A stretch of 64,000 bases of DNA from an uncultured bacterium. GTDB taxonomy: Bacteria > Bacillota_I > Bacilli_A > RFN20 > CAG-826. Below, piece after piece: positions 1 through 64,000 of this stretch; position 1 is the stretch's first letter, and each line of letters begins with the position of its first letter. The notes under the pieces were generated by a model. The model had not been told where the DNA came from and made no database searches. It was given only the letters and a program-made list of their open reading frames with translations. The stretch is taken from assembly GCA_949297805.1 (NCBI GenBank), contig CASFTG010000001.1:372001-436000 (forward strand). The letters are read 5' to 3'. The position numbers were made by a program, and so were the translations under genes.

Positions 1-173
1 GTACCTCGGTTTACAAAGATTTCATGGGGCGGAATCCGGCTTCGATCTCCGGAGCTTATACGGTCAACCACAATGGTAATGATGGAAGCGTCTACGTCGT
101 CGCTGGTATCGCAGTAACCGCGGTTCTTGCCGCCGGAGCCTTGATCTTCCTTAGAAAGAAACAAAGAGCCTAA
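1..173 (+). CDS. 3' end of a cell-surface protein with C-terminal membrane anchor (partial)
   Basis: Only the last 57 codons lie in the window, read in the third frame up to a TAA stop. The end is typical of a surface protein: a polar stretch, one hydrophobic helix (VVAGIAVTAVLAAGALIF) and a basic tail (LRKKQRA). There is no LPXTG motif, so anchoring by the helix is inferred rather than sortase attachment. The next gene downstream has the same tail design, so the two may be related surface proteins. The ectodomain is outside the window and its function cannot be judged. Confidence 0.75.
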   Translation, partial: TSVYKDFMGRNPASISGAYTVNHNGNDGSVYVVAGIAVTAVLAAGALIFLRKKQRA

Positions 174-204
174 TCTCTTCGTTTCTTCTTATTTAACCTC
201 CCTT

Positions 205-234
205 AAAGAGCCACCAGCGATGATGGCTCTTTTT
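205..234 (+). terminator. Rho-independent terminator of the first gene
   Basis: Perfect 9-bp stem AAAGAGCCA / TGGCTCTTT followed by a T run, placed about 30 bases after the stop codon of the upstream partial gene. Confidence 0.85.
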
Positions 235-538
235 AAGATGGGGACTTTTCCTATGTAAATTGTTTGCTAAAAGGAGAAGGGTAATTTAATTCAATATTCC
301 TTTGATGCCTTCGATTGTTTGGTGGATTTTGATGGTGATGGGCAGTAGGGGATAACCCTCTGGACAATATTGCCCTGACAATTCACCCCCTCTATCATCG
401 CGGCCGGACTGGCAAGCCAATATGAAAGCCCTGAAGAGCACAATCGTGAGGATGTGGGATAGGGGCTCTTTTCACCTTTTTGGCTAAGGGTCCGTTCTTG
501 CTCGGTTATATAGAACCGATGAAAGGAAGGGAATCAAT
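235..538. promoter_or_regulatory. Intergenic leader with a CGGTT-N6-AACCG palindrome
   Basis: About 300 bases without a gene. The only structure I see is the inverted repeat CGGTT-ATATAG-AACCG at 504-519, directly before the ribosome site (AAAGGAAGGG) of the next surface protein. It could be an operator or a short hairpin masking the leader; no strong -35/-10 pair was found. Confidence 0.35.
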
Positions 539-2515
539 ATGGGAAAAGTGAGCAAGCGATTGCTACTTGGCATCCTGGGAGCGGCCACCTCTTTCGGGAT
601 GATCCTGGGCGGCAAAGCCGTCGTCGATAGCGTGGACAATGGGGCAACCGAGGTAGCGGCTGCCGGCGATACTGACGCCAGGTACGTTCGCGTTAACTCA
701 ACCGATGATTTGCCGGGCGAACACTATTTGATTGTTTACGAGAATGGAGGTTCATCTTTTGTTTTCAACGGAGGAATCTCGTCCTCGGACCTCGACTCCA
801 AATCTAATGCGATTGCCGATTATGCTGTCCAGACTGAATCGGATGGCATCCCTTACATCACAGTCGATGAAAAACTGTCTGGTTATGAGGTAAATATCGT
901 TGAAGCAGGGAACGGGAAATACGCAATTCAATCAACCAATTCCAGTTCTTATTATGTTTATCATTCTGGAACAAAAAACTCTATTAATAGCACATCATCT
1001 TTGAGTAACGCTGCAACGGCGATTACTTTTTCGAGTAACAAATTGACCGCTAAATGGGGCTCTTATTCCCTGAAATATAATACAAGCGACAAAAGGTTTA
1101 GATGCTATTCTAGCGGCCAGAGCGCGGTTTCGCTGTTTAAGTACGTTCCCGGAATTACTGCCGATCCCGAATCCATTTCTATAACGTTAGACGGAAATCC
1201 GATTGAGGATAGCCTTACCATTTATGATGGACAGTGCGTTAACTTCGAAACTTCCGTTTTGCCGGGAGGCGCTGATCAAGATGTCGCTTGGTCGGAGTAT
1301 ATGAGCGATGACGGCAGCGTCTTGTTCATGGATGGGGAACTTATCACCGAAGGAGCTTTGACCGAAGACTTGACGTTCGACGTTACGGCCAAATCCGCTG
1401 CCATTGATACCGTTTCCAAAACTATCTCGGTTACTGTTAAGGCTAATTGGGTAGAAAGCCTAAGTTATGAAGGACAAGTCAAAAAGCAGGTTATTGGAGA
1501 ACCTTTTGATTCTACTGGTTTAAGTATTTTTGCTTATAACGCCGATTTCCAACTCGATGTAACCGAAGATGTTATCTATGCTCCGGAAATCATCGAGGAA
1601 GGCATCAGTTCCGTTACGGCTTCCTATATGGGCAAAAGCGTGTCTATTCCTTTCGATATCGTTAAAGTAAACTGGCATTATAAAGCCACAGACATTACCC
1701 AGCTTTATGATGGCGCGACGATCATTATCGGCGTGGTCGATAAAACGCACAATATCGTTGCTGGCACTTATGATTCCGGCAACGGATGGTATACACCTGC
1801 TAAGACTGAGACTATTGGCAACGATGGAGCGATAGATTTCGAACAAACCTTCACTTTGGGTGTTTGCGAAAAAGGGTATACCATTTACGACAAAGCAGCG
1901 CAAAAATACTTGGCCCACAACGCCTCAAACGGCAAAGTCAATCTTTCTTCGGAGTTAAGCGCCAAGACCTATTGGGATATTTATTTCGAAGGCGGGATTT
2001 TGAAAATAAAGGATATGACTGCCTCAGTAGATTGGTTCTTGCAGTTCAATATCGGTTCGGATCGAATTGGCGAATATAAACCTTCGAGCAATCAAACCGA
2101 TCCGTATATCTATGTTCTTAATGGAAACAATGTTGCTGCATCCGATAAATTAAAAACCTTTGCAAAACTGTACCTCCGGTGGAATGACGAACTCGATGGT
2201 TCCGATACCGGCGCTTGCCGGGGTGAGAGCGGCTACTACGCCAAAGCCAAAGCTGCCCTCCAAGGTGAATGGTCTTGCGTGACCGAAGCCCTCGCGGCCG
2301 ATACTACCGGCATCTTAGCCCGGATCCAAGCTTGGGCCATCGCCAATGGCGAGGTCTTCGAAATCGGGGCCAATGGCATCAGCACCCATTCCCTTGGCAA
2401 CAAGGCGACGGGGATGGATAACCCGGCCTTAATCGCTATTAGTTGCCTGAGTTTAGCTGCCTGCGCCGCCATGATTGGTTACGCCATCAGCCGCCGCAAA
2501 ATCCGGTCGCGCTAG
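539..2515 (+). CDS. Secreted surface protein with Ig-like domains and C-terminal membrane anchor
   Basis: 658 residues. A basic start (MGKVSKR) and hydrophobic helix form a signal peptide over about residues 1-30. A beta-rich middle follows; residues about 205-300 resemble a bacterial Ig-like Big_2 fold and about 303-378 a Big_3 type domain (around VIGEPFDSTGLSI). The C-terminus has a hydrophobic helix and the basic tail SRRKIRSR, so the protein probably stays membrane-bound with its body outside. The start is set by AAAGGAAGGG eight bases upstream. No catalytic motif is visible. Adhesion or binding is a guess from architecture only. Confidence 0.75.
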   Translation: MGKVSKRLLLGILGAATSFGMILGGKAVVDSVDNGATEVAAAGDTDARYVRVNSTDDLPGEHYLIVYENGGSSFVFNGGISSSDLDSKSNAIADYAVQTESDGIPYITVDEKLSGYEVNIVEAGNGKYAIQSTNSSSYYVYHSGTKNSINSTSSLSNAATAITFSSNKLTAKWGSYSLKYNTSDKRFRCYSSGQSAVSLFKYVPGITADPESISITLDGNPIEDSLTIYDGQCVNFETSVLPGGADQDVAWSEYMSDDGSVLFMDGELITEGALTEDLTFDVTAKSAAIDTVSKTISVTVKANWVESLSYEGQVKKQVIGEPFDSTGLSIFAYNADFQLDVTEDVIYAPEIIEEGISSVTASYMGKSVSIPFDIVKVNWHYKATDITQLYDGATIIIGVVDKTHNIVAGTYDSGNGWYTPAKTETIGNDGAIDFEQTFTLGVCEKGYTIYDKAAQKYLAHNASNGKVNLSSELSAKTYWDIYFEGGILKIKDMTASVDWFLQFNIGSDRIGEYKPSSNQTDPYIYVLNGNNVAASDKLKTFAKLYLRWNDELDGSDTGACRGESGYYAKAKAALQGEWSCVTEALAADTTGILARIQAWAIANGEVFEIGANGISTHSLGNKATGMDNPALIAISCLSLAACAAMIGYAISRRKIRSR

Positions 2516-2530
2516 TCGATAACGGTCATT

Positions 2531-2559
2531 AAGCCCTTCGGTCCGCCGAGGGGCTTTTT
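2531..2559. terminator. Terminator between convergent genes
   Basis: 11-bp stem (AAGCCCTTCGG / CCGAGGGGCTT, one G-T pair) with a T run on the plus strand. It lies between the surface protein and the convergent lipoprotein gene and probably ends the plus-strand transcript. Confidence 0.8.
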
Positions 2560-2602
2560 GCATAGAAAAAAGGATCTGGAAGAGGATTATTCCCGCAGAT
2601 CC

Positions 2603-3745
2603 TTATTGCTCTTTGAGATTTCCAATCGACCAATCAAGCAGGGCTTTGGCGTACTTTTCGTGGTAAGGGGCCAATAGCTCATGTTTGTATTCGCGGATGT
2701 TCGCAGCGCCACTAATGGGCGTATCGGGCGCCTCGAAGGTGACGTTATCCATTAAGGTATCGATTTTGGCATCGTTAATATAGGTGAAGTAGGGCTGATC
2801 AAGCTTATCGCTGGTCCAATAGGTATCGGTCAACTTCCAAGTCGTCTCATCGATCGTGTCGTTGTAGAAGACCCCGGCTCCATCGACTTCCCCTTGGACA
2901 TCATAATGGAAGATGGTCGGAACGAACCCTTCTTTATAGCCGGGTTGCTCAATCGATTCGGCCGAAAGGTGGTAATCCTTCTTGAATTCGACCCATTGGG
3001 CATAGGCGGCCTTTTCTGCTTCGCTCGCGTCTTCATCGTTATTCCCGGCGACCCCATTTAGCAATCGGACTCCTTCTTGGACGGTGTCGAGGACATAGAG
3101 GTAATCGGTATCTCTATTATCGATGAAGTATTGCTTTAAGAAATGGGATTCGAGGTAACCGCAGTCGGGGCATCCGGATTGGGTGAAAAGGAGGGTGAAC
3201 TCCATGTTAGAGGAGAGCTTTTCATCGAGGATGGCCTTATCGATATAGATCATCTTCGGATAGTTGATCCTGGCATCCATCCATTCGCTGAAGACGGCTC
3301 GCGAAGTCACCCAATCCGATTCCTGATCGACGTTATCATGCTGATAGGCTAATTCCCCGTCGTCGAAGATGGCTAAGGTCTCATGGTTGGATACTAGTTC
3401 CAACCCATAGTCCTCTTCCTCGACGATGTCGTTATAGTCAATCCAATATAGAAGGAGGTTATGCTCTTTTAAATAAGGGACTAAGACATCGTCATGCCAA
3501 TCGGCGTAGCAGCTGCAGCCGATGCCCCCATCGTTATGGACCATCAGCAAAAACGATTGCTTCTCCAACACCATGGACCGGAGGGTCGGATAGTCGATCT
3601 GCTTCATATGGCTGGTCCCCTTTATCTCCTCGCCCATCCCTATTAGCGTCCCATAAGCCAAATCGACCTTGTTGAACTCATCAATCGGCCCGCAGGCGCA
3701 TAGGGGGAGTAGGGCGAGGGGGAAGAAGAAAAAAGCCTTTTTCAT
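2603..3745 (-). CDS. Lipoprotein with two thioredoxin-like domains
   Basis: 380 residues from the ATG that begins MKKAFFFFPLALLPLCACG, a classic lipoprotein signal with the cysteine near residue 17. An upstream in-frame start 38 codons earlier would bury this signal and was rejected. No Shine-Dalgarno precedes the chosen ATG. The first half holds a Cys-Ser-Cys (GIGCSCYADW) in a thioredoxin-like context and the second half a true CxxC (SGCPDCG). This suggests an extracytoplasmic, membrane-tethered thiol protein, perhaps a bacteriocin-accessory or disulfide-exchange type. The fold assignment is by motif only. Confidence 0.75.
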   Translation of the reverse strand: MKKAFFFFPLALLPLCACGPIDEFNKVDLAYGTLIGMGEEIKGTSHMKQIDYPTLRSMVLEKQSFLLMVHNDGGIGCSCYADWHDDVLVPYLKEHNLLLYWIDYNDIVEEEDYGLELVSNHETLAIFDDGELAYQHDNVDQESDWVTSRAVFSEWMDARINYPKMIYIDKAILDEKLSSNMEFTLLFTQSGCPDCGYLESHFLKQYFIDNRDTDYLYVLDTVQEGVRLLNGVAGNNDEDASEAEKAAYAQWVEFKKDYHLSAESIEQPGYKEGFVPTIFHYDVQGEVDGAGVFYNDTIDETTWKLTDTYWTSDKLDQPYFTYINDAKIDTLMDNVTFEAPDTPISGAANIREYKHELLAPYHEKYAKALLDWSIGNLKEQ

Positions 3746-3914
3746 AACGGGAGGAATCTTAGCATAAAAGCCGTTGAGTTTCACCCTCGCGCGCGGAAGC
3801 GAAAAATAGCAAAATTTTACCTTCGATTTTTCTAGGTCTAATCGAAGGAAAACCGCCATTTTATGGGCTAAAATCTTCTTCGCCGAATTCGGGGCGGAAA
3901 AGTTATGAAAATTT

Positions 3915-3944
3915 TTGTTTATTTTTGAGGGGGTTGCCTATATT
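3915..3944 (+). promoter_or_regulatory. Promoter of the pot operon
   Basis: -35 TTGTTT and -10 TATATT separated by 18 bp, 66 bases before potA. G-rich and C-rich blocks (GGGGG ... CCCCCC) flank the -10 and could pair to form a hairpin over it. Confidence 0.6.
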
Positions 3945-4009
3945 ATACCCCCCGTCAAAATAGACCCCGGGAGGCAAGTCAATCCACTCGGGGTTCGGGA
4001 GGAAGGGTT

Positions 4010-5533
4010 ATGGAGCAGAACTCGGCCATCATCAGCCTGTCGCACGTCAAAAAGATCTTCGATGGAACCACCGTCGTCGAGGATTTTAATTTGGACGTCA
4101 AACCAGGCGAATTCATCACCATCTTAGGCCCCTCGGGGTGCGGCAAGACGACGACCTTACGAATGATCGCCGGCTTTGAGCTGCCAAGTGAAGGCAAAAT
4201 CTTGCTCAACGGGGAGGACATCTCTTACCTTCCGCCGTATAAACGTCCGGTCAACACGGTGTTTCAGCATTATGCCCTCTTTGCCCATCTTGACGTCTAT
4301 GACAACGTCGCCTTTGGGCTGAAGATGAAGAAGGTCCCGGTCGAAGTCACTGACCGGAAAGGCAACAAGAAAATCAAAATGAAGCACCTCTCGATCAAAG
4401 AGATCGATGCCAAGGTCAGCCGGGCCCTTTCGATCGTCGACCTCGACGAAATGGAGGACCGGGACGTCTCGACTCTTTCCGGGGGTCAGCAACAACGGGT
4501 CGCCATCGCCCGAGCCATCGTCAATGAACCGAAGGTTCTTTTGCTTGATGAGCCTTTGTCGGCCTTAGACCATAAGATGCGGAAAGACATGCAGATCGAG
4601 CTCAAGCAAATGCATAAGAAGCTTGGCATCACTTTCTTCTACGTCACCCATGACCAGGAAGAGGCCCTCACCATGTCCGATCGGATCGTGGTCATGAAAG
4701 ATGGGGTCATCCAGCAAGTCGGGACCCCGGAGGAAATATACAACGAGCCGATCAATGCCTTCGTCGCCGACTTCATCGGGGAATCGAATATTTATAACGG
4801 CACCATGATCGGGAAAAAGAGAGTTCGTTTCATCGGGGCCAACTGGGATTGCGTCGATGACTTCCCCCTCAACGAGAAAGTCGACATCGTCGTTCGACCG
4901 GAAGACGTCTTGATGGTCGAACCCGAGAAAGGGACGACGGTTGGGGTGATTTCGAGCAAGATCTTCAAAGGGGTTCATTACGAATTCATCGTCAACGTCG
5001 GCAAGAACGAAGTCCTCTGCCGCGACACCCATGATCATGAAGTCGGGGCCAAAGTCGGAATCGTGGTCGAGAAAGAGAATATCCAGATCATGCATAAGGA
5101 ACTCTCGGTCAACCAATATACCGACGCCTATATCAATTCGAATGGCCAAGTGGTCATTGGCGAAGATCCTTTCGATGCCGATTTGACCAAGCTTTTACCT
5201 GGCTCCCACCTCGAAGAGGAGGGCAGCACCATCCTCATCGGGCCCGATGGCAAGCATTACGACCTCAATGATGCCGAAGTGGTGGCCGAGATCGACCTCG
5301 ACAAGATCGAACTGAGCGATGACTTATCCAAAGGGCAAGCCCAAGGCACCATTATCCAATCGGTCTGGATCGGCGACCATTACCAATACATCGTCCGGAC
5401 CGATGATGAGGAAGACTATGTCGTCAACTCCCCCTTCACTTGGAACGAGAACGACATCGTCTCGGTCGCGGTGAAGAAAGAAGACATCAAGCTCCGGCTT
5501 AAAACCCCGATTGAGGAGCTAGTGAGGGAATAA
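4010..5533 (+). CDS. potA: Spermidine/putrescine ABC transporter ATP-binding protein, extended form
   Basis: ATPase that drives polyamine import through PotB/PotC. Walker A GPSGCGKTT, signature LSGGQQQRVAIARA and Walker B VLLLDEPLSALD are intact. At 507 residues it is clearly longer than the usual 350-380. Extra material is an insertion in the nucleotide-binding domain after the Q-loop region (around residues 105-130, with VTDRKGNKKIKMK) and a doubled TOBE-like C-terminus (about 265-370 and 430-505). A strong site GGGAGGAAGG sets the ATG. It is first in a tight four-gene operon. Enlarged PotA proteins are known in mollicutes. Confidence 0.95.
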   Translation: MEQNSAIISLSHVKKIFDGTTVVEDFNLDVKPGEFITILGPSGCGKTTTLRMIAGFELPSEGKILLNGEDISYLPPYKRPVNTVFQHYALFAHLDVYDNVAFGLKMKKVPVEVTDRKGNKKIKMKHLSIKEIDAKVSRALSIVDLDEMEDRDVSTLSGGQQQRVAIARAIVNEPKVLLLDEPLSALDHKMRKDMQIELKQMHKKLGITFFYVTHDQEEALTMSDRIVVMKDGVIQQVGTPEEIYNEPINAFVADFIGESNIYNGTMIGKKRVRFIGANWDCVDDFPLNEKVDIVVRPEDVLMVEPEKGTTVGVISSKIFKGVHYEFIVNVGKNEVLCRDTHDHEVGAKVGIVVEKENIQIMHKELSVNQYTDAYINSNGQVVIGEDPFDADLTKLLPGSHLEEEGSTILIGPDGKHYDLNDAEVVAEIDLDKIELSDDLSKGQAQGTIIQSVWIGDHYQYIVRTDDEEDYVVNSPFTWNENDIVSVAVKKEDIKLRLKTPIEELVRE

Positions 5534-5534
5534 A

Positions 5535-6374
5535 ATGGCGCGGGCTTTATCCAAGACCAAGCGGTTCTTCTCTTTTAAGCGGAAGTACCTCTGCATCCCT
5601 TATTCGGTCTTCCTTATCCTCTTCGTCATCATCCCGATCTTCATCATCTTGGTCTATGCCTTCACCGGCTCGACCGAGGACGGGACTCTCTATTTCAGCT
5701 TCGACGCCTTGGCGAGTTTCTTTACCTCTCCAACTAAGGTCAACATCCTGGTCGTTTCCTTATTCGTCGGGATGCTCAATACCATCATCTGTTTGCTTAT
5801 TGGTTATCCAGTCGCTTATCTATTAGCCAATAGTAAGGTCAATAAGAACAAGATCTTGGTCTTGCTCTTCATCATGCCGATGTGGATTAACTTCGTCCTC
5901 CGGACCGGGGCGACCCGCGACGTCTTATCCTGGATGGGGATCAACGGGGGCAACCACCCTTATTTAGCGACCATGATCGGCATGGTCTATAACTACTTGC
6001 CCTTCACCATATTGCCGTTATATACCACCATGATCAAGCTCGATAAGAGCCAATTAGAAGCCGCCTCCGACCTCGGGGCTAATCCGCTCAACGTGTTCTT
6101 GCACAATACGCTGCCCCAATCGCTGCCGGGCATCGTCTCGGCGGCCGAGATGGTGTTCATGCCGACTTTATCGAGTTACGTCATCTCCGATACTTTATCG
6201 GAAGGGAAGATCACCTTATTCGGCAACATCATCTATTTGAACTTCAGCCAGTCGCAGTGGAACGAAGGCTCGTTCATGGCCTTCGTGATGCTGATTCTCG
6301 TCGGCATCTCGATGCTAGTTAGCCGCCATTTCGATAGAGGCGAGCAAAGCGAAAGGAGGGGGACTTTATGGTGA
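5535..6374 (+). CDS. potB: Polyamine ABC transporter permease
   Basis: Integral membrane subunit of 279 residues with about six helices. The cytoplasmic EAA loop that docks on the ATPase is seen as EAASDLGANPLNVFLHNTLP. It starts one base after the potA stop with GAGGG as ribosome site and overlaps potC by seven bases, so translation is probably coupled. PotB assignment rather than PotC follows gene order and its longer N-terminal extension. Confidence 0.93.
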   Translation: MARALSKTKRFFSFKRKYLCIPYSVFLILFVIIPIFIILVYAFTGSTEDGTLYFSFDALASFFTSPTKVNILVVSLFVGMLNTIICLLIGYPVAYLLANSKVNKNKILVLLFIMPMWINFVLRTGATRDVLSWMGINGGNHPYLATMIGMVYNYLPFTILPLYTTMIKLDKSQLEAASDLGANPLNVFLHNTLPQSLPGIVSAAEMVFMPTLSSYVISDTLSEGKITLFGNIIYLNFSQSQWNEGSFMAFVMLILVGISMLVSRHFDRGEQSERRGTLW

Positions 6375-7249
6375 ATGACGCTATCGCGCGCAATAAGCGC
6401 AAGGACGTGGCCTTTAAGTCAATCGGCCTCTTCGTCATCTTCTTCATCCTCATCTTGATGTATGTGCCAATCTTGGTGCTGATCGCTTATTCTTTTACCA
6501 ACGCCACCAACGTCGGGACCTGGACCGGTTTCTCCTTTGATCTGTATGGGGCTTTGTTCCAGGACGAGGAGATCATGACCGCCCTTGGCAATACCATCAT
6601 CTTGGCTTTGTCTTCTTCCGCCATCTCGGTGGTGCTCGGCACCTGCGGGGCCATCGGGACCTTCTATTCCTCGAAGAAAGCCCGGGCCAGCATAGAGATG
6701 GTGACCCAAATCCCGGTCGTCAACGCCGAGATCGTCATCGCGATGTCTTTGACCGTCATGTTCGTCTTCTGCGGGACCTATCTATTCATGGGAGCCAATA
6801 TCTTCTCCTTCTGGACCTTGTTGATCGGTCACGTCATCTTGTCGCTTCCCTTCGTCTATCTTTCGGTCAAGCCGAAATTGCTTCAGATGGATCCCCATAT
6901 TTATGAAGCGGCCCTCGATTTAGGCTGCTCGCAGGGGAAAGCCATCTTCAAGGCGGTGCTGCCCGAGATCATGCCCGGGGTCGGCTCGGGGGCCTTACTC
7001 GCCATTACCTTATCCCTCGATGATTTCATCGTCACCGCCTTCACTCGAGGCGCGGGGTTATTGTCGGGCGAGAAGACGATCGATACCCTTTCGACTCTTG
7101 TTCAGGCTAAAATCAAGAAAGGGCCGGTCCCACCGGAGATGCGGGCCTTGACCACCCTGATCTTCTTATTCGTTTTTCTCATCGTCGTCCTCATCACCGT
7201 CTATAACAACGTCAAAGCGAGACGGAATCGGAAGAAAGCGAGGTATTGA
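6368..7249 (+). CDS. potC: Polyamine ABC transporter permease
   Basis: Second membrane subunit, 293 residues, with the EAA motif EAALDLGCSQGKAIFKAVLP near residue 180 and about six helices. A strong AAAGGAGGGGG site lies inside the end of potB. The C-terminal tail is basic. With PotB it forms the channel for spermidine or putrescine uptake. Confidence 0.93.
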   Translation: MVNDAIARNKRKDVAFKSIGLFVIFFILILMYVPILVLIAYSFTNATNVGTWTGFSFDLYGALFQDEEIMTALGNTIILALSSSAISVVLGTCGAIGTFYSSKKARASIEMVTQIPVVNAEIVIAMSLTVMFVFCGTYLFMGANIFSFWTLLIGHVILSLPFVYLSVKPKLLQMDPHIYEAALDLGCSQGKAIFKAVLPEIMPGVGSGALLAITLSLDDFIVTAFTRGAGLLSGEKTIDTLSTLVQAKIKKGPVPPEMRALTTLIFLFVFLIVVLITVYNNVKARRNRKKARY

Positions 7250-7251
7250 AC

Positions 7252-9159
7252 ATGAAAGCAAGCAAATTAACCGGCTTTTGCGCTCTTCTTCTCCTTCTTT
7301 CGCCGTCTTTAGCCAGTTGCGGCGCCGCTGGGAATAGCTCGGCTATTAACCTCCGGGTCCTCAACTGGGAGGACTATATCGGCGAATATGAATTGGAAGC
7401 CGATTTTGATGAAGATGGCGAATACGAGACTTATCCGGACGTCATCTCGGCTTTTGAAGCCTATGAACGGATCGTTAACAAGAAGAACGTCAACGTCATC
7501 TACGATACCTTCGACACCAATGAGACGATGCTTTCGTCCTTAAAAACCGGCAAGTCGACTTATGACCTCATCTGCCCCTCCGACTACACTATCCAAAAGA
7601 TGATGAGCCAGGGGATGCTGGTCCCTTTTGACGAAGGCTCAACCCCCAATTACGATGCCTCCGTCTCCCCCTATCTAAACGGGCAATTGGACTATATAAC
7701 CGCCGACGACGGGACGGGGAAGCAAACCCCGATCTCCCAATATTCGCGAGGCTATATGTGGGGGACCTTAGGGATTCTTTATAATCCCGCTAAAGTGAGC
7801 GAAGAGACCGGGGTCGAAGAAGATACGGTCAAGTTCGATATGGCCGATTGGAATTCCCTTTGGGATTCGAAATACCACGGCCAGATGTCGATCAAGGACT
7901 CGATGCGCGATACCTATTCGGTCGGGATCATGAAACTTTTCGACGCCGAGGTCAAAGAAGCCATCCTTGATTCCGGTTATTACGATGAGAACCTCGATCT
8001 CAAAGAGGGGGTCGACATCAATGCGGTCATCGATAAAATCACTACCGATCCGTTGTATCTAGAGATGGACCGGGTCTTTAACCTCTCCGATCAAGAGACC
8101 GTCGCCAAGGTCGAGGATGCCTTGCTTGAATTAAAGAGCAACGTCTTCGGCTTTGAGGTCGACTCCGGCAAAGACGACATCGTCAAAGGCTTGATTGGGA
8201 TGAACCTCGCCTGGAGTGGCGACGCGGTCTATTCGATGGACCGGGGCGAGAATGAGGCTGACGAGACTATTTACTACTCTGTCCCCAAAACCGGGGGCAA
8301 TATCTGGTTCGATGGCTGGGTCATGCCGAAGTCCGATTCGCTTCATAAAGAAGAAGCCCAGGAGTTCGTTGATTTCCTTTCCCGGCCCGATATCGCCACC
8401 ATGAACATGGACACCATCGGCTATACCTCTTTCATCGCCGGGCAAGATGTCTTGGACTTAGTTCGGAACTGGTATGATCCAAGGACTTACGCCATGTATG
8501 TCTACCATGACGCCACCTTAGATGGCGACTCCTGGGAAGACAGCGACTTCCTTTATGACAAGGAAGGCGAATTGGTGTACCAAGATGGGACTGGCCTCCA
8601 TGAGGATGGGGATGATTACGGGCCCTTTGACATGACCGGCTCGACCTATGAGCAAGCAGTGGTCAATGGGAAGCCGATGTCTTGGCAAGAATACCAAGAT
8701 CTTTACAATGAACAAGTCGCCGAATCGGAAGACGAGATGCTCGCCTGGGACATCGTCGATTTGACCTATATGTTCGAAGGGACGGTCGAGACCGAAGGCT
8801 ATGGGCTGGGCGATACCCCCGACGATAACCCCTATCTTTTCTATACCGATGAGCTAGAGGCGATTCCTTCTCCTTATGGCGGGGAGGAGAGTGTGCTGGC
8901 TGGTCGGCAGTTCTATGCCCAATATCCCCCCAATTACCTGATTCCCAAGTTGGCCGCCATGAAGGATTATGGCGACAACAACCGTTACGTCCTCTCGATG
9001 TGGGAAAACGTCAAAGGCAATAACCTCCCCATCTGGGGCGTGGTGGTGTTCGCCTGCATCTTAGGCGCTGTCATCATCTTCGCCGGGGCTGGCCTCGTCA
9101 CTAAGCTTCGTTATCGGAAACTCCGGGTCGAAAGGCGGAAAGCCGCCCGTAAACAATAG
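7252..9159 (+). CDS. potD: Polyamine-binding lipoprotein, extended with C-terminal membrane helix
   Basis: Substrate-binding component of the importer. The signal peptide ends in LASC, a lipobox. The start is the ATG at 7252, seven bases after GAGGT; a TTG six bases earlier is too close to that site. The PotD fold covers about residues 30-390, opening with LRVLNWEDYIGEYE, a typical PotD beginning. At about 635 residues it is much longer than the usual 350. An acidic region rich in Asp, Glu and Tyr follows, then a hydrophobic helix near residue 600 and a basic tail. The protein is thus anchored twice, by lipid and helix. Confidence 0.9.
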   Translation: MKASKLTGFCALLLLLSPSLASCGAAGNSSAINLRVLNWEDYIGEYELEADFDEDGEYETYPDVISAFEAYERIVNKKNVNVIYDTFDTNETMLSSLKTGKSTYDLICPSDYTIQKMMSQGMLVPFDEGSTPNYDASVSPYLNGQLDYITADDGTGKQTPISQYSRGYMWGTLGILYNPAKVSEETGVEEDTVKFDMADWNSLWDSKYHGQMSIKDSMRDTYSVGIMKLFDAEVKEAILDSGYYDENLDLKEGVDINAVIDKITTDPLYLEMDRVFNLSDQETVAKVEDALLELKSNVFGFEVDSGKDDIVKGLIGMNLAWSGDAVYSMDRGENEADETIYYSVPKTGGNIWFDGWVMPKSDSLHKEEAQEFVDFLSRPDIATMNMDTIGYTSFIAGQDVLDLVRNWYDPRTYAMYVYHDATLDGDSWEDSDFLYDKEGELVYQDGTGLHEDGDDYGPFDMTGSTYEQAVVNGKPMSWQEYQDLYNEQVAESEDEMLAWDIVDLTYMFEGTVETEGYGLGDTPDDNPYLFYTDELEAIPSPYGGEESVLAGRQFYAQYPPNYLIPKLAAMKDYGDNNRYVLSMWENVKGNNLPIWGVVVFACILGAVIIFAGAGLVTKLRYRKLRVERRKAARKQ

Positions 9160-9173
9160 GCTAAACGTCTGAT

Positions 9174-10151
9174 TTGTATTATCATTGGCCCGTTATGGTG
9201 TATCTGGTTTTGATCGTCATCGCCTTGGCCTTCGGCTTAGTCGAGGGCATCAGCGAATGGCTCCCGATCTCCTCGACTGGCCATATGATCCTATTGGAAG
9301 GATTCTTCCAATCGGCTAATTACGATATCCCGACCCAGTTGGGTTTCGAACACGGGGAAGAATTCTTCTCGATGTTCCTCGTCGTCATCCAGCTTGGGGC
9401 GATTCTCGCGGTCGTGGTGTATTTTTGGAACTCACTTTGGCCGTGGAGCAAGAAGAAACTGAGCGAAGAGGAAGCGGAGTTCGTATCCAAAGGGTATCGC
9501 GAGGACGTCATCCAAGGGGTCAAAAGACGGCGAATCTACCATACCTGGGGCAAAACCATCGTTGGGGTCTTGCCGGCCGCGATTATCGGGCTCATCTTTG
9601 AGTACTTCAATCTCGATGCCAAGATGGAGAATTGGGTGACGGTGTCGATCACCCTCATCGTCTACGGGGTCCTCTTCATATTGCTTGAGCATTACCTCAA
9701 AGACAAAAAGGATTTCGCCCGGATTCATTGCATCGATGACCTAAGCTATAAAACCGCCTTCTACATCGGCTGTTTCCAAATCCTTGCTTTGATTCCAGGG
9801 ACCAGCCGGTCCGGGGTGACGATACTCGGAGCCTTATTGCTTGGCTGCAGCCGGGGGGCGGCCGCCGAATTCTCCTTCTTCTTATCGATCCCCGTCATGG
9901 TCGGGGCTAGCGGCTTAAAACTCGTTTCCTTCTTTATGGATTCCGGGATGCCAAACCTCAACGAATGGCTGTTCTTGCTGATTGGGATGGTTTCGGCCTT
10001 CCTTATCTCCTTACTAGCCGTCAAGTGGCTCATGGGGTTCGTCAAGAAGCATTCCTTCGCTTTATTTGGCTATTATCGAATCGCCCTGGGCTTAATCGTC
10101 ATCGCCTTCTTCGCAACCATGGTTGGCCTAGGCCGCATGAACGTTTTCTAA
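9174..10151 (+). CDS. uppP: Undecaprenyl-diphosphate phosphatase
   Basis: Recycles the lipid carrier of peptidoglycan synthesis by removing a phosphate from undecaprenyl diphosphate at the membrane. Both family signatures are present: EGISEWLPISSTGHMIL near the N-terminus and PGTSRSGVT with a following helix (about residues 205-235). Length, about 320, is slightly above the usual 270-290 because of a charged cytoplasmic loop. The start is uncertain: TTG at 9174 or ATG at 9195, neither with a good ribosome site. It lies 14 bases after potD and may be read through from it. Confidence 0.93.
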   Translation: MYYHWPVMVYLVLIVIALAFGLVEGISEWLPISSTGHMILLEGFFQSANYDIPTQLGFEHGEEFFSMFLVVIQLGAILAVVVYFWNSLWPWSKKKLSEEEAEFVSKGYREDVIQGVKRRRIYHTWGKTIVGVLPAAIIGLIFEYFNLDAKMENWVTVSITLIVYGVLFILLEHYLKDKKDFARIHCIDDLSYKTAFYIGCFQILALIPGTSRSGVTILGALLLGCSRGAAAEFSFFLSIPVMVGASGLKLVSFFMDSGMPNLNEWLFLLIGMVSAFLISLLAVKWLMGFVKKHSFALFGYYRIALGLIVIAFFATMVGLGRMNVF

Positions 10152-10713
10152 TTCGGCTTTGCTAAGCTGACGAATTCCCGGCTCCCTTGATAGGTGACTT
10201 CCTCATCGCTATAGAATTCCTCGCCGGCGGGCAATAGATCGGCTTTGACATCGGGCTTTTTTATGATTTCGATAAAAGGAATCATGAAATCACCTTGAAA
10301 TGCTATTTCGCGATCTTCTAATTTTAGAATAATTGCTTTAAGAATGAGGGCTTCATCATTTAGTCCGTTCCAGCGAACTTTGGAATAGTCCTCGACTAGG
10401 ATTATATCTTGAATTGTTTGATTACAGGCAACGTCTATTTGCTTAACGTCGACTAAAGCAGATATTGCTTCCTCAACAGTTATCTGGTTTATTTGAAATT
10501 CTGGATGCTCATCATCCGGACTGCCGAACAAATGGTAGGGGGTGTAATCGTAATCTATAGCAATCACGGAATTTTCGAAAAACAGTTCCACTCGACCATA
10601 AACCTCGGAACCCCCAAATTTCTCCAGTGGGTCGTGGCGAAGCTTAAGAAGCCTTTTGCCGATCAATGACCATAAGAGGCTTTTCTCTTGCTCAGTCAGG
10701 ACTACTTCACCAT
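10148..10713 (-). pseudogene. Hypothetical protein with a one-base frameshift right after its start
   Basis: The main reading frame (about 172 residues from a TTG at 10666) stays open upstream through LTEQEKSLLWSL but finds no usable start. An ATG at 10713 with a good site (AAAGGG, 8 bases) is one frame off and stops after three codons. Inserting one base near that ATG joins both, giving a start like MVEVVLTEQEKSLLW. So the gene is either newly broken or mis-sequenced. It is convergent with and overlaps the end of uppP by four bases. No known domain recognised; it looks like a soluble mixed alpha/beta protein. Confidence 0.55.
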
Positions 10714-10883
10714 GATCGTTTCCCTTTCAAGGCAATTCGTATGCCTTCTTTTCTAGGATGCCACCTTCGAAAACTCGATTAAAGTCCTAATAGGTGGGGG
10801 GCAGGTTTGGGTTTCTGACCGGAGGGGATGCTACGAAAAATCCCTCTTTCTTAGCGGGTCAGTTATGTTATAATTCGTCAGCT

Positions 10884-10957
10884 GCATCCATAGCCAAGTG
10901 GTAAGGCAAGTGACTGCAACTCACTCACCGTCGGTTCAAATCCGGCTGGATGCTCCA
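10884..10957 (+). tRNA. tRNA-Cys (GCA)
   Basis: Acceptor GCATCCA pairs with TGGATGC, discriminator T and encoded CCA. The anticodon loop reads CTGCAAC with anticodon GCA, and the T-loop GGTTCAAATCC is present. A TATAAT box sits at 10869-10874, close before the gene. An accessory ATPase gene with a repeat array begins immediately downstream. Confidence 0.93.
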
Positions 10958-10969
10958 TCTTGAATTGTT

Positions 10970-10995
10970 TAGCCGAGATTGTCTCGGCTATTTTT
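10970..10995 (+). terminator. Terminator after tRNA-Cys
   Basis: 8-bp perfect stem AGCCGAGA / TCTCGGCT, loop of three bases, then TATTTTTATT. Confidence 0.85.
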
Positions 10996-11010
10996 ATTGG
11001 CCTTTGTCTC

Positions 11011-11079
11011 GAAAATGCCATCACGAAACTTTCAAAAATGCCATCACGGATTATTGAAAAATGCCATCACCGACCATAT
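11011..11079 (+). repeat. Array A: three direct repeats at 23-bp period before a DUF4143 ATPase gene
   Basis: Three contiguous 23-base units begin at 11011, 11034 and 11057. Each carries the invariant core AAAATGCCATCAC; the remaining ten bases vary. The period is about two helical turns, so all copies face the same side of DNA. The third core lies in the spacer between the -35 and -10 of the promoter for the gene at 11102. A related core (ATGCCATCA) recurs in the array before the paralogue at 30645. I read this as an operator array; the binding protein, perhaps the ATPase itself, is unknown. Confidence 0.85.
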
Positions 11080-11082
11080 AAT
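11054..11082 (+). promoter_or_regulatory. Promoter of the first DUF4143 ATPase, overlapped by repeat copy 3
   Basis: TTGAAA (11054-11059), a 17-bp spacer, and a perfect TATAAT (11077-11082). The spacer contains the third AAAATGCCATCAC core, so a protein bound there should block or modulate RNA polymerase. Confidence 0.75.
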
Positions 11083-11101
11083 GCCCGCGAAAGGAAACCA
11101 G

Positions 11102-12415
11102 ATGTACCGTCCTCGACTCTTAGATAGCCTGATTGAAAAGAACCTGTCTTTGCTCGGCGGTGTGTACCTGCGCGGGCCTAAATGGGTTGGCAAAACCACC
11201 TCTTGCCTTCAGCATGCTCATTTCGCCTATAAATTGCTGTCGCGAAATGATTTGCTGACGGTTCAAGGGCTCTATGATGTCGATCCCTCGCTTATTTTCG
11301 AGCATGAGCCTCCGATTCTCTTTGATGAATGGCAATGCTTTCCGCCAATTTGGGATGAGTGCAAAATCTTTATCGACGCCAATCATGCCAAGGGAGGACG
11401 GGTTCTTTTGACTGGGTCGAATGAGCTATCTGAGGAGAAAAAACGGGAGTATATCCATCATTCCGGCCTTGGTCGGATCGCCACCCTTTTCCTTCGGCCG
11501 ATGTCTTTGTTTGAGTCTGGGGAGTCCGATGGGTCGGTTTCTCTCCAATCCCTTTTTGAGCCGGGCGCCAAGGTAAACGGGGCTAAATCTAATTTGACCT
11601 ATAAGCAATTGGTGCACCTTTGCCATCGGGGAGGCTTCCCCCGGTCGCTCGAGCTTCCAAACGAAGAAGCCGGGTTCGTTGCCTCGACCATTATCGCCAA
11701 CTTGACCGATAACCTCGGATTCGATGAAGAAGGCGGAGTGGGTCTTTCCAAAGATCGTATGCGGTTATTTCTCTCGGAGTTAGCCCGTAATGACTGCACC
11801 TTAACCTCCTATGCCACGATGTTAGCCAACATCAAAAGCGAGGAGAATTTCCCGGTCAGTCAGGCGACCTTTGAACGTTACCGCTATTTTTTGAACCGGC
11901 GCTACATAATAGAGGAAATACCGGCCTGGTCGTCGGTCTTTAAATCGCGGGTAAATATCATTGCTTCGCCAAAAAAGACGTTTATTGATCCGTCCTTGGC
12001 CATTGCCGCTTTGCATCTTAACGAAGCGGATTTGTTTTCCCGCCCGGCGGATTTCGGTTTTTTCTTCGAAAATCTTGTCCTTCGTGATTTGCAGGTTTAT
12101 GCCGCGACGATCGGGGGATCGGTTTTCCATTATCGGGACCGGCATGGTTTGGAGGCCGATGCGGTCTTGCGGCTTAACGATGGACACTATGCGCTTATTG
12201 AGATAAAGACGGGTGGGATGAAGCCTTTGCTAGAAGGGGAAAAGCATCTACTCTCTATCAAAGAGGAAATGATGGCTTACAATTCGACGGTCAACGATCC
12301 GTCCGCCATTCAGGCTTTGCCTTCGGCTTTGGTTGTTATCGGCGGGGTCGTACCGACGGGGATGACGACAAAAAACGGGGTTCATATTGTTCCAATTGGC
12401 TGTTTGAAGCCTTGA
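11102..12415 (+). CDS. Stand-alone AAA ATPase with DUF4143 (PD-(D/E)xK-like) C-terminus
   Basis: 437 residues from the ATG at 11102, preceded by AAAGGA; the longer open frame upstream only translates the repeat array. Walker A GPKWVGKTT is near residue 25 and Walker B ILFDEWQ near 75. The C-terminal DUF4143 part has GLEADAV followed by ALIEIKTG (about residues 349-372), the E/D...ExK pattern of restriction-like nuclease folds. Members of this ATPase family are widespread, often many per genome, and have no settled function. It sits just after tRNA-Cys. A paralogue lies at 30645. Nuclease activity is inference only. Confidence 0.85.
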   Translation: MYRPRLLDSLIEKNLSLLGGVYLRGPKWVGKTTSCLQHAHFAYKLLSRNDLLTVQGLYDVDPSLIFEHEPPILFDEWQCFPPIWDECKIFIDANHAKGGRVLLTGSNELSEEKKREYIHHSGLGRIATLFLRPMSLFESGESDGSVSLQSLFEPGAKVNGAKSNLTYKQLVHLCHRGGFPRSLELPNEEAGFVASTIIANLTDNLGFDEEGGVGLSKDRMRLFLSELARNDCTLTSYATMLANIKSEENFPVSQATFERYRYFLNRRYIIEEIPAWSSVFKSRVNIIASPKKTFIDPSLAIAALHLNEADLFSRPADFGFFFENLVLRDLQVYAATIGGSVFHYRDRHGLEADAVLRLNDGHYALIEIKTGGMKPLLEGEKHLLSIKEEMMAYNSTVNDPSAIQALPSALVVIGGVVPTGMTTKNGVHIVPIGCLKP

Positions 12416-12500
12416 GGGAAAGCGATTGATGGAGCTAGGGATTGCCGGTTTTTGGTTTTCATGGATTGCTGTTCAAAGAGAGCCAAGACTCTTATTTTGC

Positions 12501-12576
12501 CTATTACGAAGGTCTTACCAGGCTATTACGAGACTATTACGAAGCTATTACAATTGAGCAAATCTCTATTACAATG
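12501..12576 (+). repeat. Array B: tandem 11-bp repeats (CTATTACGARG)
   Basis: Contiguous 11-base units at 12501, 12512 (diverged), 12523, 12534 and 12545, one diverged ten-base unit at 12556, then another at 12566. Consensus CTATTACGAAG. One unit per helical turn. It lies between the DUF4143 gene and tRNA-Arg with no gene directly attached. The rest of the 290-base gap (12416-12706) shows nothing else I can support. Confidence 0.75.
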
Positions 12577-12706
12577 AACCGTACAATGAACAAAAGATAT
12601 ATATTCTATTCATTTTGAAATTGCCGATTTTGCCGAGGCCTTCCCATTTCCCTATTGATAGGTGGGGCAAAAGGGCATATATTAGCAAGGCCGTGAAAGC
12701 GGTGCT

Positions 12707-12783
12707 GCGCCCGTAGCTCAACTGGATAGAGTACCAGACTACGAATCTGGGGGTTGTGGGTTCGAGTCCCCCCGGGCGCGCCA
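12707..12783 (+). tRNA. tRNA-Arg (ACG)
   Basis: Acceptor GCGCCCG / CGGGCGC, discriminator G and encoded CCA; anticodon loop CTACGAA with anticodon ACG; T-loop GGTTCGAGTCC. The antisense strand encodes a well-known spurious peptide of tRNA genes, which is not a protein. Confidence 0.95.
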
Positions 12784-12794
12784 AAAATCAAATT

Positions 12795-12818
12795 CCCTCG
12801 ACTAATTCGAGGGTTTTT
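12795..12818 (+). terminator. Terminator after tRNA-Arg; left copy of a repeated hairpin
   Basis: Stem CCCTCGA / TCGAGGG, loop CTAAT, T run. Almost the same hairpin (one loop base differs) recurs at 15335, after the ASCH gene, so the two copies bracket the ASCH-PIN cassette as near-perfect direct repeats. Confidence 0.85.
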
Positions 12819-12994
12819 CTTTGGAAGAAGGACATTTGGAAGGACATTCGTTTTCCGTTGACGCTATATCGATATTATGTGGATTTAGCGCCGGCGCTGT
12901 TCGATACCCTGTCGGGATTAATTCGGCCTTTGATTAGCAGGTACTTATTTATCTATGATGAAACGCCAATGCTTGATGCGCTATTCCCTATATT

Positions 12995-13022
12995 TTGACC
13001 TTTATTCCTTGTTTGATATAAT
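12995..13022 (+). promoter_or_regulatory. Promoter of the ASCH-PIN-GNAT gene
   Basis: TTGACC (12995-13000), 16 bp, TATAAT (13017-13022) with an upstream TGA forming an extended -10. About 30 bases of leader follow, with GAGGTAA before the ATG. Confidence 0.8.
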
Positions 13023-13057
13023 TTGGAAAATAAAATGTTTTTATTGAGGTAACCCGA

Positions 13058-14920
13058 ATGAAGACCTATGTGATGAAAATCAGGGAAAAGTTTATCTCTT
13101 CGATCGAAATGTGCGTCAAACGGCGTGAGTATCGTCTCAATGATGCTTCGAGAAGTTCGATAAAGCCAAACGATCGGCTCGTCCTAATCAGTTCCTCTAA
13201 CCCGCGTAAATACGTTTGCGTAAAAGTCAAAGGGGTGGAACGTTTCCCTTCCTGGGAAGGGGCTTTGAGGAAATATTGGGAAGAGGACTTCAAAGGCATC
13301 TATCCGTCTTTGGAAACGGCCGTGAAGGAGTGTTCTACATTCTATGGCAGAGAAGAAGTTTCCAAATTCGGAATAGTGGTTTTCTCCATTGAGCCTTATA
13401 GGCTTGCCTTGAAACAAAGCAAGATACTATTGGATACCAATGTTCTTATCGATCGCGAGTGCGTCGCCGCTAAGGAAGAAGATGCGTCCAATGGCGCTAT
13501 GACTGCTTTGGGATACTTAAAAGATTTGGGCTGCCAACTGTTCGTTTCCAGCCAATCGGTTCAAGAGATATCGAAGTCTCATGACAAGCGGATGGGCAGC
13601 GCCTCAATCGATACGATATCGGCTTCATACAATGAATTGTTCGGAAATCCAATCTCTGATGACGGTTTCTTTCGCCAAGCCTTAGAAGGCTTTCGAAACG
13701 ACGAGAACGGAGAAGCCGGCGATTACTTGCTTTGGCAGCTCTATACGGATCAAGTCGATTTCTTATTTACTAGCGACAACGGGCTGCTTAGAAAGGCGAA
13801 GGCGCTGTTTTTGTCAGCTCGAGTCTTGACGATCCCTTCGGTAATGGGCCAATTAGAGTCGAATTTGTCGCTTTTCCCTCAATACAAAGCGTCATTCATA
13901 CGTTTGCTCAGATTCAAAGACGTTAATTTGTCGGATGTTTTCTTTGATTCCCTTAAAGAGGATTACCCAGGGTTTGAAACATGGTTCAAAAAGAAATCCG
14001 TGGAACCTTGCTACGTTTACGAAAAAGAAGACGGAATCAAAGGCTTCTTATACGTCAAAGAGGAAGGAGAATCAGAATCGTACGAGGACTTCGAAGATCC
14101 GTTCACGGAAAAGAAGAAACGCTTAAAGGTCGGGACTTTCAAAATATGCTCGACCGGTGTTCGCCTAGGGGAGAGGTTCATCCAGATAATTGTGGGGGCC
14201 GCATTGGCTAGGGGCATTGACCAGATTTACGTAACCCTCTTTGAGGATAAACGGGAGGACGTTATAGCCCTGAAGAATCTTTTGCAGAAATGGGGATTCG
14301 ATCCTTATACCCACAAAAAGAGCAATGGCGAATTGGTTCTCGTGAAGGATATCTCGTTTTATAGGCGAGAGCGGGACATAAACAAGAATTATCCTTTATG
14401 CCGCGACAATCCCGATTATTACTTCCTGCCAATTTTGCCAGGCTATCACTATAGATTGTTCCCTGATCTGCGCGTAAAAGGCGAGAGCGGCTCCAATCAG
14501 GAGTTGGCATGCAACAACGCCTTGGAGAAAATCTACCTAACCAAGTATCGTGCTTCGGCAACTCCTGGCGATGTTTTGCTTATATACAGGATGGGCGAGA
14601 GAATCAGGAAATATACCTCTTGCGTGACCGGCGTCGCGGTTCTTAAGCAAATCCAAATATACGAAAGCAAGGAGGAGCTTACCCAAGCGTGCAAAAACAT
14701 AACGGTCTTTGGCAGCGAGGAAGTAGGGGAATTGTTCGACAAAGGCTATCGGACGGCCGTTTCTCTTATTTATATACGCCCGCTTAAGCGCAAAGTTATA
14801 CTGGATACCTTGCGTAGGAAAGGCATAATAAGCTATGGCAAAGGGCCAAGGGTACTGCAGCCTATGACGAAAAAGTGCTTCGACAAGATTATCGACATAT
14901 CGGAAGGGGACAAGGAATAA
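13058..14920 (+). CDS. Multidomain ASCH-PIN-GNAT-ASCH-like protein
   Basis: 620 residues. Residues 1-115 look like an ASCH (PUA-fold, RNA- or modified-nucleotide-binding) domain (KREYRLND-like KRREYRLNDASRSSIKPND). Residues 120-270 form a PIN ribonuclease domain with its acidic set: LLDTN (D126), QEI (E170), GDY (D222) and TSDNG (D240). Residues about 310-440 resemble a GNAT acyltransferase, and 450-610 another PUA/ASCH-like segment. The gene is followed 17 bases later by a small ASCH gene. PIN-GNAT-ASCH combinations suggest an RNA-cutting, toxin or defence protein; the exact family role is unknown to me. All four PIN acids are present, so it could be active. Confidence 0.75.
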   Translation: MKTYVMKIREKFISSIEMCVKRREYRLNDASRSSIKPNDRLVLISSSNPRKYVCVKVKGVERFPSWEGALRKYWEEDFKGIYPSLETAVKECSTFYGREEVSKFGIVVFSIEPYRLALKQSKILLDTNVLIDRECVAAKEEDASNGAMTALGYLKDLGCQLFVSSQSVQEISKSHDKRMGSASIDTISASYNELFGNPISDDGFFRQALEGFRNDENGEAGDYLLWQLYTDQVDFLFTSDNGLLRKAKALFLSARVLTIPSVMGQLESNLSLFPQYKASFIRLLRFKDVNLSDVFFDSLKEDYPGFETWFKKKSVEPCYVYEKEDGIKGFLYVKEEGESESYEDFEDPFTEKKKRLKVGTFKICSTGVRLGERFIQIIVGAALARGIDQIYVTLFEDKREDVIALKNLLQKWGFDPYTHKKSNGELVLVKDISFYRRERDINKNYPLCRDNPDYYFLPILPGYHYRLFPDLRVKGESGSNQELACNNALEKIYLTKYRASATPGDVLLIYRMGERIRKYTSCVTGVAVLKQIQIYESKEELTQACKNITVFGSEEVGELFDKGYRTAVSLIYIRPLKRKVILDTLRRKGIISYGKGPRVLQPMTKKCFDKIIDISEGDKE

Positions 14921-14937
14921 TTGGGAAGCAATAGACT

Positions 14938-15309
14938 ATGAGAAAGATAATCATCAGCATAAACCCGAAATACGTGGAAAACATCCTCAGCGGCGCCAAG
15001 CGTTTCGAGTACCGCACCAAGGTGTCGAAAGATGACGTAAATTCCCTGCTTATATACGAGACTTACCCGGTTAAGAAGATCGTCGCCGAAGCGGAGGTCA
15101 TCGGCATTATTTCGATGAGGCCAAAAGATCTTTGGGATGCCACTAGCGAATACGGCGGCATATCGAGAGAGGATTTCGACCGGTATTTCGAAGGGCGTGA
15201 AATCGCTTACGCATATCGCCTTGGCAAAATAACCAAATTCGATAAGCCGTTGCCGATAGCCGATTTCGGGTTTCGTGCCGCTCCGCAAAGCTTCGTCTAC
15301 GTTCGATAG
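14938..15309 (+). CDS. Small ASCH-domain protein
   Basis: 123 residues, opening with IIISINPKYVENILSGAKRF, the conserved ASCH start in which a Lys and Glu (GAKRFEYR) line the ligand pocket. ASCH proteins bind or act on modified nucleotides or RNA. It follows the PIN protein closely and ends at a strong terminator, so the two form a module. It may be a regulator, antitoxin or partner of the PIN protein; this is inference. Confidence 0.8.
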   Translation: MRKIIISINPKYVENILSGAKRFEYRTKVSKDDVNSLLIYETYPVKKIVAEAEVIGIISMRPKDLWDATSEYGGISREDFDRYFEGREIAYAYRLGKITKFDKPLPIADFGFRAAPQSFVYVR

Positions 15310-15334
15310 GGGTGGCGTCGCAACCATATGATTG

Positions 15335-15359
15335 CCCTCGATTAATTCGAGGGTTTTTT
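15335..15359 (+). terminator. Terminator after the ASCH gene; right copy of the repeated hairpin
   Basis: Stem CCCTCGA / TCGAGGG, loop TTAAT, six T. Near-identical to the hairpin after tRNA-Arg at 12795, including the following TTTG. Confidence 0.9.
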
Positions 15360-15469
15360 GTTTGATTTATTAGCCTTGTCTCTTTGGTTCGATTAGTCGT
15401 TGGTCTTTCCGTCGCCCTTATGCAGAGAGGGGGCAAGATTCACGCTGCGCCTAGATGCGGATCGCGATA

Positions 15470-15498
15470 TTGAAATATCTTCCCTCGGCGCGGATAAT
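15470..15498 (+). promoter_or_regulatory. Promoter of tRNA-Pro
   Basis: TTGAAA, 17-bp spacer, GATAAT, nine bases before the mature tRNA 5' end. Confidence 0.7.
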
Positions 15499-15507
15499 AA
15501 GCGGGCT

Positions 15508-15585
15508 CGGGATGTAGCGAAGCTTGGTTATCGCGTCTGCTTTGGGAGCAGAAGACCGGCGGTTCGAATCCGCCCATCCCGACCA
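15508..15585 (+). tRNA. tRNA-Pro (TGG)
   Basis: Acceptor CGGGATG / CATCCCG, discriminator A and encoded CCA; anticodon arm TCTGC-TTTGGGA-GCAGA with anticodon TGG; T-loop GGTTCGAATCC. Confidence 0.95.
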
Positions 15586-15603
15586 TTGATTGCTTTATAT
15601 TCT

Positions 15604-15625
15604 GCCCGGTACTCTGGGCGTTTTT
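15604..15625 (+). terminator. Terminator after tRNA-Pro
   Basis: Stem GCCCGG / CTGGGC (one G-T pair) and GTTTTT. Confidence 0.7.
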
Positions 15626-15793
15626 ATTTGCACCTCATAACAATGGAACTGTAGTAGGGGAGACAAACGCTTTCTTGACCCCGATATCTCCGGAATGGCG
15701 GCCATCCGCCAAGTAGGTTTGAGTTATAGACGGCTTTCCATCTATCAATAAGGTCAACCGGCGGCAAAATTAGTTTCCTTGGATGGGGCTCTA

Positions 15794-15881
15794 TACACCA
15801 AATTGAGATTATCGGCGCCACGTTCATACACCAAATTGAGATTATCGAACCCGTGTTTTTACACCTAATTGAGATTATTTA
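15794..15881. repeat. Array C: three 21-bp repeats at exact 33-bp period, no gene attached
   Basis: Copies of TACACCWAATTGAGATTATY start at 15794, 15827 and 15860; each is followed by 12 variable bases. The period is three helical turns. The 480-base gap from tRNA-Pro to the next gene holds only this array, the terminator and a promoter at its end. A short minus-strand open frame next to it (15624-15827) translates part of the array and shows no domain I know; it may be the relic of a lost gene. Confidence 0.85.
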
Positions 15882-16014
15882 GACGGGATTGACCGGCCGC
15901 TAGACTGTGGTATGGTCAAGGGTGTGCCGCTTTGTCCCTATCCCCTGACTCGATTGCCCCATAAGTTATAGAGATGGCCCGCAATTCCGACCTGTTTTGC
16001 ATGGCTTTTAACTT

Positions 16015-16042
16015 TGGTAAAGGCCATTGCCCTTTATATAAT
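16015..16042 (+). promoter_or_regulatory. Promoter of the aldo/keto reductase gene
   Basis: TTGGTA, 16-bp spacer, TATAAT, 27 bases before the ATG. Confidence 0.65.
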
Positions 16043-16068
16043 TCCTTTGTTTCAAGGCGAGGTTTCTT

Positions 16069-17178
16069 ATGATTATTAAACGCAAATTACCCCATGGCGA
16101 GGAATTGATCAATCCCTTAGGCATTGGGACGGCGTCCTTATATCAAGCAGCCGAAGACGAAATCAAAGCGACCTTTGACCTTGCCATCGATAAAAGAATC
16201 AACTTCTTCGATTTGGCCGCCGGTGGTTCCTCGGTCTTCAAGCCGCTTGGGGAAGCGATGAAAGGGCGACGCGAGCAAGTCTACCTTCAGTTGCATTTTG
16301 GCGCCGTCTATAACGAAGGTGGCGAATACGGCTGGAGCCGGAACCTAACTCAGATAAACGAGACCTTCGCTAAGGAAATGAGTGCTCTTCAAACCGATTA
16401 CGTCGATTTCCTCTTCCTCCATTGCATCGATGAGATTGAAGATTACCAAGACCTTAAAAAGCAGGGGATCCTTGATTTTGCCTTAGAGTTACGTAAGCAA
16501 GGCGTTGCCCATCATCTCGGCTTTTCCTCCCATACCCCAAAAACCGCCGAGTTTATCCTTCAAGACGGCTATTTCGACATCATGATGTTCTCCATCAACC
16601 CGGCCTATGATTATGAGTTAGGGGATGATGAATTCGGGATCGGGACCATTACCGAACGGAAAGCCCTTTTCGCCTTAGCCGAGAAACTCGGCGTCGCCAT
16701 CTCGGTTATGAAACCCTTCCATGGGGGCAAGTTGCTCCGTTCGGACACCAGCCCCTTCCAAAAGGAACTATCCGCTTATCAATGCTTGTCCTATGCTCTT
16801 GATCGGCCTGGGGTCATCGCCGTCGTCCCGGGAGTCCGGGGCTTAGCCGACCTTCATTCTTTGCTCGGCTTCATTGATTGCTCGGAAGAGGCGAAGGATT
16901 ACGCCCCGGCTTTGGCCAATATAAAGAAGGTGGCCGATATCGCCTCCTGCGTCTATTGCGACCATTGCCTCCCTTGCCCAGCCGGGCTCGATATTGGGCT
17001 GATCAACAAGTATTACGACTTAGCCCGGATCGGCGACAAATTGGCTGCCTCCCATTATGGGAAGCTAAGCAAACACGCATCTGATTGTCTCCAATGCGGC
17101 CATTGCGATTCCCGTTGCCCCTTCAAAGTCAAGCAAACCGTGCGGGTGAAAGCGATCCAAGGATATTTCGGGAAATGA
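16069..17178 (+). CDS. Aldo/keto reductase with C-terminal 4Fe-4S ferredoxin domain
   Basis: 369 residues. The N-terminal 280 residues are an AKR barrel (INFFDLAAG, TDYVDFLFLHCID, HHLGFSSHT). The C-terminus has two cysteine clusters, CVYCDHCLPCP and CLQCGHCDSRCPF, enough for two iron-sulfur clusters. This is the COG1453 type of predicted oxidoreductase; the natural substrate is not known. It stands alone with its own promoter. Confidence 0.9.
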   Translation: MIIKRKLPHGEELINPLGIGTASLYQAAEDEIKATFDLAIDKRINFFDLAAGGSSVFKPLGEAMKGRREQVYLQLHFGAVYNEGGEYGWSRNLTQINETFAKEMSALQTDYVDFLFLHCIDEIEDYQDLKKQGILDFALELRKQGVAHHLGFSSHTPKTAEFILQDGYFDIMMFSINPAYDYELGDDEFGIGTITERKALFALAEKLGVAISVMKPFHGGKLLRSDTSPFQKELSAYQCLSYALDRPGVIAVVPGVRGLADLHSLLGFIDCSEEAKDYAPALANIKKVADIASCVYCDHCLPCPAGLDIGLINKYYDLARIGDKLAASHYGKLSKHASDCLQCGHCDSRCPFKVKQTVRVKAIQGYFGK

Positions 17179-17394
17179 ACCTATCCGGTTATCACGGCTT
17201 TCGGATTTCATAACTATTTTCCATTTCCTTTCATCTTTGCCAATCATCGAACCTCTCTTTTATTAAAAGAGGTTTGGTGTTCGTCGCTATCCTCGAAGCG
17301 AATTCGGTTTTTGTTCTCGTCAGCCAAAAGAAAAAGTTTGCTGACAAGAAAAAGACGTCATCTACATTTTCGCCAACGAAAGGAGGGCAAAAGC

Positions 17395-18354
17395 ATGAAG
17401 AAAACGCCCATTCTGATCGCCGCCTGGCTGTTGGCTTTAACCGGATGCGACATGGTGACATCGAGTAGTAGCTTGACCGATGGCACCGACGTCACGGATA
17501 TTAGCACCCCGACGACCGATTCAACTCCCTCAACCGATACCACGCCTCCTGCCACCGACTGGACGGCGGAGGAAACGGAACTCATCACCGCCTTGCTTGG
17601 CGACCACGCCCCCGTCTGCCCCGGGACGATGTTCCCTGGGGCCGAATACGAGGTTTTGCCAGGCGTATCGACGGCCGGCGACCCGGTCCTTATCGTCCAG
17701 ATATATGATCTAGAGGTCGAAGATGTCGCGACTATAATCTCCGCCCATTCGGAGACTGGGGTTTATGAAGACGTCACCGATGATTATGCCGGATATATCG
17801 ATGAGAATATGCATGTCATCGAGGCCTATTACGATGATGAGACCATACTCCAAGCCCATATTGGGACCTATAGCCCGGTGATCAATAATATGCCGGTCAC
17901 CGAAGGGTATTGTAATATCGAGATCGATTATTTCGGCTTATCGGTCCATTACGATGATTTCCCGGCCGAGAACCTAAACCTTAAAGTCGACACGCTTTAT
18001 GGACTGGATGAAGGGACGGCGGATTTCCCGGCTTTGACCGGCACCGGTTATCTGTTGACCCCGCTTTACGATCAGCAATACAACGAATACGTCGGCCTTC
18101 TAATCGAAGGGACGACCGAGGAGGCCGTCGCCGCTGAACTAGTCGCTGCCAGTTGGGATGATGGCTATGCCGATTATTATGGCGAGGGCACCGTTTACCT
18201 TATCGACGAGTCTGGGGCCATCGGGGTTATTCTTTTCGACGGAGACGATGGCTATACCTACCTCCAAATCCTCCCCAACTCTTTGATTACGGGTTTCCCG
18301 TTAGAGGAGATAGTTGATTACTTCGCCACGAACGCATTGCTTGATCGATCGTGA
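17395..18354 (+). CDS. Repeat-rich lipoprotein, 5' part of a frameshifted gene
   Basis: 319 residues from an ATG with a strong AGGAGGG site. The signal peptide ends LTGC (lipobox). A Ser/Thr/Pro-rich linker follows, then repeated acidic modules of about 100 residues that each start near an Ala-Glu-Leu stretch and contain a TGYLL- or VYDS-like strand. The frame stops in the middle of such a module, and the next frame continues it without a gap. So this is probably the front of one protein of about 755 residues. Function unknown; surface-exposed by its signal. Confidence 0.7.
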   Translation: MKKTPILIAAWLLALTGCDMVTSSSSLTDGTDVTDISTPTTDSTPSTDTTPPATDWTAEETELITALLGDHAPVCPGTMFPGAEYEVLPGVSTAGDPVLIVQIYDLEVEDVATIISAHSETGVYEDVTDDYAGYIDENMHVIEAYYDDETILQAHIGTYSPVINNMPVTEGYCNIEIDYFGLSVHYDDFPAENLNLKVDTLYGLDEGTADFPALTGTGYLLTPLYDQQYNEYVGLLIEGTTEEAVAAELVAASWDDGYADYYGEGTVYLIDESGAIGVILFDGDDGYTYLQILPNSLITGFPLEEIVDYFATNALLDRS

Positions 18355-19661
18355 TCACCGACGAGATTCCGGTCCCTGATTTTGAATGCGATGGGTTTGA
18401 GACCGTGGACTTCTACGGGAGCCTTTATGTCTATTGCTATCCAAGCGACGGGCAGGACCATAGCCAGGACTATATCGATCAATTAACCGAAGCCGGTTAT
18501 TTCCCCTTGGCCTATATCGGCAACGAATATTATTACTCCTCGCCCAATCGAGAGATCATGATCTGCGTTTCCTATGATTCGGAATATCAATCGGTCGATC
18601 TCTTCTTCCAGCCGGTGACCGACAATTACGTGGTCGAATGGCCAGCGGAGTTAATAAGTGGGGCTATTGCCAAAATCGGTGGGGCCGAAGTGACTGCCAT
18701 TTTGCCCGCCCCAAGCTTTGATTGGGACTTCGGCGTCGTCTATGACAGCACCGACCTCGCGATGCCTGAATATGGGATCTACCCCGAATTCAACATCGAT
18801 ATCCAGGATGTGGGCGAAGACGGAGGATACGTCGAGCACGCCGCGGATTACGCCGCTCAGCTTAATGCCGCCGATTCGGGTTGGACTTATGATGACGTTT
18901 CCGAGGTTTGGCATGATGCGACTGGGAAAGTCGAGGTCGAGATATTCGATGATCCGGACAACGGCTTCTCAATCTATATCCGGACCTATGTGGCTCTGCC
19001 TTCTGCCTTCGACGCCGAATTGGTCGCTGAAGGATTAACGTCTTTAGGAATATCGGAGACCATCCCGCCTTACACCGGGGCCAGGGGTTACGATACGACG
19101 GTTGGCACTTCCTCCGTCAGCGTCAATCTAGTCAAAACCGATGCCGCGTCAGTTAACGCCTATACTGCGACCTTGGTCGAAGAGGGCTGGACGGCTTTAA
19201 CGGCTGGGGACCTCACTTTCTATCTAAGCCCGGAGGAGACGGCGGTCCTCCAGATCGGGATGATTGCCGATGACCAAGCCCAGCTCATCGTCCAAAATTC
19301 CGAGATTTGGGAAGCGAAGGTCGAGGATGTCTCCAACTGGTTCATGATGATGGAGTTGATTATGGGCATCGAACTCCCATTCCCCGACGCTTGGGGCTGT
19401 CCAGAGGGGACCATTGGGGTCGATAATAAGCCGGAGCCATCTGATCCAAATGAAACGTCGCCTTATTACTTCTATTACTATATCTTCGACACCACCTTCG
19501 TTACGGCGTTCGAGGCCGAACTAGTCGAATTAGGCTACGTCAAAGCCGCGACCCCTGATGATGGGTTCACCGCTTCCTATGTCTATACCTTCACCGAAGA
19601 GGTTTACTTCACGGTCGAGATATACGTGGGGCAAGGATACGCGATCGTCGCCTTAATATAA
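18351..19661 (+). CDS. 3' part of the same repeat-rich lipoprotein
   Basis: Reads on from a GTG overlapping the stop of the previous frame. It has no signal peptide. Its first residues (ITDEIPVP) complete the module begun by the upstream frame, as seen by comparison with the later module (ISETIPPY). Adding one base at the GATCGATCGTGATC junction would fuse the two. Either a true frameshift or a sequencing error in a GATC-rich spot; a separately coupled protein is less likely. Confidence 0.65.
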   Translation: MITDEIPVPDFECDGFETVDFYGSLYVYCYPSDGQDHSQDYIDQLTEAGYFPLAYIGNEYYYSSPNREIMICVSYDSEYQSVDLFFQPVTDNYVVEWPAELISGAIAKIGGAEVTAILPAPSFDWDFGVVYDSTDLAMPEYGIYPEFNIDIQDVGEDGGYVEHAADYAAQLNAADSGWTYDDVSEVWHDATGKVEVEIFDDPDNGFSIYIRTYVALPSAFDAELVAEGLTSLGISETIPPYTGARGYDTTVGTSSVSVNLVKTDAASVNAYTATLVEEGWTALTAGDLTFYLSPEETAVLQIGMIADDQAQLIVQNSEIWEAKVEDVSNWFMMMELIMGIELPFPDAWGCPEGTIGVDNKPEPSDPNETSPYYFYYYIFDTTFVTAFEAELVELGYVKAATPDDGFTASYVYTFTEEVYFTVEIYVGQGYAIVALI

Positions 19662-19677
19662 AGATGACTCCAACTCC

Positions 19678-19704
19678 AGGAAGGCCAAGCGGCCTTCCTT
19701 TTTC
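19678..19704 (+). terminator. Terminator after the lipoprotein gene
   Basis: 9-bp perfect stem AGGAAGGCC / GGCCTTCCT with loop AAGC and a T run. Confidence 0.9.
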
Positions 19705-19889
19705 GTTTCGTCATCGCTTACTGGCAGCGATAAGGAAAATGGCTGAAAACCAACGCTTTTCACTAATATTTTATTGATTAGGAAAGAAAGGAAATATTCG
19801 GGAAAGTCAATGATGCTGGACGTCGTTTAATCCTCTTGCAAACCTTACCCGTTAGCCCCATAATGCCGCTAGCCAGGAGAATATAGACA

Positions 19890-22460
19890 ATGCCAAATTT
19901 GGACAACTATGTCATCATCGGCGATGTGCGAATCGCCGCTTTCGGGCCGCGGATCATCCGGATCGAAAGGAAATCGGAAAAGGGTTTTTGCAACGACAAG
20001 ACCCTTATCGCCATCAACCGGGTGAACCTCGACACCACTCCGATTGAAATCCGAAAGGGGAAGAAAAACAACCTCATCATCAGCGAGGACCACGAGGTCG
20101 ACTTGACCCCGGAGATCATCGGCAGCCGGATCTACCGGGTCGAAGGGGGGCAGCGGACCTTGCTCAAGACCATTGAGCAAGCCGATTTCCGCCATACCGG
20201 GGAATTGCCCTTGCCGGAAGCGACCCCCGAGGTCTATATCGTCTCGGAATCGCCAAGATTAAGATTAAGCAAACAGGGCTACCTTCCGACCAAAGACCCC
20301 ATGTGCGATTACGTTTTCGAGCAGGAAGTTCAAGACCTCTATCTTGTTTTTGCCGATAAAAATCCCTTCATACTAAGAAAGGTCCTCCTTTCCCTAGTTG
20401 GCCCGACCCCGATGCCGCCTTTAAGCGCCTTCGGGACCTGGGATTCGAAATACTTCGTCTATACCGACGCCACCGTCGACGAGGAAGTGGCGAATTACAA
20501 GAAATACCATCTGCCGCTCGATAATTTCGTCATCGATACCGACTGGCGGGCCGCTGGGGCCACTAGAGGGGCTGGCTATAAGGTCAACACCGATTGCTTC
20601 CCCGATATCAAAGCCACCTTTGCTAGACTCCACGCCGACCGGATCAACGTCATGTTCAATGACCACCCCGACCCGGTCGAGGGGGCGAAGAACCTCTTCG
20701 ATCCAAAGGAAGTCGAGTTCCGTTCCTATAACTTAGACCATCTCATGGATTTGGGGCTCGATTACTGGTGGTACGACCGGAACTGGATCACCCATCTGGT
20801 CTCCCCCGATGAAGGGAAGCCCCAGATCCTTAAGGCCGAGACCTTAGGGATGTACCTCTTCAACGATGTGACCGAGAAGCATAACCAGAAGGCCAAGAAG
20901 GGCGAATATGCCCGGCGGTCATTAGGGATGTATAACGTCGACGAAATCAAAAACGGCAAATACAAAGCCATCACCAACCTCGCGAGCCACCGTTATGGGA
21001 TCCAATGGACCGGGGACACGGTGATGAAGAACGAATACATCGGCCTTGAATGCATTAACCTGATCAAAGCCGGGGTCTCGCTCAATCCTTATTGCCATGG
21101 CGATATGACTGGCCACGTCAATGACGGGGACCTTGATCTATATCTAAGGTATAACGCCCTCGGCATCTTCTCCCCGATCTATCGGCGCCACAGCACCTGT
21201 GACGTCAAGCGGTTCCGCCAGCCTTGGCACTGGGGCGAGCATGCCATCGAGGTGTGTCGTTATTACGATTACCTCCGTTATCGGATGCTGCCGTATTGGT
21301 ATTCCCTCTCGCGGGTCAATTTCGAAACCGGCATCCCCCTTACCAGGGCCCTTGGCTTCCTCCCGAACGAGAAAACCCGTTATGACGAATACAAGATCGG
21401 CGACGCCTTGCTGTATTCCCCGTCCTTCATCCCCGATAAGAAGTTGCCGGTCACCAAGGAGATGTTCCTTTCGCCGATCAAAGCGACTTATTGGAACAAC
21501 AAAGAACTTTCCGGGAAGCCGGTTTACGAAGAGACGATCGAGGGGGTGGTCGACTTCGATTGGGAGGACCATTCGCCGAAAGATGGGGTGGTGAACCGCG
21601 AGGATTTCTCCGCCCGCTTCGAATTCGATTTCTACAATCCCTATGATGAGGAAGTGACTCTTTACATCGGCTCCGACGATGGGGCCAGGATCTACGAAGA
21701 TGGAAAACTCATCTTCGAGAACTGGTCGATTCATGCTTATGATTTCGATGAAGGCCCGGTTTTGAAAGCCAAGTCGAAACATCATTATGTCATCGAATAC
21801 TTCCAAGGGAAGATGGGGGCGCAGCTCCATCTCGAGGTCTTGCCGAAATCGCTGATCCCGACGGCCGACAAAGACGTCTATATCCCAACCGATTCCGCCT
21901 ATTTGGATCTGATCGATGGCCATTTGCTTCAACCCGGGACTATTTATAACCATCTCTATGCCATGGAGCAGGCCGCTATATTTGCTAAGATGGGCTCGAT
22001 CATCCCGCTTGCCAAAGAAGCGCTCAATACCCATGATTCCGATTGGTCGAAATTGACTTTGGCTCTCTTCTTGGATCAAGACCATCCGGCTAACTTCACC
22101 CTCTATGAGGATGACCGCGAGACCGATGGCTATCTCCATGGCCAATACGCCAAAACCCGCATGAGCGCCAATTACGTCGAGTCGAAGGGTTGCTTCGAAT
22201 TGACCATCGACGAGATGATCGGCAATTACGAGGGGAAACTTGAGGAACGCGATTATAACTTCGACGTCTATCTCCCGGCCGGGGCGAAGCTGAAAGCCGT
22301 CCGGGTCGATGGCGTCTTAGTAAGCCATACCGAAGTCCCCCATAGCGAGAAAGGCGATATCCTCCCCTTCGAGGGACCGGCCCTCGCTATCGACAAGGCC
22401 ACCTGCCACGCCAAGCTCGATACCGGCTCCGCCCATTTGGTCGAGTTCTTCCTCGACTAA
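19890..22460 (+). CDS. GH31 family glycoside hydrolase (alpha-glucosidase or alpha-xylosidase type) with PA14-like insert
   Basis: 856 residues, cytoplasmic (no signal). The GH31 barrel spans about residues 175-500. The nucleophile Asp is D296 in WWYDRNW and the acid/base is D376 in IQWTGDT; the two are in the usual order. Residues about 565-655 look like a PA14 domain (YIGSDDGARIY), an insertion known in a subgroup of GH31 enzymes. Ribosome site AGGAGA 10 bases before ATG. It hydrolyses alpha-linked glucosides or similar sugars; exact specificity cannot be read. Single gene with its own terminator. Confidence 0.9.
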   Translation: MPNLDNYVIIGDVRIAAFGPRIIRIERKSEKGFCNDKTLIAINRVNLDTTPIEIRKGKKNNLIISEDHEVDLTPEIIGSRIYRVEGGQRTLLKTIEQADFRHTGELPLPEATPEVYIVSESPRLRLSKQGYLPTKDPMCDYVFEQEVQDLYLVFADKNPFILRKVLLSLVGPTPMPPLSAFGTWDSKYFVYTDATVDEEVANYKKYHLPLDNFVIDTDWRAAGATRGAGYKVNTDCFPDIKATFARLHADRINVMFNDHPDPVEGAKNLFDPKEVEFRSYNLDHLMDLGLDYWWYDRNWITHLVSPDEGKPQILKAETLGMYLFNDVTEKHNQKAKKGEYARRSLGMYNVDEIKNGKYKAITNLASHRYGIQWTGDTVMKNEYIGLECINLIKAGVSLNPYCHGDMTGHVNDGDLDLYLRYNALGIFSPIYRRHSTCDVKRFRQPWHWGEHAIEVCRYYDYLRYRMLPYWYSLSRVNFETGIPLTRALGFLPNEKTRYDEYKIGDALLYSPSFIPDKKLPVTKEMFLSPIKATYWNNKELSGKPVYEETIEGVVDFDWEDHSPKDGVVNREDFSARFEFDFYNPYDEEVTLYIGSDDGARIYEDGKLIFENWSIHAYDFDEGPVLKAKSKHHYVIEYFQGKMGAQLHLEVLPKSLIPTADKDVYIPTDSAYLDLIDGHLLQPGTIYNHLYAMEQAAIFAKMGSIIPLAKEALNTHDSDWSKLTLALFLDQDHPANFTLYEDDRETDGYLHGQYAKTRMSANYVESKGCFELTIDEMIGNYEGKLEERDYNFDVYLPAGAKLKAVRVDGVLVSHTEVPHSEKGDILPFEGPALAIDKATCHAKLDTGSAHLVEFFLD

Positions 22461-22474
22461 ATCTCATTCAACTT

Positions 22475-22503
22475 AAGCCCCCTCTGTCCGAGGGGGCTTT
22501 TTG
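22475..22503 (+). terminator. Terminator after GH31 gene
   Basis: 10-bp perfect stem AAGCCCCCTC / GAGGGGGCTT with T run. Confidence 0.9.
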
Positions 22504-22585
22504 CTGCAATTCCTTGGGTTTCATTCCGATAAAGTTCCATCGTGAGAAAGCGCAAAAAGCCATCAGGAAACATCTTAAAATCTGC

Positions 22586-22655
22586 GAATTGCGATTTTTG
22601 TGTAGGAATTGCGCCCTTTTCTGTTTTCATCAGAAGGAACGAATATCGAATTGCG
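22586..22655 (+). repeat. GAATTGCG repeated at about 21-bp steps
   Basis: GAATTGCG occurs at 22586, 22606 and 22648 (spacings 20 and 42). Weaker than the other arrays, but helically phased. It lies in the 400-base gap between the GH31 terminator and the feo promoter; nothing else was seen there. Confidence 0.4.
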
Positions 22656-22779
22656 CAAAAGGGTATTTGCTGTATTTTCCGTTACTCATCGAACCCTCTA
22701 AACCAATCTCACTCGCTGATAAAACAGCCTTTTCACGATAGTCCTAGGTGGGGGATACTCAACTATTTGTAAATATTAC

Positions 22780-22809
22780 TTAACTTATTTATCCGATTAT
22801 GGCTATACT
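22780..22809 (+). promoter_or_regulatory. Candidate feo promoter
   Basis: TTAACT, 18-bp spacer, TATACT, about 90 bases before the first feoA. I did not find a convincing Fur or DtxR box. Confidence 0.5.
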
Positions 22810-22899
22810 ATGCCTGTCGAAGGTTTAATCTATATTAACTTCTTCTTGATTGAGCCTCGGCAAAGCGAATAATTGACCCGTAAAAAGGAGGAAATCCCG

Positions 22900-23130
22900 A
22901 TGCCTCTTCCCTTCGCGAAGACCCATTCACCCCTAAAGGTCGCATCCTTACGAGGACCGGAAAAGCAAGTCCGGCACTTCCAGGATATCGGCCTCATTGA
23001 GGGGGCGATCATCGAGTTGCTTTCAGTCAGTCATGGGGCTTGCATGCTCCGACTGAAAGACGGCCGGCTGGCTTTAGATGCCGGCAGCTCCATGCTCATT
23101 GAAGTGGAGGAGGCGGGAGAACGGTTATGA
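22900..23130 (+). CDS. feoA: FeoA-like ferrous iron transport protein, first copy
   Basis: 76 residues, SH3-like FeoA fold (RHFQDIGLIEGAIIELL, then LRLKDGRLALD). FeoA is a small cytosolic partner of FeoB. Start chosen at ATG with AAGGAGG seven bases upstream; a TTG 27 bases earlier overlaps that site. It overlaps the next feoA by four bases. Confidence 0.9.
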   Translation: MPLPFAKTHSPLKVASLRGPEKQVRHFQDIGLIEGAIIELLSVSHGACMLRLKDGRLALDAGSSMLIEVEEAGERL

Positions 23131-23357
23131 CTTTATTCGATTTAACCGTCGGGGAAAGCGCCATCATCAAAGAAGTCAACGGGGAGAAGAAACTCGTCCG
23201 CCGCCTCTTCGATATGGGGCTGACCCCCGGGGTCGAGGTGTATCTGCGCAAAAAAGCGCCCCTTGGCGACCCCATCGAGCTCACCCTAAGAGGGTATGAG
23301 CTAAGCATCCGGAAAGCGGAAGCCAAATCCATAACCATCGAGGAGGAGAAACAATGA
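23127..23357 (+). CDS. feoA: FeoA-like ferrous iron transport protein, second copy
   Basis: 76 residues with the canonical FeoA core RLFDMGLTPGVEVYLRKKAP and an ending ...LRGYELSIRKAEAKSI. Overlaps feoB by four bases. Two FeoA paralogues ahead of FeoB are common in clostridia and relatives. Confidence 0.93.
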   Translation: MTLFDLTVGESAIIKEVNGEKKLVRRLFDMGLTPGVEVYLRKKAPLGDPIELTLRGYELSIRKAEAKSITIEEEKQ

Positions 23358-25624
23358 AGACCTTTGCTTTAGCTGGGAACCCCAATTCTGGCAAATCGAC
23401 CTTGTTCAATTCCTTGACTGGTTCCCGGGCTTATGTTGGGAACTGGCCGGGGGTCACGGTCGAAAGAAAGGAGGGGACTTACCTTAACAAGAAGAAAAAC
23501 CAGGAGGCCAAGATCATCGACCTCCCCGGCATTTATTCTTTGTCCCCTTATTCGCCTGAGGAAAGAATCGCCCGTGATTACCTTTTATCCGGGGAGCCCG
23601 ACCTCGTCATCGCCGTCGTCGACTCGACCAACCTCGAACGGAACCTCTATCTGACCCTCCAACTCTTGGAGATGGATATCCCCGTCGTGGTGGCCCTGAA
23701 CATGAGCGATGCCCTTGCTAAGCAAGGAAGGAGCGTCGACGTCAAAGCCCTCTCCGATGGGCTCGGGGTCCCGGTCATATCGATATCGGCCCTCCAGTCC
23801 CATAACCTCGACGAATTGATGGCTTTGAGCTTGAAAGCCGCTGAGAGGAAACGGGTCGGACAGACCATCTTAAGCCATGAGCTCATCGCCAAGGCCAAAG
23901 ACATTTATTCCGAAGAGGAAGCCCCCTCGCCTTTGTTCCATGCCATCAAGGCCTTAGAGCAAGACGAGGTCGAGGAGAAGGACCATCCCGAGGCTTATAA
24001 GCGAGTGGGGGAACTAAAACCTGATGAGAGCCTCTCTTCTTCCTTCGCCGATGCCCGTTATCGCTTCCTTGAACCTTTGGTCAAGAAATGCTTAAGCGGG
24101 AAGTCAACCAAAGCCAAAGAGAAACTGAGTTTATCGGATAAGATCGATAAGGTCTTGACCAATAAATGGGCCGCCCTCCCGATTATGGCCCTGATCATGT
24201 TCTTAATCTTCCATATCGTCTTCGGGACCGATCTGCTTTATATCGGGAGCATCTATTCGGCCGCGACCGGCAACTCTTTATTTGCCGAAGGGTTCGGTGG
24301 GGTTGAGCTCATCATCGATGGGGAGACGTATCAGCCCTTCGCCGATCTGTTCTATTCGACTGACGGGGTCAATAACCTCGGCGAGTTCCTCCATATGCTG
24401 GCCGGGGACAACGAAACCGGTATTCTTGGTTGTATATCGCTTGGCATTAAACAGGGGCTAATCAACATCAATACCCCGACTTGGCTCGTCAATTTCCTTT
24501 ATGACGGGGTCTTGGGTGGACTAGCGGCCGTCCTCGGCTTTGTGCCCCAGATCATGCTCCTCTTCGTCTTCTTCTCCTTCTTGGAGGATTCGGGCTATAT
24601 GGCCCGGGTCGCCTTCGTCTTAGACCGGATCTTCCGTCATTTCGGGGTCTCGGGGCGGGCGTTCCTCCCGATGATCATGGGCTTTGGCTGCGCCATCCCG
24701 GCCATGATCAACACTCGGTCTTTATCCAGTGAGAAAGAGAAGATTAAGACCATCCGGGTCATCCCCTTCTTCACCTGCGGGGCCAAGGCCGAGTTCTTGG
24801 TCATCATCGCCGCCGTCATCGCTAGTATCGTCGGGGTCGATGCTGGTCTGTTCACCTTCCTAACCTATGTCTTTGGGGTGGCGGTGGCTCTAATCGCCGT
24901 CATCGTTATGACTAAGACCACCTTAAAGGAAGAGGCGCCGCCCTTTATCATGGAACTCCCTTCCTACCATCTTCCTCAACCGAAGGCCTTAGCCCTCCAT
25001 GTTCTAGACAAGGGCGGCCACTTCATCAAGAAAGCCTTCACCATCATCTTCGCCTCGACTGTCATTATCTGGTTCTTGGCTAACTTCTCCTGGGATTACA
25101 CCCCGGTTTGGACCTTAGAAGGGGAAGCGGCCGAAACCAGCTCGATCCTCTATTCGCTGGGTAATCTATTGCAACCTCTCTTCACCCCGATGGGCTTCGG
25201 GGTCCAAGCGGGGAACAATGGCTGGATCTATGCCGTCGCTTCGATCCAGGGGATCGTGGCGAAAGAAAACGTCGTCGCCACCGCCGAATCCTTATCGGGG
25301 GTCGCCGGTTATGGCTCGTTTGCTGACTTCGCCTTGGCTAGCGGCATCTCGACCGCCGGCTTGGTCGGGTTTGCGGTGTTCAATATGCTGACCATTCCTT
25401 GCTTTGCCTCGGTCGCGACGGCCAAGGGGGAATTAGGCAGCAAGAAAGCCTATATCAATACCCTCTTGTTCTGGCTAGTCACGTCCTATGGCTTAGGGAC
25501 TCTAGCTTACATCACCTGCGAATGGGTTTGGACCTTGGCCATTACCTTGCCCTGCCTCGCCGGATTAATCGTCGGGCTCTACTTCTATAACCGCCCGAAG
25601 AAGATCAAGGAGGTGAACGCCTAG
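23354..25624 (+). CDS. feoB: Ferrous iron transporter FeoB
   Basis: Membrane GTPase that takes up Fe2+. N-terminal G domain: G1 GNPNSGKST, G3 DLPGIYSL, G4 NMSD (family usually NMxD). The membrane part begins near residue 275 with two gate motifs, the first around MGFGCAIPA and the second around NMLTIPCFA, each with a conserved Cys. 756 residues is normal for a long FeoB; an extra loop of about 80 residues lies after the first helix. Fourth overlap junction in the operon. Confidence 0.97.
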   Translation: MKTFALAGNPNSGKSTLFNSLTGSRAYVGNWPGVTVERKEGTYLNKKKNQEAKIIDLPGIYSLSPYSPEERIARDYLLSGEPDLVIAVVDSTNLERNLYLTLQLLEMDIPVVVALNMSDALAKQGRSVDVKALSDGLGVPVISISALQSHNLDELMALSLKAAERKRVGQTILSHELIAKAKDIYSEEEAPSPLFHAIKALEQDEVEEKDHPEAYKRVGELKPDESLSSSFADARYRFLEPLVKKCLSGKSTKAKEKLSLSDKIDKVLTNKWAALPIMALIMFLIFHIVFGTDLLYIGSIYSAATGNSLFAEGFGGVELIIDGETYQPFADLFYSTDGVNNLGEFLHMLAGDNETGILGCISLGIKQGLININTPTWLVNFLYDGVLGGLAAVLGFVPQIMLLFVFFSFLEDSGYMARVAFVLDRIFRHFGVSGRAFLPMIMGFGCAIPAMINTRSLSSEKEKIKTIRVIPFFTCGAKAEFLVIIAAVIASIVGVDAGLFTFLTYVFGVAVALIAVIVMTKTTLKEEAPPFIMELPSYHLPQPKALALHVLDKGGHFIKKAFTIIFASTVIIWFLANFSWDYTPVWTLEGEAAETSSILYSLGNLLQPLFTPMGFGVQAGNNGWIYAVASIQGIVAKENVVATAESLSGVAGYGSFADFALASGISTAGLVGFAVFNMLTIPCFASVATAKGELGSKKAYINTLLFWLVTSYGLGTLAYITCEWVWTLAITLPCLAGLIVGLYFYNRPKKIKEVNA

Positions 25625-25860
25625 TGGATTTATCTTGGATCAGTTACGTTCTCTTGGCCTTGGTCCTCGGTTTCTTCCTCTTTGTCCTTATCAAAGGGAT
25701 CATCAATAAATACCAGGGGAAGGGCGGCACTTGTTGCTGCTCTTCCTCAAAAGGGAAGAAACTGGTCAAGCAGTTCCATAAGCTAAAGAAGCAAGAGGCG
25801 AAATGCCCGTATTGCCAAAATGGAGAAAGCCACCTTAATAAGGGCGATGCTCTCGATTAA
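25624..25860 (+). CDS. FeoB-associated Cys-rich membrane protein
   Basis: 78 residues starting at GTG overlapping the feoB stop. One N-terminal helix, then GTCCCSSS and a CPYC pair. Small proteins like this commonly follow feoB; role unknown, perhaps iron hand-over. Confidence 0.85.
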   Translation: MDLSWISYVLLALVLGFFLFVLIKGIINKYQGKGGTCCCSSSKGKKLVKQFHKLKKQEAKCPYCQNGESHLNKGDALD

Positions 25861-26167
25861 GCCCAACCTTGATAAGCGAGGCTATTTCACCAGTAAATCC
25901 TTGGCTTATTCGCTTAAAGTCTCAAAAGCCCGGACCTCGGTCATCGTCTCCTCCCTAATCGCGGAAGGCTATTGCGCCAAAGCCGGGACCCGGGATCTGA
26001 TCTTGACGGAGAAAGGGTCTGCCAAAATGGCGGAGATCGAAGAGGATTTGACTAAACTCAGCCTTGCCCTCGATTCCCTTTCCCTTTCTCAAAAGAAAGA
26101 GGTGAGCGGCTTGCTTTATACCTATGGGTCAAGCCGAATCCTTGAGCAATTGCTTAAAGGGAAATGA
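25820..26167 (+). CDS. Winged-helix regulator-like protein at the end of the feo operon
   Basis: 115 residues. It begins inside the end of the Cys-rich gene (41-base overlap), so it belongs to the operon. Residues about 20-65 form a helix-turn-helix/wing (SKSLAYSLKVSKARTSVIVS), the rest is helical. By position it could be a FeoC/MarR-like controller of iron uptake; no metal site is visible. Confidence 0.65.
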   Translation: MEKATLIRAMLSIKPNLDKRGYFTSKSLAYSLKVSKARTSVIVSSLIAEGYCAKAGTRDLILTEKGSAKMAEIEEDLTKLSLALDSLSLSQKKEVSGLLYTYGSSRILEQLLKGK

Positions 26168-26190
26168 AAGTTGGTCTATAATCTAGCGGC

Positions 26191-26267
26191 GCGCCGGTAG
26201 CGCAACTGGATAGAGCACCAGACTTCGAATCTGGGGGTTACGGGTTCGAGTCCTGTCCGGCGCGCCA
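26191..26267 (+). tRNA. tRNA-Arg (TCG)
   Basis: Acceptor GCGCCGG / CCGGCGC, discriminator G and encoded CCA; anticodon loop CTTCGAA with anticodon TCG; T-loop GGTTCGAGTCC. TATAAT at 26177-26182 is its -10. Confidence 0.95.
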
Positions 26268-26282
26268 TTAACAAGGTAAAAG

Positions 26283-26306
26283 TGCCCGAGCAATCGGGCA
26301 TTTTTT
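26283..26306 (+). terminator. Terminator after tRNA-Arg
   Basis: 7-bp stem TGCCCGA / TCGGGCA, loop GCAA, six T. Confidence 0.85.
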
Positions 26307-26368
26307 AATTTTTGCTTTCTCTAATAGATAATTTTAGGTTCGAACTGAGAAATATTTGAATTTACGTT

Positions 26369-26444
26369 CTACTGGAAAAACAAAACCCTACCAGATAAAC
26401 GTTTCTCAACTAGAAAAACGATATCCTACTAAAAATTGCTAAAC
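26369..26444 (+). repeat. Array D: four direct repeats at 19-bp period
   Basis: Units begin at 26369, 26388, 26407 and 26426 with consensus CWACYRGAWAAAC; the fourth is weaker. The array lies 100 bases after tRNA-Arg and just ahead of a truncated AlbA_2-type remnant. Confidence 0.75.
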
Positions 26445-26747
26445 GTCATTTTGCTTACTCTCAATATTGATTTATTACCAACTTTTTCTAAAATTAAATT
26501 GGTAATAAAAGTTGGTGATAAGGTTGGTGGCAAAGCCATTGCTACAAGAAAACATGGTTTAAATTCAACAAGAGAAAGAATACTTTCTGAAATGAGACAT
26601 AATCCAAATATTACTAAGGCTGAGCTAGTCGTTTTAATCGGTATTAGCGATACGGCAATCGATAATAATATAAGGTATTTAAGAAATAACGGATTTATAA
26701 AACGTATTGGCGAAAACAAAAACGGATATTGGGAGGTTGTTAAATGA
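26436..26747 (+). pseudogene. C-terminal remnant of an AlbA_2/RecG-like (Schlafen-related) protein
   Basis: About 90 residues of recognisable protein: KVGDKVGGKA, then a winged helix (TKAELVVLIGISDTAID) ending with NGYWEVVK. This tail is typical of putative transcriptional regulators with an N-terminal AlbA_2 ATP-binding domain, which is missing here. The DNA is much more A+T-rich than the core genes around it, which suggests transfer followed by loss of the 5' part. A start with no ribosome site supports a dead fragment. Confidence 0.65.
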
Positions 26748-26772
26748 ATATAGATAGAAGTAGTGGATATTG

Positions 26773-26801
26773 TGGCATCGATTCTAGCAAATGCGATGCC
26801 T
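26773..26801 (+). other. Hairpin without T run
   Basis: Perfect 7-bp stem GGCATCG / CGATGCC with a 13-base loop, in the gap before the kinase-like gene. No T run, so termination is doubtful. Confidence 0.4.
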
Positions 26802-26871
26802 AGCCTCCAGACCTAGAATATTCCTATCCGGATGTCTGCCAAGGCATTACGAAAGGCGAAAGGAGAACGAA

Positions 26872-27402
26872 ATGATCGATATAGGCGATGAAATCACAAT
26901 TGATGGCCTCCGATACAAGGTCTTGAAACTACTTGGTCATGGCAAAGGCGGCTATTCCTATTTATCGATGGCTGATAATCGGCAATACGTCCTGAAGCAG
27001 ATCCATCATGAGCCTTGCGCTTACTATACTTTCGGCAACAAGATCGAAGCCGAGCTCCATGACTACCAACGACTGTCGCAGACGGGGATAAGAATCCCGA
27101 AGATGATCGGGTTCGATAAAGAAAAAGAAGTGATCGTCAAAGAGTATATCGATGGTCCAGTCCTCTCTGAACTTATTAAGTCCCATCAAGAGGTGGCTGA
27201 TTATATCGAGCAGATGAAAGCGATGCTTCCCTCCATCTATGGCGCCGGGCTCAATATCGATTACTATCCGACGAACTTCATCGTCAATAGCCAAGATGGC
27301 CTGCTTTATTACGTCGATTATGAATGCAACCTCTATGATCCGAAATGGGATTTCGAGCATTGGGGCATTAAGTATTGGAATGGCCAAGAGCCAATAAATT
27401 AG
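26872..27402 (+). CDS. Small RIO/APH-like protein kinase
   Basis: 176 residues from an ATG with AAGGAGA. A glycine-rich loop (LLGHGKGGYSYL), an invariant Lys (YVLKQI), a catalytic stretch NIDYYPTNF and a metal-binding DYECN are in kinase order but very compact. The family appears conserved in clostridia and relatives; substrate not known. It heads an accessory stretch with ADP-ribosyl functions. Confidence 0.7.
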   Translation: MIDIGDEITIDGLRYKVLKLLGHGKGGYSYLSMADNRQYVLKQIHHEPCAYYTFGNKIEAELHDYQRLSQTGIRIPKMIGFDKEKEVIVKEYIDGPVLSELIKSHQEVADYIEQMKAMLPSIYGAGLNIDYYPTNFIVNSQDGLLYYVDYECNLYDPKWDFEHWGIKYWNGQEPIN

Positions 27403-27570
27403 ATATCGAGACAGTAGGAGCCGGTGAACATTCTTTGGCATCCTTTTCCTAAAGCTATTCAAGGCGATTACGATTTTTGCTGAGATAGAAGTAGGCCATT
27501 AATCGTACTATTTTGGTTCTTCCAAAACTTGTTTTTTAACCTGGGTATAATCAAGTTGAAAGGAAGACCG

Positions 27571-27900
27571 ATGAAACTGACTAACGAAATCGCCATCCTC
27601 CGCGAAGTCCTGCAATTAAGCGATTCCGACCTCTGCTCCCAATTGGGGGTCTCGATGGAGACGCTGAACAATTGGAAGTTCGGCCGCAAAGGCGTGGGGA
27701 TTGCCAGTCTGGAGAAAGTGTATTCCTTTGCCTTTGCCCAGGGCATCGGATTGAATAGCATTTATGAGCAGCTTTTACGGGAAGAGCACGAAAACACCCA
27801 ATCCGCCGTTTTTTCCATGGCGCCAAAAGGCCCTTTGCCTTGCCGATTGATCCCGCCAATTCGAAGGCAAATAACGATTTCGGCGTCGGTTTCTATTTAG
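27571..27900 (+). CDS. HTH domain part of a frameshifted HTH-DUF3990 gene
   Basis: About 80 good residues: an N-terminal helix-turn-helix (ILREVLQLSDSDLCSQLGVS) with a good ribosome site GAAAGGAAG. After a GTTTTTTCC tract the frame drifts into a meaningless Pro/Arg-rich tail. The next frame picks up exactly there with FFHGAKRPFALPIDPAN, the start of a DUF3990 domain. One more T (T7 instead of T6) would make a single protein. So this is the 5' half of one gene. Confidence 0.65.
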   Translation: MKLTNEIAILREVLQLSDSDLCSQLGVSMETLNNWKFGRKGVGIASLEKVYSFAFAQGIGLNSIYEQLLREEHENTQSAVFSMAPKGPLPCRLIPPIRRQITISASVSI

Positions 27901-28421
27901 GCGAAACCTTCGAGCAAGCCGCCAACTACATCTCCGCACTCGACCGGAATTTCGTGTATTGCTTCCGGCTGAATCGGCGCAGTTTGAAAACCTATCAATT
28001 CAACGTCGATGCCGACTGGATGATCGCCATCGCTTACTTCCGGGGCTGGCTGGATGATTATCGGAATCATCCGCTTGTTCAGAAGCTTATCAACGGCCTA
28101 TCCGATTACGACGTCATCATCGCCCCGATCGCCGATAACCGGATGTTCGATATCATCGGCGAATTCATCGGGGGTGAGATCACGGACGAGCAATGCAAGC
28201 ATGCCTTGGCGGCCACCAACCTTGGCTTTCAATACGTCCTCAAAACCAAAAAGGCGTTGAGCCATGCTGAATTGCTGAAGGAAATGTTCATCTGTCAGAA
28301 GGAAAAAGCCCAATGCATCGAGAAACGGGCCTTATTGACCGATAACGGGGCCCAAAAGGTCAAAGTCGCCCGAATCCAATACAAGAACAAAGGACACTAT
28401 ATTGAGGAAATACTCCAATGA
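27810..28421 (+). CDS. DUF3990 (ADP-ribosyltransferase-like) part of the frameshifted gene
   Basis: In this frame the domain opens with FFHGAK and continues NDFGVGFYLGETFEQAANY, the signature of DUF3990, a family related to ADP-ribosyltransferases and often found as toxin-like genes with an HTH. It has no start of its own other than a TTG (27840) without ribosome site. It overlaps the next gene by ATGA. A zinc macrodomain hydrolase, which removes ADP-ribose from proteins, lies 1 kb downstream. Confidence 0.7.
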   Translation, partial: FFHGAKRPFALPIDPANSKANNDFGVGFYLGETFEQAANYISALDRNFVYCFRLNRRSLKTYQFNVDADWMIAIAYFRGWLDDYRNHPLVQKLINGLSDYDVIIAPIADNRMFDIIGEFIGGEITDEQCKHALAATNLGFQYVLKTKKALSHAELLKEMFICQKEKAQCIEKRALLTDNGAQKVKVARIQYKNKGHYIEEILQ

Positions 28422-28957
28422 CGCCGCTAAGTTTCATCGAGTTTAAGCTCTGCCAAGCCCAAGCCAGGATATTCGAGGCTTCGGTCACTAAGACTGACTA
28501 TAGCTCCCCGATCTTCATTCGTCGCTTCGTCTATTCCTCGATCGCCAAGGCCTTTGATGAGAAGGTTTACCTTTGTCGCTTCGATACGGTCGAAGTGGCG
28601 TTGGATGTCATTGATGAGGAATTCCCTGAATCGAGTTATGGGAGAATAAAATACACCCCGGATCAAATGTATTGGATCGGCTACATATATCGGTGCCTTT
28701 GCCTGAGATATAACCTATCCAGCAAACGCGTTTATCAGTTGTTCAATGCCCGGGAAATCGTCCAGTATTACCCGACATTCCACACCTTTGACATCGTCGA
28801 TGCCGCCGAGCGGATGATGGAGAACATCGATTACGATGACTCACCCATCCAAGAAAGGGCCTATAAGGTCGCCAAGCGTTTGCTATATCGGGAAAAGCTG
28901 ATTGGCTTAATGGGGGGGAGAAGTCAAGGTCTATGTCGACCGGCCAATTGGCTTTGA
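28418..28957 (+). CDS. Hypothetical partner of the DUF3990 gene, frame-shifted at its 3' end
   Basis: 179 residues, coupled by ATGA to the DUF3990 gene. The body (VYSSIAKAFDEKVYL, YTPDQMYWIGYIYRCL, TFDIVDAAERMM) is well-formed, helical and reminds me of proteins that accompany DUF3990, possibly antitoxins. The last 20 residues, after a run of seven G, are in the wrong frame for the sequence that follows, which encodes a pyrophosphatase-like protein. The natural C-terminus is therefore probably near LLYREKLIG. Confidence 0.6.
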   Translation: MTPLSFIEFKLCQAQARIFEASVTKTDYSSPIFIRRFVYSSIAKAFDEKVYLCRFDTVEVALDVIDEEFPESSYGRIKYTPDQMYWIGYIYRCLCLRYNLSSKRVYQLFNAREIVQYYPTFHTFDIVDAAERMMENIDYDDSPIQERAYKVAKRLLYREKLIGLMGGRSQGLCRPANWL

Positions 28958-29252
28958 TCATGAGGGAGTCGTCTATCCGCTGAATTATGGATATATCAAG
29001 GAGTTGAAAGCCCCCGACGGGGAATATCAGGACGCCTATGTTTTAGGGATCGAAGAGCCGGTGAAGACGTTCGTCGACCAACTCATCGCGGTGATAATCC
29101 GGAAGAATGATGACGAGGACAAATTGGTCGTCGCGGCTAAGGACCGACAATACTCAAAGGAAGAGATTCGCCAAGCGGTGAATTTCCAAGAGCAGCACTT
29201 CAAGAGCAAAATCATTATTCCCGGCGAACGGCGCGAATGGGATGACGAATAA
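28911..29252 (+). CDS. Small inorganic pyrophosphatase-like protein, start disrupted by a G run
   Basis: Open frame of about 113 residues: EVKVYVDRPIG, YPLNYGYI, APDGEYQDAYVLG, then RKNDDEDK and a final FQEQHF. These match the compact pyrophosphatase-like proteins of Firmicutes (DRP-G, YP-NYGY, DG-EQDAYILG). No start codon lies in frame. An ATG at 28910 directly before the G7 run would be in frame if the run had six G. Thus either a broken gene, slippage, or read error. Confidence 0.65.
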   Translation, partial: WGGEVKVYVDRPIGFDHEGVVYPLNYGYIKELKAPDGEYQDAYVLGIEEPVKTFVDQLIAVIIRKNDDEDKLVVAAKDRQYSKEEIRQAVNFQEQHFKSKIIIPGERREWDDE

Positions 29253-29394
29253 AATCAAATCGCCTCGGCCTAGTTGCTCAATCAGCCGAACTCCATCACT
29301 CGGGCTATCGATGTCTGATTTACCCATCCAATAAGCGCAGCGATATAGGTAGCCATCGGATTGTTTGTCTATAATTCCCAAAAAGGAAAATGAC

Positions 29395-30168
29395 ATGGAC
29401 GCGATCAGATGGTGCATCGATTACCTAAAAGTCTATAACGGCCTGAAAACGGGATTCAATCTACCGATTGAGAAGGAATTCCGGGCCTTGATGAATATCA
29501 CGATGCCGGTTGATCTAGCCGAGGAGTATTACCTTAAGCAAGGGCAAGCCTTAAAGGAAATAAACGCCAGACGTGGGGCGGTCGATGCCTTATCCTTACC
29601 TCGTCAAGAGCCCCATTTAGCCCTTTATCGAGGCGACATCACCCGGTTAAAAGTTGACGCCATCGTCGATGCCGGGAACGAAAAGCTGCTCGGCTGCTTC
29701 ATCCCCCTCCATTCTTGCGTCGATAACGCCATTTTCTCCTTTGCCGGGCTCGAGGTTCGGCGGGACTTGCTGGAGGTTATGGAAAAGCAAGGCCATGACG
29801 AGCCGGAGGGAAAGGTCAAGGTCACCAAGGGGTATAACCTGCCTTCTCCCTATATCTTCCATACCGTAGGGCCAAAAGGATATGACCCCAAGTGGGAGGG
29901 GAAGCTAACGGATTGCTATTTATCCTGCTTACGCCAGGCGGAGCGGATGAACCTCCGCAGCCTAGCCTTCTGCTCCATCTCAACCGGGGTCTATGGCTAT
30001 CCGATCGAGGAGGCGGCGCCTTTGGCCTTGAAGCTGACCAAGGAATACCTTAAGACCAGTTCCTTGGAGTTGGTGGTCTTCGTCACCTATAGCGATTATG
30101 ACGCTCGGGTTTATGGCGATTCGTTACGCTGTTTGGAAGAAAAGGAACGGTTTTTGCAGGTAAAATGA
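29395..30168 (+). CDS. Zinc-dependent macrodomain protein-ADP-ribose hydrolase
   Basis: 258 residues from ATG with AAAGGAAA. The macrodomain occupies the C-terminal two thirds. The zinc-binding signature of the SirTM-linked class is plain: DAGNEKLLGCFIPLHSC with Cys-His-Cys ligands, then SISTGVYGYP. These enzymes remove ADP-ribose from proteins and are often paired with an ADP-ribosyltransferase or sirtuin. Here the DUF3990 gene upstream is a possible partner; the standard SirTM/GcvH-L/LplA2 genes are absent. TATAAT at 29370 may be its own promoter. Confidence 0.9.
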   Translation: MDAIRWCIDYLKVYNGLKTGFNLPIEKEFRALMNITMPVDLAEEYYLKQGQALKEINARRGAVDALSLPRQEPHLALYRGDITRLKVDAIVDAGNEKLLGCFIPLHSCVDNAIFSFAGLEVRRDLLEVMEKQGHDEPEGKVKVTKGYNLPSPYIFHTVGPKGYDPKWEGKLTDCYLSCLRQAERMNLRSLAFCSISTGVYGYPIEEAAPLALKLTKEYLKTSSLELVVFVTYSDYDARVYGDSLRCLEEKERFLQVK

Positions 30169-30171
30169 GGT

Positions 30172-30246
30172 ACTTCACACTGAGTGAAGTGAAGTGTGAA
30201 GTAAGAGTGAAGTAAAACTTCATTCTGAAATTTTAAGAGTGAAGTA
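30172..30246 (+). repeat. Array E: GTGAAGTA motif repeated at about 11-bp steps
   Basis: GTGAAGT at 30184, 30189, 30196, 30207 and 30239, plus inverted ACTTCAC at 30172 that forms a perfect 7-bp palindrome with the 30184 copy. The same motif, inverted, forms another array at 60323. No gene in the window is clearly tied to it. Confidence 0.7.
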
Positions 30247-30366
30247 ACCCCCATCCTTATCCAGACAGAGGTCAGTAGGCGATAGGTTATCAATTTCATA
30301 AGAAAGCCGGGTATCCGAGGTGAAAACGCCGAGTATCAAGCAGGAGGGATTAACCGGTTTTCAATA

Positions 30367-30606
30367 ACCGGAATGAAATGCCATCAAAAACCGGAATGAA
30401 AGGCCATCAAAAACCGGAATGTATGGCCACCAAAAACCGGAATTGGTGCTAAATAAGGTATGTTTTATAAAAAATAAACGTGAGAAAAAGACCGATAAAA
30501 ACTTGACTATCTAATAAAAACATCAAAAACCGGAATGAATGGCCATCAAAAACCGGAATCATATATAATCTATAACCGGATTAAATGTCATTTATTTACC
30601 GGAATT
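30367..30606 (+). repeat. Array F: eight repeats at exact 23-bp period in two blocks of four
   Basis: ACCGGA starts at 30367, 30390, 30413, 30436, then after 93 bases at 30529, 30552, 30575 and 30598. Full units are ACCGGAATG + three bases + GCCATCAAAA; later ones keep mainly ACCGGAAT. The gap equals four periods plus one base. A TATAAT (30564) lies inside the second block. The ATPase gene starts 47 bases after the last copy. The half-motif ATGCCATCA equals the core of the array at 11011. Binding-site array by inference. Confidence 0.92.
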
Positions 30607-30644
30607 GACTAGCATAAAAACGTTTTATCGTTTACAATGGCAAT

Positions 30645-31931
30645 ATGAAAATTGAATATCGCAATCGCCTAGCCGAAAAAACTCTTGAGAGAAAGTTGAG
30701 ATCCTCGGGCTGCGTCCTTATCCGTGGACCAAAAAGCTGTGGGAAAACTACGCTTGCCAAGCGATTCGCTAAATCGCAGTTCGTCTTGCGGACGAGGGAC
30801 GATATCGGGTTGGCGAGGGTTAATCCCCAATTGATTTTAGCCGGCGATCCCCCTCGTTTGATTGATGAATGGCAAAAAGCCCCGGATATTTGGAACCACA
30901 TCAAAGCCGCTCTTGATGATGATTTCATGTTTGGCCGATTCATCCTAACCGGCAGCACGACCCCGGTTGATCCGAAGTTCATCCTCCATTCCGGCACTGG
31001 TCGCATCTCCCGGATGACCCTCTATCCCTTTTCGCTTTTCGAATCGGGCGAATCGAATGGGCATGTCTCGCTCGGGTCGCTATTGGAGTCTCCCCATATC
31101 GAGCCGTTGCTGGCGGCCGATAACCATATTGCATTGAAGGACATCGCATATCTTATTTGCCGCGGCGGCTGGCCGTTATCGCTTCTATCCGGAAAGGAGG
31201 ACGCCATCGACGTGACGAGGAATTACTACGATGGGCTCTTCGTCGCCGAGGACGAAAACGATGAATATTCCGATTTCTTCAAAAGCAAAGATGTCGATCT
31301 GCTGGAGATAATCCTCAAAGGCTTCGCCCGCAATATCTCGACCCCGGCGAAGAAAAGCCGAATGATTGCGGCGATTTTGGAGTCCGGCCGTCGAAGAACC
31401 TTAGACGAGAAGACGTTCGACGCGTATTACAAGACGTTGAAGGATCTGTTTATCGTATATGAATTGCTTCCTTGGAATGCCAATATCCGTTCCTCGGTGA
31501 TGATCCGCCAATCCCCGGTTTATCACTTCTTCGATCCGTCAATTGCCGCCGCCAGTCTTCGTCTATCCCCGGCCCGCTTGGTGGAGGATCTGCACTCGCT
31601 AGGACTGTTCTTTGAGGACTTGGCGATCCGAGACTTGACCATCTATGCCGAAGCCATTGGGGCCGACGTCTCTTATTACCGGGATTCCAGCGGCCTGGAG
31701 GTTGATGCCATCATTACTTTCCCTGACGGGGATTATGGGGCGGTCGAGATCAAGGTCGCTGGGGACGATTCCCTGACTCGAGGTAGGAAATCGCTTCTAT
31801 CATTCGAAAAGAAGATGAGGGAAAACGGCAATCCGACCCCCGCCTTCAAAATGATTTTGACTAGCCATGGGGCCTGTTACCAAGGGGCGGACGGAATCTA
31901 TGTGGTGCCCATCAATTGCCTGCGGCCTTGA
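30645..31931 (+). CDS. Stand-alone AAA ATPase with DUF4143 C-terminus, second paralogue
   Basis: 428 residues. Walker A GPKSCGKTT (residues 28-36), Walker B RLIDEWQ near 75, sensor-like FILTGSTTP, and C-terminal GLEVDAI with AVEIKVAG, the nuclease-like E-D...ExK pattern. It is a clear relative of the ATPase at 11102 (shared GTGRI/SLFESGES and final VPINCLRP/VPIGCLKP). No ribosome site precedes its ATG, so leaderless or weak translation is possible. Role unknown. It lies next to an AbiE module but on the opposite strand. Confidence 0.85.
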   Translation: MKIEYRNRLAEKTLERKLRSSGCVLIRGPKSCGKTTLAKRFAKSQFVLRTRDDIGLARVNPQLILAGDPPRLIDEWQKAPDIWNHIKAALDDDFMFGRFILTGSTTPVDPKFILHSGTGRISRMTLYPFSLFESGESNGHVSLGSLLESPHIEPLLAADNHIALKDIAYLICRGGWPLSLLSGKEDAIDVTRNYYDGLFVAEDENDEYSDFFKSKDVDLLEIILKGFARNISTPAKKSRMIAAILESGRRRTLDEKTFDAYYKTLKDLFIVYELLPWNANIRSSVMIRQSPVYHFFDPSIAAASLRLSPARLVEDLHSLGLFFEDLAIRDLTIYAEAIGADVSYYRDSSGLEVDAIITFPDGDYGAVEIKVAGDDSLTRGRKSLLSFEKKMRENGNPTPAFKMILTSHGACYQGADGIYVVPINCLRP

Positions 31932-32075
31932 TGCTTGGTTAGACGGCGGGAAACGATTAGAAGTGGAACAATTTATATAAGCGGCAAGGGAGATGTCGAT
32001 TGAATGGGGGACGGCTGTCTATCTTAGGCGCAACGACAGATAACGTACACGATAGATCCCCGGTTCGCATCATTA

Positions 32076-33017
32076 TTAAAGTTCCAAGGATTCGAGCTTA
32101 TCTCCGATTTGCTCCATCGTTTTCAGCACTTCTTCAAAGGTAGGGAACTTATCGAAAAAAGACATGCTATGCATGATTGACTCATAGCCCTTTCGAACAT
32201 CGCGATTGAGTTTTTCTTTCCAACTGGAATAAGCATAGGGCCCGGTCGGGTCATAGCCTTGTTCGCCCCATTCGGAATGGCGCTTAACGTAATAGGCGTC
32301 GGATTCTTTGCTTAAGGCGATGAGCGATCTTAATTCATCCGGATTAGCGAACAGGCTCTCGATGTCGGGGTGTTTCATCATCAAGGTGACGTCATTGAGG
32401 TGACGGGAATTGATGGAGAGTTTCCCAATATAGGCATAACGTTTGATGGCTAAAAGCTTATCGAGGAAGGTCCGCTTAATGGAAGTGACGTTGATTGTTA
32501 CCTCCTTCAAGCCATATTGCTCGATTTCTTTGTCTAGCCCCCGTTGCTCCATGAATTCCTGGATATATGATTTGATGGGGCGCGGTGAGTAGGGGATGGA
32601 GTTGGAGAAGGAACCGATATCGAGTTTGATTGGCTCGATGCCTTCGATTAGAAGAACGCTGCTTTTGTGGCGGGGATATCGCTTATGGATGTCTTTTTGA
32701 AAGGTGGTGCCTTCAATGTTGGACAAGATGGTTTCGATCTCCTTGATGTTTCGGCTGCATTGTCCGTTGGATAAAGACGATCCTAAATAGTTGAGGTCGA
32801 CGTCTTCGGAGAAACGATCGATCGAACCGGGATAGCCTTTGCTTAAGGAGGTGCCGCCTTTGAAGATGCAATCATTGGCGAATGGGGAAGTGGCGAGGTT
32901 AAAAAGCATCTTGACGATGTAGTAGTCGCGCTTGATATTGCTGATGGAGATGCCTTTGGCTTCAGCGGTGTGAACCGCCATCACCTCAAAAAACGACGGG
33001 GTTAGATGCAGATTCAT
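32076..33017 (-). CDS. abiEii: AbiEii nucleotidyltransferase toxin
   Basis: 313 residues from the ATG with GGAGG six bases upstream. Residues 53-76 carry the nucleotidyltransferase signature KGGTSLSK ... RFSEDVDL with the metal-binding Asp pair D72/D74. AbiEii/MenT-type toxins modify tRNA 3' ends or nucleotides and stop growth after phage infection. The start overlaps the end of the antitoxin gene by 32 bases, so the pair is coupled. Confidence 0.9.
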   Translation of the reverse strand: MNLHLTPSFFEVMAVHTAEAKGISISNIKRDYYIVKMLFNLATSPFANDCIFKGGTSLSKGYPGSIDRFSEDVDLNYLGSSLSNGQCSRNIKEIETILSNIEGTTFQKDIHKRYPRHKSSVLLIEGIEPIKLDIGSFSNSIPYSPRPIKSYIQEFMEQRGLDKEIEQYGLKEVTINVTSIKRTFLDKLLAIKRYAYIGKLSINSRHLNDVTLMMKHPDIESLFANPDELRSLIALSKESDAYYVKRHSEWGEQGYDPTGPYAYSSWKEKLNRDVRKGYESIMHSMSFFDKFPTFEEVLKTMEQIGDKLESLEL

Positions 33018-33699
33018 TGATGTCCTCCATTTTGGGTATGTCGTAAAACGAATACTCACTAAGGTACTGATTGAGTTCGTTTTTGATGTTATAGAAGTTC
33101 AGTAGGTTCCGGAGGAAGGCGATGGTGCTTTTCTTGTAACGCCTTTTCTTCAATAGCTTAGCCAAGACTTTTTCGTCAAAGGATTCGGCGACTCTCTTCG
33201 AATAGTCCATGAAGGCCCCTTCGTCGAGGTCGGGGATTTCCTTATAGTGTTCCAACACCTCCAAGACCGAGAGGGTATCGACGGTCGGCTTATCGAATTT
33301 GACGTTGAGCCGATAGGCGGTGCACTTGCCGATTTGCTTTTTGTCACCGTCGATTCGGGAGGTCAGGAATTCTTTTCGTGCCGGGACTTGAGTGGTGAGC
33401 CCGAGTTGGTTATAAAGGGCATAGCCAACCGGCATGCCCGATTCGTCGGCGGTCAATGACTGACCGATTTTGTCGATGTCGATGGTGACCCGGCCGTATT
33501 GGTCTTCGTAGGGAAAGTAGTAAACGCCTCGGGCGGCTTTGGACAAGGTCCCATCCTCAACCAGCCGTTCCAAGCATTTATAGTAGGTCAGTTCATTGAC
33601 CCGACCATCTAACCGTTTACGGTATAAGGCGGAAGCGAAGATCAATTGCTCGACCTCGAACTTTTTCAGTTCGTTTTTGATTATCTGCATCTGACTCAT
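32986..33699 (-). CDS. abiEi: AbiEi antitoxin, winged-helix repressor
   Basis: 237 residues. N-terminal winged helix (residues 1-80, ending GVYYFPYED), then the AbiEi body GMPVGYALYNQLGLTTQVP. ATG at 33699 has GGAAGGGG eight bases upstream, better than the TTG two codons earlier. AbiEi neutralises AbiEii and represses the operon by binding inverted repeats; such a repeat is present at the promoter. Confidence 0.88.
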   Translation of the reverse strand: MSQMQIIKNELKKFEVEQLIFASALYRKRLDGRVNELTYYKCLERLVEDGTLSKAARGVYYFPYEDQYGRVTIDIDKIGQSLTADESGMPVGYALYNQLGLTTQVPARKEFLTSRIDGDKKQIGKCTAYRLNVKFDKPTVDTLSVLEVLEHYKEIPDLDEGAFMDYSKRVAESFDEKVLAKLLKKRRYKKSTIAFLRNLLNFYNIKNELNQYLSEYSFYDIPKMEDINESASNPVVF

Positions 33700-33726
33700 A
33701 TACAATCCCCTTCCTTTGTTACCTAA

Positions 33727-33773
33727 ACTATAAAGGCATAATTTGACTTGTCAAGTGCAGTGGCAGTGCACTT
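33727..33773 (-). promoter_or_regulatory. abiE promoter with overlapping palindromic operator
   Basis: On the minus strand TTGACA (33749-33754), 16 bp, TATAGT (33727-33732). A 21-bp near-perfect palindrome (AAGTGCA...TGCACTT, 33753-33773) abuts and overlaps the -35. This fits AbiEi autorepression. The remaining bases up to 34005 show no other feature. Confidence 0.8.
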
Positions 33774-34005
33774 TTGTAAAATGTTGGACGTTGCAAAAGG
33801 ATATCAAGAACATCATCGCGTTAAAAAAGCTAACAAATCGCTTATCGATGTTTGCAAATTCGAACTAATTTCGATGGAATTGGGCAAAAGTAGTCAATCT
33901 GCTCCAGCTACATGAATCGTTCCTAAATCAATGGATAAGGTCGAGACTTAATCTATAGGCATTGCCAAATAACGTCGAAAATAATAAAAAAATAGTCAAT
34001 GGCGT

Positions 34006-34881
34006 TTATAGGTAAGTCGGATAGATGTAATACTCTTCCCCGAATAACCCAGGGCAATAGGCGACTTCCACCGAATCCCCAATCTCGAGTTCAACGTAAA
34101 TCGACTTGGGGACGGCGATGGAGCAATAACCTTCTGCCGTCTTAAAACTTAGGGTGTAATAGCCTTTGGCCCGGACCCGGTTAATGTATTTCAAATCGGT
34201 GATGGTCATGGTTTGGTATTGGGGCTCGCTATAATCGAAGGCGACGTTAAGAGAAGAGATGCCACACCAAGCATAGGCAAAGCCGAGGATGAACCCGGCT
34301 AAAGCCCAGCCGGTTACCCTGGCCCAAAGGGGGTTCTTGACTTTCTTAGGGGTCCGCCTTTGCTTTAGCCAATAGATAAACCCACTGATCCCCATAATCG
34401 CGATGGCGATGATCAAAGCCGGAATCCAGAACGGGAAATCGGTTAGATAGCCGACTTTCGAATTAAAACTTAGCCCGGGCAATAGGGCTAATAAAGCCGG
34501 ACAATCGACGAACAGGAAGAGCTCGGCATCGGTGAATTTGAATATGATCCGGAAGAATAGGGTTATCGCCCCGCCGAATAAGGCGAAGAAGAAACTGCTG
34601 ATGATGAAAATCTTGCTCGATACCAAGAAGGGGAAATAGCTGATCCCGAAGGTGAAGATAAGGAGATAAACGATTAAGCCCCAATGGAGCTGGGGATGAC
34701 GGAGGAAGATCAATATCAAGCAGGCGAGGCAATAAAATGAACGGGTTAAGATATTCCCTTCCAAAGAAGAAAGGAAAGCGTTGTTATTGCCGGCGATATC
34801 CAAAGCCAAGCCCAGGATCAAGAATATCCCGAACCCGCTATAACGGGCGTAATCGATCCAAGGACGCTTCGGCTTGCTCAT
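34006..34881 (-). CDS. Multi-pass membrane protein of unknown function
   Basis: About 290 residues: six or so hydrophobic helices, then a soluble C-terminal part of about 80 residues with beta character (YINRVRAKGYYTLSFKT, AYCPGLFGEEYYIYP). No family recognised. The chosen ATG has no ribosome site but has TATACT eight bases before it, as in a leaderless transcript; an ATG 45 bases further upstream (34926) is also possible. Confidence 0.6.
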   Translation of the reverse strand: MSKPKRPWIDYARYSGFGIFLILGLALDIAGNNNAFLSSLEGNILTRSFYCLACLILIFLRHPQLHWGLIVYLLIFTFGISYFPFLVSSKIFIISSFFFALFGGAITLFFRIIFKFTDAELFLFVDCPALLALLPGLSFNSKVGYLTDFPFWIPALIIAIAIMGISGFIYWLKQRRTPKKVKNPLWARVTGWALAGFILGFAYAWCGISSLNVAFDYSEPQYQTMTITDLKYINRVRAKGYYTLSFKTAEGYCSIAVPKSIYVELEIGDSVEVAYCPGLFGEEYYIYPTYL

Positions 34882-34988
34882 CGAGCAACAGTATACCGGA
34901 ATCCCCTTATTAGTTACCAAAACCATAACCGGTCTATTGCAAACGCGTGAATATCAGCCCATCATTGAGAAGGCGGACTTAGTCAAAT

Positions 34989-35255
34989 ATGAAGTCGTAT
35001 CATTCGGAAGGAATTATCTGCATAAAGGACCGATATGGCATTGAGTATCGGGTCTGTCATCTTGCCTATACCCTGAATGATGATGAGACATTCGAATACA
35101 TCTTTACCCCGAATTATTCGGTCATCGATCTAACCGATTCTTCCTTCTTCCAAGGTATCCCGGGCCTTAACCTCGATTTAAGGCGGAAGCAATATGTTCG
35201 AAGCAACATGGTTCCCTGTTATCTCGGAAAGAGTTCCCCAGCCGAACCGGGTTGA
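34989..35255 (+). pseudogene. 5' part of a broken unknown gene
   Basis: 88 residues. The real protein part runs to RSNMVPC and is continued by the overlapping next frame (ISERVPQPNRVDYYELL). The expected junction in relatives reads approximately NM-P-FISER, so one or two bases appear to be lost or gained near CCCTGTTATC. The first half looks like the N-terminus of a family I cannot name (GIPGLNLDL). Confidence 0.55.
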
Positions 35256-35766
35256 TTATTACGAGCTGCTTGAGGAAGTGGGGATGACCTATATGGATCC
35301 CATCCTCTATTTAATCCGAACCGACAAGGTTTATTTTGGAGACCGCTTCTACATGATCCCTGATCAAGAGAAGAAAACAGTGTCCTTCGATGACTTCCCT
35401 CCCCGATCCTCGGCTGCCTCCTGCTTGCGGATGGTTCTTGATTGCTTAGCCGCTGGTGACGAGGTTCAGATTGGCAATGTTAAAATCGATGATGCCATTC
35501 GACTACCGGTGTTTCGCGTCCTTTATTGTCTGTACTCCCATTCAGTCGAGGCGAAGAAAGCGGCCCAGCAGGAAGGAATTGCCAAAGCCTGTTTTTTGGG
35601 CAAGTATCAGGGAAGGAAGCCCGTTCCATTTGATTACCCTCGATTTCTTTCCTTAGTGGACCAGGTCAAATCCCAAGGCTTAAGCGCCAAGCAGGCGGCT
35701 GGAGAATTGGGCATCTCAACCGATAAGTTCTACCGGGAAAAACGGAAATTGGAAAAGGGCAAATAG
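35194..35766 (+). pseudogene. 3' part of the broken unknown gene with C-terminal HTH
   Basis: 190 residues. It continues the upstream frame and ends with a resolvase-like helix-turn-helix (GLSAKQAAGELGISTDKFYR). The middle (YLIRTDKVYFGDRFYMIP) is a soluble domain. Possibly a DNA-binding accessory protein. It has no ribosome site of its own. Confidence 0.55.
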
Positions 35767-35922
35767 GGTCAATGTTTTGCTCAAAACCGATTTCGTTTTG
35801 GCCCAGTTTTCGACCTGTAATTTCTCCGGTTGAGGGAGACAATAAGTAGAATATCCCAATCATTCAAACCTCTGATTTAATCGGGCATTTGGGTTCGAAT
35901 GTAGCGAACTGTATCCGGGGAA

Positions 35923-35991
35923 TCGGAAGAATATCGGGGCTGGAGTCGGAAGTTTGTGAGGATTTGCATCGGAAGAATGTAAGGGTTTCAA
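35923..35991 (+). repeat. Array H: three repeats at exact 23-bp period before the third ATPase
   Basis: TCGGAAG starts at 35923, 35946 and 35969; each unit also keeps a purine-rich GGGG/AGG block near its middle. A diverged fourth copy may lie just upstream. The array ends about 40 bases before the -35 of the ATPase promoter. Confidence 0.8.
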
Positions 35992-36028
35992 CCCCTGATA
36001 TTCTGATTTTATTTGGCTAAAGGCAGAT

Positions 36029-36057
36029 TTTACCAAAGAATCTAAATTTGATATAAA
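36029..36057 (+). promoter_or_regulatory. Candidate promoter of the third ATPase gene
   Basis: TTTACC, 17 bp, TATAAA. A second TATAAA at 36069-36074, seven bases before the ATG, could instead give a leaderless message. Confidence 0.5.
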
Positions 36058-36081
36058 CAATGCTCATATATAAAAGTCGGT

Positions 36082-37128
36082 ATGGTTTTCCCTGAACAAG
36101 ATCGTTTATCGGATAAACTGGTCAACCCTTCTTTGCCCATCGTCCATAGGTCGATGGAGACAAAGGAAATCCAAGAGTCTTTCGCTGATCCTTATCCTTC
36201 TAATCCTCTCTACTTCCTGCTTGGTCCCCAGGGGTCGGGAAAGTCGACTTTGCTGGGAGAGTTGTTTGATTATTACACCCAATGCCCTGATTGGCTTTTC
36301 GTTGACTTAAGTGGGGCATCCCATCTTCTTTTGACTGCCTCATCCGCTATAATCGATCAAGGGCGGATCAAAGGGCTTTTGTCTCCGTCGGAAACCAATT
36401 TCTTTTGGGAAGGGGAGGAATTCGTGCTCGAGGGGCAAGAACCGATTTCCTCTCCCTTTGCTTTGTTGACTAACCTCTTGGACATCCTTAAGGAGAAACG
36501 GAAGAAAGTCCTCTTCATTATCGATGATGTGGTTAATTCAACCGAGCTTCAGGACTTTCTATCCGATTATCAGTCTTTCCTTCGCCGTAAGCATCTGGTC
36601 TATCTTTTAATGTCTGGCACCTTCGAGAATATATCCAAGTTGCAAGATGAGGAATCGATAACCTTCTTGTATCGGGTTCCCAAGATATATTTAGGGCCTT
36701 TGCCGCTTAAGGAGATTGCTTTCAATTACATGCGCCACCTTGATATCAGCTTAGAAGAGGCAGCTTCTTTAGCTAAGTTTACCCAAGGCTATGCCTATGC
36801 TTACCTGGTCTTGGGGTTGATACTAGGGAGAAACAAGAAGAAGACAATCGATAATGAAGTGCTCATTGAATTCGATCGGACCTTAGCCGAAAACGCCTAT
36901 AACAAAATATACAGTGAGTTAACCAAGACCGAACGCCGCATTGTCAAATCCTTCGATAACGATGAATCCGTTCCGACCACGGATATGATCGCTAAGCTGG
37001 GTATAAACGAAAAGAGTTTTCGTGTCTTTTGCGACCGTCTAATCAAGAAAAGGGTCGTGATATCCGATGGCTATGACTTGCTGCGTCTTGCTTTGCCGCG
37101 GTTCCGGGAATACCTGTTCTTCCGCTGA
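36082..37128 (+). CDS. Stand-alone ATP-binding protein of the archaeal/Cdc6-like ATPase type
   Basis: 348 residues. Walker A LLGPQGSGKSTLL (about residue 46), Walker B VLFIIDDV (about 148), a sensor-like LLMSGTF, and a C-terminal winged helix (LTKTERRIVKSF ... MIAKLGINEKSF). The order resembles ATPase_2/Orc-Cdc6-like proteins of mobile elements rather than DUF4143. No ribosome site before the ATG. It shares with the two DUF4143 genes the upstream 23-bp repeat array. Confidence 0.75.
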   Translation: MVFPEQDRLSDKLVNPSLPIVHRSMETKEIQESFADPYPSNPLYFLLGPQGSGKSTLLGELFDYYTQCPDWLFVDLSGASHLLLTASSAIIDQGRIKGLLSPSETNFFWEGEEFVLEGQEPISSPFALLTNLLDILKEKRKKVLFIIDDVVNSTELQDFLSDYQSFLRRKHLVYLLMSGTFENISKLQDEESITFLYRVPKIYLGPLPLKEIAFNYMRHLDISLEEAASLAKFTQGYAYAYLVLGLILGRNKKKTIDNEVLIEFDRTLAENAYNKIYSELTKTERRIVKSFDNDESVPTTDMIAKLGINEKSFRVFCDRLIKKRVVISDGYDLLRLALPRFREYLFFR

Positions 37129-37399
37129 CCCATCCTAGCCATAGGGTGGTCAACCCCGGAAAAAGATTCAAAAATATGACCGTAGAGCATTGAAATAATG
37201 TAACCAAACGCCTTCTGGAATGTCTTAAAAACTGCAAATTTTGGCTTTAGAGGTAGCCAAAAAGCGTAACTTCAGCTGAAATTACCTATGCAAAAGTGCC
37301 GATAAACAGCCAATTATTCTCCTTCGCTCTTGCTAAGGGAATTTTGCGAAGGCTTTATTTTGAACCCCACCCCGAGAAATTTTGGTTTCTCTAGTGGGC

Positions 37400-38194
37400 T
37401 TAAGCCACGGTTTCCTCTTCCCGTTTGAACAGGTATTCCTTCTTCCCCGTATAGGGGGAGAAGTCATCGTTATAATGATTAGAGACAAAGAAATAGATGA
37501 GCCACATATAGGGCAAACCCATATTGGTCTCGATAAGGGAATTGACGATGATGGTCTGGAAGGAGAAGCCATTCAGGGGTCGGATTCCATTGATCAAGAG
37601 GGCCGCCTCCCAGCCAAATTGGACCGCGATGCCGATGAGGTTAAGCTTCAGAAGGGAGAAAAGATGCCTTTTATCCGGACGGAACAGTTTATAGGCCACC
37701 ATCGCCCCATACCCGACGATTAAGAAGACGGCCATGATGTAATGATAGGCCCCGGTGGTTCGCTGGGTGACGATATTTGGCTTCCCGCCGGCTTCCGATA
37801 AACTGGGACATACCAGCCACCACATGACGATCAGGAAGATAAAGAGGTATTTGTCTTCGTCGTTTTTAAGCAGCAGCCAGATGAAGCAGAAGTTGGTGAT
37901 CCCATAAGATAAGGACATCCATAGGAGGACCAAGGCGGTGTTGAGCTCCCCTTGGACCACCCCGTTGATTAAGACTTCCCTCGTCCCGGTTATTAGATGG
38001 AATCCCCCGTAATCGACGAGGAAATAGAGGATCCCGCCAAATAAGGACCAGATCAAGGTGATCCGTTTCCTCTTAAGGAATAAGAAGGCCAGCAGGAAAC
38101 AAATAAACAAGGAGTCGAGGATGATATAGGCGAGGTTAAAGCTCCGAGTCGGGGTGATCTCGGTCGGATCGGTGATCATGGCGAAGATGCTCAT
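37400..38194 (-). CDS. Seven-helix membrane protein of unknown function
   Basis: 264 residues with about seven hydrophobic segments, Trp-rich (WWLVCPSLSEAGGKP) and a charged tail. I do not recognise the family. The 270 bases between it and the upstream ATPase gene hold nothing I can support. Confidence 0.7.
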   Translation of the reverse strand: MSIFAMITDPTEITPTRSFNLAYIILDSLFICFLLAFLFLKRKRITLIWSLFGGILYFLVDYGGFHLITGTREVLINGVVQGELNTALVLLWMSLSYGITNFCFIWLLLKNDEDKYLFIFLIVMWWLVCPSLSEAGGKPNIVTQRTTGAYHYIMAVFLIVGYGAMVAYKLFRPDKRHLFSLLKLNLIGIAVQFGWEAALLINGIRPLNGFSFQTIIVNSLIETNMGLPYMWLIYFFVSNHYNDDFSPYTGKKEYLFKREEETVA

Positions 38195-38259
38195 GGCCTA
38201 AATGATAATCGTCTCGGTCTATTATTCAAAATATCCTTTACGGGCTTTATCATTTGGCT

Positions 38260-38901
38260 ATGAAGAAAATCGATGACCGCTACTTCGTCAATCCGAATCA
38301 AGGCGAAGAAAGCCTCGACGCTTGCTTAGAAAGCGATGAGCAGATTCTCTGGCGGGGTAAGCCATATAAGAAATCGTTCATCCTCTCGAGCGTCTTCCGC
38401 CTTTTGCCCGTCGCCCTTATCTTCCTGCTTTTCGACGTCTCCTTCATCGTCATGCTGTGCTTATTCATGGATGGGATGCCCTGGTTTGTCTATATCTTCA
38501 TCGGCGTCTTCTTTTGCTTCCACCTGCTTCCTCTTTGGATTTGGATCGCCGGCATCGTCTCGGCTAGCAAAAGGCAGCAGAAGGAGGAATACGCCTTCAC
38601 TTCCAAGCGGATCATCATTAAGCAAGGGTTGATCGGCTCGACCATCCTCTCGATCTATTATCCTTCCCTTACTTCGGTTAACCTCCGGATCGGCTTGATC
38701 GAGAAACTATGTAAAGTGGGGGATATTTATATCGTCGCCAATAACCAGAAGGCGGTCTTAGAGGATATAAAGGATCCTTATTTCATCACTTCTCGGCTCC
38801 AAGGCATCGCCAACGACATCAAAAGCGATATCTATTATCCCAATGACTTACGTCCGAAGGATAACCATGGATACGATACCCAATACAAAGGAGGGGAATA
38901 A
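38260..38901 (+). CDS. Membrane protein with bacterial PH (DUF304-like) domain
   Basis: 213 residues. Two central hydrophobic helices (about 45-110), then a bacterial PH domain with YAFTSKRIIIKQGLIG and YYPSLTSVNLRIG. Such domains sit on the membrane inner face. Its last codons provide the AGGAGGGG ribosome site of the next gene. Confidence 0.75.
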   Translation: MKKIDDRYFVNPNQGEESLDACLESDEQILWRGKPYKKSFILSSVFRLLPVALIFLLFDVSFIVMLCLFMDGMPWFVYIFIGVFFCFHLLPLWIWIAGIVSASKRQQKEEYAFTSKRIIIKQGLIGSTILSIYYPSLTSVNLRIGLIEKLCKVGDIYIVANNQKAVLEDIKDPYFITSRLQGIANDIKSDIYYPNDLRPKDNHGYDTQYKGGE

Positions 38902-38904
38902 CCC

Positions 38905-40128
38905 ATTAAAAAGAATGAAGCCTTTACCGAGGCGATTGGCAAATTGCTGGAAACCAAAGCCCAAACCATGGAAGAGGCCAAGATGATCGTCAAAGCCTTT
39001 AAACCCGATGAGGAGACCATCGCCCTCAATAACCTTTATGATGAATTCGAACGTTCTTCGGGGAAACAGAAGAAGGCGCTAGGGAAGAAGATCTTAGCCA
39101 AGCGCCCTGATGACTTAGACGTCAAGCTGGCTTTGCTTTACGAAGAGAACTTGCCCCCAAAGGATTTATTAAGGGAGATCGATAAGCTATTGGAAGAAGG
39201 GTATCCCGCTTTCGCTAAAGCCGCCGAACTCCAAGGCGATAAGAAGGACGAGGAGGACCATAACCTTTATCAGATCCTTAATTGCCGGCCATACCTAAGG
39301 ACTTTAGCCGCCAAATACTCCATTTATATCCAACTCGACGAGAAGGAAGAAGCCTGCAAGGTCGCCAAGAAGCTCCTCTATTATTCCCCGGGCGATAACC
39401 TGGGGATTCGGATCAAGGCCAGCTGCCTCTTCTATTACCTTCATGACCAAGAGGCCATCGATTTCATCTCCTCCCATTATCCTGATGAACTATCGACCGT
39501 CTTTGCCGCCGCCTTCGACAAGTATAGCCATGACCAGGATATCGATTCTTTCTATAAGGAAGTCTCGCCCTTCAATGTCTATTTGGCCCTTTATTGCACG
39601 GGGCAGCTTTATGTCGAGGATGAGGATTTCCGGGCCGCCAATCGGAGCCCTTACTTCCGCCATAACTCGCTAGAGGAGGCGACCGATTACCTTGAAGCGG
39701 TCCTCGATTCCTATGGGAACGACATATTCAACGATTTGGTCAAGAAAGGGGCAGAGGGGCGTCACCTCATCGACTTCGCCTCCTTCGTCAAAGAGCATGA
39801 AGGGATCATGGCGGTAATCTGCCCCCTCTATTTCACCCCCGATGCCTTTGAGAATGGGGTGAGCCGGAATTACTTAGAGAAAGTGGCCGCTGGCAAGACC
39901 AAGCCCGGCCCGAAAAGGAAGATGTTCGAATCCTTGCTCTATGGTCGCTATAAAGGCAAAGAAAAGGAATTCCAAAAGGAACTCCAATACCTTGACCGTG
40001 AATTAAACGCCATCGAGGTTCAGCCCGATTGCGTCTACGTCACGCCCTCGGGGGCGGCCTTAGCCAGCACCTTCGCCGTTTTGATGAACACGATCAATCC
40101 GGTCGAGGATGGGATCGCCTCGGCTTAA
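38905..40128 (+). CDS. TPR-like protein of unknown function, probable ATT start
   Basis: About 408 residues, helical, with TPR/ST7-like segments (KKLLYYSPGDNLGIRIKASCL). The frame opens after a stop, and AAAGGAGGGG lies nine bases before ATT AAA AAG AAT; no ATG, GTG or TTG is near it, the first TTG being 13 codons later. The N-terminal residues KKNEAFTEAIGKLLETKA look like real protein, so I place the start at ATT. Cytosolic; role unknown. Coupled to the PH-domain gene. Confidence 0.7.
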   Translation: MKKNEAFTEAIGKLLETKAQTMEEAKMIVKAFKPDEETIALNNLYDEFERSSGKQKKALGKKILAKRPDDLDVKLALLYEENLPPKDLLREIDKLLEEGYPAFAKAAELQGDKKDEEDHNLYQILNCRPYLRTLAAKYSIYIQLDEKEEACKVAKKLLYYSPGDNLGIRIKASCLFYYLHDQEAIDFISSHYPDELSTVFAAAFDKYSHDQDIDSFYKEVSPFNVYLALYCTGQLYVEDEDFRAANRSPYFRHNSLEEATDYLEAVLDSYGNDIFNDLVKKGAEGRHLIDFASFVKEHEGIMAVICPLYFTPDAFENGVSRNYLEKVAAGKTKPGPKRKMFESLLYGRYKGKEKEFQKELQYLDRELNAIEVQPDCVYVTPSGAALASTFAVLMNTINPVEDGIASA

Positions 40129-40136
40129 TGGCCCAA

Positions 40137-40600
40137 TGATATTTGAAATCCCCCAATCGCCTTTGGAGCGGACCGCCCCCGAGAAGTTCTATTTGCAGGA
40201 GGCGAAGCTTTGGCTTTCTTATCGCCTAGGAAAAGGGCATTCATTTGCTTTCCTCTTTTGAGATTTTTGCCGGTTCCAAGACCCGTGCCATGTTCCTAAA
40301 CGAAACGATGGCGATCTGGTTCCCCCCCCGGCCGAGCTTTTCGGCATTTATAAACACGAGGAAGCGACCGGGGATCCCGATATCCAGGCGGGTTGAATCG
40401 CGGAGAAGCGGTTTGTCTTCTTCGTCAATTTAGTCGAGAGATGCACCGGTTTAAGGGGGCGGAGGCGAAGGCGATATTGGAAACGCTAAACCGGCTTAAC
40501 CTAAGTGGACGGAATACGATAGCTACGATTATTGCCATGTCGAGGACATCCATAACGCTTCCGAGGACATCGACCGATCGCCGGCTTCGACTTGACTATA
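40137..40600 (+). pseudogene. Decayed DUF3791-like gene remnant
   Basis: Pieces of one protein are scattered over all three frames: ERTAPEKFYLQEAKLWLS, then ELFGIYKHEEATGDPDIQAG, then KRFVFFVNLVER, KGAEAKAILETLNRLNL and finally CHVEDIHNASEDID. The last pieces match the DUF3791 pattern seen intact in the remnant at 42260. At least three frameshifts; a dead gene. Confidence 0.6.
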
Positions 40601-41024
40601 TTTCCTTCGCGATGGTCAAAAGCCCTTTGATGGCGTTGAAGCCGTTTTGACGATAAGAATCTTCCGAGGGAAATCCCTTTTTGGTATTTAGGATTATGGC
40701 GTTAAGCCCTCCCTTCTTTATTTGCTCCTGTATAAGGCGGAGGAAAAAGCCGCCGATTCCTTGCCTTTGCCGCGTCGGCAAGACCCCGAATTGGTCGATG
40801 TGGTATTCTTCCTCTTGATCCAGGGCTTTTTGAAACCGAGGCCAAAGGCCACGGGCTTTCAGTTTTCCTTCTAGGAAGTAGTTGTTATGGAAGTGATTCA
40901 AGAATGGCTCCCTGACCGGAGCGAGGGAAGGGTATTCATCGTTCCAAAGGGGTCGGGTGAAGATATCGATATATAGGACGATCGCCTCTTCGAGGTTGAC
41001 TTCGGTGAACTTGATTAGCTTCAT
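40596..41024 (-). CDS. GNAT family N-acetyltransferase
   Basis: 142 residues from ATG at 41024. The acetyl-CoA loop is visible in FGVLPTRQRQGIGGFFLRL, followed by NTKKGFPSEDSYRQNGF. Substrate unknown. It ends inside the decayed region and starts 180 bases from the radical-SAM gene on the same strand. Confidence 0.8.
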   Translation of the reverse strand: MKLIKFTEVNLEEAIVLYIDIFTRPLWNDEYPSLAPVREPFLNHFHNNYFLEGKLKARGLWPRFQKALDQEEEYHIDQFGVLPTRQRQGIGGFFLRLIQEQIKKGGLNAIILNTKKGFPSEDSYRQNGFNAIKGLLTIAKEI

Positions 41025-41203
41025 AAGGCCTAAAGGATATCGCGCTTCCACTTATCGAAGCCCGTAAAACATGGCCAAAAGCGAATCGATTCGGTCTTCC
41101 CCGCCGCCTGCTAGATGACTAAAGCCCCCATTGGCGTCTAGTTGGGTAAGCATCCCAAAAAACCAACGCCCTCTTGCGGGTATTGATCGTTTGGGAGAGA
41201 TCC

Positions 41204-42196
41204 CTATCTCCTTTCGTTAAGGTAATTATTCAGCAGGTACATCTTATAGTCATCGAGGGAAAACACCTTGTCGGAATTTGGGTCTCCATACTTCCGAACC
41301 AGTTCCTTTATTGGCATCGTCTTCGCCAATTTTAAAGCCAAGATATCCTCGTTGAGGGTTTTTTCGGCGATCGCGTCGATCCCGTCTTGTTCGATGTTGC
41401 CTATCCGCCAAGCGGGCGAGGGGTTGGTGAAATTGAAATAGACGTTCAAGCCGCTGGTGATGTAGAGGGTTATGTCCTTCTCGTTATGCGGAAGGTAAGG
41501 GGTTTCGTCGTCTTTGAGGATGGCGATGCATTCCTTCTCGCTTAGGAGGTTTGGATAATTCAGGTAGTAGGGCTTAAGTAGCTCGGGGATGCCGTTCTTG
41601 TCGATCCTTATATCGTAGAGTTTCCGGTTATTGCCGTCGCAGCTGCCTTCGTGGACGAAGACTTCCTTCACGCCCATTTGGTTGGCGATATCCAAAAGGC
41701 AGACCGCTTCTTGCTTATTGGTCTGGTAGAGGAATATCTGCCATCTTGGCTCTATGCCATGGCTTTTCAAGGCCCTGGTTGCCTGGAGCAATTCCTTATA
41801 GGCCCCTTTCCTTCCGACGAAACCATCGGTTGTCCTCTCCAAGCCGAAGAAAGTCAGCTGGACCTTCTTCGTCCCGACCTCTTTCAGCCAATTGACGTAT
41901 TCTTCGTCCCGGGCGATCCTAAAGAAACTCGCCAATTCGAACCGTTTTGGACTAATTGTGGAAAGGGCGTTGTCTTTGATCCATCGATCCTTGTAGTCAG
42001 GGCAAAAATCCGGTTCTCTTAGCCAACTGTAAAACGTTATGTTCGGGAAATGCCATTTGAATGATCCGACGATGAATTCGTCGTATCCTTCCTTGATCTT
42101 CCAGTTCGGCAAATCGCCCAGCCAGCAGTGGCGGCATCGATTGGGACAGCCGTGCATATCGAGGCACACGGTTAAATGCCGATCGCTTTTATCCAT
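41204..42196 (-). CDS. Radical SAM protein
   Basis: 330 residues; AAGGAG nine bases before ATG. The 4Fe-4S motif CPNRCRHC (Cx3Cx2C) is near residue 17, preceded by HLTVCLDMHG. No second (SPASM) cluster is obvious; residues 140-330 carry few cysteines. Substrate unknown; the downstream GNAT could act in the same modification. Confidence 0.85.
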   Translation of the reverse strand: MDKSDRHLTVCLDMHGCPNRCRHCWLGDLPNWKIKEGYDEFIVGSFKWHFPNITFYSWLREPDFCPDYKDRWIKDNALSTISPKRFELASFFRIARDEEYVNWLKEVGTKKVQLTFFGLERTTDGFVGRKGAYKELLQATRALKSHGIEPRWQIFLYQTNKQEAVCLLDIANQMGVKEVFVHEGSCDGNNRKLYDIRIDKNGIPELLKPYYLNYPNLLSEKECIAILKDDETPYLPHNEKDITLYITSGLNVYFNFTNPSPAWRIGNIEQDGIDAIAEKTLNEDILALKLAKTMPIKELVRKYGDPNSDKVFSLDDYKMYLLNNYLNERR

Positions 42197-42259
42197 CGCT
42201 TAATCTCCTTATCCGTACCTTCGCCGGCTTTTTTTCGGCAAACAGCGTCTTTATATTAG

Positions 42260-42611
42260 CTGATTGGGCGCGGCGATATCAACCGCACCGGGGCGAGGAC
42301 GGGCATCCGCACCCCGAAGGAGGCCCTCGACGAGATCGAGGCGAAATTCCTAATCGCCCTCCTCGAGGGGAACGGCCAGTCGCCGCCGGGGATCTACCAG
42401 ACCCACGGCCCCAAGCAAGGAATTCGTCTTCTTCGTCTATCTAGTCGAATACTATGCTCGGCATAAGGGCTATGAAGCCGAGGCCGCCCTAAAGAAATGG
42501 AAAGACAAAGGAAGACTCGATCTCATCTATCAGATGTACCCTTATTACCATGTCGAGGACTTGCATAACGTCTATGACGATATCGATGAACTATTAATGA
42601 CTGCTGCTTAA
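42260..42611 (+). pseudogene. DUF3791-like remnant with a 4-base duplication
   Basis: First part GIRTPKEALDEIEAKFLIALLEG... ends THGPK; then CAAG is duplicated (CCCCAAGCAAGG), shifting frame; the next frame continues KEFVFFVYLVEYYARHKGYE ... YYHVEDLHNVYDDIDELL, a full DUF3791-like end with stop. The N-terminus is missing. Similar in sequence to the remnant at 40137, so the two bracket the GNAT and radical-SAM genes. Confidence 0.6.
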
Positions 42612-43271
42612 CCAAAGGGATAATAGCAGCAAGAGGAGGATGCCCGCCTCCTCTTTTTGAATGGGTTGGAAGCAATCGAGTTGGCCGATCCGGGTATTGC
42701 CCATGATCATGGCTAATTGATAATCGGGATCGGGCTCTTCCTCTTCTAGTCCATTTAGGTAAGCGCGCGGATAGACGTCAAGCCCTTCGATCCCGGTTTG
42801 GGTGAGAGCGTACTTGGTCTTATTGATGGCCAGCCTTTTCTTTTCAAAGGCGAAGAGGAGGTTCTCGCCCTTAAAGGCGACTAATCGTTTATCCAATCGA
42901 TAGTCTAGGAAGGAACAACCGCCTTCATTGATGTCGATATCCAGATGATAATCCTCGAAATAAGCGGACACGAAGGATAGCTTCCCGAATAGGGGAAGAA
43001 TAAAGAAGGTCGGCTGGTCTTTGTCGATTAAGGAATAGGGGGAAGGGGGAGAGGAGGTGGATGCCGCCAATAGGGGAGTTTGATCAGCTAGTTCAGGGAA
43101 TAAGGACTCAATGGCCTCTAAGTCTTTGATCAGCGATAGACCCGCTAAGAAGGAGGGCAAGGAGGATAAGCGACGATAGGCTAGAGAATGGAACTTATCC
43201 TTTGACAAAGGCTCCTTAGGATAACCTAGGGATAGCAAGGTCTTATAGGCATGGATTAGAGTTAAGTCCAT
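42594..43271 (-). CDS. Hypothetical tail-anchored protein
   Basis: 225 residues. The body is mixed; the last 20 residues are almost pure Leu (ILLLLLLSLWL) before SSSH, a tail-anchor-like helix. No family recognised. Its end overlaps the convergent DUF3791 remnant by 18 bases. Confidence 0.6.
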   Translation of the reverse strand: MDLTLIHAYKTLLSLGYPKEPLSKDKFHSLAYRRLSSLPSFLAGLSLIKDLEAIESLFPELADQTPLLAASTSSPPSPYSLIDKDQPTFFILPLFGKLSFVSAYFEDYHLDIDINEGGCSFLDYRLDKRLVAFKGENLLFAFEKKRLAINKTKYALTQTGIEGLDVYPRAYLNGLEEEEPDPDYQLAMIMGNTRIGQLDCFQPIQKEEAGILLLLLLSLWLSSSH

Positions 43272-43353
43272 AGATACCGATAGAAGGCTATCACTATAGG
43301 GGATAGCAATCTATAGGTAACCAGACCGTTGAATGTGCAAGACAAAACAGCGA

Positions 43354-43962
43354 TTAAAACTTATCAGGCAAATAATCTGGAATATTCAGTGCGGCGTAAG
43401 ATTCAAAGGTTTCTAAGTTCATGATATCAACTTTGGTAAAAAGGAATCCTTCAAGAAATCTTAGTTTCGTTCCGATTGATGACCTATTCGCTTTCGGAAC
43501 GAATCCCCTAAGTTTGAATACGATTTGCTGTAAAGCCGGAGCGAATTCATAGTCACCCTTTTGAAGGAATTTGTTGGCCATCCCTTGACTATATACTAAA
43601 ACAAAGTGGCTTTTGCGACGATATTCATCGAATATCTGACATGAAAGATCGAGATATATGAACGCAGTATGATAGGCTTTTTCAACAATGCTTTTGATAG
43701 CTTTCGCATTGAATATGTTGCCGCTTTTGAACTCGATGAAAATTTGATTGCCTTTGCTATCTATACAAAAGGCGTCGGCGGATTTCGGAGCGTAAAGCAA
43801 GGAATTTTTGTCTTTGTACCAGTCTTTGATTTTATCGAAATTAATAGCTTGCTTCTTCGAAGACGAAAAATAGACTGCGTTGTTGCCGCGACCATCTATT
43901 TTTGAAGTCTCGCTAATCGTAGTTATCTGACTACGTAGCACATTTATGTTTTGCTTAGTCAT
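43354..43962 (-). CDS. PD-(D/E)xK nuclease-like partner of an ATPase
   Basis: 202 residues, beginning with ATG overlapping the end of the ATPase gene by eight bases. SADAFCIDSKGNQIFIEFKSG gives the D...E-x-K pattern of restriction-like nucleases near residues 60-80. Its coupling to the ATPase suggests a two-gene anti-phage system (compare PARIS, Septu and AbiL, all ATPase plus effector). I do not identify it with a named type. Confidence 0.65.
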   Translation of the reverse strand: MTKQNINVLRSQITTISETSKIDGRGNNAVYFSSSKKQAINFDKIKDWYKDKNSLLYAPKSADAFCIDSKGNQIFIEFKSGNIFNAKAIKSIVEKAYHTAFIYLDLSCQIFDEYRRKSHFVLVYSQGMANKFLQKGDYEFAPALQQIVFKLRGFVPKANRSSIGTKLRFLEGFLFTKVDIMNLETFESYAALNIPDYLPDKF

Positions 43963-45163
43963 CTAATAGGTTCTCGAGTTCTTCAAACGGGTTAAGAAGA
44001 AGCTGATAAATCTTGTCGGTGTTAGTGGTGACGTCTTCGGCTTTAGAATACCGGCTGTGATTTGTTGTAAGGTAGTATTTGCATTTATCTGCTATTTCGT
44101 ATTTTGCTGAATACATCTGAATGGCTCTTAAGAAATACGGGCTGTGAGTCGCTAATAGTGTTTTTGTGCCAAACTCCTTGGTAAGGAGAACAATCAGTTG
44201 CGCGTATTTCAGCTGCCATTGTGGGTGAAGATTAATTTCCGGCTCGTCGAGGATAAGGATTGATCCGTCGGTGATAAGGCCGTCATTTAAAGCGTCTTTT
44301 AGGGCGATGAAAGCTTTTACGCCGTCAGAGATGTTATCCTCAGGTATGGATTTGGTCGTCCCTGATGGTTCGTAGGCTCTCACGCCATTTTCGCTTACCT
44401 CTTTCCAATCGAAAATATCGTTGATGATATTCAAGATCGCTCCTAATCGTTGGTTTATTAAGATTCGGTCGCCCATCGTTGTCTTTGCGTGACGGCTCAA
44501 TTGTTTGAATATTGATCTCAATAAATTGTCATCTTCTTCACGTCCGATTGGTTTTAACTCGAACGGGCAAGCGTTTTGGTTCCCTGATTCGCTGTAGTTT
44601 TTTAATGTATCGTTGGAGAAAGAAACTCCCCATTCGCCATCTTTGCCTGTCAAATTTATTACAGCTTCCAATGAAGAAAAAACATCGTTGATACGTTTGT
44701 TGAACTTATTGGCGAAATTCTCGCTGATGATTCGGTTGGTCCATTCTCGTTCCGTTATATTTATATATTCCTTCACCATCGAAGAAGCCTCTTTGGCTTT
44801 CTCTGGGGGAATAGGGTGAGATTTGACTATGCGCTTGATGTAGTTTTCGATATCAGTATCGCTTGGCTTTTCCTTGTTTAAAAATTCGTCATAGGCAATT
44901 ACAGCTTGATTAACGGCGTTGTGAAAATCGGCTCCAAAAGGAGAAAGGCCAAAAGATGCAGAGCTAACCAAAGAATAGGTGCAACTATCTTTTCGCATTT
45001 TAGCTATTTTGTTTTTTTTACTAACGAAAGATTCGGCGATTGCGAATAGGGCTTTTCCAATTGTGGTTTTCCCCGAATTGTTCTCGCCAGCTAATACAGT
45101 TATCCCGTTTAATTCAATAACAGCGTTTTCGATTTTTCCTACGTGGTTAATTTCTAACTTCAT
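43955..45163 (-). CDS. AAA/ABC-type (OLD-like) ATPase, probable defence sensor
   Basis: 402 residues. Walker A GENNSGKTT at residue 28, ABC-like signature region after ISDGVKAF, Walker B ILILDEPEINLHP, and switch His in LLATHSPYF. This order is that of AAA_15/AAA_21 ATPases of RecF/OLD type. A TATAAT (45202-45207 on the minus strand) and GAAAG precede it. With the nuclease-like gene it forms a two-gene unit. Confidence 0.85.
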   Translation of the reverse strand: MKLEINHVGKIENAVIELNGITVLAGENNSGKTTIGKALFAIAESFVSKKNKIAKMRKDSCTYSLVSSASFGLSPFGADFHNAVNQAVIAYDEFLNKEKPSDTDIENYIKRIVKSHPIPPEKAKEASSMVKEYINITEREWTNRIISENFANKFNKRINDVFSSLEAVINLTGKDGEWGVSFSNDTLKNYSESGNQNACPFELKPIGREEDDNLLRSIFKQLSRHAKTTMGDRILINQRLGAILNIINDIFDWKEVSENGVRAYEPSGTTKSIPEDNISDGVKAFIALKDALNDGLITDGSILILDEPEINLHPQWQLKYAQLIVLLTKEFGTKTLLATHSPYFLRAIQMYSAKYEIADKCKYYLTTNHSRYSKAEDVTTNTDKIYQLLLNPFEELENLLDD

Positions 45164-45486
45164 AAGTCTTTCAGTTTTTATAGATTTCCGTTTGCAAAGT
45201 AATTATAACCTATAGCCCAAGGGAAAAGATAGATATCTAGATTCGCATTTTAAAAGTAACTGAAAAATTAGGTAGTATATGATTTCAGCCCTTTTTGGCC
45301 GAGACTTCTTTAAATAGGTTTGCTCATCGTTTCTTTTTGTTGAGATAGGAAAATAAAATGCATTTTTTAGACGCTGCTTATTTCATTCATTTACTTATTG
45401 CAAGCAATGGCATTGCCTTTGTTAATGTCTTGGGTATATTAGGAATACTTTGTCCTTATGTTGGGTTTCTGTTTGCCCGTAATTGG

Positions 45487-48042
45487 TCAGTTGGATTCAA
45501 TGTTCACCACAACGCGACCAGTTTCATTGTGCGCGGACGGATCCGTATAAACCTTTTCCTCAATCATTTGGTCCATTGCCATAGAACCATCGAATATCAC
45601 GCGCTTGATTGGCCGATTGATGGCCTCGCCGATTAGTCGACATTCGCCCTCGTCTAGGCAAAGCATGATATCGACGTATTGGGTGTCGTTGACGAAACGA
45701 TAGCCGTCTTCGATGATCTTGTCGTAGACAGCTTGCCATATCCGCGTGCTTTTTAGTTTGCCGCTGATGCCGATCCTTTTACCGTCCCAGCGGTCGTCAA
45801 GGAGGTCGTCCATGTCTTTGGTTTTGCCGTTCTCGGCAAGGAATTCGTGGGCCTTGCTGTGTAGGTTTTTTGGCCCTCTTTTGGAATAAGGGCTATTTTC
45901 GCTTAGATTTAGCTTCTTGATTTCCCGCGAGGGGATTTGGCATTGCTTTAACACGCTCTCAGTCTCGTTGCAGATGAGTGTCTCCTGGCCGTATTTCAAC
46001 AGCAGTTCCTTGATTTTTTGCTTATTCTCTTTCAGCAATTGAGCCAAAATCTTGGCTGTCACTTTGGCGTCGTATTCCGAATCATGGCACTGGGAAGGGT
46101 CATAGTCGTCTTGCTCAAGGAAGTCCTCGCAGACTTTCTCCAATGACGGGTTTTTCCCATAGACTCCTTGGTATATCCTTTGAACATCGAAGGCGAAGAG
46201 CCCTTTTATCGGCTTCAGCTTATAACGTCGGAAAGAATAATTGAGATAGGAAAGGTCGTTCCCGACCGCGAAGCCAAAATACAACGTATAAGGCATCTTC
46301 TCGAATAAGAAGCGGATATTGTCGGCGTATTCGTCAAATTCCTTGGATTTTCGATAGGCTTCGTAATCGTTGGCCTCATATTTTAAGTGGAGATCCTTTT
46401 GGCCTTTCCTTCCGATGAGATCGAAATCGTATTTTTTCCCTTTTCCCGGATTAATCAGGCATTTATTGGTGCTTTCGATAAAGCCGTCCGCATTGGCGAT
46501 GGCGTCGCCGAATTCGCATATTTTCCCTCCTCCATTGTGCGTATTCGAGCATTCGATATCGAAGGCCACCAGATGCCGGATAGATTGGGTTTTAAGTCTA
46601 TTCATAAACTCGCTCTTCCGCTCCTTATCCTTTTCGAGCCAGGTTAAATAGGTCTTGATTTGCCTGATTGTCAGGAAGAAGCAACGGTATTTCTTGTGGT
46701 GAATCGAATCGGGGAAACCGGGGCAATAGGCGAGGTCCTGAATCATTTGGAGGAATGAATCGAGGAGCAATTCTGCGGCGGACTTGCCTCCTGGCTTGCC
46801 ATATCCGACCAGATTTTCGTAAAGCGTTTGGGGATTTCGGCACTTTTTGAATCGGGAGGCGAAGGAATCCAAAGCGATGCCTAGGTCGAATAAGGGCCTA
46901 TTCCCAAAAATGGTCTCGAGCCAATCGAGTCCTTCTTTTTGGGCGTATGCGATTTCCTCGGCAGAGCGGAATGTCACGATGTCCGGATTCGCTGTTTTGA
47001 CGATCTCTTTCAGCATAGCGATGTGGGCCGTAGCCCCTTGAACGTCGATAGGGTCAAACGATTCTTTGCAAACAATCGTTCCGGATTGGGAGGCCAAGAC
47101 ATAATTGAAGCTGAGCACATCTTTTTCGACGCCTAAATGGAATACGAGTATTTTGCGGTCAAGCGCCTCTCTCTTTTCAGGGGCGGGCTCGAGATAACGT
47201 TGACGAAGGAGGGCGATCTGTTCGGATGTGAATCCCAAGACGTTTTGGAAATATGCCTCGATCCCACCTTTTCCGTCGATCTCGCGTTGAACCGCATCGA
47301 TCCAGGAACGGTGAACTCCTTGGGCGGCCAAAGCCGATTCGTACATTTGCGGGTCGATCTCCTTTAATCCCGATTTTTCAATCATGGATTTGAATTCTTC
47401 GATATAGGCGTTGAGGAAGCGATTGGAGAGCAGATAATCCTGAACCGCGTCTTCTTCTTTGACGCCTAGGATAAGCAGGAGAAGATAAGCCAGGACTCCG
47501 GTTGCGTCTTTGCCGTCGGCGCCGTGAAATAAGGTGGCTCCTTCAGGGGAATCGATAATATATCCGATCGCCTCCTTTAAACCGGTTACCGCTTTCTGGG
47601 AGGTGACGAATTCCCGGTAGCGGAATTCCATCGCCTTCACGGCATCACCCGAATCGTCGCCAAGGTATCTACGCGAAAGAAGCAGGCAACGGCCGATGGT
47701 TTTCCGGACCTTGAGCGAGGTGATTTTGTCGAAGCGCTCGGGCAATTCGCCGATGGCAAGGTCTTCTAGGCCATCGCCAATCGGGCAATGATGATAAGCA
47801 ACCCCTTCCAGGTTAATATCCTGATTGAGCCAAACTTCTTTCGCTGCTCGAAGATCAATTACCTGACGGACTTCATGGTTTGCCACTAGGGCATCGGCTA
47901 ACTCCGGATAAAGGTAGCCAAGATCGCTGCTGCGAATGAGCCGGTGGGGCTTGATGGCCTGCCCATCGCTAGTCCGGAGCCCGCCGAGATCATGGGCGTT
48001 GCTTACGCCTCCGACGGTGATTCGTTTAATTGCTTTTGACAT
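45487..48042 (-). CDS. Pseudo-phosphatase fused to a DnaQ-like exonuclease and a BRCT domain
   Basis: 851 residues from ATG with AGGAGA; the ATG eight codons earlier has no site. Residues 1-270 are a tyrosine-phosphatase-like (Y_phosphatase3) domain (NAHDLGGLRTSDG, VIDLRAAKE), but the P-loop reads HGADGKDATG where HCxxGKDRTG is expected: both catalytic Cys and Arg are lost. Residues about 495-690 form a DEDD exonuclease (VAFDIECSN ... HDSEYDAKVTA). Residues about 765-840 look like a BRCT domain (RIGISGKLKSTRIW). Last of a three-gene operon with a MATE flippase and an APH kinase. The combined job is unknown. Confidence 0.75.
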   Translation of the reverse strand: MSKAIKRITVGGVSNAHDLGGLRTSDGQAIKPHRLIRSSDLGYLYPELADALVANHEVRQVIDLRAAKEVWLNQDINLEGVAYHHCPIGDGLEDLAIGELPERFDKITSLKVRKTIGRCLLLSRRYLGDDSGDAVKAMEFRYREFVTSQKAVTGLKEAIGYIIDSPEGATLFHGADGKDATGVLAYLLLLILGVKEEDAVQDYLLSNRFLNAYIEEFKSMIEKSGLKEIDPQMYESALAAQGVHRSWIDAVQREIDGKGGIEAYFQNVLGFTSEQIALLRQRYLEPAPEKREALDRKILVFHLGVEKDVLSFNYVLASQSGTIVCKESFDPIDVQGATAHIAMLKEIVKTANPDIVTFRSAEEIAYAQKEGLDWLETIFGNRPLFDLGIALDSFASRFKKCRNPQTLYENLVGYGKPGGKSAAELLLDSFLQMIQDLAYCPGFPDSIHHKKYRCFFLTIRQIKTYLTWLEKDKERKSEFMNRLKTQSIRHLVAFDIECSNTHNGGGKICEFGDAIANADGFIESTNKCLINPGKGKKYDFDLIGRKGQKDLHLKYEANDYEAYRKSKEFDEYADNIRFLFEKMPYTLYFGFAVGNDLSYLNYSFRRYKLKPIKGLFAFDVQRIYQGVYGKNPSLEKVCEDFLEQDDYDPSQCHDSEYDAKVTAKILAQLLKENKQKIKELLLKYGQETLICNETESVLKQCQIPSREIKKLNLSENSPYSKRGPKNLHSKAHEFLAENGKTKDMDDLLDDRWDGKRIGISGKLKSTRIWQAVYDKIIEDGYRFVNDTQYVDIMLCLDEGECRLIGEAINRPIKRVIFDGSMAMDQMIEEKVYTDPSAHNETGRVVVNIESN

Positions 48043-48052
48043 ATGATTTCTC

Positions 48053-49381
48053 CTAGATAGGTTCATTTGTTTGGTGTTCGGCTTTCTTCAGTTCGCGCTG
48101 CAAAAGCAGTTTCTCTTCGGCCCAACTGACGGCTAAGTGAACCACCATCCCGAAGCCGAACATCATGATTATGGTGTCAAGGGTCATCTCCAGTCCGGCG
48201 AATTTGTAAACCAGGTAGAAGATTCCGTAATAGCCGATGTTGATGATGGCGGAGTTCAGAAGCGAGTATTTCGTTTTGCCTAAGCCGACGAAGATGTTGT
48301 CGGGGATTTGGCATAGGGCATAGGCGATGTAGAAGCCGAATAGCTTCAAGGTGATGACATATATCTCCTCGGCGTTCTCCAGTTTCTCGACATGGCGGAA
48401 GAAGGGTAGCCAAGACGGGATTAACAGCAGCCATAGGGCGACGATCAATCCGGTGATGAGGTAGTAATTACTTTGCTTCAGTTGCTTATATCCTTCGCCG
48501 GCGTCTTTTCGGATGACCTCCCCTAAAGCACTCACCGAGATCAAGAGCCAAAGCCAAATGAAGTTATTGACGACCCAATAATTGCCGGCACTGGAAACGG
48601 AATTGACCATCTTGGCCACCATGAGAATATAGACCCCGTTATCTAGTAACGACTGTCCAACCGAGGGCAAGCCGACTTTCAGCCAGGAAAGGTACATACC
48701 CTTATCATTTTTATCGAACCAGGCTGGGCGGATTTGTCTTTCGATCGCTAGCAGGATTAGCATGGCGATGGCTAGCACCCCATTTATAAGGATGTTGGAG
48801 TAGGCGACCCCATTGACCCCGTAGGCCGGGATCAGCAGGTAGTCGGTGAGGATGAGCAGAAGCGAATTGACGATGACGTAGATATAGAAGTTCCGCTTCT
48901 TGCCGATGATGACGAAGACGACGCTGGCGAATTGGGGGATGATGCCGATGGCGAAGGCCAATGTCTCGAGGTTCAAATAGTCGACGATGGCCTCGATGTC
49001 GGCGGTCTCGGGGTTCATGAACTCGACTAGGTAACGGGCGACCCCATAGACGACCCACGAGAGGGCGGCATAGGTCAAGAAGACGGTGAGCCCGGCCTTG
49101 AATACCTGGCGGGCGAAGGTCGCTTGGCCCTTTTGGAGTTCCTTGCTTAGGATGGAATACAAAGGGATGATCAGCAGGGCCTTGATGCTTTCGCTTAGCA
49201 AATCGAACCATTCCATCTGGCCGAGGACGTCGAACTCGCTGACGTCGACCGAGGTCGAGAGGAAGAAGGTTCGAACGGTCTGGAGAATCGCGGGGAACAA
49301 AGCCACGGCGATGAGGGAGAGGTAGAGGCCCCATTGGAAGGATTTGAGGTTGCTGAAAACAGTGGCGATTCGCTGCTTCAT
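48053..49381 (-). CDS. MATE-type efflux/flippase transporter
   Basis: 442 residues, about 12 membrane helices in two halves, charged C-terminus. Ribosome site AAGGAGAAAC. The pattern fits the MATE/MOP superfamily (also polysaccharide flippases). It lies between the HTH-APH kinase and the phosphatase-like fusion with gaps of 10-18 bases, so it is in one operon. Its substrate may be what the kinase phosphorylates; inference. Confidence 0.8.
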   Translation of the reverse strand: MKQRIATVFSNLKSFQWGLYLSLIAVALFPAILQTVRTFFLSTSVDVSEFDVLGQMEWFDLLSESIKALLIIPLYSILSKELQKGQATFARQVFKAGLTVFLTYAALSWVVYGVARYLVEFMNPETADIEAIVDYLNLETLAFAIGIIPQFASVVFVIIGKKRNFYIYVIVNSLLLILTDYLLIPAYGVNGVAYSNILINGVLAIAMLILLAIERQIRPAWFDKNDKGMYLSWLKVGLPSVGQSLLDNGVYILMVAKMVNSVSSAGNYWVVNNFIWLWLLISVSALGEVIRKDAGEGYKQLKQSNYYLITGLIVALWLLLIPSWLPFFRHVEKLENAEEIYVITLKLFGFYIAYALCQIPDNIFVGLGKTKYSLLNSAIINIGYYGIFYLVYKFAGLEMTLDTIIMMFGFGMVVHLAVSWAEEKLLLQRELKKAEHQTNEPI

Positions 49382-49399
49382 AGTTGTTTCTCCTTTCTT

Positions 49400-51184
49400 T
49401 TACCCGATGTCTTGGGTAATTTGGTCGCGGAAGAGCTCGACCCAAAGTTTGCTCCAACCCACCCATTCGAAGACGCGCTGGTAGTTGGGGCTGTCCTTAG
49501 GCGTGCTAAGTCCCGCTTTGTCCATGACGGCGATGATTTTGTCGGCAAAGCCGTGCTTCAGCTCGGCCGAAGGATGATAGAAGGCGAGGGCTTCCTTGAA
49601 CCGTTCGTAGAGCTGGTTGTTGTTCCGATTGAGGTAGCCGATGTTGAGCAATTGCCAAAGGGCGTAGATCAGGTCCTCGCTTTCGCCGCCTATATGAGTT
49701 GTGTCCCAATCGATGAACCCGACCAGTTTTCCTCGGTCGAAGATGATGTTTCGGGGTGAGAGGTCGCCATGGACATAGACCCGTCCGTCCCCGAGCAGTT
49801 TCTTCGATATCTCGTCTTTTTGCTTGATGGCTTCCATCACTTGCTTAATCCAATCCATCGGCATGTCCTGCCGATAGAACAGGCTCTGGCCTTGGAAGTA
49901 GGCGAAGGCATCGAATTTCTCACCTCTTTCGAGGACTTTCGGGATGAAGGGCAGCTGGAAGGGTTCGGCTTGGCGGAGGAATTCGAACTCGATCTCGTTG
50001 TCGGAATGGGATTTCAGCAACCTCCCGTTTTCGACCCGGACGTTTTGGGGGGAGAGCCCGCCCGCTTGGGGCTTCTCGATAAACTGAAGATCATTGATGG
50101 AATTGTTCAGGTCATTGAGCAAGTCTTCCAGCTTTTGGTCGTAGTTGGTCTGGGTTTCGGTCTTGTAGGTGACGATGTTGCCATAGACCGTCATCGCTTG
50201 GCGGATGATCCCCTTGTCGTCAATGGTGCAATCGACGAATTCGGCATGCCGTTGGAATTCCTTTTTCATTCCCTGGTTATGCTTGATGCCGAATTTGACC
50301 AGCTGCTTGGCCTGCTTCAGATAGAGGTCGCAATGGCTGAGGGCGAAGGTGAGCAAGGCATGGATATAGGGGTGAGCCAATTTGACGTTGAGGTCGCTTT
50401 TCACGCTCGCTCGGGGATTGAGTTCGGATACTTTGAATTCCCGACTGGTGAGGATGGAATCGAGTATCTTGGCCGTCTTCAAGACCAAGGCGAGGTTCTT
50501 TTCCTCGCCCAGCACCCCGAGCCAATCGGAATTTTGCGGGCATTCGATGAAGGAACGGTAGATGTCGAAGTAATCCGCGAATACTTCCGGAGAGTCATAG
50601 TAGCAGATCAGTTCCAAGACTTGGGTGGCTTGATTGGGCCCCTTGATAAAGACGTTAAGATTCCGGTTGTCCCAATAATTGACTTGAGCCCCTTTCTCAT
50701 TATGTAGGGCCTTAAGCCCTTCTAAGGATTTGAACTGGAAGATGTAGTCTAAGAGGTTATTGTCGTATTCATCGTAGTTACTCCAGACTTCTCTCGTGGA
50801 GTCGGGGTCCTCACTTTTGCCGTTGAATAGGTCGAGGTAAGCTTGATAGGAGCCAAGGCTGACGGTGTAGTGGAGGCCGCGATTGACGAAGGTGCGGATT
50901 CGGAAATCCTCCTCGGACAAATCGGCGATGGTGATGCCGAGGATCCGTTCAATCGGGCCGAGATATAAGCGGTTCAAAGCCCGTTTGCCATTAAGGGCAT
51001 TTATGAAGTTGGACTTTTGACTTTGAACCTCGGCTTCTACGTCGGCGGCTCCGAGCAGACCCCGGCTTTTAAGGTCATCGTATATTTTCCTCAGCAACCA
51101 AAGGCGGCCTTCTTTCCTTTGCTCTAAGATTTTATTTATGTTCTCGGCTATGATTGTGTTTATTCTTTCGGTTGGATTGTCCAT
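49400..51184 (-). CDS. APH-family kinase with N-terminal HTH-like domain
   Basis: 594 residues from ATG with GGAGG. Residues 1-115 are helical and resemble a Cro/C1-like DNA-binding domain (SNFINALNGKRALNRLYLGPIERILGI). The middle 120-390 has no known domain. The C-terminal part is an aminoglycoside/choline kinase-like (APH) domain with catalytic VHGDLSPRNIIF and metal-binding GFIDWDTTHIGG. Founder gene of the operon; a repeated AGGTGTCAAA in its promoter region could be its own operator. Confidence 0.8.
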   Translation of the reverse strand: MDNPTERINTIIAENINKILEQRKEGRLWLLRKIYDDLKSRGLLGAADVEAEVQSQKSNFINALNGKRALNRLYLGPIERILGITIADLSEEDFRIRTFVNRGLHYTVSLGSYQAYLDLFNGKSEDPDSTREVWSNYDEYDNNLLDYIFQFKSLEGLKALHNEKGAQVNYWDNRNLNVFIKGPNQATQVLELICYYDSPEVFADYFDIYRSFIECPQNSDWLGVLGEEKNLALVLKTAKILDSILTSREFKVSELNPRASVKSDLNVKLAHPYIHALLTFALSHCDLYLKQAKQLVKFGIKHNQGMKKEFQRHAEFVDCTIDDKGIIRQAMTVYGNIVTYKTETQTNYDQKLEDLLNDLNNSINDLQFIEKPQAGGLSPQNVRVENGRLLKSHSDNEIEFEFLRQAEPFQLPFIPKVLERGEKFDAFAYFQGQSLFYRQDMPMDWIKQVMEAIKQKDEISKKLLGDGRVYVHGDLSPRNIIFDRGKLVGFIDWDTTHIGGESEDLIYALWQLLNIGYLNRNNNQLYERFKEALAFYHPSAELKHGFADKIIAVMDKAGLSTPKDSPNYQRVFEWVGWSKLWVELFRDQITQDIG

Positions 51185-51235
51185 TCTCGGGTTCCTCCGT
51201 TTGTTTCCTAAGAGCATTATTGCTCGAGAAATTTT

Positions 51236-51267
51236 AGGTGTCAAATACATTTGAAAAAGGTGTCAAA
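51236..51267 (-). promoter_or_regulatory. Promoter and repeated TTTGACACCT element of the kinase operon
   Basis: TTTGACACCT (minus strand) occurs twice, 22 bp apart. The copy nearer the gene contains TTGACA which with AATAAT 17 bp further forms a promoter. The repeats could be bound by the HTH part of the kinase. The rest of the 400-base gap to the methyltransferase shows a TATAAT at 51432 and a short open frame, described separately. Confidence 0.55.
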
Positions 51268-51451
51268 AACGTAATAATCGGCTTTTCTGAAGGTTGAAGA
51301 CCCCAGTCAATTTTGACAACTAGGGCCGGCCACCGACGAAAAATCATTGGCTGAAAGCGACCATCCCTTACCGTCATAGAGGCGGACAGTGCCCCGATAT
51401 CGGCGCTTTCTAAGGGCGAATATTGCGGTGGTATAATCGGTGACGCAACCG

Positions 51452-51616
51452 ATGGTTGTCAAAATGCTAATCAATGGTTGGTTTCGCGTTTATGGCCTGA
51501 AGACTAATATTGCTGCCCCGGTGTACGCAGTTTACGTTTTGGCTTGTAGAAATAGGCAATTTGTTTGGGAGGATTGCTTGAGTTATCTGTCTTTCGCTCC
51601 TCTAACTTTTTGGTGA
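51452..51616 (+). CDS. Short open frame of 54 residues (doubtful)
   Basis: ATG 15 bases after a TATAAT (51432-51437), no ribosome site; translation starts MVVKMLINGWF and contains a hydrophobic stretch (IAAPVYAVYVLAC). It ends 15 bases inside the convergent methyltransferase gene. Nothing known resembles it. Could be chance. Confidence 0.2.
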   Translation: MVVKMLINGWFRVYGLKTNIAAPVYAVYVLACRNRQFVWEDCLSYLSFAPLTFW

Positions 51617-52195
51617 ATCAATTGCATTAGCGATGATATTCAGCCACCGATTATCCCGATTCTGAACATCATCGGTGATCATGACATCGACTAGTTGGAG
51701 ATGAGCTTGAGCAAGAAAGGGTTCGATGGTTTTTTCGGTCATGTCGGTGTAGTAACGGCCATCCCGAGTTCCTTCATATACTCCATATTTGAAGGAGGCA
51801 TACAAGAACCCTTCCTTTCGTAAGGCCAATCGGCATTTGGCTAAGACATCAACTAACTTGGTTGAAGGGATATGGAGCAAGGAGGCGGAGGCGAAGATGA
51901 AGTCGAATTCGTTGGTATAGTCTAATTGTTTGATGTCTTGTTGGATTAGGTGGGGCAAGCCAATAGCTTGGCCGTGCCGAATGAATTCAGGACAGCTATC
52001 AAGGGAATAGACGTCATAGCCAAGGCTAAGGAAGTAAAGGGAATCCCGGCCCGATCCAAAACCGAGGTCCAATACCTTCTTGGCTTTCTGCATATAGGGC
52101 TGAACGAAAAGGTAGATGGCGGACATATCGCTGTCTTTGGTTTTAGCGATGTATTCAGAACTATGGTCAGTGTAGTAATCCTTTATCTTGTCCAT
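51602..52195 (-). CDS. Class I SAM-dependent methyltransferase
   Basis: 197 residues. Motif I is VLDLGFGSGRDSLYF with the acidic end of strand 2 in VYSLDSCPEF and ASASLLHIP as motif IV region. It resembles small TehB-like methyltransferases; no DNA-MTase NPPY motif is seen, so modification of DNA is not indicated. It overlaps the HNH gene upstream by 13 bases and is translated with it. Confidence 0.85.
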   Translation of the reverse strand: MDKIKDYYTDHSSEYIAKTKDSDMSAIYLFVQPYMQKAKKVLDLGFGSGRDSLYFLSLGYDVYSLDSCPEFIRHGQAIGLPHLIQQDIKQLDYTNEFDFIFASASLLHIPSTKLVDVLAKCRLALRKEGFLYASFKYGVYEGTRDGRYYTDMTEKTIEPFLAQAHLQLVDVMITDDVQNRDNRWLNIIANAIDSPKS

Positions 52196-53130
52196 AAGGC
52201 GAATCCATTCCTTAAAGCGGACTTATATGACAATACGAGGTTATGCTCGTGGTTAGGAATAAATAGCTTGCGGTTCCTTTCGATTATCTTGCCTAAGAAG
52301 GGTTTGGGAGCCAATTTATCTTTCTTATGGGCGTTGCAATCATGGCAAGCCAAGACGAAGTTCCAGTCCTGGTTGTCCTTAATGAAGGACCAAGGGACGA
52401 AGTGATCGACCTCAATTCGGGAGAGGGGTTTGCCGCAGTAGAAGCAGACCCTTGGCTCACCTTTGCTAAGCAACTCATCCCTAAACTTATTGAGCGCGAT
52501 CCGTTCGGGTTCTTCGTCTAACTTTGATGAGAGGTTAGCGATCTTCTCATGCCTTATATCCAAGATGTTCTCGGTCCACCTGATCCAGGCATAGAAGTTG
52601 ATCTTCTCTAAGGCGTCTTTATAGTCGCAAAGGAACTTATAGGACTCGAGGGTGAAGAAGATGACCCGTTTGTTATTGTCATAGCCATAGATGGTGTTGT
52701 TGAAGTCGTCATAGAGGGCGTACATGACGTCTTTGGTTATCTGGTTCTTGGTGGCTTGGAGGTATTTGCTCCTTATGGTGTTATCCAAGACGTCGAAGTC
52801 GACGCCTTTGAGCAAGGGATCGATGGTCAGTTTATCGGCCTCGATTACCATGGTGCTGTTTCTTCCGTTCACGATCTGGGGGATATCGTATTTGGCCGAG
52901 AGGTTCCAATAGATCCGGGAGAATGATTCCGCTAGGTATTCATAGGGGAGGGCGATCATCTCCTCATAGTCATAGGCATTGAACAGGTTATCGAGGATGC
53001 ACTTAAAGAACACGTACTTATACGAGGTCACCTTCCGAGCATTGGAGTTAAGGCAATGCATGATGTCATTCATGTAGAAATGACCAGGGGGAGGGATGAC
53101 TATTGGGCCATAGGTGGGGTGGGTTGGCAT
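52183..53130 (-). CDS. HNH endonuclease
   Basis: 315 residues. The HNH fold is near the C-terminus: CFYCGKPL, then EVDHFVPWSFI, NFVLACHDCNAHK, so both zinc Cys pairs and the catalytic His are present. The N-terminal 200 residues are helical and unassigned. Paired with a SAM methyltransferase; a modification-cleavage system is possible but unproven. No ribosome site; a second Met (residue 20) is an alternative start. Confidence 0.8.
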   Translation of the reverse strand: MPTHPTYGPIVIPPPGHFYMNDIMHCLNSNARKVTSYKYVFFKCILDNLFNAYDYEEMIALPYEYLAESFSRIYWNLSAKYDIPQIVNGRNSTMVIEADKLTIDPLLKGVDFDVLDNTIRSKYLQATKNQITKDVMYALYDDFNNTIYGYDNNKRVIFFTLESYKFLCDYKDALEKINFYAWIRWTENILDIRHEKIANLSSKLDEEPERIALNKFRDELLSKGEPRVCFYCGKPLSRIEVDHFVPWSFIKDNQDWNFVLACHDCNAHKKDKLAPKPFLGKIIERNRKLFIPNHEHNLVLSYKSALRNGFALWTR

Positions 53131-53290
53131 AGGGGAATTGTATAACGGGATTGGGCTGAGGAGAATGCTTATGTCCTATAATGCTTAACTAATCCGAAAG
53201 ATCGGCTGGGCGATTCGTTAAACTTTTCGTCGTTTCTTTAATCCCCAGTTCGATCTTTTTACTGCCAATCGATGAGTATAAACTGTGCTT

Positions 53291-54565
53291 ATGACAAAAC
53301 TCGGCGAAATGCTTGCCAACAACGATGAAAAACTCATCCAGTTGCAACCGCGTTTGAAAAACGAAAATCCAAGTTGGTGGAGAAGACTATTTCTCAGTTT
53401 TACTTTTGAAGGGGATTTAATCCATTACATATTGACGCCGAAAACCACCGATCGGTTAGCTTCAAGGGAAAGAGAGTACTCGGCCGTTGGACTTCCGACT
53501 TGCCGAGAGATAGTCGAACGATATATTGCTCTCAACCCCAGCAAAACCGAATCGGTTATCAAGTTTTCAGGCCTTTTGTTTGGCCATAGATATTCATCAA
53601 GGGATATTTGCTCGCTGGCCAATAACCATAATGAGAACCTCGGAATGTATATGGGGGTTGATGAGGAGGGGCGGGCAGTGGCCATCTTAAAAGCCACCAT
53701 TAACGGCGGATCCTATCGCAAGGAACGTTATGACGATGAATGGCTTGATTCCGAAAGAACAAAACTTCGTTATTGCCTCCAGAGGGAGCCGGCAACGAGC
53801 AATTTTGAATTTTCAAAGAAAGAAAATAGGGCAATATTTGATGGTTTGATTACCGATATGCCTGTCACCATCTATTTATTTGTGAATTATCCAAAAGAAT
53901 CGGATTACGAATATGTCGGGACGTTTGAGGCAAATTCTTTGTCAGCTGATCGGAAGTCGTTTACCTTGGTTAAAACCGATAACCGAGCGGAAGAATCCAA
54001 TTTTTACGAATATGAACAGTTCGTTCGCGACTATATTTCGACCAATTTCAATAATATAGTCAGCAATACTCCGCTTCTTCTTGAAAGAGATTTACCGTCT
54101 GGCTTGACTATGGTGGCTTCTCAGAGATCTTTCAATGCTGCGCAAGGAAACCCCGACTATATTCAGTTGCAGAGAAAGTTAAAGATACTCGGGAACTTTG
54201 GCGAAGAGAAAGCTCTCCAGTTTGAAAGGGACCGGGTTAGCAAATTTGCTAAGGATTATGCTGAACAGGTTATTAGAGTTGATAACGACCGCGAAGGTTA
54301 TGATATTCGATCTTTTTGGCAAGATGGTAAGCAAATCCGCGAGCTTAAGCTCGAAGTCAAAACGACAACTGATGCAAACGGAATTAATCCGTTCTTTATG
54401 TCGGCAAATGAGTTCGACGTAATGAAACAATCGAGCAAGGATTATTGGCTATACCGTTTATTCAATATTCATTCGACAAGGCCTTCCTTCTATGCGTTAA
54501 AAGGCAACGTTGCCCAGAAAGTTATCTTTAAGCCTTCCGAATACGCGTGCTATTTGGCAAATTGA
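53291..54565 (+). CDS. DUF3883-domain nuclease-like protein (restriction type)
   Basis: 424 residues. The C-terminal 120 residues match DUF3883: FGEEKALQFERDR, REGYDIRSF, LKLEVKTTT with the E-x-K core, and NEFDVMKQSSKDYWLYRLF. DUF3883 is a nuclease-like domain common in McrB/restriction proteins. The N-terminus is unassigned, perhaps a modified-base sensor. TATAAA lies eight bases before the ATG and no ribosome site is present, suggesting a leaderless message. Confidence 0.75.
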   Translation: MTKLGEMLANNDEKLIQLQPRLKNENPSWWRRLFLSFTFEGDLIHYILTPKTTDRLASREREYSAVGLPTCREIVERYIALNPSKTESVIKFSGLLFGHRYSSRDICSLANNHNENLGMYMGVDEEGRAVAILKATINGGSYRKERYDDEWLDSERTKLRYCLQREPATSNFEFSKKENRAIFDGLITDMPVTIYLFVNYPKESDYEYVGTFEANSLSADRKSFTLVKTDNRAEESNFYEYEQFVRDYISTNFNNIVSNTPLLLERDLPSGLTMVASQRSFNAAQGNPDYIQLQRKLKILGNFGEEKALQFERDRVSKFAKDYAEQVIRVDNDREGYDIRSFWQDGKQIRELKLEVKTTTDANGINPFFMSANEFDVMKQSSKDYWLYRLFNIHSTRPSFYALKGNVAQKVIFKPSEYACYLAN

Positions 54566-54626
54566 TAGTAATCATTGGCCTATTGCCAAATGGCCGAGTT
54601 CTTCGGATTCAAACTCTAATACCGTT

Positions 54627-55448
54627 CTAGAATAAGTAGTATTGCGATGCCGCTTTCTGCTTAAGGCTTTGGAATTTTGCTAGCTCTTGTAAATCGCTAT
54701 TGTGAATCGCGCTGTCTTCCAAGTAGCGTTCGATTTGATTAATAAGTTGTTTATTCGCGTCTCTTCTAAGCGTCTTTGTCCCGTAATGCACCATCCGATG
54801 GCAATTAGGGCAAAGGGAGACGACATTGAAGATATCGTCGTCGCCGCCATCGGATAGGGGTCCGATATGATGACATTCGAAATAAAGATTGCCGGACTCG
54901 GTCAGGAAGGTAGGCTTGCCACAATGATCGCATTTTCCATCGGCCCGTCTGAAGGCAATGCTCTTAACGATTGTGAGTCTCTTCCTGACCAAGGTTAGTT
55001 TTCGTTCGCCTAAGGCCGCATCCACTTGATGAATAACCTGTCCCAGTTTATCGATGAGTTCGTCATAGGCATCGTTGAGTATCTCGTCGTTCCGGGTTTG
55101 CTTCATCTCGATCATTTCATCGACTGTGGCGCGATTCAGCAGCATATCCAAGTAATGCTTGATGGCTGAGGATATCGTTCGATTGCCGCGGAAATTCAAA
55201 TCCGACAGGCAGGACTTATGGTTCATGATTGATTTATAAATCTCACTTACCAAAACTGGTTCATCGATATCGTAGATGGTTTGCCCGCGGAAGATATATC
55301 CGTCACGGATTAAGCCATCGGTGATGCTATCCATCGCGTTAAGATAGGAACGAACTGATGATGCCGAAAGGTGATCGCCAGGTTTCGTCTTGGGGGTGAC
55401 GCAGCTTTCGAGGTAATGCTTGTAGGCTTTAACCCGTTGCTCGTTCAT
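54627..55448 (-). CDS. HNH endonuclease
   Basis: 273 residues from ATG at 55448; the frame is open further but that part would overlap the divergent gene. HNH site at the end: CDHCGKPTF, YFECHHIGPLSDGGDD, NVVSLCPNCHRMVH. The helical N-terminal half is unassigned. Divergent from the PLD gene with 83 bases between, so they may share control. Confidence 0.8.
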   Translation of the reverse strand: MNEQRVKAYKHYLESCVTPKTKPGDHLSASSVRSYLNAMDSITDGLIRDGYIFRGQTIYDIDEPVLVSEIYKSIMNHKSCLSDLNFRGNRTISSAIKHYLDMLLNRATVDEMIEMKQTRNDEILNDAYDELIDKLGQVIHQVDAALGERKLTLVRKRLTIVKSIAFRRADGKCDHCGKPTFLTESGNLYFECHHIGPLSDGGDDDIFNVVSLCPNCHRMVHYGTKTLRRDANKQLINQIERYLEDSAIHNSDLQELAKFQSLKQKAASQYYLF

Positions 55449-55531
55449 AGAGCTAAGCTTAGCAGCTTCGCAGCAACCTTCAACAAAACGATATCTTTCT
55501 CCTTGACTGACAGGATAAAATAATCCGGTAC

Positions 55532-56287
55532 ATGATCTCCGTCTTGTCCACTCCAACATCCGAGGCCTTCTTCTCCTTGTTAGGCCAATGCACCTCCTCG
55601 GTTTTCCTGTGCTCTCCCTTTATCAAAGAGCCAGTGGCCAATCGAATAATCAAGACGGTTAAACCCTCAGTCGATATTCAGGTTTTGTCTAGATGCCGGC
55701 TCGATACCTTTGCTTCCGAAGCCAGTGACTTATCGGCTATAAGGAAACTGGTTGATCATCATATCGGGGTCGCTTCCGATCCTTTATTGCATGCCAAGGT
55801 CTATGTCTTCGATGACAAGAAAGCTATCCTAGGATCGGCTAACCTCACCCCCAGCGGGCTCTCCCATAACGATGAGATATCCTTGCTATTCGACGATGAG
55901 GCGACCATCAGAACGCTTAAGGGACAGTTCGATTATCTATTAGGCCGGTCATCGATTCTCTCCAGTTTCGACTTGGATTATTTCGCCGAAAACCTTGATC
56001 GGGTTAGGCCCTTAGTTAGTGATGGCGAGGCAGAGAACTTGCCTTTAGGCTATGGCGATATCCTCTCCAGCTTAAGCGGCTGGGAACAGGATGTCTTCCG
56101 TTTCCTCAACGGGCTTAACCATCGGTTCTCCCTTGAGGAGGCGTATGGTGGGGAAGCGATGCTATCCGCCATCCATCCCGATAACCACCACATCAAGGAT
56201 AAGATAAGACAGGTATTGCAGTATCTCCGCAACAAGGGATTGATATCCTTCCTCGGGAGAGGACAATACCAGCGACTATGGCTATGA
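55532..56287 (+). CDS. Phospholipase D-fold nuclease-like protein
   Basis: 251 residues. One HKD motif HAKVYVFDDKKAILGSANLT (PLDc_2), typical of PLD-fold nucleases that work as dimers. The C-terminal 75 residues form a winged helix (YLRNKGLISFLGRGQYQRLWL). Overlaps the ASCH gene by four bases. Likely part of a restriction or defence cluster. Confidence 0.85.
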   Translation: MISVLSTPTSEAFFSLLGQCTSSVFLCSPFIKEPVANRIIKTVKPSVDIQVLSRCRLDTFASEASDLSAIRKLVDHHIGVASDPLLHAKVYVFDDKKAILGSANLTPSGLSHNDEISLLFDDEATIRTLKGQFDYLLGRSSILSSFDLDYFAENLDRVRPLVSDGEAENLPLGYGDILSSLSGWEQDVFRFLNGLNHRFSLEEAYGGEAMLSAIHPDNHHIKDKIRQVLQYLRNKGLISFLGRGQYQRLWL

Positions 56288-56628
56288 CCTACCAATACAC
56301 TTTATATAACGAACCATTCCAAGCCATTAAGGATGGCTATAAGAACGTCGAGATGCGCCTATACGATGAGAAGCGGCAATTGCTCTCTATCGGTGACTAT
56401 ATCATCTTCGTCAATAAAACCAATGGCGAATCCATCGAGGCGGCGGTTAAAGGACTAACGCGATACAAGAACTTCGATGAGCTCTATGCCGCTTATCCGG
56501 ATAAGACGGTCATCGGTTATAAACCGGGTAAAGTTGCTGACCCAAAGGATATGCTTCGTTATTACAGCGAAGCCTCGATCAAGAAGTGGGGCGCCTTGGC
56601 GATCGAGATTGAGGTGGCGGAGCGATAG
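56284..56628 (+). CDS. ASCH-domain protein
   Basis: 114 residues, starting at the ATGA overlap (an ATG six bases earlier is also in frame). ASCH signature: YNEPFQAIKDGYKNVEMRLYDEKR-like start (GYKNVEMRL) then GDYIIFV. Binds or processes a nucleotide or RNA. Coupled to the PLD nuclease; a second ASCH next to a nuclease in this window. Confidence 0.85.
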   Translation: MTYQYTLYNEPFQAIKDGYKNVEMRLYDEKRQLLSIGDYIIFVNKTNGESIEAAVKGLTRYKNFDELYAAYPDKTVIGYKPGKVADPKDMLRYYSEASIKKWGALAIEIEVAER

Positions 56629-56987
56629 GCGGATTATTTGGCTCGGCGCTCCCAAAAGCCATCTAATCTCCCCATAATATATAACCTAATAAGCATCTAG
56701 CAGATTTAGGCGACTAATAAAAGATTGATTCCATTGATGGTTTGATTTTCTATCTTTGATTGCCAAGGCCTTCTTGTTTCTAGCCATTTGAGTTGCTTGT
56801 AGGCTGGAAAGAACGGCTTCACCCTCTAAAATCGCTCAACCCTAACTATTTACAGATATATAAGAAAGTATGTAACAATTATGATTGTTTGCTTATAGAC
56901 GTTAATAATATGGACATAATTTCAACTGTAGATTCCAAAAATCTTTCTGAATAGTCTTTTAGCTAAACCCATGCTAAACTAATCTCG
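56629..56987 (+). other. Intergenic stretch without a gene
   Basis: 360 A+T-rich bases. The only element is TAAACT seven bases before the MGMT ATG, a possible -10 of a leaderless message. No repeats, terminator or RNA gene found. Confidence 0.5.
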
Positions 56988-57449
56988 ATGAACGTCTCCC
57001 TATACGATACTCCAATCGGTCCCTTGCTCATCGCTTCTAAAGATGGCGAGCTGTCTTTTGTCGGTTCCCCATCGGCCCATCTTGATTGGCTAAATGAGGG
57101 CACTCGGCAAAGGGATCCCGCCATCGACTCAGCCATCGCGTGGCTCGATGCTTACTTTGCTGGTCACCCTTATTCTTTCCCTATACCCGATGGGCTGGAT
57201 GTCACTCCTTTTCAACGACGGGTCTATTGGGCTTTATTGGCCATCCCTTACGGGTCAACCATCACTTATTCTGAACTTGGGAAGATGATCGGTTGCCGTG
57301 GGGCGCGGGCCATTGGGCACGCCCTCCACGATAACCCCTTATTGCTGATGATTCCCTGTCACCGGGTCCTAGCCAAAAACGGGCTCGGTGGTTATGCTGC
57401 CGGAATCGACAATAAGCGTTATTTGCTTCATCATGAAGGGAGCTTATGA
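56988..57449 (+). CDS. ogt: Methylated-DNA--[protein]-cysteine S-methyltransferase
   Basis: 153 residues. Repairs O6-methylguanine by transferring the methyl to its active Cys, here in LLLMIPCHRVLAKNG. The wing helix region ITYSELGKMIG is also conserved. Overlaps the next gene by four bases; an AlkA-type glycosylase follows, so this is a small alkylation-repair group. Confidence 0.95.
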   Translation: MNVSLYDTPIGPLLIASKDGELSFVGSPSAHLDWLNEGTRQRDPAIDSAIAWLDAYFAGHPYSFPIPDGLDVTPFQRRVYWALLAIPYGSTITYSELGKMIGCRGARAIGHALHDNPLLLMIPCHRVLAKNGLGGYAAGIDNKRYLLHHEGSL

Positions 57450-57925
57450 AACAGCTTAATCCTGAACTATTGAAAGGCTTAACCCGTTCCTTGTTGGACC
57501 AAGAAGACGAGACGAAGAATGATCCGACCCTGGTCTATTGGGCGAAGCAAGTCATCAAGAATAAGAATATCGAGGATGAAGCCCATTGCTTCTTATTGTT
57601 CGCCGCCTTCAATTATCTCAACGCCGCGGTCAAGCGGGATAAATCCATCGGCTATTACTTCAAGTCGGTATTCAAGCAAGTCGTCCCTTTATTGGATGGC
57701 AATGGCTTCGACATCGCCTTCTCCCTTAATAAGGACGATAACGGTCCTGTCCTCTATGTCGAATTCGAAGGTTGTTTCCAATTCTCCTTCCATAATCCCA
57801 ATATCAAGGAAATCCAAAACCAAAAGGAACTGGTCTTCGATGGGATAAGGAAACAGCCGAAAGCCGGTTATATCCTTCGGCAAGCCCGCCTATTTATAAG
57901 TGCCCGCGATCTCCCAGAAGTATAA
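57446..57925 (+). CDS. Hypothetical protein coupled to MGMT
   Basis: 159 residues, soluble. No domain recognised; features include YVEFEGCFQFSFHNPN. Coupled by ATGA to the repair gene, and its end overlaps the convergent glycosylase gene by 36 bases. Confidence 0.7.
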   Translation: MKQLNPELLKGLTRSLLDQEDETKNDPTLVYWAKQVIKNKNIEDEAHCFLLFAAFNYLNAAVKRDKSIGYYFKSVFKQVVPLLDGNGFDIAFSLNKDDNGPVLYVEFEGCFQFSFHNPNIKEIQNQKELVFDGIRKQPKAGYILRQARLFISARDLPEV

Positions 57926-58489
57926 GGAGGCTAATGATAAGTAGGGCGATAACCGCTTTCTTATCCTTTCAAAACGAAGAGGCGATAGGCTCTTATACCC
58001 ATAGACCATCATTATCCCTTTTCTGATTCCATAATCCCCATAGCTTAGGATGCTTTTTCTCTCTAGACAGAAGAGGAGGAACATCTCGGCCGTCCATCGC
58101 CCGATCCCCTTAACCGCGGATAGCTCCTCGATTATTTCTTCATCGCTTAAAAGGGCTAACCTTTCTTTATCTAGTCTCCCTGTCTTCGCTAAACGGGCGA
58201 TTTCCTTTAAGGTCATACCCTTTCTTTCCGATATCCCTAACTCGCGGAGCTCACTGATATCCATCTTCAATATCGAATCGGGATTGAGATAGGGCTCGAC
58301 CCGGCGGAGGATGCCGAGCAAAGCCTTATTCGATATCTGCTGCCCGATGATCTGGCGGCTAAGCGAGCCAAACGGGTCGAGCCAGACCTCTTTGTAAATA
58401 TGAGGGATGTTCTCTATGGCTTTCGCCAAGATCGGATCCTTGGCCTTCAAGGCATTCAGTTCTTCTTCGGTATAAGGGTAATAATCCAT
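57890..58489 (-). CDS. alkA: DNA-3-methyladenine glycosylase of the HhH-GPD superfamily
   Basis: 199 residues. Removes alkylated bases. IIGQQISNKA and the helix-hairpin-helix with catalytic Asp (AVKGIGRWTAEMFLLFCL ... YGDYGIRKG) are clear. Short, lacking the N-terminal domain of E. coli AlkA, as is usual in Firmicutes (YfjP/MAG type). Confidence 0.9.
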   Translation of the reverse strand: MDYYPYTEEELNALKAKDPILAKAIENIPHIYKEVWLDPFGSLSRQIIGQQISNKALLGILRRVEPYLNPDSILKMDISELRELGISERKGMTLKEIARLAKTGRLDKERLALLSDEEIIEELSAVKGIGRWTAEMFLLFCLERKSILSYGDYGIRKGIMMVYGYKSLSPLRFERIRKRLSPYLSLASLYFWEIAGTYK

Positions 58490-58532
58490 AACTGTTCCTA
58501 TCTTACCAAAGAAGGAGTAACCTTCCCTTGTT

Positions 58533-59330
58533 ATGCGTTACATCCATTGTCCATCGGGCATGAAGATCCCTTATATCGGCTTCGGGACCTATACCCTGAC
58601 TGAGGCAGACATCGAAGCCGTTATCCCGTCTGCTTATCGTACCGGTTACCGCCTCTTCGACTGCGCGCAGTATTATGGCAACGAATCTGCCCTCGGCCGG
58701 GTCATCAAGGAATATAACTTACCCCGGAATCGTCTCTTCCTCTCGACCAAGGTACATCCCGATATTAGGACCTATGAGGAGGCGAAGCAAGCGATTGAGC
58801 AAAGCCTAAAAGACCTTCAAGTCGATTATCTTGATCTTTTGCTTCTGCATAGCCCAAATCCTTTAGATAAGTTAGACGAGGACCATACCCCTTATTATGA
58901 GTCGAACCACGAGGTTTATAAGGCGATGGAAGAGGCCTATAAGGAAGGCAAGGCCAAATACCTTGGGGTCTCGAACTTCGGTATCGATGATCTAAAGGAT
59001 CTCCTATCCCATAGCCAAGTCAAAATATCGGTTAACCAGGTCAAGCTCCATCCCCATCATGTTAATCAGGACTTATTGGAGTATTGCAAGGGCAAAGGGA
59101 TCTTGATCGAGGCTTATAGCCCCTTAGGCTCGGGTGGCCTTTTAGCCGACCCGGGGCTAAAGGAAATCGCCGATAACCATGGAGTAAACCCAGCCAATAT
59201 CTGCCTCTCCTTCGTCCATCAATTAGGATGCCTCCCCATCACCATGGCTAAGCAAGCGGAGTATATGGCCGCCAATTTAGCCGCTTCAACCGAACTGACC
59301 CCCGATGAGCTATACTCTTTGTTGCAATAA
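58533..59330 (+). CDS. Aldo/keto reductase
   Basis: 265 residues. NADPH-dependent carbonyl reductase barrel: IGFGTYTL, LFDCAQYYGNE (catalytic Asp and Tyr), STKVH (Lys), DYLDLLLLHSP, KYLGVSNF. Substrate unknown (methylglyoxal or similar aldehydes are common). No good ribosome site at the ATG. Confidence 0.92.
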   Translation: MRYIHCPSGMKIPYIGFGTYTLTEADIEAVIPSAYRTGYRLFDCAQYYGNESALGRVIKEYNLPRNRLFLSTKVHPDIRTYEEAKQAIEQSLKDLQVDYLDLLLLHSPNPLDKLDEDHTPYYESNHEVYKAMEEAYKEGKAKYLGVSNFGIDDLKDLLSHSQVKISVNQVKLHPHHVNQDLLEYCKGKGILIEAYSPLGSGGLLADPGLKEIADNHGVNPANICLSFVHQLGCLPITMAKQAEYMAANLAASTELTPDELYSLLQ

Positions 59331-59376
59331 ATAATGGGCATGGTATGGTTTGCCCGTTGACTGAACTCGAGGATTT

Positions 59377-60150
59377 ATGAAGAAATACCTATTGTTACTC
59401 CCCTTGGTCTTGCTCGCTGCCTCTTGCCGTGAGCATGCCTCCACCTCTTCCGTTTCGGAAGAGTCGACCCCGGAATCGACGCCGATTGAGAGCACCACCC
59501 CCTCGGTTTCGATCCCCGACATCGATACCACCAAAGCCTTTACATCGCTCCGCGCCGACGTCTTGGCCTTCAAAGGGCAATTGAGCTATAAGGTCGAGAA
59601 AGAGAACGGCACCGTCTTGCAGGAAACCCTCACCTCGATCGAATCGATCTTCGCCGATGGCTCCTATTCCTATTTACGGGAATACGATGAAAACGGAACC
59701 ATTTTCCTTTCCCAGGATTACGCCGACGAGGAAGGCTATGCCTATACCTATGACGAAAATGGGGAGCAGGCCTATTACGTCTATGAGGAGGATGAGTCCT
59801 TGGTCAAGTTCACCGACCTTTGCCCCCCGATGTTCAAGATGCTGGCCTCTTCCTTAGCCCATCCCCAGGCCGACGGGACCTTGTTACTTACCTTCTCGAC
59901 CAATGAGGTCAATTACCAATACAAGCTCGAGATCCTCGCCTTATTGACCGGGCGGGGGGATCTGCCGACCGATGGGGACTTCGTCTTCACCCTTACCGAT
60001 GGGGTGATCGACGGGGGAAGTTATACCGCTTCCCAAACCGGGATGGTCAAGATCAATGGGATTAATATCATGGCCACCATCACCTCGGTCTATGACTTCG
60101 ATATCTGCGACGCCAGCGACATCGACTTCACCCCGAACTTCGCCGAATAA
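59377..60150 (+). CDS. Lipoprotein of unknown function
   Basis: 257 residues. Signal MKKYLLLLPLVLLAASC with lipobox Cys at 17, then a Ser/Thr/Pro/Glu linker, then an acidic beta-rich domain rich in Tyr. No family recognised; a surface-exposed, membrane-tethered protein. Confidence 0.8.
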   Translation: MKKYLLLLPLVLLAASCREHASTSSVSEESTPESTPIESTTPSVSIPDIDTTKAFTSLRADVLAFKGQLSYKVEKENGTVLQETLTSIESIFADGSYSYLREYDENGTIFLSQDYADEEGYAYTYDENGEQAYYVYEEDESLVKFTDLCPPMFKMLASSLAHPQADGTLLLTFSTNEVNYQYKLEILALLTGRGDLPTDGDFVFTLTDGVIDGGSYTASQTGMVKINGINIMATITSVYDFDICDASDIDFTPNFAE

Positions 60151-60167
60151 GCCCCCCTTATCAATCT

Positions 60168-60194
60168 AGGCCAGCCCTCGTCGGTTGGCCTTTT
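60168..60194 (+). terminator. Terminator after the lipoprotein
   Basis: 9-bp stem AGGCCAGCC / GGTTGGCCT (one G-T) followed by TTTTC. Confidence 0.8.
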
Positions 60195-60322
60195 CTTATT
60201 CAAGGTCACTAAAAAGGCTAGTAGGAGATTCAAAACTAAATAAAAAGGCATTATCTAGTAGCCAAATAACTATAACGAGAAATTTTAAAACCTAGGCGAT
60301 TAATGCTTTATATTTGATTATT

Positions 60323-60382
60323 TACTTCGCCAACTTCTCTATTCACTTCTCTTTACTTCACAAATACTTCACGATACTTCAC
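60323..60382 (-). repeat. Array G: TACTTCAC repeated every 9-12 bp, inverse of array E
   Basis: ACTTC-containing units start at 60323, 60332, 60344, 60354, 60365 and 60375; the best read TACTTCAC, the complement of GTGAAGTA seen at 30172-30246. Lies in the 450-base gap before the AbiEi-like gene. An AATTGC / GCAATT inverted repeat (60566-60589) closer to that gene may be its operator. Confidence 0.7.
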
Positions 60383-60605
60383 TAAGTAGGGTTAGGTACT
60401 AAGCAGAAAAGAAGATTTGTCGAGTTTAGCCTAACTTCTATGGATAACCTTGGCTTATCGCCATTCCCTTGTTGGCTTTATCCCCCTTTATTCCCCGTCT
60501 AATCAAGTTATCACGTTCAAAAAACCATAGGGCAAGGAAGAAAGGGCTTGCCTTTTGCATATTCAAATTGCAAAATTATTTCGGCAATTGAGGAGCTAAT
60601 TAAAC

Positions 60606-61235
60606 ATGGCAGCAGAAAAGAAAATGGTCTTTGTCGAGAAGCTGAAGAAGAAATTCGGCTATGACGAGCCGATCTTCACTTCCGAGATCATCGACACCTT
60701 CCCTGAACTCTCCGTCGTCCGGGTCCACCAACTCATCCGGGCCGCCGAAGAGGAAGGGTATCTTAAGCGGTTCCAACACGGGATCCACTTCTTCCCGAGC
60801 GACAAAACCGCCAAACTCAACATCGGCCGCATCATCGAACGGAAATACGTCACCGATGGGAAAGACATATACGGCCTCTATGATGGCTTAATCAAACTCC
60901 TCCCCTCGATGTTCCGCGATCCGGAAACTAGGGAAGAGGAAGTCTACACCAACCGCGAAGGAAGACGGATGAGAGAAGTCATGATCGGCAATAAGCGGAT
61001 CATCATCCGGAAGTCGAGACTCAAGATCAACAACGAGAACTACAAAGCCTATGCCTTGCTCGAATGGCTGTCCCATCATAAATCGATCAACGCCAAGCTC
61101 CGCAAGGAAGTGACCGAATACCTCAACGAAGTCCAGCTGACCCGGCAAGACGTCTTCTCCCTCGCCGCCTATTTCCCCGGCAAGGCGATGAAGAATTTGA
61201 TTGCCGGTGGCCTGTTCGACTTATTAGCCGCCTAA
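60606..61235 (+). CDS. Solitary AbiEi-like winged-helix protein
   Basis: 209 residues, GAGGAG before the ATG. The N-terminal winged helix (EIIDTFPELSVVRVHQLIRAAEEEGYLKRF, ending GIHFFPSD) matches AbiEi in layout, and the C-terminal half is helical as in AbiEi, but the GYxLYNxLGLTTQ core is replaced. No AbiEii toxin is adjacent. Probably a transcription regulator derived from an antitoxin. Confidence 0.65.
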   Translation: MAAEKKMVFVEKLKKKFGYDEPIFTSEIIDTFPELSVVRVHQLIRAAEEEGYLKRFQHGIHFFPSDKTAKLNIGRIIERKYVTDGKDIYGLYDGLIKLLPSMFRDPETREEEVYTNREGRRMREVMIGNKRIIIRKSRLKINNENYKAYALLEWLSHHKSINAKLRKEVTEYLNEVQLTRQDVFSLAAYFPGKAMKNLIAGGLFDLLAA

Positions 61236-61256
61236 ACCACCTCCGGGTGGTTTTTT
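61235..61256 (+). terminator. Terminator after the AbiEi-like gene
   Basis: 7-bp stem AACCACC / GGTGGTT with six T. Confidence 0.85.
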
Positions 61257-61335
61257 CTTTGCTTGGTTAAATGTAAGCAAAACCGCCTTTTAATCGTTGA
61301 TTAACCAAAAGGAAAGTCTAATATATGCCTTTGCT

Positions 61336-62520
61336 ATGGCAACGTTTCTGCTCGCGGTCATCTACCTTGTCTTCCTATCCTTAGGCTTACCCGATTCCCT
61401 TTTAGGTTCCTCTTGGCCTTCGATCTCCTCTGAATTAGACATTGGAAGAGGGATGCAGGGGATGATCACCATCATCATAAGCGCGGGGACCATCGTCTCC
61501 TCCTTGTCGACCCGGTTCCTGAATAAGCATCTCCACCGTTATGGGACGGTCGCCCTTTCAATCTGTTTAACCGTCACCGGACTCGTCGGCTATTCCTTCT
61601 CCGGTGAGCTCTATCAATTATGCCTATGCGCCATCCCGCTTGGCTTAGGGGCCGGGGCGATCGATGCCACTTTATCCGATTACGTGGCTAACCATTACAA
61701 AGCCATCCATATGCAATTGCTCAATGCCTTCTGGGGGATTGGGGCCTTGACGTCCCCTTTCATCATGTCAGCCTTTTTAACGAATTACGGGGGCTGGCGG
61801 AAAGGGGCCTTGGTTTTAGCCTGCATCCAAGGGAACATCTTCCTCCTTACCTTATCGATCATTCCCATTTGGCATAAAATCGAGATCAGCCGGGGCGAAG
61901 GGGCGGCGGAGGAAGCGGCGGATTCAGTTGGCTTATGGGAAACGTTCAAGCAACGGGGACTCATCTTCGCCATGATCGGGATCTTTGGTTATATCGCCTT
62001 AGAACAGACTTCTTTCAATTGGTATGCCTCTTTAGCAGTCTTCGAATACGGGGTCTCCGAGGATTTAGCCTCGATCTATTCCTCTTTCTTCTTCATCGGC
62101 ATCACCGCTGGAAGGATCGGGTCAGGATTCTTGTCCTTAAAAGTCGATGACAATAACCTCATCCGGATCGGGGAAGGGATCATTTTATCCGCCTGCGTCA
62201 TCGTCTTCTTCGCCGATGTCCCAGCCTTGCTCCCTATAGGGATCGCCTTAACCGGCTTTGGCTGCGGGCCGATCTATCCCTCGATTTTGCATAGGACCCC
62301 GTTTAGGTTCGGGAGGGAATATTCCTCCTCGGCGATGTCATTAGAGATGGTCGCTGGCTATATCGCCTCGCTTAGCATGTCGGCTTTATTCGGATTAATC
62401 GCCCAAAACACCACCTTCAAGATCTTGCCGGCCTATAACTTGATTATCTTGGCCTTAATGGCTTTAGCCAATGAGGCGGTGCTGTGGACGAAACCTAAGC
62501 AACCTAGTAATCAAAACTAG
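61336..62520 (+). CDS. Major facilitator superfamily transporter
   Basis: 394 residues from ATG (a TTG 39 bases earlier is the alternative). Twelve helices; first half begins FLSLGLPDSLLGSSWPSI, a pattern common to fucose-permease-like MFS proteins. Substrate cannot be told. No ribosome site near the ATG. Confidence 0.85.
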   Translation: MATFLLAVIYLVFLSLGLPDSLLGSSWPSISSELDIGRGMQGMITIIISAGTIVSSLSTRFLNKHLHRYGTVALSICLTVTGLVGYSFSGELYQLCLCAIPLGLGAGAIDATLSDYVANHYKAIHMQLLNAFWGIGALTSPFIMSAFLTNYGGWRKGALVLACIQGNIFLLTLSIIPIWHKIEISRGEGAAEEAADSVGLWETFKQRGLIFAMIGIFGYIALEQTSFNWYASLAVFEYGVSEDLASIYSSFFFIGITAGRIGSGFLSLKVDDNNLIRIGEGIILSACVIVFFADVPALLPIGIALTGFGCGPIYPSILHRTPFRFGREYSSSAMSLEMVAGYIASLSMSALFGLIAQNTTFKILPAYNLIILALMALANEAVLWTKPKQPSNQN

Positions 62521-62525
62521 ATAAC

Positions 62526-62553
62526 TTGACTTTTATTACTAGTAGGTTATAGT
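62526..62553 (+). promoter_or_regulatory. Promoter of the hemolysin III gene
   Basis: TTGACT, 16-bp spacer, TATAGT, with the ATG only ten bases after the -10, so the message probably has almost no leader. Confidence 0.75.
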
Positions 62554-62563
62554 TTTTTTCGTT

Positions 62564-63241
62564 ATGAAAGAACGTAAGCCGCTTGATCTCCCCCAATATA
62601 CCCTCGCCATGGATCTCTCCAACTCCATCACCCATGGGGCTGGGGCTTTGTTTATGCTGATTGCTGGGGGATTCATCATCAAGAAGGCGGTCGATACTGG
62701 TTCTTGGGTCACCGTCTTATCCTGCGTACTCTACGTCATCGGGGTGTTCTTGATGTTCTTAATGTCTTGCCTTTACCATGCCTTAGCCAAGAATAAAGGC
62801 AAGAAGGTATTGAGGGTTTTGGACCATGACTTTGTGTTCGCCGCCATCATGGGGACTTATGTCCCTTATAGCCTAGTGGGGCTTTCCGAAGTCCCCGGCA
62901 CTTCCTTTCCTTGGGGCTATTTAGTCTTCGGGGTCGTCTGGGGTGGCTCGATCGTCGGGATCGTCCTCAATTCGGTCAATTTGAAGAAGTTCAATGCCTT
63001 GAACATCACCCTCTATGTGGTCTTGGGTTCGGTGGCTGTCTTAGCTTTCTATCCTCTTTACTTAGCCATCCCCTTAGAAGGGTTATTGCTCCTTTTGTTT
63101 GGTGGGGTCGCCTATTGGATTGGGGCGGTCCTCTATGGGCTCGGGGGCAAGAAGAACCTCTGGTTCCATACCGTCTTCCATTGCTTCGTTTTGCTCGGGG
63201 CGATACTGATGTATTTCTCGCTTTATTTCTACGTTATTTAA
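62564..63241 (+). CDS. Hemolysin III / PAQR family membrane protein
   Basis: 225 residues, seven helices. Conserved zinc-site elements are seen: SCLYHAL, LDHDFVF, and FHTVFHCFVLLG near the end. Despite the family name the function in bacteria is not settled (membrane homeostasis suggested). Confidence 0.9.
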   Translation: MKERKPLDLPQYTLAMDLSNSITHGAGALFMLIAGGFIIKKAVDTGSWVTVLSCVLYVIGVFLMFLMSCLYHALAKNKGKKVLRVLDHDFVFAAIMGTYVPYSLVGLSEVPGTSFPWGYLVFGVVWGGSIVGIVLNSVNLKKFNALNITLYVVLGSVAVLAFYPLYLAIPLEGLLLLLFGGVAYWIGAVLYGLGGKKNLWFHTVFHCFVLLGAILMYFSLYFYVI

Positions 63242-63299
63242 GAGCCTTCGGGATTGCTGAATCGAAGGGGCCTGCTATGATTTCCCCGGAGGAACCATT

Positions 63300-63797
63300 A
63301 TGGAAGAGATGAATCTATTGCCGAACGAGGAGATTTTGGTTGAGGCTAAGTCCGTTAGCCAAATGCGGGCTGGTGGTCCGATCTTGCTGACCTTAGGGCT
63401 CCTTACCTTCGTTATTGGCATTATCGTCGTTGTTGGCGACCTCTATGGATTGATTCCTTTGTCTATCGGGGTCGTATCAGCGGCCGTCGGTATCTATTTC
63501 GTCGCGAAAGCGCCCCTGCCGACGGAAATTTACGTTACGAATCTCCGGGTATTCGGGATCGCCCTCATCAAGACCAAAGGCTTATTCAAACCCAACGTCA
63601 ATAAGTGTTTCACCGTCCCCTTATCGGCCATCGTCGACGTCGAAAGCGTCTATCAGAAAAACAATGCCTTTCATCACCAAGGCAAAGGCCAGGTTGCCAT
63701 CACCGATAAGGGCGGGACCGTCGTCGACTTCGGCTATTTAACCAACGCCGGCGAGGTCTATGACCAATTGGTGTCTTTGATCGCCAAAGCCAATTAA
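63300..63797 (+). CDS. Membrane protein with PH-like domain
   Basis: 165 residues; ribosome site GGAGGAACC. Two hydrophobic helices (about residues 28-72), then a bacterial PH-like part (PTEIYVTNLRVFGIAL). Related in design to the protein at 38260 but shorter. Confidence 0.7.
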   Translation: MEEMNLLPNEEILVEAKSVSQMRAGGPILLTLGLLTFVIGIIVVVGDLYGLIPLSIGVVSAAVGIYFVAKAPLPTEIYVTNLRVFGIALIKTKGLFKPNVNKCFTVPLSAIVDVESVYQKNNAFHHQGKGQVAITDKGGTVVDFGYLTNAGEVYDQLVSLIAKAN

Positions 63798-63806
63798 AGG
63801 ATTGCT

Positions 63807-64000
63807 ATGGATGAATCACTAAGCGAACTCCGGGCCGACATCGTTGGAGCGCCCGACCATAGCAGCCTCCTCATGATGGCTCTTGGCGGAGTCTTCCTTA
63901 TCTTGGGTTTAATCTTTTTCTTCGTTCCTTTTGACTGGGCCACCGTCTTGATGATCATCGGCCTATTGGCTGGGGCTTTCTTGCTTTTTATTGGCTTCGT
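63807..64000 (+). CDS. 5' end of a small membrane protein (partial)
   Basis: 64 codons in the window after AAAGGA: MDESLSELRADIVGAPD, then two hydrophobic helices separated by VPFDWA. Nine bases after the previous gene and probably in its operon. Runs off the window. Confidence 0.65.
   Translation, partial: MDESLSELRADIVGAPDHSSLLMMALGGVFLILGLIFFFVPFDWATVLMIIGLLAGAFLLFIGF

Follow-up and report, generated by a model that had tools for sequence, protein, structure and literature searches.

The array and the ATPase gene

The locus described here lies in the window (the whole stretch of 64,000 nucleotides that was analysed) and consists of two blocks of short direct repeats followed by a gene for an AAA_14-DUF4143 ATPase, whose product combines an ATPase with a nuclease signature. 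The features of the locus are the following.

30360..30444, plus strand: array block 1, four copies, core (catcaaaa)ACCGGAAT, core starts 30367, 30390, 30413 and 30436
30520..30605, plus strand: array block 2, four copies, core starts 30529, 30552, 30575 (ACCGGATT) and 30598
30645..31931, plus strand: AAA_14-DUF4143 ATPase gene, 428 aa, PADLOC family PDC-S01 (Pfam, PADLOC; AlphaFold2 pLDDT 88)
30711..31043, plus strand: AAA+ domain (AAA_14, residues 23–133), Walker A and Walker B invariant
31263..31529, plus strand: winged-helix-like order of elements, residues 207–295 (AlphaFold2 secondary structure)
31407–31445, plus strand: predicted recognition helix, residues 255–267, with the Lys256 codon AAG at 31410–31412
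31698..31754, plus strand: PD-(D/E)XK nuclease signature E352-x-D354 ... E368-x-K370, invariant or nearly so in 24 proteins

The hexamer ACCGGA begins at each of the eight core starts, with a step of 23 bp inside each four-copy block and a distance of 93 bp (4 × 23 + 1) between the blocks. The cores are approximately 14–16 bp long, the middle copies have GCCATCAAAA (or CATCAAAA) in common, and the final core of block 2 ends approximately 39 bp before the ATG of the ATPase gene. An earlier note on this DNA had described eight 23-bp-phased copies in two blocks of four directly 5′ of the gene, an offset between the blocks of four periods plus one base, and a sequence shared among the middle copies, all of which is confirmed. 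The 23-bp autocorrelation count in the 330 bp before the ATG was 60, compared with a maximum of 15 among 5000 Markov surrogates, and the array received a Tandem Repeats Finder score of 131.

The possibility of a CRISPR array, which the note had already dismissed, was rejected because longer and almost identical repeats, separated by spacers of comparable length, are missing and no cas family occurs among the neighbouring proteins that were scanned. A search of Rfam for an RNA element gave no match for the array. Just 5′ of the array, positions 30167–30250 hold short GAGTGAAGTAA repeats in an 11-bp tandem, which are near-identical in the related genome G009.

The encoded protein and its neighbours

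Both AAA_14 and DUF4143, and no other Pfam family, were found above cut-off in the window protein, and PADLOC PDLC04790 matches its residues 4–426 (E 5e-56). The protein is thus a member of PDC-S01, a PADLOC phage-defence candidate (AAA_14-DUF4143, COG1373) that joins an ATPase to a PD-(D/E)XK domain. PDC-S01 is among the commonest candidate defence genes, with validation by experiment pending (PMC12988326).

The AlphaFold2 model shows a confident order of AAA+, winged-helix and PD-(D/E)XK parts. Both of the array-bearing clades described below show little or no variation at the Walker A/B and PD-(D/E)XK residues, and the clade with 33-bp arrays has the same kind of PD-(D/E)XK residues as that with 23-bp arrays. 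A sequence search of the PDB returned no relative. VIA-align gave Z scores of 14.2 to 2QEN, 13.3 to 2FNA and 10–11 to CED-4 and plant NLRs (AAA+ plus winged-helix), and the Foldseek matches include Orc2 and Cdc6. At the level of overall fold, the predicted AAA+ plus winged-helix part is similar to that of the archaeal ATPases 2QEN and 2FNA, the Orc1/Cdc6 initiators and the STAND/NLR ATPases, to which the protein may be akin. It differs from all of these in its C-terminal PD-(D/E)XK domain, and an origin function is not indicated.

On one side of the locus, at 32076–33705, an AbiEii toxin gene and an overlapping DUF6088 partner form an AbiE-like pair that is convergent with the ATPase gene, while on the other side, at 27840–30168, a DUF3990 gene, a small ORF and a macro-domain gene lie in a row and possibly constitute an ADP-ribosylation toxin–antitoxin set. 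The AbiE-like pair and the DUF3990 and macro-domain genes are consistent with a defence or mobile island.

Distribution of the arrays and the period of their repeats

Two further arrays and a second gene of the same kind are present in the window.

11012..11085, plus strand: second 23-bp array, three copies, core AAATGCCATCAC, before the second DUF4143 gene
11102..12415, plus strand: second DUF4143 ATPase gene, in the clade of the gene at 30645–31931, with its own array
15790..15881, plus strand: orphan 33-bp array, three copies, core ACACCAAATTGAGATTAT (ACACCAAATTGAGATTATCG), with no adjoining DUF4143 gene

The core of the second 23-bp array differs from that of the ACCGGA array. The window genome (1.65 Mb) carries 24 DUF4143 genes, most of which have a phased array just 5′. 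The core differs from gene to gene; examples are GTCGTAGGAAAAACGTAACGAAAT and AACTGCTTGCGGATATTGCAGG, both in arrays with a period of 33 bp. The statement of the note that the array occurs only before the ATPase gene hence stands for the ACCGGA motif, since all five close matches to it in the whole genome fall inside its own array, and the note's refuting case of the same array away from such genes did not arise for this motif. The statement fails for the kind of array, which precedes most DUF4143 genes and has a few orphan representatives.

In 31 genomes of the order, a significant array was found before 84 of 124 DUF4143 genes, with nearly all periods being either 23 or 32–34 bp, whereas the downstream control regions contained few arrays, with scattered periods. 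In a tree of 123 of the proteins, the period follows the protein clade: 21 members of a 28-member clade have an array, in every case of 23 bp, and 59 members of a 72-member clade have one, in every case of 32–34 bp. The canonical 21-member clade has no regular array that stands up; the apparent arrays seen there (L035, L029 and L054) were discounted because they are irregular or have another period.

The rule extends outside the order. The note had proposed testing the upstream regions of homologues by autocorrelation against shuffled controls, and this test, once run, was strongly passed: in named genomes drawn from several phyla, with Bacteroidota, Spirochaetota, Bacillota, Fibrobacter and Gardnerella among the groups represented, arrays precede 69 of 78 homologues, all with a period of 22–23 bp, while the control regions of the same 78 gave scattered periods in eight downstream and six far-upstream cases. 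Of 119 further homologues from the same class, 105 have a 23-bp array, and on viral contigs arrays were found in 6/6 (23 bp) and 18/21 (32–34 bp) cases. Genes on plasmids of Bacteroides ovatus (NZ_CP041396.1), B. uniformis (pBUN1) and Collinsella aerofaciens also fit the period rule. The ACCGGA array is one case of a widespread rule, in which private rows of sites stand before ATPase-nuclease genes. Among the open-access papers searched for DUF4143, COG1373 and PDC-S01, no report was found of the arrays, of the clade-fixed period or of the coupling between protein and motif described below, by which the present picture differs from PDC-S01 as described there.

Position of the arrays relative to the promoter

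The promoters of Bacteroidota have a clear −7 box, TAnnTTTG. This box was found in 36 of 42 Bacteroidota upstream regions, compared with 7% expected from shuffles, and the distances from the last core to the box fall at 4–6, 16–17, 27, 37–40 (two at 42) and 59–60 bp. The best period of these distances is 11.0 bp (R 0.83), and the phasing persists after the thinning of relatives at 60–80% identity (P at most 0.006 at 65–80%), stricter thinning leaving only two sequences. In the Bacteroidota homologues, the sites thus lie at the gene's own promoter and in helical phase with it, as is expected of an operator. For the window locus and its organism, promoter prediction did no better than chance.

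The note had taken the strict phase of the repeats to imply selection for helical position. Constant 23-bp spacing alone is no proof of such selection, but the 11-bp steps between array and promoter in the Bacteroidota homologues do speak for it. The phasing suggests contact with RNA polymerase. Sites 5 or 16 bp from the box overlap the promoter and suit repression, while those at 38 bp, just upstream, could suit either sign of control.

Conservation of the cores

Between orthologues, the cores are kept while the spacers and the copy number change. CATCAAAAACCGGAAT is retained between the window ATPase gene and its G009 orthologue (L127), GCCAAACTTGCGGTTT is common to L044 and L085, whose spacers are unrelated, and AAAAACCTAGAAAATGTGTA is common to L014, L119 and L125. 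The retention of the core between orthologues, with replacement of the spacers, indicates that the core is under selection. The cores are also private, as those of 15 arrays had no match elsewhere in approximately 28% of the genome.

These comparisons bear on the idea that the repeats act as RNA, or that they are selfish or slippage-made tandem repeats without a function. Direct repeats at short distance, with a copy number that varies among orthologues, would fit this idea; however, cores that are kept while spacers differ, a period fixed within protein clades across phyla, a position tied to the promoter and the lack of an Rfam match all argue to the contrary, and the idea is considered hardly credible.

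Gain and loss of genes with their arrays

Comparison of close species indicates that each array comes and goes with its gene, as a unit. G009 has a gene with core CCGCCAACCTTCCGATT at a place where the window genome keeps only two array copies, and two further genes of G009 are missing from the window genome, one of which has left a single array copy there. At the place of L017, G014 carries a different ATPase with a different array. Inspection by eye of three presence/absence sites revealed no terminal repeat and no target duplication.

Approximately five orphan arrays were found in the 461 kb of the window genome that were scanned, and no DUF4143 fragments were found near orphan arrays. One of them, a 23-bp array of the ACACTTTCGCGG type (L153, C1 842259–842363), adjoins atpC, and at the atpC site G022 has a DUF4143 gene of the 23-bp clade. 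Given the joint presence and absence of genes and arrays, orphan arrays are best read as remnants of lost genes; this origin is shown or strongly indicated for two, and not all are explained. The orphan array of the window (15790–15881) is perhaps the trace of a lost unit. A separate observation concerns GATGTGTCCACTTTTAGGTTACCACTGC, a 22-bp sequence situated directly 5′ of seven arrays with different cores (L013, L014, L042, L110, L119, L121 and L125). In the 461 kb of the window genome it occurs, with up to three mismatches, only before two arrays, and it may be an element end or the remnant of an insertion sequence.

A rival view is that the array is chiefly a target or licensing site of the nuclease, at which the protein would cut, nick or hold DNA, for instance in moving or copying its own gene or in marking self DNA. 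The near-invariance of the PD-(D/E)XK residues in both array clades would fit such a role, as would the coming and going of gene and array between close species, the occupation of one place by different gene–array pairs and the 22-bp sequence that seven arrays share. On the other hand, the 11-bp promoter phasing is expected of regulation and not of a target, terminal repeats and target duplications were unseen at the three sites, and arrays without genes persist. Such a role is judged unlikely to be the chief one, although it may coexist with that of an operator.

Covariation of the recognition helix with the motif

The 23-bp arrays have a common skeleton, gCCAA(A/T)-nnn-CcGAA, with a variable middle. 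When protein residues were compared with motif bases over 62 arrays, residue 256 and motif column 12 formed the strongest of approximately 8000 pairs (Z 8.2). In the model, residue 256 stands at the start of the helix formed by residues 255–267, which would be the recognition helix of the winged-helix domain by the order of secondary-structure elements. The pairing was then examined in 50 held-out arrays, with column 12 masked during alignment. Here all 11 arrays with Lys256 had G, compared with 7 of the 39 with another residue (p 8.5e-7), and Asp or Glu at this position was accompanied by C in 5 of 11, compared with 2 of 39 (p 0.004). Over both sets, Lys256 is paired with G in 20 of 20 cases, and residues 254, 255 and 256 all appear in the ten top-scoring pairs. 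The window protein has Lys256, and its motif has G at column 12. Arg at 256 is split between G (four arrays) and A (four arrays), and Glu is mixed. The pairing of lysine with guanine and of an acidic residue with cytosine is chemically reasonable. The covariation is strong by count, yet only approximately five independent lineages change the lysine on well-supported branches; nearly all of these changes agree with the pairing while none opposes it (sign test p 0.06).

In the combined set, residue 348 and column 2 score as high as the pair 256/12 (Z 8.4), with column 4 at Z 6.0. Residue 348 (31686–31688) lies in a loop of the nuclease domain, and the columns with which it covaries, 2 and 4, belong to the constant half of the site. 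This coupling may reflect a second contact or shared ancestry, and the high score of such a pair means that shared ancestry still contributes to scores of this type. In the 33-bp clade, no clear residue–motif pair was obtained, probably because the register of the motif is unsure.

From the covariation of residue 256 with column 12, it is very probable that the array is read by the ATPase whose gene it precedes. The suggestion of the note that the ATPase itself binds the repeats is hence well supported at the level of sequence comparison, by the helix–motif covariation together with the clade-tracking period and the joint gain and loss of gene and array. It could instead be proposed that another protein, a separate repressor or a nucleoid protein, binds the arrays and that the ATPase gene is merely regulated. 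There is a precedent in RptR of E. coli, a small separate repressor that binds three direct repeats in a defence-gene promoter, before a defence island (PMC12255303). Nevertheless, approximately 20 different cores per genome would demand as many partner regulators. Moreover, both the base at motif position 12 and the period track the ATPase, the former its recognition helix and the latter its clade, and a separate binder is regarded as decidedly improbable. RptR is a separate regulator of a restriction-modification operon, whereas the arrays described here seem to be read by the effector protein itself.

Proposed function and comparison with iterons

The array is probably a self-addressed autoregulatory operator for its ATPase-nuclease, a reading held with good confidence in which both binding and autoregulation are reconstructed from sequence. 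The winged-helix recognition helix of the ATPase-nuclease would bind the protein's own row of sites, probably with one protein unit to each 23-bp repeat in its clade and to each 32–34-bp repeat in the sister clade, and the bound units may form a filament or oligomer on the array, as the note had suggested. The bound protein, adjoining and partly covering its own promoter, would then control its own transcription, with repression and release on a signal thought to be the more likely sign. Each such gene probably controls itself through a private array; the core is different in each paralogue, so the approximately 20 copies per cell could regulate themselves without cross-talk. A role against mobile DNA may be envisaged for these proteins.

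A more far-reaching version of the operator reading is speculative and rather doubtful. Dozens of orthogonal ATPase-nucleases per genome would form a class of sensor-effectors, each parked on its private promoter array. If phage takeover or the loss of DNA disturbed the array, expression would be released and the nuclease licensed, so that the array would be immune trigger and operator at once.

In iteron–Rep plasmids, direct repeats spaced by approximately two helical turns are bound by the product of an adjoining gene and serve in its autoregulation. The arrays resemble this arrangement in that direct repeats adjoin the gene of a putative binding protein, here proposed from covariation. Unlike iteron–Rep systems, they are mostly chromosomal, a single cell has many paralogues, each with a private core, and the proteins have a nuclease domain; no Rep domain was found in the window protein (Pfam) and no Rep family among 41 relatives.

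Conclusions

Few candidate defence genes of prokaryotes are as common as this family, and the arrays make its mechanism testable. Each gene travels with its own cis site, the period is probably the footprint of the protein, and there is a partial residue-to-base code; together these allow direct and cheap tests of binding and regulation. The target of each protein would also be predictable from the upstream region of its own gene. The arrays may likewise provide a naturally occurring collection of numerous orthogonal regulators.
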